NCBI GenBank assembly: GCA_017468395.1
Contig: JAFUIR010000003.1
Coordinates: 1 to 48,382, forward strand
Direction of reading: 5' to 3'
Length of the DNA: 48,382 bases
Source of the DNA: Lachnospiraceae bacterium
Lineage (GTDB): Bacteria > Bacillota > Clostridia > Lachnospirales > Lachnospiraceae
Shown: positions 1-48,382 of the stretch, piece after piece
Layout of the letters: every line of letters begins with the position of its first letter
How positions within the stretch are numbered: position 1 is the first letter of the stretch
Program-made: the position numbers and the translations under genes
The notes under the pieces: generated by a model
The model's input: the letters and a program-made list of their open reading frames with translations, nothing else
Database searches by the model: none
What the model was told of the DNA's origin: nothing

Positions 1-279
1 TTGAAAGACTGGGAACAGGAAAGAAGAAACCCTCCGGCATACGTTATAAATATGATGAGAACTATTTTACAATATAAGGGGATGCTTATCAGCCAAAGTT
101 ATGTGGAAGCATGTGAAGCGAGAAGAAAGAGCGTAGAAAATGCTATGGCTATTATGTTAAGTGCTACAAATGGTCCGGATGAATTGTTTATGGAGGTTTT
201 GGACTCCTATATCTTTGGAAAAATAACGTTGGAAGAGATGGAAGTCAGAATTGACAGATTTGAGTATTTGGGAGCGTAA
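1..279 (+). CDS. Small hypothetical protein, candidate partner (antitoxin) of the Fic protein
   Basis: A 92-residue reading frame opens with TTG at the first base of the window, so the true start may lie upstream and the gene may be cut. It ends three bases before the Fic start, which implies translational coupling. The C-terminal half (residues about 42-92) is helical in character and ends in a segment of the kind Y-I-x-G-K-I-T-x-E-E-x-E, common in short proteins encoded directly upstream of Fic genes (VbhA-like antitoxins). The canonical inhibitory motif (S/T)-x-x-x-E-(G/N) is not clearly visible, so the antitoxin role is inferred mainly from gene order. Base composition is AT-rich like the following cargo genes. 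Confidence 0.55.
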   Translation: MKDWEQERRNPPAYVINMMRTILQYKGMLISQSYVEACEARRKSVENAMAIMLSATNGPDELFMEVLDSYIFGKITLEEMEVRIDRFEYLGA

Positions 280-282
280 TAT

Positions 283-999
283 ATGAGTGGTGGAAAAAAT
301 TGTTATCCGGAAAGCGATGTTCTTATCAATAAATATAATATTCGCGATAAGGAACTTTTGGAGAAATTTGAAATACAGAAAGTGTTTGCAAAATTGCTAG
401 GCTTGGATGTAAATCCTACAAGGATTGCTTATACTTATGATGTAGAGCACATGATAAATATTCATAAGTATTTGTTCGGGGATATTTATGAATGGGCAGG
501 AACATTTCGAAAAGAGAATCTATATAAGAGCGAGCGTGTTTTGTCCGGTGGCTCCGCAGAATATGCAGATTACCATGAGATTGAGACGCGATTAGAAAGG
601 TTGCTGCAAGAACACGCAAACATTGATTGGAGAAAGACTGCGAAGTGGGGAGAGGTGGTTTCTGATTTCTTGTTGGCATTATGGAGCATTCATCCTTTCA
701 GAGAAGGAAACACCAGAACCTGTATCACATTTCTGTGGCATTATTTAAAGGGAAAAGGTGTAGATTTCCAAGTGGCGTTGCTACGTAATAATCCAATGTA
801 TGTGAGGGATTCATTGGTTATGGCAAATTATGACCAAAAAGAATACTTGAAAAGGATTATATTGGATGCATTGCAAGGTGAGGCACCTGAGTCTGAGTAT
901 TCAATGAACGAAGAACAATCTGGAGAGCAGTATAAAATTGCTAAAGCAGATTATGAAGCGTTTAGAGAGAAGTATTCGATAAAGAAGGATAAAAAGTGA
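283..999 (+). CDS. Fic/DOC family protein (probable AMP transferase)
   Basis: The 238-residue protein carries a Fic core motif, H-P-F-R-E-G-N-T-R-T at residues 137-146. H137 is the expected catalytic base and the E-G-N-x-R part is the expected nucleotide/Mg site. The usual G after N is replaced by T, a substitution seen in other Fic proteins. The upstream segment with G-D-I-Y-E-W-A-G-T-F-R (about residues 66-76) is also typical. Fic enzymes transfer AMP or other nucleotides onto target proteins, and many act as toxins restrained by a small partner. The start three bases after the preceding stop fits a coupled antitoxin-toxin pair. The target cannot be told from sequence. Confidence 0.9.
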   Translation: MSGGKNCYPESDVLINKYNIRDKELLEKFEIQKVFAKLLGLDVNPTRIAYTYDVEHMINIHKYLFGDIYEWAGTFRKENLYKSERVLSGGSAEYADYHEIETRLERLLQEHANIDWRKTAKWGEVVSDFLLALWSIHPFREGNTRTCITFLWHYLKGKGVDFQVALLRNNPMYVRDSLVMANYDQKEYLKRIILDALQGEAPESEYSMNEEQSGEQYKIAKADYEAFREKYSIKKDKK

Positions 1000-1023
1000 T
1001 TTATAACAGAAAATTTTGTAAGA

Positions 1024-1035
1024 ATATGCTATAAT
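1024..1035 (+). promoter_or_regulatory. Probable promoter with extended -10
   Basis: The sequence TGCTATAAT (TATAAT at 1030-1035 preceded by TG-n) is an extended -10 element about 50 bases before the start of the two-TM protein gene. No good -35 hexamer is seen at 17 bases upstream, which is tolerated for extended -10 promoters. Confidence 0.45.
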
Positions 1036-1085
1036 TCTTTTTATGAGAAATATTTCTATAAATTCAAAAGATGGGAGAACTGAAA

Positions 1086-1991
1086 ATGAATAATCTAGGA
1101 GATAAGAGTAACTTCTTTAAAAATCCAATTGGAGTAATAGGTATTTTTTTAGTATTGGTAGAAGCAATTGCCAGTTTTGTTATAGTTCAAAGTACGTTAG
1201 AGAAGAGTCAGAATACAATATTGGTATGGTTTATAGTATTGTTTCCATGCCTTGTGTTGGGCGTATTTTATCTTCTCGTTACCAAACATCATGAAAAGTT
1301 ATATTCCCCGTCAGATTATAGAGATGAACAGAACTTTATGAAGTCTTATAATAACACAACAAGAAAAGAGGAGATAAAAAAAGTTACAAATGAGCAGAAC
1401 ATAGAATGTGAAATAGATCAAATGGACAAAGTTGGGTTAATGAATGATGCTTTGGTTAAGATTATGGAATTGCAGAAAAAGATTGTTCCTTCAATTCAAA
1501 ATTCAACATTGACAGAAGATGAAAAAGAAGAATATGTATCATCTATTGATGATTACTTATTTGAGATGGAAGAAGAGGGAGAACCACTAAAAGTGGATAT
1601 TAGTCCAATGTATAAAGCCAATTATTTGGTTGAAGAATTAGAAAGTAAAGGTTTTTGGGCAGAAATATATCACAGCCCGTTCGGAACAAAAAAACTAGTT
1701 TCCAATGCTGAACATAAAGCTATATGGTTAGGAAGTGAAGTCCCAGTGGATATGGCAATAGAGGTGATAAAACTTTCGAAAGAGTTTTATCCGCACTTAA
1801 ATTATATCGAATTATCTGATGGTTCGCATGATGAGCCAGAATATGTATTGTATCAGATATATATCGGTGGAGCAACGAGGACAGCAAAACGTAGAAAATT
1901 AAAAGCGCTTGAGAATGAAGACTTTGAAGAATTATATAGACTTGAAGACAAACAATCATTACATGCTTTTGTAAAAAGTTTTCAAGCATAG
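1086..1991 (+). CDS. Two-transmembrane protein with an uncharacterised C-terminal domain, possible conflict-system protein
   Basis: I chose the ATG at 1086 because GGGAG lies 8 bases before it. An in-frame ATG at 1071 has no ribosome binding site. The 301-residue protein has two hydrophobic helices near residues 15-35 and 46-66. They sit in a segment with N-P-x-G-V-I-x-I-F, L-V-W-F-I-V-L-F-P and H-H-x-K-L-Y-x-P-x-D-Y-R-D-E. From memory, this two-helix module recurs at the N-terminus of varied prokaryotic proteins thought to act in defence, with the C-terminal part in the cytosol. The middle is acidic and helical. The last 120 residues form a distinct alpha/beta-looking domain with Y-I-G-G-A-T and E-D-F-E-E-L-Y. 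I do not know its function. It sits between Fic and GNAT genes in AT-rich accessory DNA. Confidence 0.7.
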   Translation: MNNLGDKSNFFKNPIGVIGIFLVLVEAIASFVIVQSTLEKSQNTILVWFIVLFPCLVLGVFYLLVTKHHEKLYSPSDYRDEQNFMKSYNNTTRKEEIKKVTNEQNIECEIDQMDKVGLMNDALVKIMELQKKIVPSIQNSTLTEDEKEEYVSSIDDYLFEMEEEGEPLKVDISPMYKANYLVEELESKGFWAEIYHSPFGTKKLVSNAEHKAIWLGSEVPVDMAIEVIKLSKEFYPHLNYIELSDGSHDEPEYVLYQIYIGGATRTAKRRKLKALENEDFEELYRLEDKQSLHAFVKSFQA

Positions 1992-2004
1992 AGAGGATAA
2001 TTGC

Positions 2005-2535
2005 ATGAAAACGCCAATATTACATACAGAACGTCTTGATTTAAGACCCTTTACAGTTGAGGATGCTCAGGATGTATTTGAGTGCTGGGAGAGTGACCCG
2101 GATGTGGCAAAATATATGTTTTGGTGTAGCCATAATGATATTGAGAAAACTAAAAACTGGGTGAGAAAAGAGCAGGATAAAGTTAATGATTCGAATTGGT
2201 ATCGATTTGCGATTGTTCTTAGAGAAAGTGGTTCATTGATTGGAACCGGACTAATCTATTTTGAAGACGAAGTGGATTGTTGGGAAATTGCATATAACCT
2301 AGGAAAAGCATATTGGGGAAATGGCTATGTTACAGAGGCTATGAGAGAAATAATTGCTTTTGCACATGATGAGCTTGAAATAAACGAAATAGTAGGACGA
2401 TATGCAAAAGAGAATCCTAGTTCTGGAAACGTATTAAAGAAATTGGGATTTCAGTATGAAAAGGATATTCCATATGAATGCAATAGAGGAAGTGTCCTTA
2501 GAGAAGGAATTCAATGTAGATTGTATTTGGACTGA
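2005..2535 (+). CDS. GNAT family N-acetyltransferase (RimJ/RimL-like)
   Basis: The 176-residue protein begins with T-E-R-L-x-L-R-P-F, the usual opening of RimJ/RimL-type GNAT enzymes, and contains W-G-N-G-Y-V-T-E-A, the acetyl-CoA pyrophosphate-binding loop (about residues 108-116). The later segment N-P-S-S-G-N-V-L-K-K-L-G-F is the expected helix alpha4/beta5 region. Family members acetylate an amine, for example a protein N-terminus or small molecule, using acetyl-CoA. The substrate is not predictable. The gene follows the two-TM protein by 13 bases and may share its transcript. Confidence 0.9.
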   Translation: MKTPILHTERLDLRPFTVEDAQDVFECWESDPDVAKYMFWCSHNDIEKTKNWVRKEQDKVNDSNWYRFAIVLRESGSLIGTGLIYFEDEVDCWEIAYNLGKAYWGNGYVTEAMREIIAFAHDELEINEIVGRYAKENPSSGNVLKKLGFQYEKDIPYECNRGSVLREGIQCRLYLD

Positions 2536-2540
2536 TAAAA

Positions 2541-2630
2541 ATGAGAGACTGTATTTTGAACAAAGATGAGTGGAATGAAATTTACAGGAAACTGGATAAC
2601 CGGACGAATAGAGTGTGTGAGGTGGTATAA
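2541..2630 (+). CDS. Very short ORF (29 aa), possible remnant
   Basis: An ATG at 2541 opens a 29-codon frame whose stop codon shares one base with the next gene's ATG (TAATG). There is no strong ribosome binding site. The tail of the frame contains the probable ribosome binding site of the downstream gene (GAGGTGG). It may be a leader peptide coupling translation or a remnant of a larger gene. I do not recognise its sequence. Confidence 0.25.
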   Translation: MRDCILNKDEWNEIYRKLDNRTNRVCEVV

Positions 2631-3424
2631 TGGAACGGAAATGTCATGCGAAAATAGCGACATATAACATTTGGAATAATGAGGAACAAGATAAGAGAGA
2701 AAAACATATCTTGAGAGAACTACATATAGCAGAAGCTGATATAGTAGGGTTGCAAGAAGTAACAGATGATTTTTATGAGAATGTATTAGCTAAAGATGAG
2801 ATATATCCGTATAGTTGTTTTTATGCATATGCGGGAGAGAATGAAGGATTAGCAATTCTTAGCAAGTTTCCATTATGTGAAGAATATTTTATGAATAAAA
2901 ATGAAGAAGACGCTTATAGTAATGCGCTAAACGCAATAATAAACATAAATGGCATAAGAATATCGATAACGAATGTACATTTGCCATGGGATTCTGTAAA
3001 AAAACAAGAAGAACAAATTGTTGCAATAGATAGATTTATTCATGCTCAGCAGAATGTAGATTTTTATGTTTTGTTAGGAGACTTTAATGGGAATATGAAT
3101 TCAAGCGTGAATCGTTATTTGCTAGGAGACCAAACTATTAATGGCTATGAGTCTAATTTATACTGGAATGATTTGCAAAGTGGTTATTGTGTAAGAAAGG
3201 GAACTTCATTGACACCAACGCTTGATTTTATTAATAATCCTCGTTGGGCTGGAAAGGAAACGATTACAGTTCCTATGGTTACAGATCGTATTTATGTCAT
3301 GGAAAGTTGGGATGATATAGATATGAATGGGTTGGTTGTTTTTGGGACAGAGGTGTATCCAGATATAGAAATGACTGCGAGCGATCATTATGGAATTGTT
3401 GCTGAGTTAGAATTCAGTAAGTGA
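2630..3424 (+). CDS. Endonuclease/exonuclease/phosphatase (EEP) family protein
   Basis: The 264-residue protein shows the ordered EEP-fold motifs: A-T-Y-N-I-W-N near residue 9 (metal-side Asn), G-L-Q-E-V near residue 41 (metal-binding Glu), N-V-H-L-P-W (catalytic His), G-D-F-N-G (Asp/Asn pair) and S-D-H-Y-G-I-V near the C-terminus (catalytic Asp-His). All catalytic positions look intact. The family includes DNases, phosphodiesterases and sphingomyelinases. With no signal peptide the protein is probably cytoplasmic. It is the last gene of the AT-rich cargo block, starting on the stop codon of the short ORF before it. Confidence 0.88.
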   Translation: MERKCHAKIATYNIWNNEEQDKREKHILRELHIAEADIVGLQEVTDDFYENVLAKDEIYPYSCFYAYAGENEGLAILSKFPLCEEYFMNKNEEDAYSNALNAIININGIRISITNVHLPWDSVKKQEEQIVAIDRFIHAQQNVDFYVLLGDFNGNMNSSVNRYLLGDQTINGYESNLYWNDLQSGYCVRKGTSLTPTLDFINNPRWAGKETITVPMVTDRIYVMESWDDIDMNGLVVFGTEVYPDIEMTASDHYGIVAELEFSK

Positions 3425-3518
3425 TTTTAAATAGAAATATGTGTTATAAAGAAAACCTTGGAGATATGGTTTTTTGTGGAGATAACAATTAAGATTTCAT
3501 ATGTTTACAGCAGGGGCT

Positions 3519-3607
3519 GATGTGCTAGGCTGTTACAAGCGCGATAGGCTCTGGTTTCTATTGAATGGTGGAAATCAGAGCTTTTCTTATTTGCCTATCA
3601 GCACATC
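3519..3607 (+). repeat. Composite long-range hairpin
   Basis: GATGTGC plus TAGGC (3519-3530) pairs with GCCTA plus GCACATC (3593-3607), with a three-base bulge. Inside it, GCTCTGGTTTC (3548-3558) pairs with GAAATCAGAGC (3571-3581) through one wobble. The two nested stems point to a folded RNA or single-stranded DNA structure. Confidence 0.55.
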
Positions 3608-3644
3608 GGCGGGTTCATGCTGTCAACATATGAGCAAAGAAGTC

Positions 3645-3669
3645 ACTTTTGGTCACGATGACCAAAAGT
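3645..3669 (+). repeat. Perfect palindrome, 11-bp arms, 3-base loop
   Basis: ACTTTTGGTCA, loop CGA, TGACCAAAAGT. It is related to the next palindrome, differing by paired changes in both arms. Confidence 0.7.
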
Positions 3670-3686
3670 TGAAGTTGAGTTTATAT

Positions 3687-3722
3687 GACACTTCTGGTCA
3701 TCGTGACCAGAAGTGTCTTTTT
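3687..3722 (+). terminator. Perfect 14-bp hairpin followed by a T-rich run
   Basis: GACACTTCTGGTCA, loop TCG, TGACCAGAAGTGTC, followed by TTTTTCTTTC. The shape is that of a rho-independent terminator on the plus strand. The core matches the 3645-3669 palindrome with a compensating T/A to C/G change and an inverted loop. Confidence 0.5.
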
Positions 3723-3729
3723 CTTTCTC

Positions 3730-3817
3730 CTGACCAATATTCGGGTTTTAGGGGATACCCTAAAGTGAACAGCCTGGCTGGTCAGTGGTACTGTCGCGTA
3801 AAGTTTATGCAACTTTA
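3730..3817 (+). repeat. Cluster of three inverted repeats
   Basis: CTGACCA (3730-3736) pairs with TGGTCAG (3779-3785). Inside it, TTTAGGG (3747-3753) pairs with CCCTAAA (3758-3764). Next, TAAAGTT (3799-3805) pairs with AACTTTA (3811-3817). These continue the hairpin series of this region. Confidence 0.5.
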
Positions 3818-4072
3818 GGCGTATCCTGCTTGTTTCGCAGTCCAATTACGTTGGACAAAGTCTCTAGTTCGAGAATGTAGACGGAATGGCTGGAAACCTT
3901 GATTTTACGGGGGTTCTCTGGTTGGAGACATTGCCGGTGTAAAGTGACGCTGGATTCCGGTCGGAGACGCTGCCCAAGGCAGTCTCACTTTTTGAGACTC
4001 TTTTTCCAGAGGCTCTGGAATCGCAGAAAGTGTCACTTGCAGCAAGAGAATACATGCGAATATGTTTTAATC

Positions 4073-4104
4073 AAAAGTCATCAACAGAGATGTTGGTGAC
4101 TTTT
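4073..4104 (+). terminator. Strong hairpin, possible terminator
   Basis: AAAAGTCA-T-CAACA, loop GAGA, TGTTG-G-TGACTTTT forms a 14-bp stem with one T-G wobble. The flank is T-rich but without a clean U-run, so termination is uncertain. It separates the hairpin cluster from the direct repeats and the integration operon. Confidence 0.4.
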
Positions 4105-4147
4105 GCATTTCACTCTAAATTTTTTTGCCAGATTTTTTCCGTCAGCA

Positions 4148-4313
4148 TTTTTTGACTCCAAGTAATAAGTGATAGGAGAAAAAGTTGAAGAAAATTTCAT
4201 GGAATTTTTGCAATCAGCAATTTTTGACTCCAAGTAATAAGTGACGGAGAAAAAAGTTGAAGAAAATTAATTGAATTTTTGTAATTAGCTTTTTTTGACC
4301 CTAAGTACTAATC
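4148..4313 (+). repeat. Three imperfect 71-72-bp tandem direct repeats upstream of the integration operon
   Basis: The core TTTTTGACTCCAAGTAATA occurs with GACTCC starting at 4154 and 4226. A diverged copy, TTTTTTGACCCTAAGTACTA, has GACC starting at 4297. The spacings are 72 and 71 bp. Each of the first two cores is followed by GTGA, GGAGAAAAA and GTTGAAGAAAAT. The copies end just before the ribosome binding site of the 4330 gene, so they are plausible binding sites for an excisionase, integrase or autoregulator. Confidence 0.65.
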
Positions 4314-4329
4314 AGAAGGAGGAAAAGAA

Positions 4330-4869
4330 ATGCAGAGGAAGTGGTTAGAACATTTTTGCAAGTACAGACATATTTGTGAGTTCCTTGGCAATGAGGGCAA
4401 GGAGAAAGAGGAAATCAAAGAGTATTTGATGCAGGAGTTGGGATTGCCAGAGGCGACAGCCCGGTATCAGATGCAGAGAGCGTTAGAGGCTGAGGATGGA
4501 ATTGTTAAGAGTTTTCATTGGAAGTTCTATTTGGATGAAGAGAAGTTCAAAGCGGTTATAGAGGATTTGCGTTCCATCTATCCTATCAGGCTAAAGCCTT
4601 ATCCATATCCGCCCAAGGAGGAAACAGAGGCAAGGGATGGATTGATGGAGATGAAACGGAAATATGCAGCCCTTGAGCTGAAGTATGAGTTGCTCCGTTA
4701 TCATTATTTAGAAACACAGGCATGGTATTACGATGCGAAGTCGGACTTGGCGGAGGCACAAGGTAATGGAACAGAATCGTGTAGGTATTTCGACAAGATG
4801 GATGAACTGTTGGGACAGGCAATTGAGTTAAAACAGCAACTAGAGGAAAGAGGGGTGAAGGTAGACTGA
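4330..4869 (+). CDS. Hypothetical protein of an integrative element, coiled-coil C-terminal half
   Basis: The 179-residue protein is preceded by AGAAGGAGG about 10 bases before the ATG. Residues about 1-60 are helical, with a segment that could be a winged-helix/HTH (G-L-P-E-A-T-A-R-Y-Q-M). Residues 100-179 are rich in E, K, L and Q with a heptad-like pattern, suggesting a coiled coil. It is the first gene of a tight group with the excisionase-like and integrase genes, so a role in element maintenance or regulation is likely. I do not recognise a named family. Confidence 0.7.
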   Translation: MQRKWLEHFCKYRHICEFLGNEGKEKEEIKEYLMQELGLPEATARYQMQRALEAEDGIVKSFHWKFYLDEEKFKAVIEDLRSIYPIRLKPYPYPPKEETEARDGLMEMKRKYAALELKYELLRYHYLETQAWYYDAKSDLAEAQGNGTESCRYFDKMDELLGQAIELKQQLEERGVKVD

Positions 4870-4870
4870 T

Positions 4871-5056
4871 ATGGATAAGAAAGATAACAAAGCATTACTT
4901 AATGTAAAAGAGATGTGTGAGTATTTGGGTATCGGTCAGACCAAGGCAAGAGAACTCCTTGCTGATCCGAAAAACAATTTTACCGTCCGTATTGGCAACA
5001 GACTATATGCACACAAAGGAAGGTTGGATACATGGTTGCTAAATCAAATTTTGTAA
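4871..5056 (+). CDS. Excisionase-like small HTH protein
   Basis: The 61-residue protein starts one base after the preceding stop. It has the pattern L-N-V-K-E-M-C-E-Y-L-G-I-G-Q-T-K-A-R-E-L-L, a MerR/Xis-type winged helix that recognises DNA. This is followed by V-R-I-G-N-R-L-Y-A and L-D-T-W-L, the usual wing and closing helix of Tn916-family excisionases. Such proteins bend DNA at the element ends and bias the integrase toward excision. The gene lies just upstream of the integrase, the standard order. Confidence 0.85.
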   Translation: MDKKDNKALLNVKEMCEYLGIGQTKARELLADPKNNFTVRIGNRLYAHKGRLDTWLLNQIL

Positions 5057-5197
5057 GTGGAAAATGTTGCGTTTATGTATTTGCGATATATACCAAACGA
5101 CATGCTGAAATGGTTGAAAAATTCAAGGTTTTATGGTAGTATAGATGGGATATTTGATGTTTCCTTATCTAAGCTACAGCCTAGAAAGGAGGCACAA

Positions 5198-6337
5198 ATG
5201 GGGAAATCCCTTAATGGTAAAGAATTAGGAAAAGGAATTTCACAGAGGAAGGATGGTCTGTATCAGGCACGTTTCGTAAATCGTTTCGGTAAAAGAGAGA
5301 CGATTTATGCGAAGACGCTGAATGAGATTCGACATCAATTAAGGACAGAGCAGTACGAAGACGAGAAGATGCTTAACGTCATAAGCAAGGAAATGACTCT
5401 GGATGAATGGTATGAGATTTGGATGAATACCTGTAAGAAGAATTGCAGAAGCTCTACAAAGGAGACATATGCAAGTCATTACAGAAGGATTCAAAAGGAG
5501 CTAGGTTGGATAAAACTGACTAACCTAAATCTCATCGTATTACAACAGGTGTTCAATGAACTTAGAAGTGACAATGAGCGGAAGAACTCTAAAAAGATTT
5601 TGGCGGATATGCTGGAGAAAGCCATTGATGCAGAATTGCTAATCAAGAATGTGGCAAAGCAAATCAATACAAAGGTCAGCCAAGAGGAGCAAAAGGAACG
5701 TCGTGTACTTACTGTCAAAGAAACGGAGGTTTTTCTAAAGCAGGCAGAATCGAGTATTTATTACAATCTGTTTATAGTGGCTTTGGAAACAGGACTTCGT
5801 ATCGGAGAATTGATGGCATTAACTTGGTCAGATATAGATATGAAAAAGAAAGTGTTGTATGTGCGGCATACATTGTGCTATTTTCGTAAGGATGGAAAAT
5901 ACACCTTTGAAATGCACGACACTAAGACGAGGAACGGCAGAAGAACGATTCCGCTCACGCAGAAAGCCTATGAAGCCCTGCGAAGACAGAAGATTCAGAA
6001 GTTGGAAATCGAGTTAAAAGGCAAAAAGGCTTCCGAAGAATACGAGAATCTGGTGTTTGTTACAAAGAATAACAGACCGACACAGCAGTTTATCGTACAA
6101 GAAGGAATCGAAGCCTGTGTCCGCAACATACAAAAGGAACATCCGGAATTTGAGAAGTTCTCACCACATTGTTTTCGCCATACCTTTGCCACAAGAGCAA
6201 TCGAAAACGGAATGCAGCCAAAGACCTTGCAAAAGATATTAGGGCATGGTTCATTGCAGATGACCATGGATTTGTATTGTCATGTGACAGATGATACATT
6301 GTTTGAGGCGATGAGGTTGATGGAAAAGGCAATGTGA
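5198..6337 (+). CDS. Tyrosine recombinase / integrase (Tn916-type)
   Basis: I place the start at the ATG at 5198, which has AGGAGG 6 bases upstream. The frame is open 47 codons further back but has no ribosome binding site there. The 379-residue protein has an N-terminal arm-DNA-binding domain (residues about 15-65), a SAM-like core-binding domain, and a catalytic domain. The catalytic set is R201 (T-G-L-R-I-G-E), H324 and R327 (H-C-F-R-H-T-F), H350 (L-G-H-G) and nucleophile Y360 (D-L-Y-C-H), all present. It would integrate and excise the element whose right part fills the start of this window. The stop lies 150 bp before pyrE, so the attachment junction is probably in that gap. Confidence 0.95.
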   Translation: MGKSLNGKELGKGISQRKDGLYQARFVNRFGKRETIYAKTLNEIRHQLRTEQYEDEKMLNVISKEMTLDEWYEIWMNTCKKNCRSSTKETYASHYRRIQKELGWIKLTNLNLIVLQQVFNELRSDNERKNSKKILADMLEKAIDAELLIKNVAKQINTKVSQEEQKERRVLTVKETEVFLKQAESSIYYNLFIVALETGLRIGELMALTWSDIDMKKKVLYVRHTLCYFRKDGKYTFEMHDTKTRNGRRTIPLTQKAYEALRRQKIQKLEIELKGKKASEEYENLVFVTKNNRPTQQFIVQEGIEACVRNIQKEHPEFEKFSPHCFRHTFATRAIENGMQPKTLQKILGHGSLQMTMDLYCHVTDDTLFEAMRLMEKAM

Positions 6338-6405
6338 TGGCAGTACGAGCATGCACCCAACAGACAATTCAAGCTTATCCGAGCATGGCTCGTAGCTAGC
6401 GTGGA

Positions 6406-6423
6406 TGGTGTAAAAATGGTGTA
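6406..6423 (+). repeat. Direct repeat TGGTGTA x2, possible integrase arm site near the element end
   Basis: TGGTGTA occurs at 6406-6412 and 6417-6423, exactly 11 bases (about one helical turn) apart. Short phased direct repeats downstream of an integrase gene are typical arm-type binding sites near an attachment site. The core crossover site itself cannot be identified without the other end or an empty site. A small palindrome, CGAGC-ATG-GCTCG, lies at 6380-6392. Confidence 0.4.
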
Positions 6424-6487
6424 GTAGCACATTTTTAAGAAAAGAGAAAACGGCGAAAAGCCCGTAAATACAGGAGGTTTTAACAAC

Positions 6488-7168
6488 ATGGAAGCTTACA
6501 AGCAGGAATTTATTGAGTTTATGGTGGACAGTCAGGTGCTGAAATTTGGCGATTTTACATTAAAGAGTGGTAGAAAATCCCCTTTCTTTATGAATGCGGG
6601 CGGCTATGTGACAGGAAGCCAGCTTATGAGACTGGGCGAATATTATGCAAAGGCTATTCATGACAAATACGGTGATGATTTCGATGTGTTGTTTGGACCT
6701 GCTTACAAAGGTATTCCCATCAGCGTTGTGACTGCTGTGGCATACAGCCAGTTGTACGGTAAGGAAATCCGCTATTGTTCCGACCGTAAAGAAGAAAAGG
6801 ACCACGGCGCAGATAAAGGCGGCTTCCTTGGAAGTAAGTTAAAAGACGGCGACAGAGTGGTTATGATTGAAGATGTTACTACTTCCGGAAAATCCATGGA
6901 AGAGACGGTTCCCAAGGTAAGAGGGGCTGCAGATGTAGAAATTATCGGTCTGATGGTTTCCTTAAACCGTATGGAAGTGGGTCTTGGCGGCGAGAAGAGC
7001 GCCCTGGATGAAATTAAGGAAAAATACGGATTTGATGCAAATGCCATTGTTACCATGGCAGAGGTCACAGAGTACCTCTATAACAAACCTTACAAAGGAA
7101 CGGTATACATCGATGATGAGATTAAGAGTGCCATCGATGCTTATTACGAACAGTATGGTGTAAAATAA
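6488..7168 (+). CDS. pyrE: Orotate phosphoribosyltransferase
   Basis: The 226-residue enzyme converts orotate and PRPP to orotidine 5'-monophosphate in UMP synthesis. It shows F-T-L-K-S-G-R-K-S-P-F-F near residue 22 (orotate-binding strand), G-P-A-Y-K-G-I-P near residue 77, and the PRPP-binding loop V-M-I-E-D-V-T-T-S-G-K-S near residue 128. AGGAGG sits about 8 bases before the ATG. No other pyrimidine gene is adjacent. The integrative element lies immediately upstream and may have separated pyrE from an earlier operon or promoter. Confidence 0.95.
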   Translation: MEAYKQEFIEFMVDSQVLKFGDFTLKSGRKSPFFMNAGGYVTGSQLMRLGEYYAKAIHDKYGDDFDVLFGPAYKGIPISVVTAVAYSQLYGKEIRYCSDRKEEKDHGADKGGFLGSKLKDGDRVVMIEDVTTSGKSMEETVPKVRGAADVEIIGLMVSLNRMEVGLGGEKSALDEIKEKYGFDANAIVTMAEVTEYLYNKPYKGTVYIDDEIKSAIDAYYEQYGVK

Positions 7169-7199
7169 GTAACCGTTATAGGTAAATGGAGGACAGAAA

Positions 7200-7352
7200 A
7201 TGGGTGAGAAAATTTATAAAACCATGAGAGGAGCCGGAGCGTGGAACATTGCTCTTGGAGTTGTTTTGCTGGTTGTAGGAATTGTAAGCGGTGTACTGAT
7301 GATTGTAAGCGGAGCGAAACTTTTGTCCGACAAATCTAAAATTTTATTTTAA
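7200..7352 (+). CDS. Small membrane protein (50 aa)
   Basis: An ATG at 7200, preceded by GGAGGA, opens a 50-codon frame. After a basic N-terminus (K4, K7, R10) comes one long hydrophobic stretch (about residues 15-42) rich in V, G, I and L, probably a single membrane helix or tight hairpin. A short polar tail with K-L-L-S-D-K-S-K follows. Similar short proteins occur next to DUF6142-like genes in Lachnospiraceae, as recalled from family context. Function is unknown. Confidence 0.7.
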   Translation: MGEKIYKTMRGAGAWNIALGVVLLVVGIVSGVLMIVSGAKLLSDKSKILF

Positions 7353-7360
7353 AGAAAGGT

Positions 7361-7404
7361 GGGCATGTTCCTGTCAGAATCCAAAGGGCTGACAGAGGAT
7401 GCCC
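7361..7404 (+). repeat. Nested hairpin before the DUF6142-like gene
   Basis: GGGCAT (7361-7366) pairs with ATGCCC (7399-7404). Inside, CTGTCAG (7371-7377) pairs with CTGACAG (7389-7395). The run after it (ATTTGTT) is a weak terminator tail. It could be a partial terminator or a leader structure just before the ATG at 7412. Confidence 0.45.
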
Positions 7405-7411
7405 ATTTGTT

Positions 7412-7741
7412 ATGGCGACGATGAAAAAGAGAAACAGTTATATTTTTACAAACAAGCGCCAGTCAAATCGGGCAATCATGGCAACGATTTTAGGGGTTAT
7501 CACAATTCTCTCGCTGCTGGCGGTGATTTATCTGACCTATGTTCAAAAAGGAAATGCTCCCATTTCCTACGGGCTGACGGGTTTGCTTACGATGATAATG
7601 TCCTTAATAGGTCTTGTGATGGGCATTATTACGGTTTTGGAGAAGAATTATTACAAATTGTTTCCCACCCTTGGCATTGTTTTGAACTTAATTTCTCTGA
7701 CCGGGGTCGGATTTGTTGTTTATTTTGGGATGAATGGGTAG
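7412..7741 (+). CDS. DUF6142-like membrane protein
   Basis: The 109-residue protein has a basic N-terminus and three hydrophobic helices (about residues 22-42, 50-72 and 80-106), consistent with a small integral membrane protein. The pattern S-Y-G-L-T-G-L and L-K-K/E-K-N-Y-Y-K-L-F-P matches what I recall of the DUF6142 family in Lachnospiraceae. No catalytic motif is visible. No clear ribosome binding site precedes the ATG at 7412. An in-frame ATG at 7421 is an alternative start. Confidence 0.65.
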   Translation: MATMKKRNSYIFTNKRQSNRAIMATILGVITILSLLAVIYLTYVQKGNAPISYGLTGLLTMIMSLIGLVMGIITVLEKNYYKLFPTLGIVLNLISLTGVGFVVYFGMNG

Positions 7742-7766
7742 AAAAACAGGAGTTTGGAAATTTATT

Positions 7767-9800
7767 ATGCAGGATTTAGCGTTTATCAAAGAAAGATATG
7801 AACTGGCAAAAGAGCGGGCAGAGGGAATTTGCAAGGAAACTTTTGCAGAGAAAAAATACGAGGAATATTTTCATGTATGTGCAGAGTTTGTTTGCCGTAT
7901 GTGTGAAGAATATGAGTGGATTGAAGCAGGGCATTTGGAAACTGCCCCGCTGGAAGAATTGCAGGAAAGAAACAGGGCGCTTTACAGCCCGGTGCTTCCT
8001 GAAAATTACGAGGAAAGTTATTTGAATCCCGCCTATGCGGTAAAACAGTTCGGCAAAGAAATGGGACAACTTCTTTGCGTCATTTACTGTGAACTGCGCA
8101 ATATGATTGAGGCCTGTTATTGTCAGGATTTGGAGAATCAGGTGGTTTACATGGAGTTATTTAACGAAGTGTACCATCATTTCGTAGAGCAGTGGGAGGA
8201 AAGTCAAGCATTGCCACAAGTTGAGGCAATCAGACAAATTTATTACTGGTTTGTCAGTGATTATGCAGATGTGTTTACAGAAAAGAAAGTCAAAATGATG
8301 GTAGACCCGGCCGCATGTCATGCTGCGGAGATTGTGCGAAACAGTGATTTAAATGACCTTCGTTATCTGTACCGATATGGCGTTTATGTAACAGACAATG
8401 AACTGCGCACGGCAAAATACATAAACAGTCTTTCCGGGAAAAAAATTGCCCTTATGGCAGACACCTATACGGAGGGCTACCGTATCGGTTTTGAGATGAC
8501 GGGAAAAGACCTTGGCAAAAAGACTTCTGCGGGCGTTTATTATCAACTTGGCTTTGAGCGCATGATCCGCAAGGCCTTTGATAATTTTGAAAAAATGGGG
8601 CTGAAAACCATAGTGCCCGGCAAAATCGGATACACCGGAGCAAATCCCAACAGACAGTATGGGTTTGACCACAAGGACGACCAGGCACTGGTTTTGGATA
8701 AGGCGCTGGTAAACCGGAAACTGGAAGTGTTAAAGACGGCCTTTGAAGAGCAAAAGGAACTGGCAGGTGGCTATGCAGGTCCTGCTGTGCTGGAAGTGTT
8801 CGGTGAGACACCTTTTGCACCCAAATTTAAACCGGAGGCCTGCAGTCTAAACGAAAAGCAGCAACAGCTTTATGTGGAATTTGCCACTGCCAACAGAGAG
8901 ATTCAGATGCAGTATATTAAGCCGGAGGAGAGAAGTTTTACAATTATCGCCTTCCCTGTGCCGGAAATCGGAGAGCAGTTTGAAGAAATTTTCGATGAAG
9001 TGGTGCGCATCAATACTTTGGACTATAAATTGTATCAGAGAATCCAGCAGAGTATCATTGACGTGCTGGATGAAGCGGAATATGTAACCATAAAAGGTAT
9101 GAACGGTAACCGTACCGATTTACGGGTGGCTATGTATGAAAGGAAAGACCCTGCCACAGAAACCTTATTTGAAAACTGTGTGGCAGATGTCAATATTCCT
9201 GTGGGAGAGGTGTTCACATCCCCGAAACTGACAGGAACTAACGGCGTACTCCATGTGAGCAAGGTGTTCCTTAACGAACTGGAATATAAAGATCTGGCAA
9301 TTACCTTTAAGGACGGTATGATTGCAGATTATTCCTGTGCAAATTTTGAAAATGAGGAAGAAAACCGTAAATATATCAAGGACAATGTGATGTATCATCA
9401 GGATACCCTGCCTATGGGTGAGTTTGCCATCGGTACGAACACAACGGCTTATGTGGCGGCAAAGAAGTATGATATGGCAGCCAAACTGCCTATTCTCATT
9501 GCAGAGAAGATGGGGCCTCATTTTGCGGTGGGCGATACCTGTTATTCTCACGAGGAGGATATGGTGACTTACAACCCTGACGGCAAAAAGATTGTGGCAA
9601 GGGATAATGAGGTTTCCCGGAAAAGAAATGAGCCCGGAGCCAAGGCTTATTACAACTGCCATACAGATATCACCATTCCTTATGATGAACTTGGGGAACT
9701 GGCAGCGGTGAAAAAAGACGGAACCTATGTTGTTATCATTGAAAACGGGCGTTTTATTCTTCCGGGATGCGAAGAATTGAACAAGCCTTTTGAGGAATAA
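7767..9800 (+). CDS. M29-family aminopeptidase with long N-terminal extension
   Basis: I prefer the ATG at 7767 (677 aa, AGGAG about 14 bases upstream). An in-frame ATG at 7734 overlaps the previous stop and adds 11 residues. The C-terminal half carries the M29 metal-site pattern: E481 in V-G-E-V-F-T-S-P, E552 in M-G-E-F-A-I-G-T-N, H585 in G-P-H-F-A-V-G-D, Y593, and H632/D634 in C-H-T-D-I. M29 enzymes release N-terminal residues from peptides using a two-metal site. Typical members are about 410 residues, so roughly 250 N-terminal residues are extra and are not a recognisable domain to me. There is no signal peptide, so it is probably a cytoplasmic peptidase. Confidence 0.85.
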   Translation: MQDLAFIKERYELAKERAEGICKETFAEKKYEEYFHVCAEFVCRMCEEYEWIEAGHLETAPLEELQERNRALYSPVLPENYEESYLNPAYAVKQFGKEMGQLLCVIYCELRNMIEACYCQDLENQVVYMELFNEVYHHFVEQWEESQALPQVEAIRQIYYWFVSDYADVFTEKKVKMMVDPAACHAAEIVRNSDLNDLRYLYRYGVYVTDNELRTAKYINSLSGKKIALMADTYTEGYRIGFEMTGKDLGKKTSAGVYYQLGFERMIRKAFDNFEKMGLKTIVPGKIGYTGANPNRQYGFDHKDDQALVLDKALVNRKLEVLKTAFEEQKELAGGYAGPAVLEVFGETPFAPKFKPEACSLNEKQQQLYVEFATANREIQMQYIKPEERSFTIIAFPVPEIGEQFEEIFDEVVRINTLDYKLYQRIQQSIIDVLDEAEYVTIKGMNGNRTDLRVAMYERKDPATETLFENCVADVNIPVGEVFTSPKLTGTNGVLHVSKVFLNELEYKDLAITFKDGMIADYSCANFENEEENRKYIKDNVMYHQDTLPMGEFAIGTNTTAYVAAKKYDMAAKLPILIAEKMGPHFAVGDTCYSHEEDMVTYNPDGKKIVARDNEVSRKRNEPGAKAYYNCHTDITIPYDELGELAAVKKDGTYVVIIENGRFILPGCEELNKPFEE

Positions 9801-9805
9801 GAACA

Positions 9806-9879
9806 AATTTTGTGCAATCCACTGATTTCGCAGGAAATGCTAAGAAATGATTGCACCAAAAATGATTTTTTAGTACACT
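9806..9879 (+). promoter_or_regulatory. purE operon promoter and upstream inverted repeat
   Basis: TTGCAC (9851-9856), 17 bases, TACACT (9874-9879) forms a sigmaA-type promoter ending 48 bases before the purE start. The -35 overlaps the right arm of a perfect inverted pair, GTGCAATC (9812-9819) and GATTGCAC (9849-9856), with an inner ATTTC/GAAAT hairpin. The words AATTTTGTGCA and GATTGCAC both recur upstream of purL, which suggests a shared purine-control site. Confidence 0.6.
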
Positions 9880-9926
9880 ATAGGTAGTAAAAAGTCGTAT
9901 TATGAAAAAATTTGGAGGACGATGCA

Positions 9927-10436
9927 ATGGCACAAGTTGGTATTGTAATGGGTAGCGATTCTGATATGCCCATCATGGCGAAAGCCGCAGATATTTTGGA
10001 AGAACTGGGTATCTCTTATGAGATGACAATCATCTCTGCCCACAGAGAACCGGATGTGTTCTTTGATTATGCAAAGAGCGCAGAGGAAAAAGGTTTTAAA
10101 GTGATTATCGCAGGCGCAGGAATGGCAGCCCATTTGCCCGGTATGTGTGCAGCAATTTTCCCTATGCCCGTTATCGGTATTCCCATGCACACCACATCTC
10201 TGGGAGGAAGAGATTCCCTGTACTCCATCGTACAGATGCCTTCCGGAATTCCCGTGGCTACCGTGGCAATTAACGGCGGCGCCAATGCAGGTCTTTTGGC
10301 AGCAAAGATTCTTGCTACATCTGATGCAGACCTTTTACAGAAGTTAAAGGATTACAGCAAAAACTTAAAAGAGCAGGTGCAGGCAAAAGATGCAAAATTG
10401 CAGGAAGTCGGCTATAAAAAATACATGGAGAAATAG
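9927..10436 (+). CDS. purE: N5-carboxyaminoimidazole ribonucleotide mutase
   Basis: The start is the ATG at 9927, 7 bases after GGAGGA. The 169-residue protein rearranges N5-CAIR to CAIR in purine synthesis. It shows G-S-D-S-D-M near residue 8 (phosphate binding), S-A-H-R-E-P near residue 39 with the catalytic His, and G-A-G-M-A-A-H-L-P-G near residue 67. The class I SAHR-type motif would normally need PurK, but purK is not beside it and must be elsewhere if present. It is the first gene of a purE-M-N-D run with short gaps, all on the plus strand. Confidence 0.95.
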   Translation: MAQVGIVMGSDSDMPIMAKAADILEELGISYEMTIISAHREPDVFFDYAKSAEEKGFKVIIAGAGMAAHLPGMCAAIFPMPVIGIPMHTTSLGGRDSLYSIVQMPSGIPVATVAINGGANAGLLAAKILATSDADLLQKLKDYSKNLKEQVQAKDAKLQEVGYKKYMEK

Positions 10437-10448
10437 GAGATAAGAAAA

Positions 10449-11474
10449 ATGGATTATAAGAAGGCTGGAGTAGATATTGAGGCCGGTTACAAATCGGTAG
10501 AACTGATGAAAAAGCATGTAAAAGAGACTATGAGACCCGAAGTTTTGGGCGGTCTTGGCGGATTTTCCGGTGCTTTTTCCATGAGCGCATTTAAAGATAT
10601 GGAAGATCCCGTGCTTCTTTCCGGTACAGACGGATGCGGCACAAAAGTAAAATTGGCTTTCCTTATGGACAAGCATGATACCATCGGTATTGATGCGGTG
10701 GCTATGTGCGTAAATGACGTGGCATGTGCAGGTGGTGAGCCTTTATTCTTCCTTGACTATATTGCGTGCGGCAAAAACTATCCCGAAAAAATCGCAACCA
10801 TCGTATCCGGTGTGGCAGAGGGCTGTAAGCAGTCCGGCGCAGCACTGATTGGCGGCGAAACAGCGGAACATCCCGGACTGATGCCCGAAGATGAATACGA
10901 TTTGGCAGGTTTTGCAGTGGGCGTTGTAGACAGAAAAGATTTGATTACCGGCGAAAATATTAAAGCAGGCGATACGCTCATCGGTATTGCTTCTTCCGGT
11001 GTTCATTCCAACGGTTTCTCTTTGGTTCGTAAAGTATTTGAAATGACTACAGAGAGCTTGAATACATATTATGATGAACTGGGTACTACACTTGGCGAGG
11101 CGCTTATTGCTCCTACAAGAATTTATGTAAAAGCATTGAAATCCATCAAAAATGCAGGGGTTACCTTGAAGGGTTGCAGCCATATTACAGGCGGTGGCTT
11201 TGACGAGAATATTCCCAGAATGCTTCCCGATGGTGTCCGTGCAGTAGTAAAGAAAGATAGTTACGAAGTGCCTGCTATTTTTAAACTGCTTCAAAAGACA
11301 GGAAATATCACTGAGCAGATGATGTACAACACTTATAACATGGGTCTGGGTATGGTGCTGGCTGTTGATCCTGCGGACGTGGACAAAACCATGGAAGCAA
11401 TCAAGGCAGCAGGAGATACAGCATATATTGTAGGTTACTGTGAAGCAGGAGAAAAGGGTGTAACATTATGTTAA
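10449..11474 (+). CDS. purM: Phosphoribosylformylglycinamidine cyclo-ligase (AIR synthetase)
   Basis: The 341-residue enzyme closes the imidazole ring of FGAM with ATP to give AIR. It contains G-T-D-G-C-G-T-K near residue 58 and I-G-G-E-T-A-E-H-P near residue 137, with S-S-G-V-H-S-N-G-F-S in the middle, all standard for the PurM/PurL ATP-binding superfamily. Length matches the family. It starts 12 bases after purE, and its stop overlaps the purN start by seven bases. Confidence 0.97.
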   Translation: MDYKKAGVDIEAGYKSVELMKKHVKETMRPEVLGGLGGFSGAFSMSAFKDMEDPVLLSGTDGCGTKVKLAFLMDKHDTIGIDAVAMCVNDVACAGGEPLFFLDYIACGKNYPEKIATIVSGVAEGCKQSGAALIGGETAEHPGLMPEDEYDLAGFAVGVVDRKDLITGENIKAGDTLIGIASSGVHSNGFSLVRKVFEMTTESLNTYYDELGTTLGEALIAPTRIYVKALKSIKNAGVTLKGCSHITGGGFDENIPRMLPDGVRAVVKKDSYEVPAIFKLLQKTGNITEQMMYNTYNMGLGMVLAVDPADVDKTMEAIKAAGDTAYIVGYCEAGEKGVTLC

Positions 11475-12091
11475 GAACAGTTGTATGCGTATCCGGTGGC
11501 GGAACAAATTTACAGGCAATTATTGATGCGGTAGAGGCAGGCAAGGTTACCAATGTGGAACTTGTGGGCGTCATCAGCAACAACAGGAATGTGAAATCTT
11601 TGGAGAGAGCCAGAAACCACGGAATTCCCGATATTTGTATTTCTCCCAAGGATTTTGAAAACAGAGATTTGTTTAACGAGGCTTTCCTTGCAAAAGTAAA
11701 GGAACTGAAACCGGATTTAATCGTACTGGCAGGCTTTTTGGTAACCATACCGCCTGCTATGGTAAAAGAGTACGGAAACCGCATTATCAATATTCATCCT
11801 TCGCTTATTCCGTCATTTTGCGGAGTGGGCTACTATGGATTAAAAGTTCACGAGAAGGCTTTGGAAAGAGGCGTGAAGGTGACAGGTGCAACCGTGCATT
11901 TTGTCAATGACGGTATGGATGAAGGTCCTATCATTGCGCAGAAAGCGGTATGCGTTGAAGACGGCGATACACCGGAAGTTTTGCAAAAGCGTGTAATGGA
12001 GCAGGCGGAGTGGATTATCCTTCCTCAGGCCATTGATGATTTTGCAAACGGACGGATCACTGTAGCGGACGGAAAAGTAGTCCGCAAATAA
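11468..12091 (+). CDS. purN: Phosphoribosylglycinamide formyltransferase
   Basis: The 207-residue enzyme moves a formyl group from 10-formyl-THF to GAR. It has S-G-G-G-T-N-L-Q-A near the N-terminus (substrate phosphate binding), N-I-H-P-S-L-I-P-S-F with the catalytic N and H at about residues 106-108, and G-M-D-E-G-P-I with the catalytic D. Its ATG lies inside the last codons of purM (ATGTTAA overlap), which indicates translational coupling. Confidence 0.96.
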   Translation: MLRTVVCVSGGGTNLQAIIDAVEAGKVTNVELVGVISNNRNVKSLERARNHGIPDICISPKDFENRDLFNEAFLAKVKELKPDLIVLAGFLVTIPPAMVKEYGNRIINIHPSLIPSFCGVGYYGLKVHEKALERGVKVTGATVHFVNDGMDEGPIIAQKAVCVEDGDTPEVLQKRVMEQAEWIILPQAIDDFANGRITVADGKVVRK

Positions 12092-12123
12092 GAAAAACCT
12101 AAAGGGCAGAATGGAGAACAAAG

Positions 12124-13395
12124 ATGAAGGTTTTAATCGTAGGCGGAGGCGGCAGAGAGCATGCCATTGCCACCAGCGTGGCAAAGAGCCCCAAAGTAGA
12201 AAAAATATACTGTGTGCCCGGTAATGCGGGAATCGCACAGATTGCCGAATGTGCACCCATCGGTGCCATGGAATTTGACAAAATTGTAGCATTTGCCAAG
12301 GAAAGAGAAATTGATTTAACTATTGTAGGTATGGACGATCCTTTGGTAGGCGGTCTGGTGGATGAACTGGAAAAAGAGGGCATTAAAGCCTTCGGTCCCC
12401 GCAAAAATGCAGCAATTCTGGAAGGAAGCAAAGCTTTCTCCAAGGACTTGATGAAAAAGTACAATATTCCCACCGCTGCATACGAAAACTTTGATGATCC
12501 GGATAAAGCCATTGCTTATTTGGAAAAGGCAGATTTCCCCATCGTATTGAAAGCGGACGGACTTGCCCTTGGTAAAGGCGTGCTGATTTGCAATACTTTG
12601 GAGGAAGCAAAAGAAGGCGTAAAATCCATTATGCTGGACAAACAGTTTGGAACGGCCGGCAACAGAATGGTAATTGAAGAGTTTATGACAGGCCGTGAAG
12701 TTTCCGTATTATCTTTTGTTGACGGAAAAACTATTAAGACCATGACTTCAGCCCAGGACCATAAGCGTGCCAAGGACGGCGACCGGGGACTTAATACCGG
12801 TGGTATGGGAACTTTCTCTCCAAGTCCTTTTTACACAGAGGAAGTGGATGAGTTTTGTAAGAAATATATTTATCAGGCAACAGTAGATGCCATGGCGGCG
12901 GAAGACCGTGAGTTTAAGGGTATCATCTTCTTTGGACTGATGCTCACACCCAAGGGTCCCAGAGTGCTGGAGTACAATGCCAGATTCGGCGATCCGGAAG
13001 CGCAAGTGGTGCTGCCCCGTATGAAAAATGACATTATTGAGGTTATGGAGGCTTGTATCGAAGGCAGACTGGACGAGGTAGACCTTCAGTTTGAAGATAA
13101 TGCGGCGGTTTGTGTGGTACTGGCATCGGATGGTTATCCTTTGGCATATGAAAAAGGAAAACTGATTACCGGATTTGAAAATTTTGAGGGAAAAGACGGT
13201 TACTATTGTTTCCATGCGGGAACAAAACAGACCGAAGAAGGCGTTGTGACAAACGGCGGCCGGGTACTTGGCATTACAGCCAAAGGTGCTGACCTGAAAG
13301 AAGCCCGTGCCAATGCCTATAAAGCAACGGAATGGATCTCCTTTGAAAATAAATATATGCGTGGCGATATCGGAAAGGCTATTGACGAGGCATAA
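12124..13395 (+). CDS. purD: Phosphoribosylamine-glycine ligase (GAR synthetase)
   Basis: The 423-residue ATP-grasp enzyme joins phosphoribosylamine and glycine. The N-terminal G-G-G-G-R-E-H-A-I and P-G-N-A-G-I are diagnostic. K-A-D-G-L-A-L-G-K-G-V and N-A-R-F-G-D-P-E-A-Q are the ATP-grasp and metal-binding segments. Length is normal. It is the last purine gene in this run. purF, purH, purB, purC and purK are not in this window, and purL is separate at 35.6 kb. Confidence 0.97.
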   Translation: MKVLIVGGGGREHAIATSVAKSPKVEKIYCVPGNAGIAQIAECAPIGAMEFDKIVAFAKEREIDLTIVGMDDPLVGGLVDELEKEGIKAFGPRKNAAILEGSKAFSKDLMKKYNIPTAAYENFDDPDKAIAYLEKADFPIVLKADGLALGKGVLICNTLEEAKEGVKSIMLDKQFGTAGNRMVIEEFMTGREVSVLSFVDGKTIKTMTSAQDHKRAKDGDRGLNTGGMGTFSPSPFYTEEVDEFCKKYIYQATVDAMAAEDREFKGIIFFGLMLTPKGPRVLEYNARFGDPEAQVVLPRMKNDIIEVMEACIEGRLDEVDLQFEDNAAVCVVLASDGYPLAYEKGKLITGFENFEGKDGYYCFHAGTKQTEEGVVTNGGRVLGITAKGADLKEARANAYKATEWISFENKYMRGDIGKAIDEA

Positions 13396-13419
13396 CTTTG
13401 AAATAAAGGGGGCAAGCCT

Positions 13420-13869
13420 ATGGAGCAACTGGGAATTGACGGTTATAACAGACCTAGGAATTGTAAGCAGTGTAACGGTGTGATGGTATTTAAAGGGGTT
13501 GGAGAATACCGGTGCGAAGATTGTAACGCTGTGGAGTATGATGATTACGGAAAGGTCCGCTTATACATTGAAAAGAACAAAGGTGCTACGGCATGGGAAG
13601 TAGAAAAGGCTACCGGAGTATCCCAGCGCAGTATCAGGCAAATGCTGCGGGAAGAAAGGATTGCGGTTGCGCAGGACTCAAAAGTCTTTCTTAAATGCGA
13701 ATTGTGCAATAAGCCCATCCGGATAGGAAGATTTTGTCCGGAGTGTGAAGTAAAGTATCACCAGAATTTGGAAACGCGCTTGCGTGCGGAGAGAAATAAA
13801 AATACCGTTGTAGTCGGTATGGGACAGACCGGTGAATCCGGTGCCAAGAGATTCAAAAGAGAATGGTAG
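13420..13869 (+). CDS. Zinc-ribbon / HTH protein (YvyF-like)
   Basis: The 149-residue protein has two cysteine pairs at the N-terminus (C-K-Q-C and C-E-D-C), a central HTH-like segment (A-T-A-W-E-V-E-K-A-T-G-V-S-Q-R-S-I-R-Q), and a second zinc site (C-E-L-C and C-P-E-C) before a basic tail. This order matches the flagellar-operon protein YvyF (TIGR03826) from memory, but no flagellar gene is adjacent, so the role may differ. It starts 24 bases after purD and is followed closely by the SH3 gene, so it may be read from the same transcript. Confidence 0.65.
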   Translation: MEQLGIDGYNRPRNCKQCNGVMVFKGVGEYRCEDCNAVEYDDYGKVRLYIEKNKGATAWEVEKATGVSQRSIRQMLREERIAVAQDSKVFLKCELCNKPIRIGRFCPECEVKYHQNLETRLRAERNKNTVVVGMGQTGESGAKRFKREW

Positions 13870-13906
13870 GGGACAAGTCCGAAAGAGGGACGGATTGGAG
13901 GAAACA

Positions 13907-15418
13907 ATGAAAAAGATGATGAGAAACAAAAGCAGTTTTTGGGGCATGATTGTAGCAGCAGTACTGATGGTGCTTATTTGTGCAAGTGCATTTGAAATGC
14001 AGGTACAGGCAGAAGGCACCGGTAAAGTTACTGTTGCATCAGTAAATGTCAGAAAAAAAGCTGACCAGAACAGTGATAAAGTCGGTGGACTACTGCGAAA
14101 TGAAACATTTGTGATTAAGGATGAAACAACCGGTGCAGATGGGAAAACATGGTATCTGATTGAATATGGTGAGGGTAAAGAAGGTTATGTCCGTTCCGAT
14201 TTGGTGTCTGTGGACGGCGCATCATCTTCCGGCAGTAGTAATACTTCCACAAGCGGTAGTACTTCTACAGGCACAGCTTCCGAAGTTACCAAATTAAATC
14301 CCGTAAGCGGAACTGTAACCGGCAGCAAGGTAAATATCAGGGCAAAAGCCGATGCCAACAGTGCAAAGGTAACTTCTGTGACAGAGGATACTGTTTTGAC
14401 TATCACAGGTCAGGCTACAGGAGCTGATAATAAGGTGTGGTATCAGGTAACCTTTATTTCTGAGAATAAAGAGATACAGGGCTTTATCCGTTCCGATTAT
14501 GTAGATCCCGCAGGAAATTTGACTCCTTATACAGAACCTGTTAAGAATCCGGAACCGAGCACTACTCCGGAAACACCATCGGTACAGGAACCTTCGCAGG
14601 AAGAGCCTCCGGTAGAAGTGTCTAAAGACTGGGATACGGTACAGGTTGACGGTCAGTGGACACTGGTGGAAAATTCCAGCGGAAAATACTATGTCGTTAA
14701 TGATTTGATTCAAATTTCCAAAGAAAATGCCCAGAAATTGGAAGAGGTAACCGGTACAGTAAAAGGTCAGAAAGTAGCCATTGTTATTTTAGTACTTCTT
14801 TTGATTATTTTTGGTGCGGCATTAGCATTTATTGTATTTAGATTTAAAGATATTATTATGGAAGAACTTTTGGGTATGAAGGCAGAGCCGGCACCCGTCA
14901 GAAGACCGGAAGGTCAGAGAAGACCTGTAAACGGTCAAGGCAGACCTGCACAAAGGCCCGGTCAGAGACCTGCGCAAAGACCTGCAGGAGCACAAGGTCA
15001 GGGTAATCAAAGACCTGTTGCCCCGGCGCAGAGAGCGGCAGGCGGTCCGGAGCAAAGACCCGGTCAAAGACCTGCAGGAGCACCTGGTCAAAGACCCGGA
15101 GCACAAGGTCAGGGTGCAGTACAAAGACCGGCTGGCAGTCCGGCGCAGAAACCCGTGGGTGCAGCCAAACCTGCAGGAGCAGTAAAACCTGCTGAAGCAG
15201 CAAAACCCGTAGGTGCAGAGCGTGTGGCACCGGCATTTGATGTGAACGGCGCAAAAGAGGAGCAGATTCGTCAGGAAACTTCCAAGAGTTTAGAAAATAA
15301 GCAGATGGAAAGAAAAGTTGCTTTGAATGATACTGCAAAGAAACCCAAAAACTTCATGACCGACGAGGACGAGTTTGAATTTGAATTTTTGAACTGGGAC
15401 GGCGAGGACGAAGAATAA
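13907..15418 (+). CDS. Membrane protein with two bacterial SH3 domains and a Pro/Gln/Arg-rich cytoplasmic tail
   Basis: The ATG at 13907 has TTGGAGGA 6 bases upstream and gives 503 residues. A signal or anchor helix (residues about 12-33) ends in Q-V-Q-A. Two SH3-like domains follow (about residues 38-105 and 138-205), each with V-N-V/I-R-x-K-A-D and W-Y-x-V/I and a closing G-Y/F-V/I-R-S-D. After a Pro/Glu linker and a short W-rich segment there is a second strong membrane helix (residues 289-312). The C-terminal about 100 residues are repeats of R-P-G-Q, Q-R-P-A-G and A-Q-G-Q. SH3 domains usually bind peptidoglycan, so the protein likely links wall sensing to a disordered cytoplasmic tail. 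Exact function is unknown. Confidence 0.75.
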   Translation: MKKMMRNKSSFWGMIVAAVLMVLICASAFEMQVQAEGTGKVTVASVNVRKKADQNSDKVGGLLRNETFVIKDETTGADGKTWYLIEYGEGKEGYVRSDLVSVDGASSSGSSNTSTSGSTSTGTASEVTKLNPVSGTVTGSKVNIRAKADANSAKVTSVTEDTVLTITGQATGADNKVWYQVTFISENKEIQGFIRSDYVDPAGNLTPYTEPVKNPEPSTTPETPSVQEPSQEEPPVEVSKDWDTVQVDGQWTLVENSSGKYYVVNDLIQISKENAQKLEEVTGTVKGQKVAIVILVLLLIIFGAALAFIVFRFKDIIMEELLGMKAEPAPVRRPEGQRRPVNGQGRPAQRPGQRPAQRPAGAQGQGNQRPVAPAQRAAGGPEQRPGQRPAGAPGQRPGAQGQGAVQRPAGSPAQKPVGAAKPAGAVKPAEAAKPVGAERVAPAFDVNGAKEEQIRQETSKSLENKQMERKVALNDTAKKPKNFMTDEDEFEFEFLNWDGEDEE

Positions 15419-15428
15419 GATTAACAGA

Positions 15429-15452
15429 GGGCTGTTGCATAACAGCCCTTTT
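15429..15452 (+). terminator. Rho-independent terminator
   Basis: GGGCTGTT, loop GCAT, AACAGCCC, then TTTT. It ends the pur-SH3 gene run. Confidence 0.9.
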
Positions 15453-15504
15453 AGTTTACATACGTTTAAAGTATTAATTTAATATAAAAAACTACCGCAA
15501 ATTC

Positions 15505-15532
15505 TTGACTCAAATTCTATGTGTGATATGAT
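15505..15532 (+). promoter_or_regulatory. Promoter of the GntR-clpC operon
   Basis: TTGACT (15505-15510), 16 bases, TATGAT (15527-15532), about 32 bases before the GntR gene start. No CtsR heptad repeat is visible. Confidence 0.65.
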
Positions 15533-15564
15533 TTGTATAACAGAAGGACAGCGGGAGGTTTTTT

Positions 15565-15945
15565 ATGATGATAATCCAAATTGATTTTAATAGTGATGAA
15601 GCCATCTACCTTCAATTGCGCAATCAGATTATTCTGGGAATTGCAACATCCCGGTTGCGTGAGGGGGATCCGCTGCCGTCAGTCAGACAACTGGCAGATG
15701 ATATTGGTATTAATATGCATACCGTAAACAAAGCATATACTGTATTGAGGCAGGAAGGATATGTAAAGGTTGACAGGCGCAAAGGTGCAGTAGTGGCTCT
15801 GGATATAGACAAAATGAGAGCTGTGGCTGAACTGCGCAGGGAACTTTATGTGATTCTGGCAAAGAGTACCTGTAAGAATATTTCCAGGGAAGAAGTGCAT
15901 GCTTTAATTGATGAAATATATGAGGAGTATGGAGGAATCTGTTAA
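15565..15945 (+). CDS. GntR-family (YtrA-type) transcriptional regulator
   Basis: The 126-residue protein has the GntR winged helix (A-I-Y-L-Q-L-R-N-Q-I, then L-P-S-V-R-Q-L-A-D-D-I-G-I-N-M-H-T-V-N, then R-K-G-A-V-V) and only a short C-terminal helical tail, as in the YtrA subfamily. It binds DNA as a dimer, usually at its own promoter. Its stop codon overlaps the clpC start (TAATG), so it is probably the regulator of this operon. That takes the place occupied by ctsR in Bacillus. The effector is unknown. Confidence 0.9.
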   Translation: MMIIQIDFNSDEAIYLQLRNQIILGIATSRLREGDPLPSVRQLADDIGINMHTVNKAYTVLRQEGYVKVDRRKGAVVALDIDKMRAVAELRRELYVILAKSTCKNISREEVHALIDEIYEEYGGIC

Positions 15946-18392
15946 TGCATTTAGAGTATACAGACAAAGCGAAAGCGGCTTTGCTTCTGGCGGAAAGAGT
16001 GGCTAAAAGGTTGCGTCAGGGTTATGTAGGAACGGAGCATATTTTGGTGGGGCTTATACGGGAAAAAACCGGAGTTGCTGCAAAAGTGCTTTTTGACAAT
16101 GGCGTGAGTGAAGAGAATGTCATGGAGCTGATTCGTGATTTGATTGCCGTGGAAAGTCCGATTTTAATAAAGGACAGGGAAAATTATTCTCCCAGAGCCT
16201 GCAAAGTGCTGGAGGAGGCAGATGCACTTGCACAGCGGTTTAGGGCCACAAAAATCGGCACAGAACACATTTTGATGGGAATAATCCGTGAGGGAGAAAA
16301 TGTAGCAGTACGCCTGCTTAATACCTTGGGAGTTTCCACACAGAAAATTTATATTGATATGCTGGTGGCCATCGGAGAGGACGGCGGACTTTACAAAGAA
16401 GATTTGGCAAAGTCTAAGCAGGGAAAGAAAGGTCCAAGTACCTTGGCGCAGTACAGCCGTGATTTAACCGCTCTGGCAAGAGAAGGCAGACTGGATCCTG
16501 TGATAGGGCGTGAAGAAGAAATTGCGAGAGTGATACAAATTTTGAGCAGACGAAGCAAGAATAATCCGTGCCTTATCGGTGAGCCCGGTGTGGGAAAAAC
16601 CGCTGTGGTGGAAGGATTGGCGCTGCGGATTGCCACCGGGGAAGTGCCCTTTACCGTTAAGGATAAGAGAGTGCTGACACTGGATCTGTCAGGCATGGTG
16701 GCAGGAAGTAAATACAGGGGCGAATTTGAAGAACGTATCAAAAAAGTAATTAAAGAAGTAATTGACGATGGAAATATCATTCTCTTTTTGGATGAACTTC
16801 ATACCATCATCGGGGCAGGAGGCGCAGAGGGTGCCATTGATGCCTCCAATATTTTGAAACCTTCCTTGGCGAGGGGCGAAATCCAGTTGATCGGAGCAAC
16901 CACCATTGCGGAATACCGCAAATATGTGGAAAAAGACGCAGCCCTTGAGAGACGTTTTCAGCCGGTCAGTGTGGAAGAACCCACGGAGGAAGAGGCCGTG
17001 CGTATTTTGGAAGGCATTGCTTCAAGATATGAAGAGCATCATCAGGTAACAATCCTGCCGGAGGCAATCAGTGCTGCGGTAAAATTATCCGCAAGATATA
17101 TTAACGACAGGAATTTGCCTGATAAGGCCATTGATTTGATTGACGAAGCAGCGGCTGCGGTACGTTTAAACAGCAGAAATCTGCCGGATAAACAAAAGGA
17201 ACTGCTTACGCAGATTCAGGAACTGGATGTAAAAATTGAACGCTACATGCGCATGGAAGATTTTGAACAGGCAGGAATGTTTAAACGGGAGCAGGATGAA
17301 CTTTTCAAAAAACTGGAGCGCATGAAGAGGCGCAATGCCCAAAGTCAGGCTAAGAAAGAATTTTCCATCGGTGAAAATGAGATTGCGGAAGTGGTGGCAA
17401 TGTGGACCAAGATTCCCGTAAAGAAACTGGCGGAAAAGGAAAGCGAACGTCTTTTAAAATTAGAATCTATTTTGCACAAGAGAGTTATTGGTCAGGAGGA
17501 AGCGGTGAAAGCAGTGGCAAAGGCCATGCGCAGAGGCCGTGTAGGGCTGAAGGACCCCAACCGCCCCATTGGTTCGTTCCTGTTTTTGGGACCTACCGGT
17601 GTGGGTAAAACGGAACTTAGTAAAGCCTTGGCAGAGGCGATGTTTGGCTCGGAAAATGCCCTTATCAGAGTGGATATGTCGGAGTATATGGAAGGGCATT
17701 CTGTTTCCAAAATGATTGGTTCACCGCCGGGATATGTGGGCTTTGACGAGGGCGGACAACTCAGTGAAAAAGTGCGCAGGAATCCTTACTCCGTCGTTCT
17801 TTTTGATGAGATTGAAAAAGCGCATCCCGATGTGTTCAACGTGCTTTTGCAAGTCCTTGACGATGGTCACATTACCGATTCAAAAGGACGAAAGGTAAGT
17901 TTTAAAAATACCATTTTGATTATGACTTCCAATGCCGGAGCCCAGAGAATCGTAGAGCCCAAGAATTTAGGATTTGCGGCAGAGTCTTCAGAGGAAAAAG
18001 ATTATGAGAAGATGAAGTCCGGAGTTATGGAAGAAGTTAAAAAGATGTTTAAGCCGGAATTTATCAACCGTATTGATGAAATTATGGTGTTCCATCAGCT
18101 GAATGACAAGAATATGAAGGAGATTATCACTCTTCTTGCAAATAATCTGTCCAAGAGATGCGAGCAGCAGATGAACATCCGGTTACAGTTATCCTCTTCC
18201 CTTAAAGAGCATTTAGTGGTAAAATATGCAGACAAGAAAATGGGAGCACGACCTTTGAAACGTGCTATCCAGTCTGTGGTGGAAGATGCACTGGCAGAAG
18301 AGATTCTGCTAAAGAAAGTAAAACCGGGAGATATGGTTACTGCCGGATACAAAAATGAAAAAGTAGTATTTACAGTTCGTGAAGAAAAGTAA
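15945..18392 (+). CDS. clpC: ATP-dependent Clp protease ATP-binding subunit ClpC
   Basis: The 815-residue Hsp100 protein has two N-terminal Clp repeats (residues about 1-140), a first AAA+ domain with Walker A G-E-P-G-V-G-K-T at 213-220, a middle domain with a UVR-like segment (about 425-460), and a second AAA+ domain with G-P-T-G-V-G-K-T at 549-556. It unfolds damaged or tagged proteins and feeds them to ClpP. The start overlaps the stop of the GntR gene. No mcsA or mcsB is adjacent, unlike the Bacillus ctsR operon. Confidence 0.96.
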
Positions 18393-18416
18393 TAATTACC
18401 TAGGAGGAAATTAAAA

Positions 18417-18830
18417 ATGGCAACAGTACAGGAGTTACTTCGAACAGAGGCAAATGGAGCAATCAGTTTTGGAAATCACACGTTACAGCAGAAGGCAAAA
18501 GTGGAAGACTTTGAACATGCCGGAGATTTGCTGAAAGTAAAAACTTACAATGAGATTACCAAACTGGAAAAAAATGGAATGTTTTTGTATGAATCTGTTC
18601 CCGGCACAAGTGTGGTAAACTTTGTGGAAGAACCTACGGGGGTAGAGTTTGTGGTAGAAGGAGACGAAGATGCACAACTTACAGTAGGTCTTTTGGAAGA
18701 GACACAGTATGAAGTATTTGTTGCAGGAAATAACGTTGGTAAAATGACCACGGGACTTAGCGGCAAACTGAGTCTGTCCGTGGAACTTGCCGGCGCAGGA
18801 GAAGTGTCAGTAAAGATTGTGCAGGCATAG
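18417..18830 (+). CDS. Conserved hypothetical protein (sometimes labelled endosialidase)
   Basis: The 137-residue protein has AGGAGG before the ATG. It is acidic, rich in V, E and G, lacks cysteine, and has alternating hydrophobic strands in the second half (L-T-V-G-L-L-E-E-T, Y-E-V-F-V-A-G-N, S-L-S-V-E-L-A-G), suggesting a beta-sandwich. I recall similar Lachnospiraceae proteins carrying the label endosialidase, but no sialidase motif (Asp box, FRIP) is visible, so I do not assign that activity. It sits 24 bases after clpC and 3 bases before radA. Confidence 0.75.
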   Translation: MATVQELLRTEANGAISFGNHTLQQKAKVEDFEHAGDLLKVKTYNEITKLEKNGMFLYESVPGTSVVNFVEEPTGVEFVVEGDEDAQLTVGLLEETQYEVFVAGNNVGKMTTGLSGKLSLSVELAGAGEVSVKIVQA

Positions 18831-18833
18831 TTT

Positions 18834-20198
18834 ATGGCGAAAAAAATCGTAACAGTATATTATTGTCAAAATTGTGGGCATGAGTCATCCAAATGGATGG
18901 GGCAATGCCCCGGATGTAAAGAGTGGAATACCTTTGTGGAGGAGACAGTGGATGCTTCTGCAAAAAAAGGTGCAGGCTTACGCTTGGATAAAAAAGAAGC
19001 GCAGCCTGTGGCACTTTCCGATATTTCCACTGCGGCAGAAGACAAGGTTTTGACAGGAATTGCAGAACTGGACAGAGTGCTTGGGGGCGGTATTGTGGCG
19101 GGTTCCCTTACTTTGGTGGGTGGTGACCCTGGCATCGGAAAATCGACTCTTTTGCTCCAAACCTGTAGAAAATTGTCTCTGTCCGGGCATAAAGTCTTGT
19201 ATATTTCCGGGGAAGAGTCTTTGAAACAGATTAAACTTAGGGCAGACCGTATCGGTCATTTTAACGCCGATATGATGCTGCTTTGTGAGACAAATCTGGA
19301 CAATATCGAGGAGACTATACGCAGAACAAAACCTGAAATGGTAGTCATCGATTCCATCCAGACCATGTATAATGAAAATGTATCTTCGGCACCGGGCAGT
19401 GTATCCCAGGTGCGGGAATCTACCGGTGTTCTTTTGCAATTGGCAAAAGGAATGGGTGTATCCATCTTCATTGTAGGACATGTGACAAAAGAGGGAACAG
19501 TGGCAGGTCCCAGAGTTTTGGAGCATATGGTAGATACGGTGCTCTATTTTGAAGGTGACAGACATGCCTCTTACCGTATTTTGCGCGGAGTGAAAAACCG
19601 TTTCGGTTCCACCAATGAAATCGGTGTGTTTGAGATGCGTGAGGAAGGACTTGTGGAAGTGGAAAATCCTTCCGAATATATGTTAAACGGCAGACCGGAA
19701 AATGCCAGCGGTTCTGTGGTGTCCTGTTCCATGGAAGGCACCAGACCTCTTCTTATAGAAATTCAGGCTCTTGTATGCCGTTCCAATTTCGGAATTCCCA
19801 GAAGACAGGCCATCGGTACGGATTTTAACCGTGTGAACCTGTTGATGGCGGTGCTGGAAAAAAGGCTTGGTATTCAGATGGGGGATTGCGATGCCTATGT
19901 GAATATTACCGGTGGGATCCGTATTGCGGAACCTGCCATTGATCTTGGAATTGTGCTGGCGATTGTGTCCAGTTTTAAAAATAGAGCCATTGACGAGAAG
20001 ACCATTGCTTTTGGAGAGGTGGGTCTTTCCGGGGAAGTGCGTGCAGTCAGCATGGCTAAGCAACGTGCGCAGGAGGCAAAGAAACTGGGCTTTACAACTT
20101 GTATTATGCCCAAAGTCAGTGCCGATGGAATTAAGGCAATAGATGGAATCCGTATTATCGGTGTCAGTACAGTGCAGGATGCAGTGGAATTGATTTAA
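18834..20198 (+). CDS. radA: DNA repair protein RadA (Sms)
   Basis: The 454-residue protein has a C4 zinc finger (C11, C14, C25, C28), a RecA-like ATPase with Walker A G-G-D-P-G-I-G-K-S-T near residues 95-104, the RadA signature K-N-R-F-G-S-T-N-E-I-G near residue 254, and a Lon-protease-like C-terminal domain (I-A-E-P-A-I-D-L-G and F-G-E-V-G-L-S-G-E-V-R). It promotes branch migration in recombinational repair. Placement after clpC is common in Firmicutes. Confidence 0.96.
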   Translation: MAKKIVTVYYCQNCGHESSKWMGQCPGCKEWNTFVEETVDASAKKGAGLRLDKKEAQPVALSDISTAAEDKVLTGIAELDRVLGGGIVAGSLTLVGGDPGIGKSTLLLQTCRKLSLSGHKVLYISGEESLKQIKLRADRIGHFNADMMLLCETNLDNIEETIRRTKPEMVVIDSIQTMYNENVSSAPGSVSQVRESTGVLLQLAKGMGVSIFIVGHVTKEGTVAGPRVLEHMVDTVLYFEGDRHASYRILRGVKNRFGSTNEIGVFEMREEGLVEVENPSEYMLNGRPENASGSVVSCSMEGTRPLLIEIQALVCRSNFGIPRRQAIGTDFNRVNLLMAVLEKRLGIQMGDCDAYVNITGGIRIAEPAIDLGIVLAIVSSFKNRAIDEKTIAFGEVGLSGEVRAVSMAKQRAQEAKKLGFTTCIMPKVSADGIKAIDGIRIIGVSTVQDAVELI

Positions 20199-20304
20199 TC
20201 GGTGGTATATTTTTCCAAACATGTCCATATACTATATTGACCGTCCGGTTTTCGTAAAAACGGACACAGGAACGGAAAAAAGTAGTGCGAAATGGAGGAA
20301 AAAG

Positions 20305-20529
20305 ATGGCACGCGGAGTAAAAAAATCCATAGAAGAAAAAATTGCAGAAAAAAAAGAACTGATTGCATCTCTGGAAGTAAGAGTAGAGAAGGAACGCAAA
20401 GAACTGGAACTGCTTTTGAACGAACAGAAGCAGCAGGAAGTGGAAAGCCTTTATAATCTGCTGAAAGAAGCAAAATTAAGCGTAAACGAAGCCGCTGAGA
20501 TTTTAAAATCCCAGGCGTGTATGGCGTGA
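20305..20529 (+). CDS. Small coiled-coil protein (74 aa)
   Basis: The ATG at 20305 has GGAGGA upstream. Residues about 9-55 are almost wholly E, K, L, R and Q in a heptad-like pattern, so a coiled coil is likely. The end, L-S-V-N-E-A-A-E-I-L, resembles a short HTH such as those in MerR- or H-NS-like proteins. A hairpin with GTCCG (20243-20247) and CGGAC (20261-20265) lies in its leader. I do not recognise a family. A small DNA-binding or scaffold protein is possible. Confidence 0.6.
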   Translation: MARGVKKSIEEKIAEKKELIASLEVRVEKERKELELLLNEQKQQEVESLYNLLKEAKLSVNEAAEILKSQACMA

Positions 20530-20554
20530 AATGGAGAGAAATTTAGTTTACATG

Positions 20555-20580
20555 AAAGAGTCGTTGAAGGGCGGCTCTTT
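20555..20580 (+). terminator. Possible terminator hairpin
   Basis: AAAGAG-TCG, loop of eight bases, CGG-CTCTTT, followed by CTCTATGT. The tail is pyrimidine-rich but has few T residues, so efficiency is doubtful. Confidence 0.4.
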
Positions 20581-20658
20581 CTCTATGTGTGCAAGAGTGG
20601 GATTCGCTGAAGCAGTTTCGAAAAAAAGGAAATAAAATCAATTTTTTGCAAATAGTGC

Positions 20659-20688
20659 TTGCTTAATTGTAGGGTGTTGTGCTATAAT
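20659..20688 (+). promoter_or_regulatory. Promoter of tRNA-Trp
   Basis: TTGCTT (20659-20664), 18 bases, TATAAT (20683-20688), about 31 bases before the tRNA. Confidence 0.65.
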
Positions 20689-20718
20689 AATTCTCGGCAG
20701 TTGAAAAAAGCCGTTTAT

Positions 20719-20789
20719 AGGGGAATAGTACAGCGGTAGTGCGGCGGTCTCCAAAACCGTTAACGGGGGTTCGATCCCCTCTTCCCCTG
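20719..20789 (+). tRNA. tRNA-Trp (anticodon CCA)
   Basis: All four stems fold: acceptor AGGGGAA (20719-20725) with TTCCCCT (20782-20788), D stem GTAC with GTGC, anticodon stem GCGGT with ACCGT around loop CTCCAAA (anticodon CCA at 20751-20753), and T stem GGGGG with CCCTC around TTCGATC. Discriminator G is at 20789. The 3' CCA is not encoded. Confidence 0.97.
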
Positions 20790-20792
20790 CTA

Positions 20793-20825
20793 AAGAATGT
20801 CTTAGAAATAAGGCATTCTTTTTTT
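20793..20825 (+). terminator. Rho-independent terminator of tRNA-Trp
   Basis: AAGAATGTCTTA, loop GAAA, TAAGGCATTCTT (one T-G pair), followed by TTTTT. Confidence 0.9.
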
Positions 20826-20979
20826 GCGTATTAATTGACCTTACATCTTTTGTGACAGTGGGCATGCAAAGTAATCATCTTATCGGTAACGCAACGGAAA
20901 TACCCAAAAAAGTACACAAAAAGCGCCCTGTTACATATTGTACCTTTTTCACAAAAAAGATTTTACCCGATGAAAAACA

Positions 20980-21009
20980 CTGACAAATCTGCAAAAAGCA
21001 TGCTAAAAT
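20980..21009 (+). promoter_or_regulatory. Promoter of the CarD-family gene
   Basis: CTGACA (20980-20985), 18 bases, TAAAAT (21004-21009), 51 bases before the start. Confidence 0.5.
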
Positions 21010-21059
21010 ATTTTTAATGTATGAAAACAGTTTGAGATGTTAGTAAACAGGAGGTAAAA

Positions 21060-21572
21060 ATGTTTGAAATAGGTGAATATATTATTTACGGAACCAAAGG
21101 TGTATGTCAGGTGATGGATATTACGACCATGAATCTGGATGGTGTGCCTAAGGATACCAAATACTATATTCTACAGCCGTGGAACCAAAGTGGTAGCAGA
21201 ATTTTTGTATCCGTAGACAATCAAAAGACAATTATGCGGAAAATTTTGACTAAAGAGGAAGCAAATGCGCTGATTGACAAGATTCCGGAGATTGAAGAAA
21301 TCTGGGTGGATAACGATAAGGTAAGGGAAGAGAAATATAAAGAATGTATCAGAACCTGTGAATGCAGCGAACTTGTGCGCATCATTAAAACCTTGTATTT
21401 GCGCAGGGAAGAGCGCCTAAAGGCAGGAAAGAAGATTACCACTACGGATGAGCGTTATTTAAAGTCGGCGGAGGAGCACTTGTATACTGAATTATCGGTT
21501 GCGCTGGATATACCCGTGGAGAATATGGAAAAATACATTACTGAAAAGGTAGAAAAAGTGAATATATTGTAA
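21060..21572 (+). CDS. CarD family transcriptional regulator
   Basis: The 170-residue protein opens with F-E-I-G-E-Y-I-I-Y-G-T-K-G-V-C-Q-V, the Tudor-like RNA-polymerase-interacting domain of CarD/CdnL proteins, followed by a helical C-terminal domain (residues about 70-170) that contacts promoter DNA. Family members stabilise open complexes, often at ribosomal RNA promoters. It is a single-gene unit between its own promoter and terminator. AGGAGG lies 6 bases before the ATG. Confidence 0.92.
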   Translation: MFEIGEYIIYGTKGVCQVMDITTMNLDGVPKDTKYYILQPWNQSGSRIFVSVDNQKTIMRKILTKEEANALIDKIPEIEEIWVDNDKVREEKYKECIRTCECSELVRIIKTLYLRREERLKAGKKITTTDERYLKSAEEHLYTELSVALDIPVENMEKYITEKVEKVNIL

Positions 21573-21604
21573 CTTTTATATAAAAAAAGAAACTTGAAAT
21601 TAGT

Positions 21605-21636
21605 AACTCGTACCATTGCGTGCGGGTTATTTTTTT
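21605..21636 (+). terminator. Rho-independent terminator
   Basis: AACTCGTA, loop of eight bases, TGCGGGTT (with wobble pairs), then A and a run of seven T. Confidence 0.8.
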
Positions 21637-21654
21637 GCTAATCTTTAAACAAGA

Positions 21655-21670
21655 GCAACCGATTGCGCAG
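21655..21670 (+). promoter_or_regulatory. LacI-type operator upstream of the regulator gene
   Basis: GCAACCGATTGC (21655-21666), followed by GCAG, is an imperfect palindrome centred on CG, as expected for LacI-family operators. The same 12-mer occurs before the sugar-binding protein gene. It suggests autoregulation. Confidence 0.65.
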
Positions 21671-21708
21671 TGCGTTAATCTGCAAATATTCAAGGTTGGA
21701 AGGGAAAA

Positions 21709-22728
21709 ATGGACGAAATGATGGATAAGAAGAAAGTGACAATTGATGATATTGCACGGGAATTACAGGTGTCCAAGACAACGGTATCCAGAGCGATTTC
21801 CGGCAAAGGCCGAATCGGAAGTGCAACCAGGGAAAAGGTGCTGAAATACATACAGGAAACCAATTACAAGCCCAATGCGGTTGCCAAAGGTTTGGCGCAG
21901 TCCAAAACATATAATATTGGTTTTGTTATGCCGGGAGATTACAGTCTGGTAGACCTGCCGTTCTTTCAGGAATGTTTGGTAGGCGTAAGTGAGATTGCTT
22001 CTTCATATGATTATGATGTGTTGATATCCATGGTTTCGGAAAGGGACATTCACCAACTGGAGAGAGTAATTGACAATCATAAAGTGGACGGAGTAATCCT
22101 TACAAGAACTTTGGTGAAAGATAAACCGGCAGAATTTTTGAAGTCAAAAGGAATTCCTTTTGTAACAATTGGAACAACTTTGAATAAAGATGTGATTCAG
22201 GTAGATAATGACCACAGGAGTGCATGCAGAGAATTGACCGGCATTTTATTGATGCGGGGAATCAGAAAGATGGCTCTTATTGGGGGAAACAAATCCCATG
22301 TGGTAACCCAGAAACGTCTGCAGGGCTTTAAAGATGCCTTTCTTGAGCAAAGTTGCAGCCCGGACAACAGTTTGATTTACATGGACGTGGAAAACAGTGT
22401 CATGATCGAGAAAATTGTGGAAGAACTGATTGACAGACAGGTAGAATGTGTAATCTGTATGGACGATTCCATTTGTACGCATGTGCTCAACAAATTGCGC
22501 AAGGAAAAAATAAGAGTACCCGCGGATATTAAGGTAGCATCTTTCTATAACAGCAGTTTGCTGGAAAGTAATGTACCTTCCATCACATCCCTGAACTTTG
22601 ACGTAAAAGAAATGGGCATGATTACCTGCAAGACTTTATTGGATTGTATGGACGGAAAAACAGTGCATGGCAGGACGCTTTTGGGCTATGAAGTATCCTT
22701 AAAAGAGTCAACCCAGAACATTCTTTAG
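21709..22728 (+). CDS. LacI-family transcriptional regulator
   Basis: The 339-residue protein begins its HTH at V-T-I-D-D-I-A-R-E-L-Q-V-S-K-T-T-V-S-R (residues about 7-25), with the hinge helix near residue 52. The remainder is a periplasmic-binding-protein-like sensor domain (N-I-G-F-V-M-P near residue 67, D-G-V-I-L-T-R near residue 127). It would bind a sugar or sugar phosphate and control the transport and hydrolase genes that follow. Matching operators lie before its own gene and before the binding-protein gene. Confidence 0.93.
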   Translation: MDEMMDKKKVTIDDIARELQVSKTTVSRAISGKGRIGSATREKVLKYIQETNYKPNAVAKGLAQSKTYNIGFVMPGDYSLVDLPFFQECLVGVSEIASSYDYDVLISMVSERDIHQLERVIDNHKVDGVILTRTLVKDKPAEFLKSKGIPFVTIGTTLNKDVIQVDNDHRSACRELTGILLMRGIRKMALIGGNKSHVVTQKRLQGFKDAFLEQSCSPDNSLIYMDVENSVMIEKIVEELIDRQVECVICMDDSICTHVLNKLRKEKIRVPADIKVASFYNSSLLESNVPSITSLNFDVKEMGMITCKTLLDCMDGKTVHGRTLLGYEVSLKESTQNIL

Positions 22729-22733
22729 AAGGC

Positions 22734-22750
22734 TTGCGCAACATGCGCAA
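22734..22750 (+). promoter_or_regulatory. Tandem TTGCGCAA-type half operators
   Basis: TTGCGCAA (22734-22741) and ATGCGCAA (22743-22750) are adjacent dyads directly after the regulator stop codon. They match the TTGCGCAA element at 22886-22893. Confidence 0.5.
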
Positions 22751-22815
22751 CTTAAACGAAACGTCAATAGTAAAATAGTCACATATTTTACCAGTTTTTT
22801 AGTTTATTATTTGCA

Positions 22816-22845
22816 TTGACAATTGGAATTATATTCTGTTATTCT
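22816..22845 (+). promoter_or_regulatory. Promoter of the sugar ABC transporter operon
   Basis: TTGACA (22816-22821), 18 bases, TATTCT (22840-22845). Operator sites follow immediately downstream, a geometry that fits repression. Confidence 0.6.
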
Positions 22846-22856
22846 TAACTTACAGA

Positions 22857-22893
22857 GCAACCGATTGCGCAGACAACTATATTAATTGCGCAA
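22857..22893 (+). promoter_or_regulatory. LacI-type operators downstream of the transporter promoter
   Basis: GCAACCGATTGC (22857-22868) is identical to the site before the regulator gene. TTGCGCAA (22886-22893) is a perfect palindrome. Both are centred on CG and lie between the promoter and the binding-protein start codon. Confidence 0.65.
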
Positions 22894-22926
22894 GGTATCA
22901 TTGCATAACAAGGGAGGAAAAATGTA

Positions 22927-24153
22927 ATGAAGAAAAAATTATTAGCGTTACTTATGGCTACTTCTATGGTAGCAACTCTGGCTGCTTGTGGCGGCGACAA
23001 TGGCGGCGAAAATGCAGGTAGCGGAGAAACAGTTGCCCTGACTGTTTGGGCAGCAGAAGAAGATCAGGAACTTACATCTGCACTGGTTGAGAAATTCAAA
23101 GCAGCAAATCCTGACCAGACCTTTGACATCACAATCGGTGTTCAGAGTGAAGCAACAGCAAAAGACACAATTCTTGTAGACGTAGAAGCAGCAGCAGACG
23201 TATTTGCATTTGCAAATGACCAGATTCAGTCTCTGGTAGATGCAGGCGCACTGCAGCCCGTACAGGATGTTGACACAGTAACTAAAAACAACGTAGCAGG
23301 TTCTGTATCAGCAGCAACAATCAACAATACTCTGTACGCATATCCGTTCTCCGCTGATAACGGTTACTTCTTGTACTACAACAGCAGCCTTCTGTCAGAA
23401 GAAGATGTACAGTCTTATGACAACCTTCTTGCAGCAGCTGAAAAATTGAATAAAAAAGTTGGTCACGTACTTAACAGTGGATGGTGGCTTGGTGGTTTCT
23501 ACCACGCAGCAGGTTTCCACACAACAAGAACTGCTGAAGGTGGCACAGACCTTAACTGGAACGGTACAGCAGATTACACAGGTGTAGAAGTTACTCAGGG
23601 TATCCTTGATATCGTAGCAAGCCCTGCATTTGTAGCAATCAACGATGGTGAAACAGGTAACAACATTGCTTCCGGTGAATTCGTAGCATTCGTTACAGGT
23701 ACATGGGATGCAGGTACTTGTCAGGCAGCTTTCGGCGATGGTTATGCAGCAACAAAACTTCCTACATTCACAGTAGCCGGCAAACAGGTACAGGAAGGTA
23801 CCATCGGTGGTTACAAAATGATGGGTGTAAACGCATATTCCGATAACGTAGGTTGGGCTATGGAACTTGCTTTGTTCCTGACAAACGAAGAAAGCCAGGT
23901 AACAAGATTCGAGCAGAGACAGATTGGACCTTCCAACATCAAAGCAGCAGAATCTGATGCAGTAAAAGCAAACATTGCTATCGCAGCAATCGCTATGCAG
24001 AACCAGTGGGCAACATTGCAGACAGCAGGAGATAACTTCTGGGCTCCTTCCAAGACATTCGGCGAAATCCTTGCAAAAGGAAATCCTGATGGAACAGATT
24101 TGCAGACATTGCTTGATACAATGGTAAAAGATGCAAGTGCAGCTCCCCAATAA
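22927..24153 (+). CDS. Extracellular sugar-binding lipoprotein (MalE-like)
   Basis: The 408-residue protein has a lipoprotein signal ending L-A-A-C with the lipidated C21, then a Gly/Asn/Glu linker. The mature part starts with V-A-L-T-V-W-A-A-E-E-D, the usual first strand of family 1 solute-binding proteins (maltodextrin/oligosaccharide type). It captures an oligosaccharide outside the cell for the two permeases downstream. Codon use is strongly biased compared with neighbours, suggesting very high expression. AGGAGG precedes the ATG, and the terminator behind it would give more of this protein than of the permeases. No ATPase gene is nearby, so a shared MsmK-type ATPase is expected. Confidence 0.93.
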   Translation: MKKKLLALLMATSMVATLAACGGDNGGENAGSGETVALTVWAAEEDQELTSALVEKFKAANPDQTFDITIGVQSEATAKDTILVDVEAAADVFAFANDQIQSLVDAGALQPVQDVDTVTKNNVAGSVSAATINNTLYAYPFSADNGYFLYYNSSLLSEEDVQSYDNLLAAAEKLNKKVGHVLNSGWWLGGFYHAAGFHTTRTAEGGTDLNWNGTADYTGVEVTQGILDIVASPAFVAINDGETGNNIASGEFVAFVTGTWDAGTCQAAFGDGYAATKLPTFTVAGKQVQEGTIGGYKMMGVNAYSDNVGWAMELALFLTNEESQVTRFEQRQIGPSNIKAAESDAVKANIAIAAIAMQNQWATLQTAGDNFWAPSKTFGEILAKGNPDGTDLQTLLDTMVKDASAAPQ

Positions 24154-24187
24154 GAAGAATTAATATTCAGATAATGGGATAAAAAGT

Positions 24188-24223
24188 AACCCACATATGG
24201 TAAAAGATATGTGGGTTATTTTT
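24188..24223 (+). terminator. Terminator/attenuator between binding protein and permeases
   Basis: AACCCACATAT, loop of eight bases, ATATGTGGGTT, then ATTTTT. Partial read-through here would set the usual excess of binding protein over permease. Confidence 0.88.
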
Positions 24224-24339
24224 CCCTAAAGAATCGGAAAAAAGTGGAAAAATTGTAGGTTTTTATTACAAAAAACAGGGCAAAGTAATGTAAAGCTACA
24301 AGGTTTTCACAAAAAAGAAAGATAGGAGAGGGAAGAAAA

Positions 24340-25800
24340 ATGGCGAGAGAAAAAAAGAAAAAAGAAAATCCCGTTTTGGGTGCTCTGAAAAAAATCGGAA
24401 GTTTCTTTAAAGACTTCGGAGAAGCTGTTGCCAAAGGTGACATCTGGGTAAAAGCATCCTTACTTGTAGCGGGAGCGGGTTATATCCGCAGGAAACAGGT
24501 AGTAAAGGGAATTTTGGTGACATTGCTGGAGGTTGGTCTGGTGCTGTATACCGTATTAATCGGATTCCCTTATCTGGCAAAATTCGGAACACTCGGAACG
24601 GTCCGCAGAGGAGCGCCGGTTTATAATCCGGTAACCATGAAAAACGAAGTACCCGACTATGATAACTCCCTGCTGATTCTTTTGTTTGGAGTTATCAGTA
24701 TAAGTGCCCTGGTTGTAGGAATTTTGCTTTGGATGTGGAACGTGGTTGGTTCTTACCGTGTGCAGAAACTGGCAGAGAGCGGAAAACGGTTAAATACATT
24801 CCGTCAAGACCTGCATGAGATGTTTAACAAGAAGTTTTATATTACACTGTTGTTTTTGCCCATTGCCGGCATTGTAATTTTCAATATTATGCCTCTGATA
24901 GTTATGATTTGTGTTGCGTTCACCAATTATGACCAGACACATATGCCGCCTACGGAGTTGTTTACATGGACAGGACTTGCGAACTTTAAAAATTTGTTCT
25001 CAACAGGGGGACTGACATCTACTTTCGGATATACATTCAGTAAGATTTTGTCATGGACAATTATATGGGCTGTCAGCGCAACGGTTACCACATACTTTGG
25101 CGGAATTTTGCTGGCGCTGATGATTAACAGCAAATATACAAAAATGAAAAAAATGTGGAGATCTTTGTTTGTGGCAGCGATTTCCATTCCCCAGTTCGTA
25201 ACACTGCTTTTACTTAGAAACTTTTTCTCAGACATCGGTATTCTCAACAATATGTTGACGGAAATAGGTTTTACAGGATTTTTGCAGGATGTAGGACTTA
25301 TTACCACAGATTACATTCCGTTCCTGTCTGACCCTGTGTGGGCAAAAGTTACCATCATTGTGATTAACATCTGGGTTGGTGTGCCTTATCTGATGCTTAT
25401 TGCTACAGGCGTATTGATGAATATACCTGAAGACATTAAAGAAAGTGCCAGAATTGACGGTGCAAACGCATTCCAGATTTTCAGAAAAATTACTATGCCT
25501 TATATGTTGTTTGTAACAGGTCCTTATCTTGTGACACAGTTCGTACAAAATATCAATAACTTTAACGTTATTTACCTTTTGACACAGGATATTTACACCA
25601 CAATGGACCAGAAACTGGCAGCATCAAACGGTAAAGAAGTTGACCTTCTTGTTACATGGCTGTACCGTTTGACCAGTGAAGCCTATAACTACAAAATGGC
25701 TTCCGTTATCGGTATTTGCGTATTCGTAATTTGTGCGGTGTTTACACTGGTGGCATTTAACACCATGATTAAAGGCGATAAGGAGGAGAGTTTCCAATAA
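24340..25800 (+). CDS. Sugar ABC transporter permease (MalF-like)
   Basis: The 486-residue protein has many hydrophobic helices. The EAA loop for the ATPase contact is visible late in the protein (I-P-E-D-I-K-E-S-A-R-I-D-G-A-N, about residues 363-377). The first 150 residues form an extra N-terminal portion with a charged Lys-rich start and two or three helices, longer than typical 290-residue MalF-type proteins but common in Clostridia. It pairs with the next gene, whose start overlaps its stop (TAATG). It would form the channel for the oligosaccharide bound by the upstream lipoprotein. Confidence 0.93.
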   Translation: MAREKKKKENPVLGALKKIGSFFKDFGEAVAKGDIWVKASLLVAGAGYIRRKQVVKGILVTLLEVGLVLYTVLIGFPYLAKFGTLGTVRRGAPVYNPVTMKNEVPDYDNSLLILLFGVISISALVVGILLWMWNVVGSYRVQKLAESGKRLNTFRQDLHEMFNKKFYITLLFLPIAGIVIFNIMPLIVMICVAFTNYDQTHMPPTELFTWTGLANFKNLFSTGGLTSTFGYTFSKILSWTIIWAVSATVTTYFGGILLALMINSKYTKMKKMWRSLFVAAISIPQFVTLLLLRNFFSDIGILNNMLTEIGFTGFLQDVGLITTDYIPFLSDPVWAKVTIIVINIWVGVPYLMLIATGVLMNIPEDIKESARIDGANAFQIFRKITMPYMLFVTGPYLVTQFVQNINNFNVIYLLTQDIYTTMDQKLAASNGKEVDLLVTWLYRLTSEAYNYKMASVIGICVFVICAVFTLVAFNTMIKGDKEESFQ

Positions 25801-26648
25801 TGAGTAGAAAAAAAGTTATTAATACAATATTACTGAACGGGACTCTGGCGGTGTTGGCTGTAGTTTGGCTTGTGCCCATCGTATGGCTGTTTGTGACTTC
25901 CTTGAGCGGTTATGACGGAATGAACACTCACCGTTTCTTTCCGGAGACATTTACTTTAAGAAACTATACAAGGATTTTATTTGAGCCGGATACGGTTGCG
26001 CAGTTCCCTGCATGGTTCAAAAACACATTTTTAATTGCGATATTTACCTGCCTTATCTCCAGTAGTTTTGTGCTGATGGTAAGTTATGCCATGAGTTGTA
26101 TGAGATTCCCCGGCAGAAAAGGACTGATGAATGCAGCGGTTATGTTGCAGTTGTTCCCCGGATTTTTATCTATGATAGCTATTTATTTTATCTTAAAATC
26201 CGTAAACCTTACTAACAGCCATATCGGAATGGTGCTTGTATATTCCGGTGGTGCCGGTTTGGGCTATCTGGTTGCCAAGGGATTTTTTGATACGATTCCT
26301 TCATCCCTAAGAGAGGCGGCATATATCGAAGGAGCATCAGAGGCAAGAACGTTTATGACCATTGTATTACCCCTGTCACGACCTATTATCGTGTACACGG
26401 TTATCAGTTCCTTCCTTGCACCTTGGACGGATTTCGTTTTTGCAAAGATTATTTTGAACAGTGGTATTTCCACAGACTGGACGGTGGCGATTGGTCTGTA
26501 CAATATGCTGAATAGAACCTTGATACCCACATACTTCTCAAGATTCTGTGCAGGTGGTGTACTGGTAGGTATTCCTATTTCCATCCTGTTTATCATTATG
26601 CAGAAGTTCTATGTCGAAGGTATCACAGGAGGATCAGTCAAAGGTTAG
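25800..26648 (+). CDS. Sugar ABC transporter permease (MalG-like)
   Basis: The 282-residue protein has about six membrane helices and the EAA loop I-P-S-S-L-R-E-A-A-Y-I-E-G-A-S near residues 165-180. It ends in G-I-T-G-G-S-V-K-G, the family's usual tail. The codons for that tail and its stop are repeated 51 bases downstream with only synonymous changes, suggesting recombination with a paralogue or a tandem duplication. It completes the binding-protein/permease set. Confidence 0.93.
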   Translation: MSRKKVINTILLNGTLAVLAVVWLVPIVWLFVTSLSGYDGMNTHRFFPETFTLRNYTRILFEPDTVAQFPAWFKNTFLIAIFTCLISSSFVLMVSYAMSCMRFPGRKGLMNAAVMLQLFPGFLSMIAIYFILKSVNLTNSHIGMVLVYSGGAGLGYLVAKGFFDTIPSSLREAAYIEGASEARTFMTIVLPLSRPIIVYTVISSFLAPWTDFVFAKIILNSGISTDWTVAIGLYNMLNRTLIPTYFSRFCAGGVLVGIPISILFIIMQKFYVEGITGGSVKG

Positions 26649-26699
26649 AGACAGTGAATGTGATACCTCGGTATCACAGGCGGATCAGTCAAAGGCTAA
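26619..26699 (+). repeat. Duplicated 3' end of the permease gene
   Basis: The 30 bases 26619-26648 (codons for G-I-T-G-G-S-V-K-G and TAG) recur at 26670-26699 with three differences, all synonymous (GGA/GGC, GGT/GGC, TAG/TAA). The offset is 51 bases, which keeps frame. The second copy also forms the right arm of a palindrome, GTGATACC-TC-GGTATCAC (26660-26677). Confidence 0.85.
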
Positions 26700-26709
26700 A
26701 ATGGCAAAA

Positions 26710-26790
26710 AGTTGTACTAAGGTGTCGTAAAACGCCACGTAAGTACAACTAGGTTTTGACAAGAAGAATGTCACTTGCGTGTCATTCTTC
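26710..26790 (+). repeat. Two strong hairpins in the leader of the next gene
   Basis: AGTTGTACT (26710-26718) pairs with AGTACAACT (26742-26750), extended inside by GTGTCGT with ACGCCAC (one mismatch). Then GAAGAATGTCAC (26763-26774), loop TTGC, GTGTCATTCTTC (26779-26790) with one mismatch. The first is followed by AGGTTTTG and could be a weak terminator. Both may affect mRNA stability between the permease and downstream genes. Confidence 0.6.
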
Positions 26791-26832
26791 ACAAATAATC
26801 AAATAATTAAACAATTTGAGGAGAATGAAAAA

Positions 26833-28686
26833 ATGGATAAGTTTGTTGTAAACATTATTCACCGTCCTGAGATGGTTCCCGAGTATGCGGAAAAAGTAAC
26901 AGGTCACGGTAAAGAAGAGGATATTGGAAGAAAGGCGCTGCTGACAGAGTCTTTGGATATCTTCAAATTCCAGCAGGAGACTGCGCACAAAAATGGTCTG
27001 AAAACTACAATTCAGATGACTTATGCCAGTCTTTTTAATGAGGAGGCTATCAGCCTTGCAAAAGAACATCACGAAAAATACGGCGATGAAATCGCTCTTT
27101 CCCTGCTGGGGCTGCCCTGTACAGAATTCCGCGAGAAATATAAAACCAAAGACTTCTGTATTTGGATGTTCTCCATGGAAGATAAGAAGTCTATCGTAGA
27201 CGATGTATTTGGTAAGTTCCATGAGATTTTCGGATTTTATCCCGAATCAACAGGTTCTTACTACATGGATGCAGAACTGATTAATTACATCAAAGAAAAA
27301 TATCCTATGGTAAAATGTGCGGTTGCTACCTGTTGGGAGGAAGGCCCGAAAGCATATCATACATGTAACAACTCCTGGTACACCTTTATGGATGGCGGTC
27401 CTTGGAACCCTTGGATTCCTTCCAAGGCTAACGTACATGCACCTGCGGCAAACGAAGCGGAGGATTCCGGTATTGTAGCAATTCCTCATCTTTCCAGAGA
27501 CTTGCTTGCATGTTATGACGGTAACGGTTCCAACTTTGGTACACATCCCCAGAACGTACTTCGAGGTATGATTTACGACACTTCCACATGGGAGTATCCT
27601 TACTTGTACAATCTGGTGGACCAGTACCGTTCTTTGGAAAAATATAATAACGGTTATGCTTACAACATGATGTTTGTAGGTCCCGGCTGGCTGAACAAAA
27701 TGGGTCGCTGGGAGGCACCTTATGAACTTTTGAAAAAATCCTATGAAGATGGTATGGCATATTACGGCGAATTGAAAAAAGAAGGTAAGCTGGATGATAT
27801 GACCATGGCAGAATTTGCGGATTACTATCGTGAAAAGAAAACTTACACAGAGCCGGAATGTGCTCTTTGGAGAGATATTTTGTATGGTTCCGACAAGCAG
27901 CTTTTCTGGTACTGCGACCCTTACATGAGAGCATGCGTGAATATGGATCAGGGCGGTGCAATTGTTGACCTTCGTCCTTATGCGGCAAAACTGGAATGGC
28001 CTGTAGGTATCGGCACACCTCACGTAACAGATGCTTCTTATCCTTTCCTGATTCAGGAAAAATATCGTGCAGGCTACTTCACACACTATGCCGGTGAAGG
28101 TACGGTAAGAAGCGCAAAACTTACTTACAACGGAGAAGAAGTTGACCTTTGCCTGTGCAGAACAAGCGCAGCATTCTCCGAAGAAGTAATGGAAGAGGGC
28201 AAAAAGAAGAGAATTCTTACTTTGAAGCCTGTGGATATCGAATTTGCAGATTTGACTGTAAAATTGCAGACAAGAGTAATTTTTGCTGAGGGAAGTTCCG
28301 ACATCGAAATCGAAAGAACTGTTCTTTCCATGAGCAATCCTGATGCAAAAGTGGAACTGAATGAGTATATCGTGGCTTGCTACGGCACAACAGAGTACAC
28401 AGAGGATATGACTTCCTTGACGCTCGGATGGGTGAAAGGTTCTGAAGAACAGAAGATTCCTTATGAATACAAATGCCGTGAACTTGAGAAGACCGGAGCA
28501 GACAGTGTTTACGCTATCGTTCCTCCCATCAAGACAAAGGTTACTATGACTGCAAGCAATAAAGAAGCAAAAGGATATGTGAAAGAAGGTTATGCATTCT
28601 CACCTATGTTCACATTAGGCTATACAACAACTCTCTCAGATAAGGAGGTATTTTCAACATGGCTCAAGCTCGCAAGGGAAAATTAA
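26833..28686 (+). CDS. Large uncharacterised protein, possible carbohydrate-active enzyme
   Basis: I choose the ATG at 26833 because GAGGAG lies 9 bases before it. The frame opens 18 codons earlier inside a hairpin. The 617-residue protein has no signal peptide and is probably cytoplasmic. Residues about 1-330 look like a (beta/alpha) barrel of the polysaccharide-deacetylase/GH57-like kind, rich in aromatic and His/Asp/Glu motifs (G-S-Y-Y-M-D-A-E, D-G-G-P-W-N-P-W, A-I-P-H-L-S-R-D). The remainder is beta-rich (about 380-600). I cannot name a family. Position between sugar permeases and a galactanase makes glycan processing the best inference. Its last 28 bases overlap the next gene in another frame. 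Confidence 0.6.
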   Translation: MDKFVVNIIHRPEMVPEYAEKVTGHGKEEDIGRKALLTESLDIFKFQQETAHKNGLKTTIQMTYASLFNEEAISLAKEHHEKYGDEIALSLLGLPCTEFREKYKTKDFCIWMFSMEDKKSIVDDVFGKFHEIFGFYPESTGSYYMDAELINYIKEKYPMVKCAVATCWEEGPKAYHTCNNSWYTFMDGGPWNPWIPSKANVHAPAANEAEDSGIVAIPHLSRDLLACYDGNGSNFGTHPQNVLRGMIYDTSTWEYPYLYNLVDQYRSLEKYNNGYAYNMMFVGPGWLNKMGRWEAPYELLKKSYEDGMAYYGELKKEGKLDDMTMAEFADYYREKKTYTEPECALWRDILYGSDKQLFWYCDPYMRACVNMDQGGAIVDLRPYAAKLEWPVGIGTPHVTDASYPFLIQEKYRAGYFTHYAGEGTVRSAKLTYNGEEVDLCLCRTSAAFSEEVMEEGKKKRILTLKPVDIEFADLTVKLQTRVIFAEGSSDIEIERTVLSMSNPDAKVELNEYIVACYGTTEYTEDMTSLTLGWVKGSEEQKIPYEYKCRELEKTGADSVYAIVPPIKTKVTMTASNKEAKGYVKEGYAFSPMFTLGYTTTLSDKEVFSTWLKLAREN

Positions 28687-28874
28687 ACTACAGATGCCCC
28701 TCCTGTTTTATGAGGGACTTGGACATTGATATGTTCTTTGACACAGACAAACAGGAATACTATTGCTTACGTTGCCAGTATACCGGAACAGAAAAAGACG
28801 TTTTGGAGAAAAACGAAATGATCCGTTTCCGTTACCGTGCAATGAGTAAGAGATATGAAAATTTTGATGTCTAA
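28659..28874 (+). CDS. Small zinc-ribbon protein
   Basis: The 71-residue protein starts inside the end of the preceding gene, with its own AAGGAGG about 12 bases before the ATG. It has C-P-S-C (residues about 13-16) and C-L-R-C (about 36-39), a four-cysteine zinc ribbon, with a basic N-terminus and a charged helical tail. Such proteins usually bind nucleic acid or protein. Its overlap with the upstream gene suggests co-translation, but the functional link is unknown. Confidence 0.7.
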   Translation: MAQARKGKLNYRCPSCFMRDLDIDMFFDTDKQEYYCLRCQYTGTEKDVLEKNEMIRFRYRAMSKRYENFDV

Positions 28875-28885
28875 ATAGAGACTGG

Positions 28886-28929
28886 CGGGAAGTTACAGAT
28901 GGTTTGCGGTATGTGGCTTCCCGTTTTTT
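28886..28929 (+). terminator. Rho-independent terminator
   Basis: CGGGAAG (28886-28892) pairs with CTTCCCG (28917-28923) across a 24-base loop, followed by TTTTTT. Confidence 0.75.
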
Positions 28930-28979
28930 GTTATGACGGTAAAAAATGTTTGGCAGGAAAAAATCAGGAGAGAAGAAAA

Positions 28980-30086
28980 ATGAGTAAATTTATTAAAGGT
29001 ATGGATATTTCCACTCTTCTCGAAGTGGAAAAATGCGGTGGTAAATTTTATAATGACAAAGTACAGGGCGATGCTTTGGAAATTTTGAAAACTTATGGGG
29101 CTAATGCGGTACGATTGCGTCTGTGGCACAATCCCTATGCAGAAGACGGAACACCTTACGGTGCGGGAACGAACGATTTGGATACGACCATTGAACTGGC
29201 AAAAAGGGCATTACAGGCAGGAATGGACTTTTTGCTTGACATTCATTACAGCGATTTCTGGACGGACCCCGGTAAACAGTTTATTCCCAAGGCATGGAAA
29301 AACTATTCCGTAGAAGAATTGGAACAGGCTATGTTTGATTACACAAAATCGGTAATGGAAAAACTTCGCGAAAAAGAGGTATTCCCTACCATGGTGCAGG
29401 TGGGAAATGAACTTTCAAACGGTATGTTATGGCCTTACGGACAAGTTCCAAAGTATGATAATCTGGCAAAATTCGTCAGCGCCGGTATCCGCGGTGTGAG
29501 AGCGGTGGATAAGGAAATTCCTATTATGATTCATTTGGACAACGGTGGAAATAATGAGTTGTATCGCCGCTGGTTTGATGAATATATGAAACGTGGCGAA
29601 GATTTTCAGGTAATCGGACTTTCCTATTATCCTTTCTGGCACGGTACTTTGCAGAGTTTAGAGGACAATATGAAAGATATTGCCCAGCGCTACGGTAAAG
29701 ATTTGATTGTGGCAGAGGTTTCTATGGGATATACAATGGAGGACTATGCTGCTTATGAAAAACTAAGTCCCGAGGAAAGAAAAGGCTATGCTACCAGAGC
29801 GGCTTTGGTGGAAAAAATTGAGTATCCTATGACTAAACAGGGACAGTGTGACTTTATGGAAGATTTCATGAACCGTGTGAAAAACATTCCGGGCGGTAAG
29901 GGTAAAGGTTTCTATTATTGGGAACCTGCATGGATTCCCGTGCCCGGCAGCGGATGGGCAACACCGGAATCCTTAGAGTACATTCAGGACAAGGGACCTT
30001 GCGGTAATGAATGGGCAAATCAGGCCTTGTTCGACTATGATGGAAATGCCCTTCCGGCATTAAAAACTATCAGAGACTTTGAATAA
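28980..30086 (+). CDS. Arabinogalactan endo-beta-1,4-galactanase (GH53)
   Basis: The start is the ATG at 28980 (AGGAGAG upstream), giving 368 residues. GH53 marks are clear: G-M-D-I-S-T-L near the start, V-R-L-R-L-W-H-N-P, H-Y-S-D-F-W-T-D-P, the acid/base E144 in Q-V-G-N-E-L, Y-Y-P-F-W-H-G-T-L, and the nucleophile E246 in V-A-E-V-S. The enzyme cuts beta-1,4-galactan. No signal peptide is present, so it should act on oligosaccharides after import, matching the transporter upstream. A terminator just before it means it needs read-through or its own promoter. Confidence 0.93.
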   Translation: MSKFIKGMDISTLLEVEKCGGKFYNDKVQGDALEILKTYGANAVRLRLWHNPYAEDGTPYGAGTNDLDTTIELAKRALQAGMDFLLDIHYSDFWTDPGKQFIPKAWKNYSVEELEQAMFDYTKSVMEKLREKEVFPTMVQVGNELSNGMLWPYGQVPKYDNLAKFVSAGIRGVRAVDKEIPIMIHLDNGGNNELYRRWFDEYMKRGEDFQVIGLSYYPFWHGTLQSLEDNMKDIAQRYGKDLIVAEVSMGYTMEDYAAYEKLSPEERKGYATRAALVEKIEYPMTKQGQCDFMEDFMNRVKNIPGGKGKGFYYWEPAWIPVPGSGWATPESLEYIQDKGPCGNEWANQALFDYDGNALPALKTIRDFE

Positions 30087-30099
30087 GAAAGGCTGTTTT

Positions 30100-31728
30100 A
30101 TGAAAAAAAGATGGATTTCTTTGTGGTGTATTATGAGCATGATTTTGTCTTTGACCGGTTGCAACGCAAAGACCGGCAGTCTTACAGCAAATGTACCGGA
30201 CGATAAATACCGTACGTTTTATGAGGTTTTTGTGTATTCCTTTTATGACGGTAACGGGGATGGTATCGGTGATTTAGAGGGGCTTACCCGGAAACTGGAT
30301 TATATTAATGACGGTAATGCCAAAACAACTGACGATTTGGGATGTAACGGTATATGGCTGATGCCCATTATGCCTGCTACAACCTATCATAAATATGATG
30401 TTACGGATTACATGGCTATTGACCCGCAGTACGGAACTATGGAGGATTTTGAGACCTTTATGGCAGCTTGTAAGGAGCGGGACATTCATGTACTCATTGA
30501 TTTGGTGATCAACCATACCTCATCAAAGCATAAGTGGTTTGTGGAGGCAAGTAATTATTTGGCTTCCATAGGGGAAGGGGAGCCGGATGTATCGGAGTGC
30601 CCCTATGTGGATTATTATCATTTTTCCAAGGAAGTGTCCGGCGGTGCATGGTATCAGGTACCGGGCGCTAGCGGGTGGTATTATGAGGCACCTTTTTGGA
30701 GCGGAATGCCGGATTTGAATTTGGAAAGTGAGGCTGTGCGGAAAGAAATTGCTGACATTACCCGGTTTTGGCTGGATAAGGGTGTTGCAGGTTTTCGTTT
30801 GGATGCGGTCAAAGAATACGTGACCGGCAGTGTGGAAAGCAATGTGGAGATTTTGACGTGGCTTAACGATACAGTAAAGGCACAAAATCCGGACTGTTAT
30901 GTAGTGGCAGAAGTGTGGGAGCCGGAAAGCACTTATGCCATGTATTATGCAAGTGGTATCGACAGTTGTTTTAACTTCCGCTTTGCAAATCAAACAGGTA
31001 CCATTGCTTCGGTATTAAACCGGAAGGGCTCGGCTGACGCTTCAAGTTACGGAAGTGCCATTGCGCAACTGCCGGATACATATTCCCGGTACGGCAGTCA
31101 GTGGATAGATGCACCTTTTTATACAAACCATGATATGGGAAGAAGTGCAGGCTATTATGCAGGTGAGGGCAGTGAAGAAAAGACCAAGATGGCGCAGGCC
31201 ATGAATCTGCTTATGGGTGGCAATGTATTTCTTTATTATGGGGAAGAACTGGGAATGAAAGGTTCGGGAATTGATGAAAATAAGCGTGCCCCCATGTACT
31301 GGTCGGAAGACAAAACGGCAGAGGGAATGTGCCGGGGACCTTTAGATATGGAGAATGTACAAATGAAATTCCCCAGTCTGGAAGTACAACAGGCTGATGA
31401 AAAGTCTGTTTACAACTATGTAAAACAGGTTATCGGGATTCGTAATGCTTTTCCGGCGATTGCCAGAGGTGAAGTAACATTTTTGGAAAACGTTTCCGAT
31501 GAAAATGTGTGTGTCCTTAAGAAAACATACAAAGAAGAGGAGATTTTGCTGATTTACAATATTTCCGGCGAGATGCAAGTGTTGGATGGTACAGCCCTTG
31601 GGATGGGAGAAAAAAATCTTTCCCGGTGCAAACCGGCAGCGGCTTTGTATACGGGAGAAGAAAAGTATGAAAAGAGTGGAAGCGAAATAAGACTTCCGGC
31701 GTACAGTGTTTTGGTGTATGCCAAATAA
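30100..31728 (+). CDS. Alpha-amylase family (GH13) lipoprotein
   Basis: The start is the ATG at 30100 with AAAGG 7 bases upstream (542 aa). A lipoprotein signal ends L-T-G-C with lipidated C21, so the enzyme sits on the outer face of the membrane. GH13 regions are intact: D-L-V-I-N-H-T, the nucleophile D235 in G-F-R-L-D-A-V-K, the acid/base E271 in V-A-E-V-W-E, and D345 in N-H-D-M. The opening Y-E-V-F-V-Y-S-F-Y-D-G-N-G-D-G-I-G-D-L matches the oligo-1,6-glucosidase/alpha-amylase subfamilies. It would hydrolyse alpha-glucans at the surface, hinting that the cognate transporter may carry maltodextrins as well as or instead of galacto-oligosaccharides. Confidence 0.92.
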   Translation: MKKRWISLWCIMSMILSLTGCNAKTGSLTANVPDDKYRTFYEVFVYSFYDGNGDGIGDLEGLTRKLDYINDGNAKTTDDLGCNGIWLMPIMPATTYHKYDVTDYMAIDPQYGTMEDFETFMAACKERDIHVLIDLVINHTSSKHKWFVEASNYLASIGEGEPDVSECPYVDYYHFSKEVSGGAWYQVPGASGWYYEAPFWSGMPDLNLESEAVRKEIADITRFWLDKGVAGFRLDAVKEYVTGSVESNVEILTWLNDTVKAQNPDCYVVAEVWEPESTYAMYYASGIDSCFNFRFANQTGTIASVLNRKGSADASSYGSAIAQLPDTYSRYGSQWIDAPFYTNHDMGRSAGYYAGEGSEEKTKMAQAMNLLMGGNVFLYYGEELGMKGSGIDENKRAPMYWSEDKTAEGMCRGPLDMENVQMKFPSLEVQQADEKSVYNYVKQVIGIRNAFPAIARGEVTFLENVSDENVCVLKKTYKEEEILLIYNISGEMQVLDGTALGMGEKNLSRCKPAAALYTGEEKYEKSGSEIRLPAYSVLVYAK

Positions 31729-31779
31729 AGAGATGATGACCGGCACATATACGCCTAATGTATAATGCGCAAAAATCAA

Positions 31780-31805
31780 AAGCCTCGCAGTTTCCTGCGA
31801 GGCTT
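31780..31805 (-). terminator. Terminator between convergent genes
   Basis: AAGCCTCGCA (31780-31789) pairs with TGCGAGGCTT (31796-31805). On the minus strand it is followed by TTTTGATTTTT, so it best fits the end of the minus-strand gene, but it can stop the plus-strand transcript as well. A second small hairpin, CCTTAAC-TCTC-GTTAAGG, lies at 31843-31860. Confidence 0.8.
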
Positions 31806-31893
31806 CCGATTGTGTAAAAGGGGAATTTTTGCTATATAGCACCCTTAACTCTCGTTAAGGTACTTTTAATATACAACATTTTTCGTCATTTGT

Positions 31894-34182
31894 CTACAAC
31901 AAAATATATTTTTGTTCATTTTCTATCTCTTCAGGCACTTTTTGGCCAGAATTTCGTACTTTTTGCACAACCATTTCCATGTGATGTATCCGTTTTTTTA
32001 ACTGGATGTCATATCTGTCGAACAATTCTTTGTAAATCGGATTGCTGGCAAGTGTCTGTCTGGTTGCTGTACTGAAAGGACAGTAGGTAAAAATAATCTG
32101 CCGGGCAATTTTGTTCATTCTGGGTGAACCGCCGCCTTCGTGTAAAATCCAAGTCATGTAGTCCATAATAAACATTTCCTTGAAATTGTTACGGGCTTTT
32201 TGCAGACTGTTTTTCACTTTTTCTTTGGCTTCTACCGAAAGTTCGTGGTTTTTGCGGTAGAACTGGACATAATCAAAATATTCACTGGTAAGAGAGCGCT
32301 CGCCGATGTCGTTCCAACGGGGACCTTGTATACGTTTGCACATTTCCCAGCGGTATTCGCCGGTCAGACGAACCAAAATGTTGCTTATATCTTCCAGTTG
32401 GAAGATGGACAGCATCATGCGGGAAGGGGTGGTACGCTTTTTGCCTTCGATTTCCTGCCACATAACGCCGCGGCTGCCGATGTTGGGCATTAAGATAAAA
32501 TCCGGTAAATATTCCACATGGATAAATTCCCTGGGGATACCGCAAGAATCGTTGGTATACAGGGTTTCTCTGTAAAATGCGGAGAAATCAAGTTTGCGGA
32601 TCTGTTCCAGTGCCTGCATAATAGCCTTGGATGACACATAACAGGAAGTTAAGGACTTCATTACCTGATGCTCCGCAAAAATCGGGCAGTAGGTGGAAAT
32701 GCGTCCGCAGGTCATTTTGTTTACCACAGGGAACATATTTTTCAGTTCGTACATAACCTTTTTGGTCTGGTCGGTAAGAAGTTGTTTTGCCTGAAGGTCT
32801 GTAACCTTTTTAGATGCCCTCAGACTATGTACATGGTCATTGTAGTCTTCGTCGTATTGATTTCGGCTGGGCTCTTTTTCACCGTTGTAAACAGCCAAAA
32901 GCCAGTGGTAGAGAGTGTAAACGCCGGGGCAAAGATTTTCCTCCATGGAATCTGCCAGGGTGTAAAGCGGTCCTAAGTTTTGGGAACCGGCTAACGTTTC
33001 GTCCACATAGCCGAAATATAAAAACAGTTTTACGGGAATGGGTAATTCCTCGTCTTTTAAACTCTTCATGAAAATGGCTTCATAGATAGTGTAAAAAATG
33101 TCCGTGATTTTTTTGCGGAGAGCAGAAGCGCTGCCTTCCGTTGAAAAAGGATCGGCAAGTTCCCGGTAGGCAAAAACCGCTTCTTTAAATGTAACAGCCG
33201 TTTCGTGGGAGATTTCCGAGTAAGTCAAAATCGTATCCAAAGAGCCGGTTAGATGATCCATGAAGCCGGCAGAAGTCTCTGCGGAATCGGATTTGGATGC
33301 AGTAGCATTTTTGTCCACCGGTCCCTGGGCTTCCACTTTTCTGGTAAAATCGCCGATTCGTTTGGCAGCATATTCGGGGCTTGGATAATCCGCAGAACGG
33401 ATTTCCAGTATAAGGCGCCGGATGGCCGAGTAGAGAGAATCCCTATCTGAGTGCTCCGCACTGATTTTAAAATAAAGGGCTGTATATAAAGTAAATAAAT
33501 CTTCTTCTTTTTCATTTAAATAAAGTTGCAGATAGGCGTTACGGTATTCGCATAAATCCCGGCAGGCTTCTGTAAAAGTAATCGCATCCAAAGCGGTTTT
33601 GCATATAAGTCCCACCGCTACGGCGCAAGATTTAGCGAGAGTTTTGGCGCCACCGGTGTTTAACAGGTGGTGAATACCGTCGTAATAAGAAATAACCCAG
33701 TTGTCAATGGGTTGTTCGTCAGCCAGAGGCTCAAATTCTTCCAAAAGAGGTAAATTTCTGGGAGAAATCATGTGCTGTCTGCAAAGAGTCTCATAGAAAC
33801 CATAGTCTTCCTTACAAGAGTGATAAAGTGCACTGTATTCAAAGACCATGGTGTTATAGCGGTTAAGCAGGAAATTAATCTGCTTGATGGCAGACAGGCA
33901 GAATAGTCCGGTTATATCCGGCTGTGCCTGAAACAGGGATTCCAAAGAATCAATTCCGCTGCAGGAATAGCCTGCAACGACAGTATCTTCCAATGTTGTA
34001 TATTGGAAGAGGTGAATATCCGAAGTAACCTCGCAGATACCGATAATATCACCTTTTCCCAAAACATAAGAACCGCCGGGGAAAGAAACTTTCACAGAGC
34101 CTTTTGCAATGAGATAAAGATGGGTCAGTGATTGACCTTCTGTAATAATAGTTTGATTTTTCTGATACTGTGTTGGTGTCAT
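31894..34182 (-). CDS. Large protein with N-terminal cyclic-nucleotide-binding domain
   Basis: The 762-residue minus-strand protein has AGGAGG before its ATG. Residues about 1-110 match the CRP-type cNMP-binding fold (E-G-Q-S-L-T-H-L-Y-L-I-A-K-G-S-V-K-V, then Y-V-L-G-K-G-D-I-I-G-I). The arginine/glutamate phosphate-binding cassette of true cAMP receptors is not obvious. There is no C-terminal winged helix. Instead about 650 mostly helical residues follow without a known domain. It may sense a ligand or voltage-independent signal and act through protein contacts. It is a single gene transcribed away from the 34345 gene, with the shared intergenic region likely holding both promoters. Confidence 0.75.
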   Translation of the reverse strand: MTPTQYQKNQTIITEGQSLTHLYLIAKGSVKVSFPGGSYVLGKGDIIGICEVTSDIHLFQYTTLEDTVVAGYSCSGIDSLESLFQAQPDITGLFCLSAIKQINFLLNRYNTMVFEYSALYHSCKEDYGFYETLCRQHMISPRNLPLLEEFEPLADEQPIDNWVISYYDGIHHLLNTGGAKTLAKSCAVAVGLICKTALDAITFTEACRDLCEYRNAYLQLYLNEKEEDLFTLYTALYFKISAEHSDRDSLYSAIRRLILEIRSADYPSPEYAAKRIGDFTRKVEAQGPVDKNATASKSDSAETSAGFMDHLTGSLDTILTYSEISHETAVTFKEAVFAYRELADPFSTEGSASALRKKITDIFYTIYEAIFMKSLKDEELPIPVKLFLYFGYVDETLAGSQNLGPLYTLADSMEENLCPGVYTLYHWLLAVYNGEKEPSRNQYDEDYNDHVHSLRASKKVTDLQAKQLLTDQTKKVMYELKNMFPVVNKMTCGRISTYCPIFAEHQVMKSLTSCYVSSKAIMQALEQIRKLDFSAFYRETLYTNDSCGIPREFIHVEYLPDFILMPNIGSRGVMWQEIEGKKRTTPSRMMLSIFQLEDISNILVRLTGEYRWEMCKRIQGPRWNDIGERSLTSEYFDYVQFYRKNHELSVEAKEKVKNSLQKARNNFKEMFIMDYMTWILHEGGGSPRMNKIARQIIFTYCPFSTATRQTLASNPIYKELFDRYDIQLKKRIHHMEMVVQKVRNSGQKVPEEIENEQKYILL

Positions 34183-34344
34183 GAAGCCCCTCCTTTGTTA
34201 ACCTTTCTTTTTTATACCCCCGAAAACAGACAAGCACAACCTAAATTGGCAGAAAAAGTGCCTTGTTTTGGCAAATTTCTCTGTACTTTTCAATTTTTTA
34301 TGGTACAATAAAAATACATCAGTGTCATTTTTGGAGGTGTCATT

Positions 34345-34806
34345 GTGGAACAGGATATGGAGTACAGACAGCAATTAATAAGTGAATACCGGGCAAAAGT
34401 AGAGCCACTTTTGAAATACCTGACATGGCTGACACAAAAGCAGGGCACCAGAATGGTTAGCATATATGGGGGAGAAGGAATCAGCGAAAACTCCGTGCCT
34501 TTCCCGGTGTATGACGGTACGCTGATGAGTTTTATTAAAGATGCGCAAAAGACGGGGCTTCTGGATAGGAACTATGTGTATGTTTATTCCAGAAACAGAA
34601 TTCGCAGTGTCGCAGATGAAAAACGCATGATTGAGCAGGCTGAACTGAAAACCTTTGATATTTTGACAGGTATTTTGTCCAAGTACGTCATGGGGGGGAT
34701 GACCAAATCGACCCTTTGGTCACAGGCTGTAGACGAAGGTATTTTTATGCTTGTAGTGCAAAAAATGAAAGACATTTTAGAATTTTGGGATAAACCCTTG
34801 GCATAG
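34345..34806 (+). CDS. Hypothetical protein (153 aa)
   Basis: I take the GTG at 34345, which has GGAGG 7 bases upstream. The protein is mixed alpha/beta and hydrophilic, with no signal peptide or cysteine. A central strand-like piece (R-N-Y-V-Y-V-Y-S-R-N-R-I-R) is followed by helices. It lies nine bases before the TetR gene and is divergent from the cNMP-domain gene, so it may share their regulation. I do not recognise a family. Confidence 0.65.
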   Translation: MEQDMEYRQQLISEYRAKVEPLLKYLTWLTQKQGTRMVSIYGGEGISENSVPFPVYDGTLMSFIKDAQKTGLLDRNYVYVYSRNRIRSVADEKRMIEQAELKTFDILTGILSKYVMGGMTKSTLWSQAVDEGIFMLVVQKMKDILEFWDKPLA

Positions 34807-34815
34807 GAGTAAATC

Positions 34816-35400
34816 ATGGGAGAGAAGTCGTTACAGAAAAGAAAGTATATATTGGAGACTGCCAGAAAAGTCTTTATGGAAAAAGGCTATAAAGAAGTGA
34901 CTATGAAAGACATCGTGGAAGCGTGCGATATCAGCCGCGGCGGGTTGTATCTTTATTTTGGCAGCACAGCGGAAATCTTCATGGAAGTATTGAAGATGGA
35001 AACCCAGGAAGCGGACGATGTGTTTTCGGATAATATTACAGAGGATGCCACTGCAGCAGATATTCTGATGTTGTTTTTAAAGGAACAAAAGAAAGAACTG
35101 CTTGCAAAAAAAGGAAATCTGGCTGTCGCAACTTATGAATTTTTCTTTTCCGGGGAAGTACCCAAAAAGGACAATATTTTAAAGAAACAGTTTGATTCGG
35201 CAGTGATTATTATTGAAAAACTAATTGAGGCAGGTGTGGATAATGGTGAATTTATCTGCGAAGATTGCCGGGCAACTGCCAGAAATATCATGTTCGTGCT
35301 GGAAGGACTTAAAATTTCAGCCCAGACTGTGGGAATCACTCCGGAAACAGTGGATGAGGAACTGATGTATATTCTGCGAGGACTTGTGGTGGAAGAATAA
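34816..35400 (+). CDS. TetR family transcriptional regulator
   Basis: The 194-residue protein has the TetR N-terminal HTH: I-L-E-T-A-R-K-V-F-M-E-K-G-Y, then T-M-K-D-I-V-E-A-C-D-I-S-R-G-G-L-Y-L-Y-F (residues about 8-52). The remainder is a helical ligand-binding and dimer domain. It is usually a repressor released by a small molecule. Targets may be the adjacent hypothetical gene or the divergent cNMP-domain gene, but no operator is obvious. Confidence 0.92.
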   Translation: MGEKSLQKRKYILETARKVFMEKGYKEVTMKDIVEACDISRGGLYLYFGSTAEIFMEVLKMETQEADDVFSDNITEDATAADILMLFLKEQKKELLAKKGNLAVATYEFFFSGEVPKKDNILKKQFDSAVIIIEKLIEAGVDNGEFICEDCRATARNIMFVLEGLKISAQTVGITPETVDEELMYILRGLVVEE

Positions 35401-35416
35401 ATAAAAGAAATGTAAG

Positions 35417-35454
35417 AATGCTTTGAGGTAAGTGATTACTTCAAAGCATTTTTG
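35417..35454 (+). terminator. Rho-independent terminator after TetR
   Basis: AATGCTTTGAGGTAA, loop GTGA, TTACTTCAAAGCATT (one mismatch-like G-T), then TTT. A strong 15-bp stem. Confidence 0.88.
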
Positions 35455-35475
35455 AATTTTGTGCACAGATTGCAC
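35455..35475 (+). promoter_or_regulatory. Purine-locus motif upstream of purL
   Basis: AATTTTGTGCA (35455-35465) followed by GATTGCAC (35468-35475). Both words also occur upstream of purE (9806-9816 and 9849-9856). GTGCA-CAGAT-TGCAC is itself a dyad. Confidence 0.45.
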
Positions 35476-35518
35476 GAGTGAAACCTTAAAATTATCTAAA
35501 ATTTATGACATTGCCACA

Positions 35519-35547
35519 TTGCAACAACGCAAAAGGTTTGTTACAAT
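35519..35547 (+). promoter_or_regulatory. purL promoter
   Basis: TTGCAA (35519-35524), 17 bases, TACAAT (35542-35547), about 70 bases before the start codon. The hexamers resemble those of the purE promoter. Confidence 0.65.
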
Positions 35548-35617
35548 GAGATAGTATCGCTGTCCTTTGGGCAAAGATGAAAGACAAAAGTCAAAAAGTA
35601 GACTATTGGAGGAAATC

Positions 35618-38600
35618 ATGGGAAACGTTAGACGTATCTATGTAGAGAAAAAAGAACCTTTCGCAGTAAAGGCAAAGGAACTGCATGAAGAACTGAAAAA
35701 TTATTTGGGAATCAGCGGAATTACGAAAGTAAGAGAGTTCATCCGCTATGATGTGGAAAACATTTCTGACGAAGTGTTTGAAAGAGCCTGCAAAACTGTA
35801 TTTTCCGAGCCACCTGTTGACGACTTGTATTTGGAGACACTTCCTGTAGGTGCGGATGCAAAGGTGTTCAGCGTGGAATTTTTGCCCGGTCAGTTTGACC
35901 AGAGAGCAGACTCCGCTGTACAGTGTGTGAAGTTTCTGAAAGAGGACGAGGAGCCGATTATCAAGACAGCAGTGACTTATGTTCTGGAAGGTCAGGTTGA
36001 CCATGATGAATTCGCTAAAATAAAAGCATATTGCATTAACCCTGTGGACTCCCGTGAAACCGATTTGGTAAAGCCGGAGACACTGGTAACAGTTTTTGAT
36101 GATCCTGCGGACGTTATTGTTTTTGAAAACTTCAAGGACATGCCTGAAAATGAACTTAAGAATTTGTATGATTCTTTGGGACTGGCTATGACTTTCAAGG
36201 ATTTCAAACATATTCAGAATTATTTCAGTTCTGAAGAGCACAGAAATCCCACTATGACAGAAATCAGAGTACTTGATACCTATTGGTCCGACCATTGCCG
36301 CCATACAACCTTCTCCACCGAACTTACCGATGTGGAATTTGGAGATGGTTATTATCGCACTCCTTTAGAGACTACTTACCAGAGTTATTTGGATACCAGA
36401 GCAGAAATTTTTGCGGGCAGAAGCGATAAGTTCGTATGTCTTATGGACCTTGCCCTGATGGCAATGAGAAAACTGAAAAAAGACGGCAAACTGGATGACA
36501 TGGAAGAGTCAGACGAGATTAACGCATGTTCTGTAGTTGTGCCTGTGGAAATGGAATATGACGGAGAAAAAGTAACAGAGGAATGGCTTGTATTCTTCAA
36601 AAACGAGACTCACAACCATCCTACGGAAATTGAGCCTTTCGGTGGCGCGGCTACTTGTCTGGGCGGTGCAATCCGTGATCCTCTGTCAGGAAGAGGCTAT
36701 GTATATCAGGCTATGCGTGTAACCGGTGCGGCTGATCCTACAGTTCCCGTAGCGGATACATTAAAAGGTAAATTATCCCAGAAGAAACTGGTTCGCGGTG
36801 CAGCCAGCGGTTATTCTTCTTATGGTAACCAGATCGGTCTGGCTACCGGACTTGTAAAAGAGATTTATCACCCCAACTATGTTGCAAAACGTATGGAAAT
36901 CGGTGCTGTTATGGGTGCGGCTCCCAGAAAGAACGTTATCCGTGAAACTTCCGATCCAGGCGATATCATCATTCTGCTCGGCGGACGTACCGGACGTGAT
37001 GGCTGCGGCGGTGCTACAGGTTCTTCCAAGGTGCACACAGAAGAGTCTATCGAAACCTGTGGTGCAGAAGTACAGAAAGGTAATGCACCTACAGAGCGTA
37101 AGATTCAGAGACTGTTCCGCCGTGAGGAAGTAAGCCGTCTGATTAAGAAGTGTAACGACTTTGGTGCCGGCGGTGTTTCCGTTGCTATCGGTGAACTGGC
37201 GGCAGGTCTGGTGGTAGAACTGGACAAAGTTCCGAAGAAATATGCAGGTCTGGATGGTACAGAACTGGCTATTTCCGAATCTCAGGAGCGTATGGCTGTA
37301 GTAGTAGACCCTAAAGATGTAGATACGTTCCTTGCATATGCACACGAAGAAAACTTAGAGGCAGTGCCTGTGGCAACCGTAACCAAGGAGCCCAGACTGG
37401 TACTGAACTGGAGAGGTAAAGATATTGTAAATATTTCCAGAGCATTCCTTGATACAAATGGTGCGCATCAGGAGACAACCGTTAAAGTGGATATTCCCGA
37501 TGAAAAAGAAAATTATCTGGAAAAATACGCAGTTCCTGCTGTGGAAAAAGCAGTGGAGGAAGGCGATGTGAAGAAAGCATGGATGGCGCTTATGGGCGAC
37601 CTCAATGTGTGCTCACAAAAAGGACTGGTGGAAATGTTTGACGCTTCCATCGGTGCAGGCAGTGTTTACATGCCTTATGGCGGTAAATATCAGCTCACGG
37701 AAACACAGGCTATGGTTGCCAAACTTCCCGTGCTTAGAGGAAAAACAGACACTGTTACCATGATGAGTTACGGTTTTGATCCCTATCTGTCTTCCTGGAG
37801 CCCTTATCACGGTGCAGTTTATGCAGTGACAGAGTCTCTTGCAAAAATTGTGGCAAACGGCGGTGACTTTAAGAAAGTACGTTTCACTTTCCAAGAATAT
37901 TTCAGACGTATGACAGCCGATCCTTCCCGTTGGAGTCAGCCTTTTGCGGCTCTTCTCGGTGCTTATGATGCACAGATTGGATATGGTCTGCCTTCTATCG
38001 GCGGTAAAGACTCCATGTCCGGTACGTTCAATGATATTGATGTACCGCCCACACTGGTATCTTTTGCAGTGGATGTGGCAACAGCAGGGGAAATTGTTTC
38101 TCCTGAACTGAAAAAAGCAGGAAATAAACTGGTTCGTTTCTCTATCGAGAAAGACGATTATGCAATTCCTGTATATGAAAAGGTTATGGAACTGTACGAC
38201 GGTATCCATGAACTGACCAAGAACGGTGTAGTTGTTTCCGCATATGCACTGGATGCAAAGGGTGTGGCAGCAGCACTGTCCAAGATGGCATTCGGTAATA
38301 AACTGGGCGTTTGTCTGGATGAAAATCTGACGATGCCGGAACTCTTCGGCGAAGGTCTCGGCGATATTATTGCGGAAGTGGATGCTTCCAAGATGGCAGT
38401 ATTAGAGGCATCAGGAATTGCTTACCGTGTATACGGCAGCGTGACCGAAGAAGCAGTTTTTGCATACGGCAACGTAAAAGTAGATTTGGAAGAAGCACTG
38501 AATGCATGGAAGAAACCTTTGGAGAAGGTATTCCCTACTATTGCAGTAAAAGATACTACTCCCGTAGACAGCAAGGTTTATAAGGCAGAGCAGATTTATG

Positions 38601-39418
38601 TATGTAAAAATAAAATTGCACAGCCCACAGTATTTATTCCGGTATTCCCCGGTACAAACTGTGAGTACGACTCTACAAAAGCATTCGAGAGAGCCGGTGC
38701 GAAAGTAGTAACAAAAGTATTCAGAAACATGACCGCAGAGGACATCAGACAGTCCGTGGAAGAGTTTGAAAAAGCAATTGCACAGGCTCAGATTATCATG
38801 TTCCCCGGCGGATTCTCCGCAGGTGACGAACCGGACGGAAGTGCCAAGTTCTTTGCTACCGCATTCCAGAATGAAAAGATGAAGGAAGCGGTTATGAAAC
38901 TTTTGAACGAGCGTGATGGTCTGGCACTTGGTATCTGTAACGGTTTCCAGGCGCTGATTAAACTCGGTCTGGTGCCTTATGGCGAGATTACCGGTCAGAA
39001 AGAGGATTCTCCTACTCTGACTTTCAATACCATTAACAGACACATCTCCAAGATGGTATACACCAAGGTGGTTTCCAACAAGTCTCCTTGGCTTAAAAAC
39101 GCGCAGCTCGGAGCAACATACTGCACACCCGCTTCCCACGGTGAAGGCCGTTTCGTAGCACCTAAGGAGTGGATTGACAAACTGTTTGCAAATGGTCAGG
39201 TGGCAACCCAGTATGCTGACATTAACGGAAATGTTTCCATGGATGAAGAGTGGAACGTAAACGGTTCCTATGCATCTATCGAAGGTATTACATCTCCTGA
39301 CGGCAGATGCCTCGGTAAGATGGCGCACGTTGAAAGAAGAGATGCATCTGTGGCTGTGAACATTTGCGGCGAACAGGATTTGAAGATCTTTGAGTCCGGC
39401 GTTGAATACTTTAAATAA
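35618..39418 (+). CDS. purL: Phosphoribosylformylglycinamidine synthase, single-chain
   Basis: The start is the ATG at 35618 (TTGGAGGA 7 bases upstream), giving 1266 residues. The enzyme converts FGAR and glutamine to FGAM with ATP. It is the fused form: an N-terminal PurS-like part, two PurM-like ATP-binding halves (W-S-D-H-C-R-H-T-T-F, N-H-P-T-E-I-E-P-F-G-G-A), and a C-terminal class I glutaminase (P-G-G-F-S-A-G-D and nucleophile C1107 in G-I-C-N-G-F-Q). The fused form is usual in Clostridia as well as Proteobacteria, while Bacillus uses separate PurS/L/Q. It stands alone between its own promoter and terminator. Confidence 0.96.
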   Translation: MGNVRRIYVEKKEPFAVKAKELHEELKNYLGISGITKVREFIRYDVENISDEVFERACKTVFSEPPVDDLYLETLPVGADAKVFSVEFLPGQFDQRADSAVQCVKFLKEDEEPIIKTAVTYVLEGQVDHDEFAKIKAYCINPVDSRETDLVKPETLVTVFDDPADVIVFENFKDMPENELKNLYDSLGLAMTFKDFKHIQNYFSSEEHRNPTMTEIRVLDTYWSDHCRHTTFSTELTDVEFGDGYYRTPLETTYQSYLDTRAEIFAGRSDKFVCLMDLALMAMRKLKKDGKLDDMEESDEINACSVVVPVEMEYDGEKVTEEWLVFFKNETHNHPTEIEPFGGAATCLGGAIRDPLSGRGYVYQAMRVTGAADPTVPVADTLKGKLSQKKLVRGAASGYSSYGNQIGLATGLVKEIYHPNYVAKRMEIGAVMGAAPRKNVIRETSDPGDIIILLGGRTGRDGCGGATGSSKVHTEESIETCGAEVQKGNAPTERKIQRLFRREEVSRLIKKCNDFGAGGVSVAIGELAAGLVVELDKVPKKYAGLDGTELAISESQERMAVVVDPKDVDTFLAYAHEENLEAVPVATVTKEPRLVLNWRGKDIVNISRAFLDTNGAHQETTVKVDIPDEKENYLEKYAVPAVEKAVEEGDVKKAWMALMGDLNVCSQKGLVEMFDASIGAGSVYMPYGGKYQLTETQAMVAKLPVLRGKTDTVTMMSYGFDPYLSSWSPYHGAVYAVTESLAKIVANGGDFKKVRFTFQEYFRRMTADPSRWSQPFAALLGAYDAQIGYGLPSIGGKDSMSGTFNDIDVPPTLVSFAVDVATAGEIVSPELKKAGNKLVRFSIEKDDYAIPVYEKVMELYDGIHELTKNGVVVSAYALDAKGVAAALSKMAFGNKLGVCLDENLTMPELFGEGLGDIIAEVDASKMAVLEASGIAYRVYGSVTEEAVFAYGNVKVDLEEALNAWKKPLEKVFPTIAVKDTTPVDSKVYKAEQIYVCKNKIAQPTVFIPVFPGTNCEYDSTKAFERAGAKVVTKVFRNMTAEDIRQSVEEFEKAIAQAQIIMFPGGFSAGDEPDGSAKFFATAFQNEKMKEAVMKLLNERDGLALGICNGFQALIKLGLVPYGEITGQKEDSPTLTFNTINRHISKMVYTKVVSNKSPWLKNAQLGATYCTPASHGEGRFVAPKEWIDKLFANGQVATQYADINGNVSMDEEWNVNGSYASIEGITSPDGRCLGKMAHVERRDASVAVNICGEQDLKIFESGVEYFK

Positions 39419-39431
39419 AGTGTAATGACAG

Positions 39432-39469
39432 ACACCCCACAGTGAAAAAGGAGTAATTGTGGGGTGTTT
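39432..39469 (+). terminator. Rho-independent terminator after purL
   Basis: ACACCCCACA (39432-39441) pairs with TGTGGGGTGT (39458-39467), followed by TT. A 10-bp GC-rich stem with a 16-base loop. Confidence 0.8.
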
Positions 39470-39489
39470 GAAAAAATATGAAAAAAAGA

Positions 39490-39518
39490 TTGTAAAAAAA
39501 TCATTATTTTCGTATAAT
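39490..39518 (+). promoter_or_regulatory. Promoter of the RNA antitoxin / toxin operon
   Basis: TTGTAA (39490-39495), 17 bases, TATAAT (39513-39518). Transcription should begin near 39525, just before the tandem repeats. Confidence 0.75.
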
Positions 39519-39555
39519 ATAGGTGAGAATAAAATTAATTATTCTCCTTCATCAA

Positions 39556-39659
39556 AGATGAGTCCTGTGACGGTTCTGACAGGACGGTAAAATAAAAACT
39601 GACCGAGAGATGAGTCCTGTGACGGTTCTGACAGGACGGTAAAATAAAAACTGACCGAA
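39556..39659 (+). repeat. Two 52-bp tandem direct repeats
   Basis: Units 39556-39607 and 39608-39659 differ only at the last base. Each begins AGATGAGTCCTGTGACGG and ends ACTGACCGA. They lie directly before the toxin-like gene. Confidence 0.95.
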
Positions 39660-39675
39660 TGATGAAGAACTTCAA

Positions 39676-39700
39676 CGAGAGGTTGTGGCCTCTCGTTTTT
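39676..39700 (+). terminator. Rho-independent terminator between antitoxin RNA and toxin gene
   Basis: CGAGAGG, loop TTGTGG, CCTCTCG, then TTTTT. In type III loci this terminator limits toxin mRNA relative to antitoxin RNA. Confidence 0.92.
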
Positions 39701-39719
39701 CTGTAAAAGGGGACAAAAG

Positions 39720-40205
39720 ATGAATTTAATAGAGAGTGATTTTCAGATTCTAAGGTTGACTGATGCTTTTTATGCAACGTATCCTAATCCGCCATATGTG
39801 GAGATTCTTAAGAAAAGAAAACGAGCATATAATTGCATTTTATTTCAAACTCATTATGGATATTTTATATGCATTCCATATAGAACAGAGATTACGCATA
39901 AGTATGCGTATCATTTTAAGAATTCAGCCCGTTCAAGAGTACATAAATCAGGATTGGATTATACGAAGATAGTTATTATCGGTAACAAAGAGTATATTGA
40001 TAATGAAAATGCTTTGGTAGATCGGGATGAATATAATGAAACAGTGATTCAATTGAAGAGAATCAAAAGGGAAGCGTTGGAATTTGTCGAAGATTATGTG
40101 GCACATGTCAGTGGTAAAAAAATTATGCATACGAAGGAATATAAACGTAGGTATAATTTTTCTCCACTAAAGTATTTTCATCGTGAATTGGGGATTGGGG
40201 ATTAG
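39720..40205 (+). CDS. Type III toxin, CptN/TenpN-like endoribonuclease
   Basis: The 161-residue protein matches the pattern I know for CptN/TenpN toxins: an N-terminal F-Y-x-x-Y-P-N-P-P, the strand-turn I-P-Y-R-T-E-I-T-H-K-Y-A-Y, G-L-D-Y-T-K-I-V-I-I with a following Y-I-D, a helical tail, and the closing F-S-P-L-K-Y-F-H-R-E-L-G-I. Size (about 160 aa) and lack of signal peptide fit. Such toxins cut RNA, often at A-rich sites, and are held by their repeat RNA. Many also abort phage infection. The terminator and 20 bases separate it from the repeats, and GGGG lies before its ATG. Family assignment is from memory of the motif and is strongly supported by the repeat architecture. Confidence 0.8.
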   Translation: MNLIESDFQILRLTDAFYATYPNPPYVEILKKRKRAYNCILFQTHYGYFICIPYRTEITHKYAYHFKNSARSRVHKSGLDYTKIVIIGNKEYIDNENALVDRDEYNETVIQLKRIKREALEFVEDYVAHVSGKKIMHTKEYKRRYNFSPLKYFHRELGIGD

Positions 40206-40235
40206 GACAAGCATTTGAAAAGGTTACATTAAAAA

Positions 40236-40290
40236 TTGACAGACTACGGCTTTTTTGGTATGCTGACTATATGCAGACAAGGATGTAGTC
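40236..40290 (+). promoter_or_regulatory. Promoter and operator half-sites of the BlaI/BlaR1-like pair
   Basis: TTGACA (40236-40241), 17 bases, TATGCT (40259-40264). GACTAC (40242-40247) abuts the -35 and GTAGTC (40285-40290) lies downstream. The halves match the ACTAC...GTAGT half-sites of mec/bla operators, but they are 37 bases apart rather than a single dyad. Confidence 0.6.
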
Positions 40291-40304
40291 GGAAGGAGGA
40301 GAAA

Positions 40305-40700
40305 ATGAAAAGAAAATTTACAATGTCTGATACAGAGCGTGAAGTTCTGGAAGTACTGTGGGAACAAAAAGAACCAATGAAACAGTCCGGTCTTTTAGCT
40401 ATCTTTGCGGAAAAAGGCAAGGTGTGGAAAAGACAAACATTGAATACTTTTCTGGCAAGACTGGAAGAAAAAAAACTTGTAGTAAGGGAAAATAGAAAGG
40501 TGCGCGCAGCATTTTCGGAGGAAGAGTATCAGTGCGAGCAGATGAAAGATGCCATTGACCGCATGTATGGCGGCAAATTGAGCAATTTTGTTGTGGCTTT
40601 TGCGGAGAATGACGCTATCAGCAAGGAAGATGCGGAAGAACTTTTGCATATTATGCAGCAAAAAGTTTTGGAAATGGAGTCCGGGAAAGAAAAGAAATAG
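40305..40700 (+). CDS. BlaI/MecI/CopY-family repressor
   Basis: The start is the ATG at 40305 with AAGGAGGAG upstream, giving 131 residues. The winged helix is typical: M-S-D-T-E-R-E-V-L-E-V-L-W, then K-R-Q-T-L-N-T-F-L-A-R-L-E-E-K-K-L-V. The C-terminal half supplies a helical dimer arm. The repressor would block its promoter and be cleaved when the co-encoded sensor is activated. The cognate sensor gene follows 15 bases downstream. The target drug or stress is not evident, and no beta-lactamase gene is nearby. Confidence 0.9.
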   Translation: MKRKFTMSDTEREVLEVLWEQKEPMKQSGLLAIFAEKGKVWKRQTLNTFLARLEEKKLVVRENRKVRAAFSEEEYQCEQMKDAIDRMYGGKLSNFVVAFAENDAISKEDAEELLHIMQQKVLEMESGKEKK

Positions 40701-40715
40701 TCTGGGAGAATACAA

Positions 40716-42098
40716 ATGAGAAATCTACTCGTAATGACTTTGTCGGGGAGTTGTATGCTTCTGTTCTATTTATTGCTGAAATACGGTACGAAAGGGCGCA
40801 TTTCCGGCAAAACTTTATATTGGTTATATAAAGCATCAGTGATATTTTATCTGCTTCCGTTATGGTATCTGAAACCTGTTTATAAGGAAATATATGACTT
40901 TCTGTTTGCGGACATGGAAATACTGCAATATGCACAAGATGTATCTTACACATATCAAGGCGGAAAATTGTTTATAGATGGCGGGACGTCATTCTTTATG
41001 AACGATTTTCTGAAATGGCAGACCGCCATTGGCGTTTCGTGGGCTTTGGGCGGTGTGGCGATTATGTTGGTAGAAGTAGGAAAGCATGTGAAGGAAAGAA
41101 AGCGTGTCCAAAGAAATAAATGGGAAACTCCTGACGAAGAGGCGCAAAAATTGGCTGCTACCTGGGTAGAAAAATATAAAATCAAGAGAAAGATAGTTTT
41201 TTATACCAGAGATGCAGAGTGTAAAACCTTTACTATGGGAATTTTTCATCCGGTGGTATTCTATTCGTCCAAGGAAGATACAGAGGCCAAGGAGATGCTT
41301 TTACAGCATGAGATTTTTCATATCAAACGATATGATATGTTGTGGAAATTGCTTGGGCAGTTGGTACTTTGTATCCATTGGTACAATCCTCTTACATGGA
41401 TCATGCTACGGGAATGGCATCGTGTATGTGAAGAGTCTTGTGACAGTGAAGTGGTAAAGGAAAGAGATTGGGGAATCCGCAGTAAATACATGGAAATGAT
41501 AATTAGGGACAGTGTGAAGGCAGGCGATGACTTGGCTTATAACATTGGTCTGTCCAAAAATGCGGAAAATGTGAAAAGAAGGGTGGATAATATAATGAAA
41601 ACACAAATGATAAAAGCAAAGACATGGAAAAAAGCAGTATCGGTACTCGGTGTGGGAATGGCAGTTTTATTAAATTCTCTGACCGTTTATGCCTATGATG
41701 ATATACAGTTCCGTTCAGTAGACCCCAGGTCTGAAAATTATGCGGAAGAAGTTGACCTTCTTTTAAATGGTGATGGTGTTTTTGTAGAAGAAGATTGTAC
41801 GGAACATTTGGATGGGCTGTTTGGTGATATACATAAGATGCGTGAAATAGATATCCTGTATGATGAGCAGTTTGTGGATGAGGGAGGAAATATTTATCCC
41901 GCAGGAGAGGACGGATATGAGACCTGTGCCATCTGTGATGTTCACACATTTGTAGATGGTACTTACACATTCCACCAAAAACAGGATGATGGCAGTTGTA
42001 TTGTAAAATACTATGATGCAAGACGCTGCACTGTGTGCGGATATGTAGATATAATGGATTTAATAAGCACTACTCATTACGTAGTTTGTACACACTAA
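40716..42098 (+). CDS. BlaR1/M56-family membrane metalloprotease sensor
   Basis: The 460-residue protein has N-terminal membrane helices, a cytoplasmic zinc-protease domain with H-E-I-F-H at residues 198-202 (HExxH), and another membrane helix near residue 310 (V-L-G-V-G-M-A-V-L-L). The outer C-terminal part is only about 140 residues and lacks the penicillin-binding S-x-x-K domain of true BlaR1. It instead has Cys/His clusters (C-A-I-C-D-V-H, C-T-V-C-G, H-Y-V-V-C-T-H). It therefore likely senses something else, perhaps metal, redox or a wall signal, and cleaves the neighbouring repressor. Confidence 0.88.
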   Translation: MRNLLVMTLSGSCMLLFYLLLKYGTKGRISGKTLYWLYKASVIFYLLPLWYLKPVYKEIYDFLFADMEILQYAQDVSYTYQGGKLFIDGGTSFFMNDFLKWQTAIGVSWALGGVAIMLVEVGKHVKERKRVQRNKWETPDEEAQKLAATWVEKYKIKRKIVFYTRDAECKTFTMGIFHPVVFYSSKEDTEAKEMLLQHEIFHIKRYDMLWKLLGQLVLCIHWYNPLTWIMLREWHRVCEESCDSEVVKERDWGIRSKYMEMIIRDSVKAGDDLAYNIGLSKNAENVKRRVDNIMKTQMIKAKTWKKAVSVLGVGMAVLLNSLTVYAYDDIQFRSVDPRSENYAEEVDLLLNGDGVFVEEDCTEHLDGLFGDIHKMREIDILYDEQFVDEGGNIYPAGEDGYETCAICDVHTFVDGTYTFHQKQDDGSCIVKYYDARRCTVCGYVDIMDLISTTHYVVCTH

Positions 42099-42175
42099 GG
42101 GATAATATAATATAGTAGAAAATGTGCCCCGCAACAGAGCAAAACTTACCTTTTAAAAGTTAGAAAAATGATTGG

Positions 42176-42297
42176 TTGCCAAAAAGGAAATTATGTGGTA
42201 AGATATGCCATGGACTACAAAAAAGTAGTCAGTTGTAATTGGGGATTATGACTAGTCGGCGAATGAAAGGAGACTTTCATTCGCCGATACCGTTTTT
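42176..42297 (+). promoter_or_regulatory. Promoter with BlaI-like operator followed by a strong hairpin (candidate short RNA)
   Basis: TTGCCA (42176-42181), 17 bases, TAAGAT (42199-42204). The perfect dyad GACTAC-AAAAAA-GTAGTC (42213-42230) sits on the expected start site and shares half-sites with the BlaI-gene promoter. A 14-bp hairpin, TCGGCGAATGAAAG, loop GAGA, CTTTCATTCGCCGA (42256-42287), follows with TTTTT four to five bases later. The rest of 42099-42443 shows no gene beyond a 17-codon frame from 42248 that runs through the hairpin. Confidence 0.55.
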
Positions 42298-42370
42298 ATA
42301 GCACAAGATTGATACTTTTTTGTCAGTATGTTTTTTTTTCAGTACTTTGTCAAAAATAAGAAAAAAACAG

Positions 42371-42398
42371 TTTGCAAGGGCTGCAGAATTTGTTACAA
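42371..42398 (+). promoter_or_regulatory. Promoter of the DUF1905-C39-like gene
   Basis: TTGCAA (42371-42376), 16 bases, TACAAT (42393-42398), 46 bases before the ATG. Confidence 0.6.
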
Positions 42399-42443
42399 TC
42401 AATATATGTAAGCGGTTACATTTCTATTTTTGGAGGGTAAGCA

Positions 42444-43112
42444 ATGAGATATTTTTTTGATGGTAAAATTGAGAAAAAAGAAAAAGGTTATATGATTCAG
42501 ATTCCTTTTAATGTATGGGAAGTTTGTAAGCAAAGAGAAGTAATTAAAGCAGATATGGTACTGGATAACAAGATTATCGAGTGCGAACTGTTGCCTAAGG
42601 AAAAAGGTAACTACGAAATCCATGTGGAAGACGAAGATGCGATCCAGGTTGATATGAACCAGAAACATAAAATTCTTCTTCATGTAAACGGCAGTCTGAT
42701 TAAAATGGACCAGAACAGTCCTTACAGTTTTGATAATCCTATCCGTAAGATTGAAGATATGTCCGTTATTATTCAGCCGGAAGACGGTCTTTGCGGACAG
42801 ACCTGCGTGGCTATGCTGGCAGGTGTTACTATTGCTGAAGTTATCAGCGTAATGGACTGCAGAGAATGGCAGGCTACTATGGGCCGCGTGATTTCTGCTT
42901 TGAATTATTACGGAATTGACCACAGCGACATTATTGTTTATACAGAGGGACAGCCCGCAGTACTTCCCAAATGCTGTATCATGATGGAAAAGATGGGACG
43001 TTTCTGTCACTATCTGGTACACTTTGACGGCAAATATTACGATTCCAACCTGGGCGTAATGGAAGAGTACGATATGAGCAAACTTTTGGGTTATTTGGAA
43101 ATTAAGTGCTAA
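42444..43112 (+). CDS. DUF1905-like domain fused to a C39-like peptidase domain
   Basis: TTGGAGGG precedes the ATG. In this 222-residue protein, residues about 1-80 resemble DUF1905/AbrB-like barrels (I-Q-I-P-F-N-V-W-E, V-I-K-A-D-M-V-L-D, Y-E-I-H-V). From about residue 105 a papain-like C39-type domain begins: Q111 and nucleophile C117 with the classic Q-x5-C-G spacing, and H189 followed by V-H-F-D-G-K-Y-Y-D (D200), completing the triad. There is no signal peptide or ABC transporter domain, so it is a stand-alone cytoplasmic protein. Its substrate is unknown. It is a single gene with its own promoter and terminator. Confidence 0.7.
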   Translation: MRYFFDGKIEKKEKGYMIQIPFNVWEVCKQREVIKADMVLDNKIIECELLPKEKGNYEIHVEDEDAIQVDMNQKHKILLHVNGSLIKMDQNSPYSFDNPIRKIEDMSVIIQPEDGLCGQTCVAMLAGVTIAEVISVMDCREWQATMGRVISALNYYGIDHSDIIVYTEGQPAVLPKCCIMMEKMGRFCHYLVHFDGKYYDSNLGVMEEYDMSKLLGYLEIKC

Positions 43113-43155
43113 GCGGGTTTGCTACCGGCTTGACGGACTTTCATAGCAAGATTAG

Positions 43156-43190
43156 AAGCGGCATGACTTAAGTTGTGCCGCTTTGTTTTG
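43156..43190 (+). terminator. Rho-independent terminator
   Basis: AAGCGGCA (43156-43163) pairs with TGCCGCTT (43176-43183), followed by TGTTTTG. Confidence 0.8.
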
Positions 43191-43271
43191 TAAAAGGGAA
43201 TTTTTTCTTCCGTGCAAAAATAAATTATTTATAAAAGAAAAATTAAATTGCAAATTCTTTCCAAAATGGAA

Positions 43272-43300
43272 TTGACGGGTTTGAGTAAAAGTGAGAGAAT
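43272..43300 (+). promoter_or_regulatory. Possible groESL promoter
   Basis: TTGACG (43272-43277), 17 bases, GAGAAT (43295-43300). No CIRCE inverted repeat (TTAGCACTC-N9-GAGTGCTAA) is visible in the 260 bases before groES. Confidence 0.45.
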
Positions 43301-43372
43301 GTACTGTGTTGAAAATCAGTAGCAATGGGGACATATGCTACATAATATATGTATTTTAGGAGGTAATATTTT

Positions 43373-43657
43373 ATGAAATTAACACCTTTGGGCGACAGAG
43401 TTGTATTAAAGCAGTTGGTGGCAGAAGAGACCACAAAATCCGGTATCGTTCTTCCCGGACAAAACAAAGAAAAACCCCAGCAGGCAGAAGTTGTGGCAGT
43501 AGGCCCCGGCGGAGTTGTTGACGGCAAAGAAGTTAAGATGGAAGTAAAAGTGGGTGATCAGGTTATCTACTCCAAATATTCCGGTACAGAAGTAAAACTG
43601 GATGAGGAAGAGTTTATTATCGTAAAACAAAACGACATATTGGCAATCATCGAGTAG
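43373..43657 (+). CDS. groES: Co-chaperonin GroES
   Basis: The 94-residue protein starts L-T-P-L-G-D-R-V-V-L-K and has the mobile loop E-E-T-T-K-S-G-I-V-L-P (residues about 19-29) that contacts GroEL, plus the closing beta-barrel strands G-D-Q-V-I-Y-S-K-Y-S-G-T-E. It forms the lid of the GroEL folding chamber. AGGAGG precedes the ATG, and groEL follows after 44 bases with its own AGGAGG. Confidence 0.97.
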   Translation: MKLTPLGDRVVLKQLVAEETTKSGIVLPGQNKEKPQQAEVVAVGPGGVVDGKEVKMEVKVGDQVIYSKYSGTEVKLDEEEFIIVKQNDILAIIE

Positions 43658-43683
43658 TGTTAGGACGAGAGCAAAAAATATGA

Positions 43684-45324
<1,641 letters not shown>

Positions 45325-45360
45325 GCGTTCTAAAGTTTAGGTGCGCGAATAAAATAAAGA

Positions 45361-45405
45361 GACTGTCACGTTCAAGTTTACTTGAGTAGTGACAGTCCTT
45401 TTTAT
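45361..45405 (+). terminator. Rho-independent terminator after groEL
   Basis: GACTGTCAC (45361-45369) pairs with GTGACAGTC (45389-45397), with an inner TCAAGT/ACTTGA-type stem, followed by CTTTTTATTTT. Confidence 0.92.
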
Positions 45406-45418
45406 TTTATGGAGCATG

Positions 45419-45477
45419 GCGAAGCCAGGCGGTATCCGAGTGAAAGCCGCAGGCTTTTGCTCGGATAAGCGCTTCGC
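45419..45477. repeat. Large nested palindromic element
   Basis: Three nested stems: GCGAAGC (45419-45425) with GCTTCGC (45471-45477), TATCCGAG (45433-45440) with CTCGGATA (45460-45467), and AAAGCC (45443-45448) with GGCTTT (45452-45457). It lies in a 325-bp gap that otherwise holds only the groEL terminator and AT-rich DNA. The 13-mer GCTTATCCGAGCA on its minus strand also occurs at 6373-6385, next to the integrase. It looks like a dispersed REP-type repeat. Confidence 0.7.
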
Positions 45478-45649
45478 AATATGATCTGCGGCTTTTGCGA
45501 TAGGCGTTCTGTACGCATTCCACTATTTTATTGAAAATTTGCATATTTTATGATATGCTTTAAAGGTCTATTAATTCTATTTTCAAGGCGTTTCAGCCTG
45601 AAATTCCATTTTTTTATTTGTTAGACAAAAAATATTAAAGTTGTCTTAT

Positions 45650-46279
45650 ATGATAACACAAGGAGGAGATATTATTTACGAAATCAAAATTAACCGAACT
45701 CAAGAATTATTGAGTTATAACTTGGATGGTAAATGGAATGATTATATTGCTGTTCAGAAAAACATTATTAGAACTATGAAGCAAGAAAAATTTTTTGAGA
45801 AATATTCTTCAGTGAGAAATCTTCAATCAGGAATAGATATTAGAATTACCACAAAAGGGATAAAGGAAACATTTGGTCCGGGATTGAGATACAAATATTT
45901 GCCCAGAGAATTAAAAGAACTTAAAGTAGCGGTAGTACGTAGTTTGCCCCTTTTGATAAAAATGGGTCATTTACTTACAGATAATGTAGAAAATTTTCAT
46001 GGAAAAAAAGAGACATTTGGATATATTGTAGCCCCTGTAATTGTAGATGAAAAGAAATATAATGTGAGGATTTGTATAAAGAAAACGATAGGAACAAATT
46101 ACTTTTGGATTCATCATGTGGATGAAATAGAAAAAAGTTCCGGATTACTCTCTCCATCTCAAGAGACGGATATAATTGAGACCCAAAACTTTGATTTGAA
46201 ACTACCATATCATTCTGAAGAAGTCAAGACTGATTTGAATAAACATTTGTGTGAAAATACAAAAAATGATAAGGAGTAG
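45650..46279 (+). CDS. Hypothetical protein, possible LPD3-like (mobile-element-associated) domain
   Basis: I give the ATG at 45650. A TTG at 45641 is an alternative, and neither has a good ribosome binding site. An ideal AGGAGG (45661-45666) instead precedes in-frame ATT codons (45671, 45674), so the start is uncertain. The protein of about 209 residues has a middle part (residues about 80-165) with K-Y-L-P-R-E-L-K, a helix, then Y-I-V-A-P-V-I-V-D-E-K-K-Y-N-V-R-I-C-I-K-K and F-W-I-H-H-V-D-E-I-E. That resembles large polyvalent protein-associated domain 3, a fold linked to phage and nuclease-toxin proteins. The gene is AT-rich compared with its neighbours, suggesting transfer. Confidence 0.5.
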   Translation: MITQGGDIIYEIKINRTQELLSYNLDGKWNDYIAVQKNIIRTMKQEKFFEKYSSVRNLQSGIDIRITTKGIKETFGPGLRYKYLPRELKELKVAVVRSLPLLIKMGHLLTDNVENFHGKKETFGYIVAPVIVDEKKYNVRICIKKTIGTNYFWIHHVDEIEKSSGLLSPSQETDIIETQNFDLKLPYHSEEVKTDLNKHLCENTKNDKE

Positions 46280-46283
46280 TGAA

Positions 46284-46358
46284 ATGAAAAGTACAAGTGT
46301 ATCTTGGAGAAGGGAGAGTACAATCCCAGTTTACAAATGGAGATTGCAATATGCATAG
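46284..46358 (+). CDS. Very short ORF (24 aa)
   Basis: An ATG with AAGGAG 8 bases upstream opens a 24-codon frame rich in S, R and aromatic residues just after the previous gene. It could be a small peptide or the front of a decayed gene. The remaining 46359-46528 is AT-rich and shows nothing clear. Confidence 0.25.
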   Translation: MKSTSVSWRRESTIPVYKWRLQYA

Positions 46359-46528
46359 CAAGATGGTAAATTTAATTGTGTATAATAAAGAATTTTGAAA
46401 ATGCACCACAAATAGGAAAAAAGTGTTTAGAGACGCAGGAAGCCCAATTATTACACTGTATTTTGCATAAAATATTAAGCAACTGTGAAAGATAAAACAA
46501 ATTGAAATTACGAAGAAGAGGTAAAATT

Positions 46529-48028
46529 ATGTCCGATACATTAAAACAATTCAAAGAATATTTGGAAATTATGTCCTACTATGAACATGCGGGGAATCAG
46601 CTTTATTGGGATATGCAGACCCAGACCCCGGAAAAAGGTTATGAAAACAAAGTGGACACACTTACCTATTTTTCCACGCAGCAGTTTAAGATGGCTACGG
46701 CGCCCGAATACGGCGAAATGCTGGAAAAACTGTCTGCACCGGAAGAGTTTGCAAAACTGGACGAGGGTATGAAAATCACTGTAAAAAGAAGAAAGAGGGA
46801 TTTTGATAAATTTGTCCGTGTGCCGGAAAAACTCCATGAAGAAATGGTACGGGAGCAGGCACTTGCCCAGCGTGCGTGGGAAAAGGCAAAAAGAGCCTCT
46901 GACTACTCTGTATTTTGTCCACATCTGAAAAAGTTGATTGAATTGACCAAACAGCAGGTGCAATATACGGATCCCGGCAAAGAAATCTATGATGTCCTTT
47001 TGAATGAATACGAAGAAGGAATGAACAGCGAGACAGTAGACCGCCTTTTTGAGGAAATGAAAGAGGGACTTCGCTCTTTGTTGCAGAAAATCATGGAAAA
47101 ACAGGAGCCGGACAGAAAAGTGTTTGAAGGTGAGTATCCGGTTCATAAACAAAAAGAACTGGGCGCATTTTTGCTGGATTACATTGGTTTCGATGCTGAG
47201 GCCGGTGTTATGGGGGAGAGTGAGCATCCTTTTACTATGGGATTTGGAGCCAAGGACGTGCGAGTGACCAATCACTACCACGTGGACAATGCGATAGACC
47301 CGATATTCAGTATTATCCACGAGGGCGGACATGCCATTTTCGAGCAGAATGTGGATGAAAAGTATGAAAAAACAGATGTGGCTCAGATTAATCTTTTGGG
47401 GCTTCATGAAAGCCAGTCCAGATTTTTTGAAAATATTTTGGGCAGAAACATCAACTTCTGGAAGCCGATTTATGACAAGGTGGGCGAATATCTGCCAAAG
47501 TTTAGGGAGATTTCCCTTGAGCAATTTGAAAGGGAAATTAATCATGTGGTGCCCAGTTTTATCCGTACAGAGGCCGATGAACTGACTTATGGATTTCACG
47601 TTATTTTGCGCTATGAAATTGAAAAAGCCATTTTCCGTGAGGGCGTGGAAGCCGAGAAACTGCCGGAACTTTGGAATCAGAAAATGGAGGAACTTTTGGG
47701 TGTAGTGCCCGAAAATGACGCTCAAGGCATTTTGCAGGACACACACTGGGCCGGTGGCAGTTTCGGATATTTCCCCACGTACCTTCTGGGAACTATTTAT
47801 GATGGTATGTTCCTTGAAGCGCTGGAAAAGGAACTTGGCAGTGTGGATGAAATTTTGGCTGCGGGCAGAGTAAAAGAGATTACCAAGTGGCTGAACGAAA
47901 AAATCCATAAAAATGGCAGTATGTACACTTCGGCAGAGGTAGTAAAACGTATCTGCGGCAGTGAGATCAGTGCAGAACCGATTCTTTGCCACTTCAAAAA
48001 GAAATATATAAAATTGTATGATTTATAA
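46529..48028 (+). CDS. M32 family metallocarboxypeptidase
   Basis: I choose the ATG at 46529 (AGAGG 6 bases upstream), giving 499 residues. The zinc site is H264-E-G-G-H268 in I-I-H-E-G-G-H-A-I-F, with the third ligand expected in the following H-E-S-Q-S-R-F-F segment, which is the M32 signature. H-x-W-A-G-G-S-F-G-Y-F-P-T-Y near residue 410 and the Y-W-D-M-Q-T opening are also diagnostic. The enzyme removes C-terminal residues from peptides in the cytoplasm. It stands alone before a terminator. Confidence 0.95.
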   Translation: MSDTLKQFKEYLEIMSYYEHAGNQLYWDMQTQTPEKGYENKVDTLTYFSTQQFKMATAPEYGEMLEKLSAPEEFAKLDEGMKITVKRRKRDFDKFVRVPEKLHEEMVREQALAQRAWEKAKRASDYSVFCPHLKKLIELTKQQVQYTDPGKEIYDVLLNEYEEGMNSETVDRLFEEMKEGLRSLLQKIMEKQEPDRKVFEGEYPVHKQKELGAFLLDYIGFDAEAGVMGESEHPFTMGFGAKDVRVTNHYHVDNAIDPIFSIIHEGGHAIFEQNVDEKYEKTDVAQINLLGLHESQSRFFENILGRNINFWKPIYDKVGEYLPKFREISLEQFEREINHVVPSFIRTEADELTYGFHVILRYEIEKAIFREGVEAEKLPELWNQKMEELLGVVPENDAQGILQDTHWAGGSFGYFPTYLLGTIYDGMFLEALEKELGSVDEILAAGRVKEITKWLNEKIHKNGSMYTSAEVVKRICGSEISAEPILCHFKKKYIKLYDL

Positions 48029-48034
48029 AGTGTA

Positions 48035-48072
48035 AAAGCTTGTCTGTGAAGGAGTTTGCAGACAAGCTTTTT
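48035..48072 (+). terminator. Rho-independent terminator
   Basis: AAAGCTTGTCTG (48035-48046) pairs with CAGACAAGCTTT (48059-48070), followed by TT. Confidence 0.9.
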
Positions 48073-48115
48073 AACAAAATTTAACAAATCTTTAAGGTTT
48101 GTCGAGAAAAAGAGG

Positions 48116-48144
48116 TTGTGCTAGTTTATGTCATTTGGTATAAT
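48116..48144 (+). promoter_or_regulatory. Promoter of the surface protein gene
   Basis: TTGTGC (48116-48121), 17 bases, TATAAT (48139-48144), 40 bases before the ATG at 48185. Confidence 0.65.
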
Positions 48145-48184
48145 GATAACGTTTAAATTGTATCTTTTTTAGGGAGGAAAGACG

Positions 48185-48382
48185 ATGAAGAAATTATTAG
48201 TTACAGTAGTTGCAGTTTTGCTTATGCTTTCCGGCACAATCAGCGTAAGTGCAGCTGGTCTTAAAGATGTGTTTAGTGCACAGTACTATTCTGACCAGTA
48301 TAAGGATTTGAAAACAGCCTTTGGTACAGATGAGGCTATGTTGTTCCAGCACTTTGTAGATTACGGAGTGAAAGAGGGCAGA
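48185..48382 (+). CDS. Secreted protein with YY-x3-Y-x-DL type repeat, cut by window end
   Basis: AGGGAGGAAAGACG precedes an ATG at 48185. The first 66 codons run to the window edge without a stop. A signal peptide (K-K-L-L-V-T-V-V-A-V-L-L-M-L, ending V-S-A-A) is followed by one unit of the pattern Y-Y-S-D-Q-Y-K-D-L-K-T-A-F-G-T-D-E, F-Q-H-F-V-D-Y-G-V-K-E-G-R. This repeat is frequent in Lachnospiraceae and related gut surface proteins, as I recall, and usually precedes varied adhesive or enzymatic domains. The remainder is outside the window. Confidence 0.75.
   Translation, partial: MKKLLVTVVAVLLMLSGTISVSAAGLKDVFSAQYYSDQYKDLKTAFGTDEAMLFQHFVDYGVKEGR

Follow-up and report, generated by a model that had tools for sequence, protein, structure and literature searches.

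A TenpIN-family type III toxin-antitoxin locus on the chromosome of a Lachnospiraceae bacterium, and toxin-less relatives of its antitoxin RNA as putative decoys in viral contigs

The analyzed stretch of DNA (48,382 nucleotides of contig JAFUIR010000003.1 from a Lachnospiraceae bacterium, hereafter the window) contains a promoter-like sequence, two tandem repeats, an intrinsic terminator and a gene for a protein of 161 amino acids (Table 1). The locus is preceded by a gene for a PurL-like FGAM synthase and followed by a BlaI/BlaR1-like gene pair. An empty-site comparison via the neighbouring BlaI gene was rejected, the other matches being at most 49% identical and taken for paralogues. At the other end of the window, a 72-bp tandem repeat of 2.4 copies (positions 4142-4311) is followed, after about 750 bp, by an integrase gene (5057-6337) with a Tn916-type DNA-binding domain.

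Table 1. Features of the locus, in positions of the window.
Feature	Position	Strand	Evidence
Sigma-70-like promoter TTGTAA-17-TATAAT	39490..39518	+	10/12 matches; 0.7 expected by shuffling
Outer helix P0, 5' strand (CTTCATCA), in leader	39547..39554	+	minimum-energy fold of 39536-39680; cognate pairing tests
Tandem array, period 52, 2.2 copies	39554..39665	+	Tandem Repeats Finder
Antitoxin unit 1, pseudoknot core	39562..39605	+	position by unit scan; fold by covariation
Unit 1, parts	S1 39562-39568 with 39579-39585; S2 39571-39575 with 39601-39605; A-rich loop 39586-39600		
Antitoxin unit 2, pseudoknot core	39614..39657	+	position by unit scan; fold by covariation
Unit 2, parts	S1 39614-39620 with 39631-39637; S2 39623-39627 with 39653-39657; A-rich loop 39638-39652		
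Outer helix P0, 3' strand (TGATGAAG), in trailer	39660..39667	+	pairing tests, fold
Intrinsic terminator separating antitoxin from toxin	39674..39702	+	shuffle count, fold energy
Shine-Dalgarno-like AGGGG	39708..39712	+	by eye
tenpN toxin gene, 161 aa, ATG start	39720..40205	+	ORF, family profile, alignment

The two 52-nt tandem repeats, described in the original prediction as differing at one base, were recovered by Tandem Repeats Finder with 95% matches and a score of 210. The 44-nt pseudoknot cores of both units are identical, and the sole base difference is located just 5' of the cores (A at 39555, G at 39607). As had been proposed, the unit is longer than the ToxI-type repeats, given as 34-36 nt (PMC5086642), and than the CptI unit, given as 45 nt and with other stem and loop sequences (PMC4627078), but its length is usual within the clade. 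Among 57 loci scanned upstream of the toxin, two of which (L002 and L015) appear to be one locus, the period was 50-53 nt in 21, 46-47 nt in 6, and 45 nt and 34 nt in one locus each. A clear repeat was lacking in 28, including single-unit, cut and remote loci. One of the loci (L008) combines one unit with an open full-length toxin frame; therefore, tandem repetition is not universal.

The promoter-like site named in the original prediction is present. With one such site observed and 0.7 expected in shuffles of the region, it is on its own no better than chance; TATAAT-like boxes were found by eye in similar positions in a number of relatives. The terminator, which together with the gene following it had also been recognized correctly, consists of a 10-pair stem (39674-39697) and a T-rich tail (one found, 0.1 in shuffles). 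The fold of the stretch 39666-39712 has an energy of -15.4 kcal/mol (z -2.18), which was equalled in 5 of 200 shuffles.

The toxin matched the NCBIfam equivalog NF047358 (TenpIN) with 158.4 bits (curated cut-off 90) over the whole profile (1-141 of 141). The proposed assignment to the type III systems, for which a profile search had been suggested, was thereby borne out, and the locus is therefore a new TenpIN family member of the ordinary kind. The toxin also matched phrog_8049 of PHROGs (2.9e-19), the function of which is not annotated. There was no relevant match in Pfam and PADLOC, and none in the PDB by single sequence. The best profile match in the PDB, CptN of 4rmo, was reached at an E-value of 0.11 only, which was considered too weak for membership in CptN. 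ToxN membership was also rejected, since there was no ToxN match among those listed from Pfam, NCBIfam, PADLOC and the solved structures. The protein had been called CptN/TenpN-like, of which the TenpN part stands, and it is not assignable to CptN by its sequence. No second TenpIN match besides the window toxin was found in the same genome at E <= 0.001.

With a TenpN-family toxin, tandem repeats directly upstream of it, a Rho-independent terminator in between and a pseudoknot unit, the feature is very probably a chromosomal TenpIN-family type III toxin-antitoxin locus. That it is an inactive remnant without a working toxin-antitoxin pair is highly improbable. Relatives with a broken frame or without a toxin are common (in-frame stops in the toxins of L016, a single-unit locus, and of L024; twelve toxin-less loci), but the window toxin is of full length, has no stop and carries the 8 columns that are invariant in the alignment of 24 toxins, and S1 and S2 are complete in both units. 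L016 was dropped from this alignment because of its in-frame stop, and L024 and remoter toxins never entered it.

The order of the parts and the toxin family are those of the TenpIN system of Photorhabdus luminescens, which is described as aborting coliphages when expressed in E. coli (PMC5086642). In the group of the window, the units have GUGACGGUUCYGAC and GGUAAAAUAAAA cores. The NCBIfam TenpIN model matched 28 of 397 genomes of the same family (15 above the cut-off), 25 of 392 of the same order (16 above) and 8 of 398 of the same phylum (2 above), the window genome being included each time. None of the 14 control genomes was matched; at the laxer E <= 1, two were, both below the cut-off. 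Six relatives from genome contigs are labelled Lachnospiraceae (three), Ruminiclostridium, Dielma and Clostridia. In plasmids, 192 records with TenpN-like matches were found, all below 60% identity.

For the analysis of the antitoxin fold, 82 units (45 distinct) were collected from toxin-bearing and toxin-less bacterial loci and from viral loci. The collecting pattern missed the units of L003 (added later), the unit of L016 and the second unit of L087. The units share one plan, an H-type pseudoknot with a 7-bp stem S1 and a stem S2 formed by CGGUU and GACCG. The 5' strands are separated by 2 nt, 3 nt precede the 3' strand of S1, and the A-rich loop comprises 14-15 nt. The original prediction had paired a loop CGGT with a downstream ACCG, which is correct and extends by one base pair to the S2 given here, and it had proposed covariance modelling of the repeats. 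Over the 45 distinct units, toxin-linked and toxin-less units pooled, 98.0% of the cells are paired compared to 84.2% in shuffled and 18-54% in slid controls. Two-sided changes were found in 7 of 12 pairs, which none of 500 shuffles equalled; the number of pair types was equalled by 3 of 500.

Nearly all of the covariation lies in S1, above all in pairs 2-5, which are fixed by no search pattern. S2 is nearly invariant: a single compensated change was seen (CGGCU/GGCCG in L007), and U-A replaces U-G five times. Its pairing of 99.1% is partly by construction, since the collecting patterns fix the 5' strand and restrict the 3' strand. The H-type pseudoknot of the unit is thus supported by compensatory change, mainly in S1.

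CptIN of Eubacterium rectale (PDB 4RMO) has the same architecture, an H-type pseudoknot with a long A-rich loop. This long loop of CptI is described as packing against a stem in the crystal structure (PMC4627078). The A-rich stretch of the window units, which had been proposed to lie in the toxin groove, is present, and is more likely a long pseudoknot loop that would pack against a stem in the same way than a strand only in the groove. The window repeats brought no family of Rfam up to its gathering score. A hammerhead ribozyme, considered for the motif GAUGAGUCC...GGAC, was rejected; in 39400-39750, Rfam gave 6 matches up to E 10, none of them to a hammerhead family and all of unrelated appearance.

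In the fold of 39536-39680, an 8-bp helix (P0) joins the leader to the trailer. The fold has a z-score of -1.87 and was equalled by 8 of 200 shuffles; S1 pairs in it across the two identical units, as the program handles no pseudoknots. The pairing energy of cognate leaders and trailers was compared with permuted combinations of representatives. For 19 toxin-linked loci, one of which (L031) has a toxin fragment, none of 20000 permutations was as good. The trailer of L087 in this first test was an inter-unit junction, because the pattern had missed the second unit. With a duplicate locus, a locus with a toxin fragment and the misread trailer taken out, the result for the remaining 16 loci was again 0 of 20000. 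Fifteen other toxin-less loci gave 5 of 20000 and the toxin-linked and viral loci pooled 0 of 20000; the 7 viral representatives alone were not significant (1512 of 20000). The units are thus enclosed by an outer helix of leader and trailer.

In the proposed mechanism, one transcript would carry the two pseudoknot units inside the leader-trailer helix, and the terminator would let only some of the transcription continue into tenpN. In analogy to ToxIN and CptIN, the endoribonuclease TenpN would cut the precursor at the unit junctions and would then be held in a protein-RNA complex. If the antitoxin supply failed, as in phage infection, free TenpN would cleave RNA and growth would stop; toxicity and phage defence are expected for the window locus on the same analogy.

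Units also occur without a toxin. Among 24 genomes of the same family with a unit, an open TenpN frame was found beside it in 11, a fragment in one (G007) and none in 12, as judged in about 1.2-1.5 kb downstream with a toxin model from 27 loci. By eye, several of the twelve toxin-less loci keep promoter, terminator and toxin scraps, and these look like decay. Since 12 of the 24 lack an adjoining toxin, solitary units can also be decay remnants. In one toxin-less bacterial locus (L125, about position 1501), the unit resembles a fusion of the front half of one repeat with the back half of another, and S1 is broken (5 of 7 pairs).

Two exact DNA patterns of the unit were searched against IMG/VR and matched 25 viral contigs each, 28 combined; a third pattern matched 23, all within the 28. 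Reversed patterns matched no viral contig, and there were no matches in the controls of the genome search among the matches listed. The TenpIN model matched only three of the 28 contigs (L069, L078, L087). An antitoxin-like unit without a TenpN match was therefore present in 25 of the 28, which are 7.6-142 kb in length and may be fragments. The contig of L078 (G1124) has a complete TenpIN locus and, about 1.1 kb upstream of its toxin, a further TenpN-like match (122832-123191) that is weaker and contains an in-frame stop. Patterns for two remoter TenpI groups gave no viral contig, and the TenpN protein query with strict peptide patterns found no match in viral contigs.

The viral contigs were clustered into lineages I (6 contigs), II (10) and III (2) and 10 singletons. 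A terminase model matched 21 of the 28 contigs (all but L067, L068, L069, L073, L086, L087 and L088); since it also matched 11 of 14 bacterial and archaeal controls, this supports a phage origin but does not prove it. Lineages I and II and L085 have terminase and portal genes close to the unit, L077 has a portal gene directly before it, and L084 has a tape-measure gene nearby. The terminases of lineages I and II are 68.7% identical (comparisons of L070/L072 and L062), and the two lineages are related phages.

In 19 of the 25 toxin-less contigs (lineages I, II and III, and L073), one unit is found among tRNA genes or next to them. In lineages I and II, it is flanked by tRNA-Phe(gaa) and tRNA-Lys(ttt) in the order Tyr-Ser-Phe-unit-Lys; in L075, the sequence of which begins near the unit, only tRNA-Lys was called. 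The unit of lineage III is flanked by tRNA-Gly(ccc) and tRNA-Leu(tag), and that of L073 adjoins tRNA-Gly(ccc). No tRNA gene was called in the examined stretches of L068, L077, L084, L085, L086 and L088. The toxin-less viral units are probably decoy antitoxins, which would be released by tRNA processing and bind TenpN during infection.

In searches of annotated phages, the window protein had no match, and the window repeats gave only 21-bp matches (E 0.3) in 13 Corynebacterium phage records. A viral unit matched one record (MT835481.1, E 0.3), which by eye contains a degenerate unit. The terminase of lineage I matched 70 records, all below 60% identity, and the 12 matches listed comprise phages with Firmicutes hosts and one human faecal phage. 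In a search made with no positive control, this terminase was found in none of 160 genomes of the family and none of 159 of the phylum, which counts against the decoy reading.

An alternative is that the toxin-less viral units are relics of TenpIN loci that were gained by recombination and lost the toxin, the RNA now drifting. L084 fits this explanation, as it keeps the front of a locus (promoter-like site, two units, terminator) with a toxin frame that ends early by eye, and such a partial locus is a plausible route of origin of the toxin-less viral units. Furthermore, S2 is broken in L068 and has a C-A mismatch in L070 and L072, and half of the unit-bearing genomes of the same family have no toxin beside the unit. 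Two units without a toxin are also present in L077, which has a degenerate third by eye, and in L085. However, lineages I and II keep the unit between the same two tRNA genes although their terminases differ by 31%. Compared to the 44 bases of the lineage I unit, L062 differs at 3 and L070 and L074 at 4 positions. Two of these differences together make up a compensated S1 pair (positions 5 and 20), in contigs with no TenpN match, and in L070 one of the four is the S2 mismatch. S1 is paired in 7 of 7 positions in every toxin-less viral unit scored, which likewise speaks against drift. The P0 strands of the two lineages differ and yet can still pair. The units of the tRNA clusters show no toxin remnant by eye, unlike several of the toxin-less bacterial loci. 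Taken with this evidence, an origin as drifting relics is unlikely.

A second alternative, that the unit of the phage tRNA clusters is an RNA with a function unrelated to TenpN (e.g. in tRNA-cluster processing) and ancestral to the TenpIN antitoxins, is quite improbable. It would be in line with the presence of ROOL, skipping-rope and tmRNA in those phage regions and with the conservation pattern of lineage II, in which the unit is conserved to 97.7%, the downstream flank to 95.9% and the upstream flank to 62.3%; since the downstream flank is conserved too, the comparison of unit and flanks does not discriminate. On the other hand, L077, with its unit after a portal gene, and L085, L086 and L088 have units with no tRNA genes in the examined stretches. 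In addition, the toxin-less viral cores are 0-3 substitutions away from a toxin-linked bacterial unit, except for L073 with 6 substitutions by an ungapped count and a loop that is one base shorter.

The other RNAs of these regions were located as follows. The Rfam skipping-rope RNA was found in L067 (773-842), L082 (1201-1270) and L073 (11103-11175); like TenpI units, it is also found adjoining tRNA-Gly(ccc). ROOL RNA and tmRNA occur in L065 and tmRNA in L061. In L062 and L065 of lineage II, a strongly conserved but unannotated stretch of about 200 nt, possibly another structured RNA, lies between the TenpI unit and tRNA-Lys. A gene of L073 (9202-10722), near the unit and the skipping-rope RNA, matches the PHROG family 'RNA-binding protein' (phrog_850, E 2.3e-110).

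Against the decoy reading, the single-strand folds of the stretches from L063 and L062, calculated with a program that handles no pseudoknots, were no better than shuffles (z -0.90 and -1.06), and the best fold of L062 is without S1. When nine viral stretches were scanned with a descriptor, 11 pseudoknots of this kind were detected, compared to 1.0 in crude shuffles. Ten of the 11 are TenpI units already collected; none was found in L070. Immediately after its TenpI unit, L088 carries a second H-type pseudoknot of similar plan (reverse strand, 3425-3458), which likewise has an A-rich loop and whose stems are GTCGTG/CACGAC (S1) and GTAGC/GCTAC (S2). By eye, a helix GATAGC/GCTATC encloses both pseudoknots. 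A pattern derived from the second pseudoknot matched no viral contig other than L088.

The decoy reading can be extended to the proposal that several tailed-phage groups keep under selection a dedicated solitary TenpI RNA as putative TenpN inhibitor, mostly among tRNA genes and with its own closing helix, and that L088 stacks a second pseudoknot in a shared outer helix, possibly as a decoy aimed at a different type III toxin. The chance of this extended proposal being right is put at slightly better than even. One CptI repeat is reported to be fully antitoxic in E. coli, and therefore a single viral unit could suffice (PMC4627078). For ToxI-Pa, 2.5 repeats are reported to be needed and for antiQ at least 1.8 (PMC5086642).

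The nearest precedent for the viral solitary units is the pseudo-ToxI of phage phiTE, described as a type III antitoxin RNA copied in a phage genome and able to suppress the toxin (PMC3475682). Wild-type phiTE is described as having 1.5 repeats and no full unit, with escape only after expansion or recombination (PMC3475682). In contrast, the units found here are complete, occur in several viral contig groups, mostly among tRNA genes, and match TenpI and not ToxI. Racr is described as a solitary phage copy of a host defence repeat that acts as a decoy; it mimics CRISPR repeats and binds Cas proteins (PMC10651486), whereas the repeat here is that of a type III antitoxin and the decoy role is putative. 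TifA of T-even phages also counters a type III toxin, but is described as a protein inhibitor (PMC10853763, PMC9391042), and the TifA homologues tested are reported not to have neutralized E. coli TenpN (PMC10853763). In the titles and abstract openings of the open literature, no solitary TenpI unit in phages was named among the matches listed.

Taken alone, the window locus is ordinary in kind, one more TenpIN system. In the copies searched, the PDB yielded no TenpN-like chain by sequence and Rfam no family for the window repeats; what the comparison presented here contributes is a TenpI antitoxin fold supported by covariation, with the outer helix as an extra part. The main point of interest is the complete toxin-less units in viral contigs, relatives of the window antitoxin, which from their sequences are best read as RNA decoys. 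If they are decoys, TenpIN would have faced phages long enough for complete antitoxin RNAs to persist among phage tRNA genes, and one otherwise unexplained RNA of the phage tRNA clusters would have a function. The units would also offer a direct test of TenpIN as a phage defence in these bacteria. Such RNA anti-toxins, if real, would form a standing class comparable to the solitary CRISPR-repeat anti-CRISPRs.
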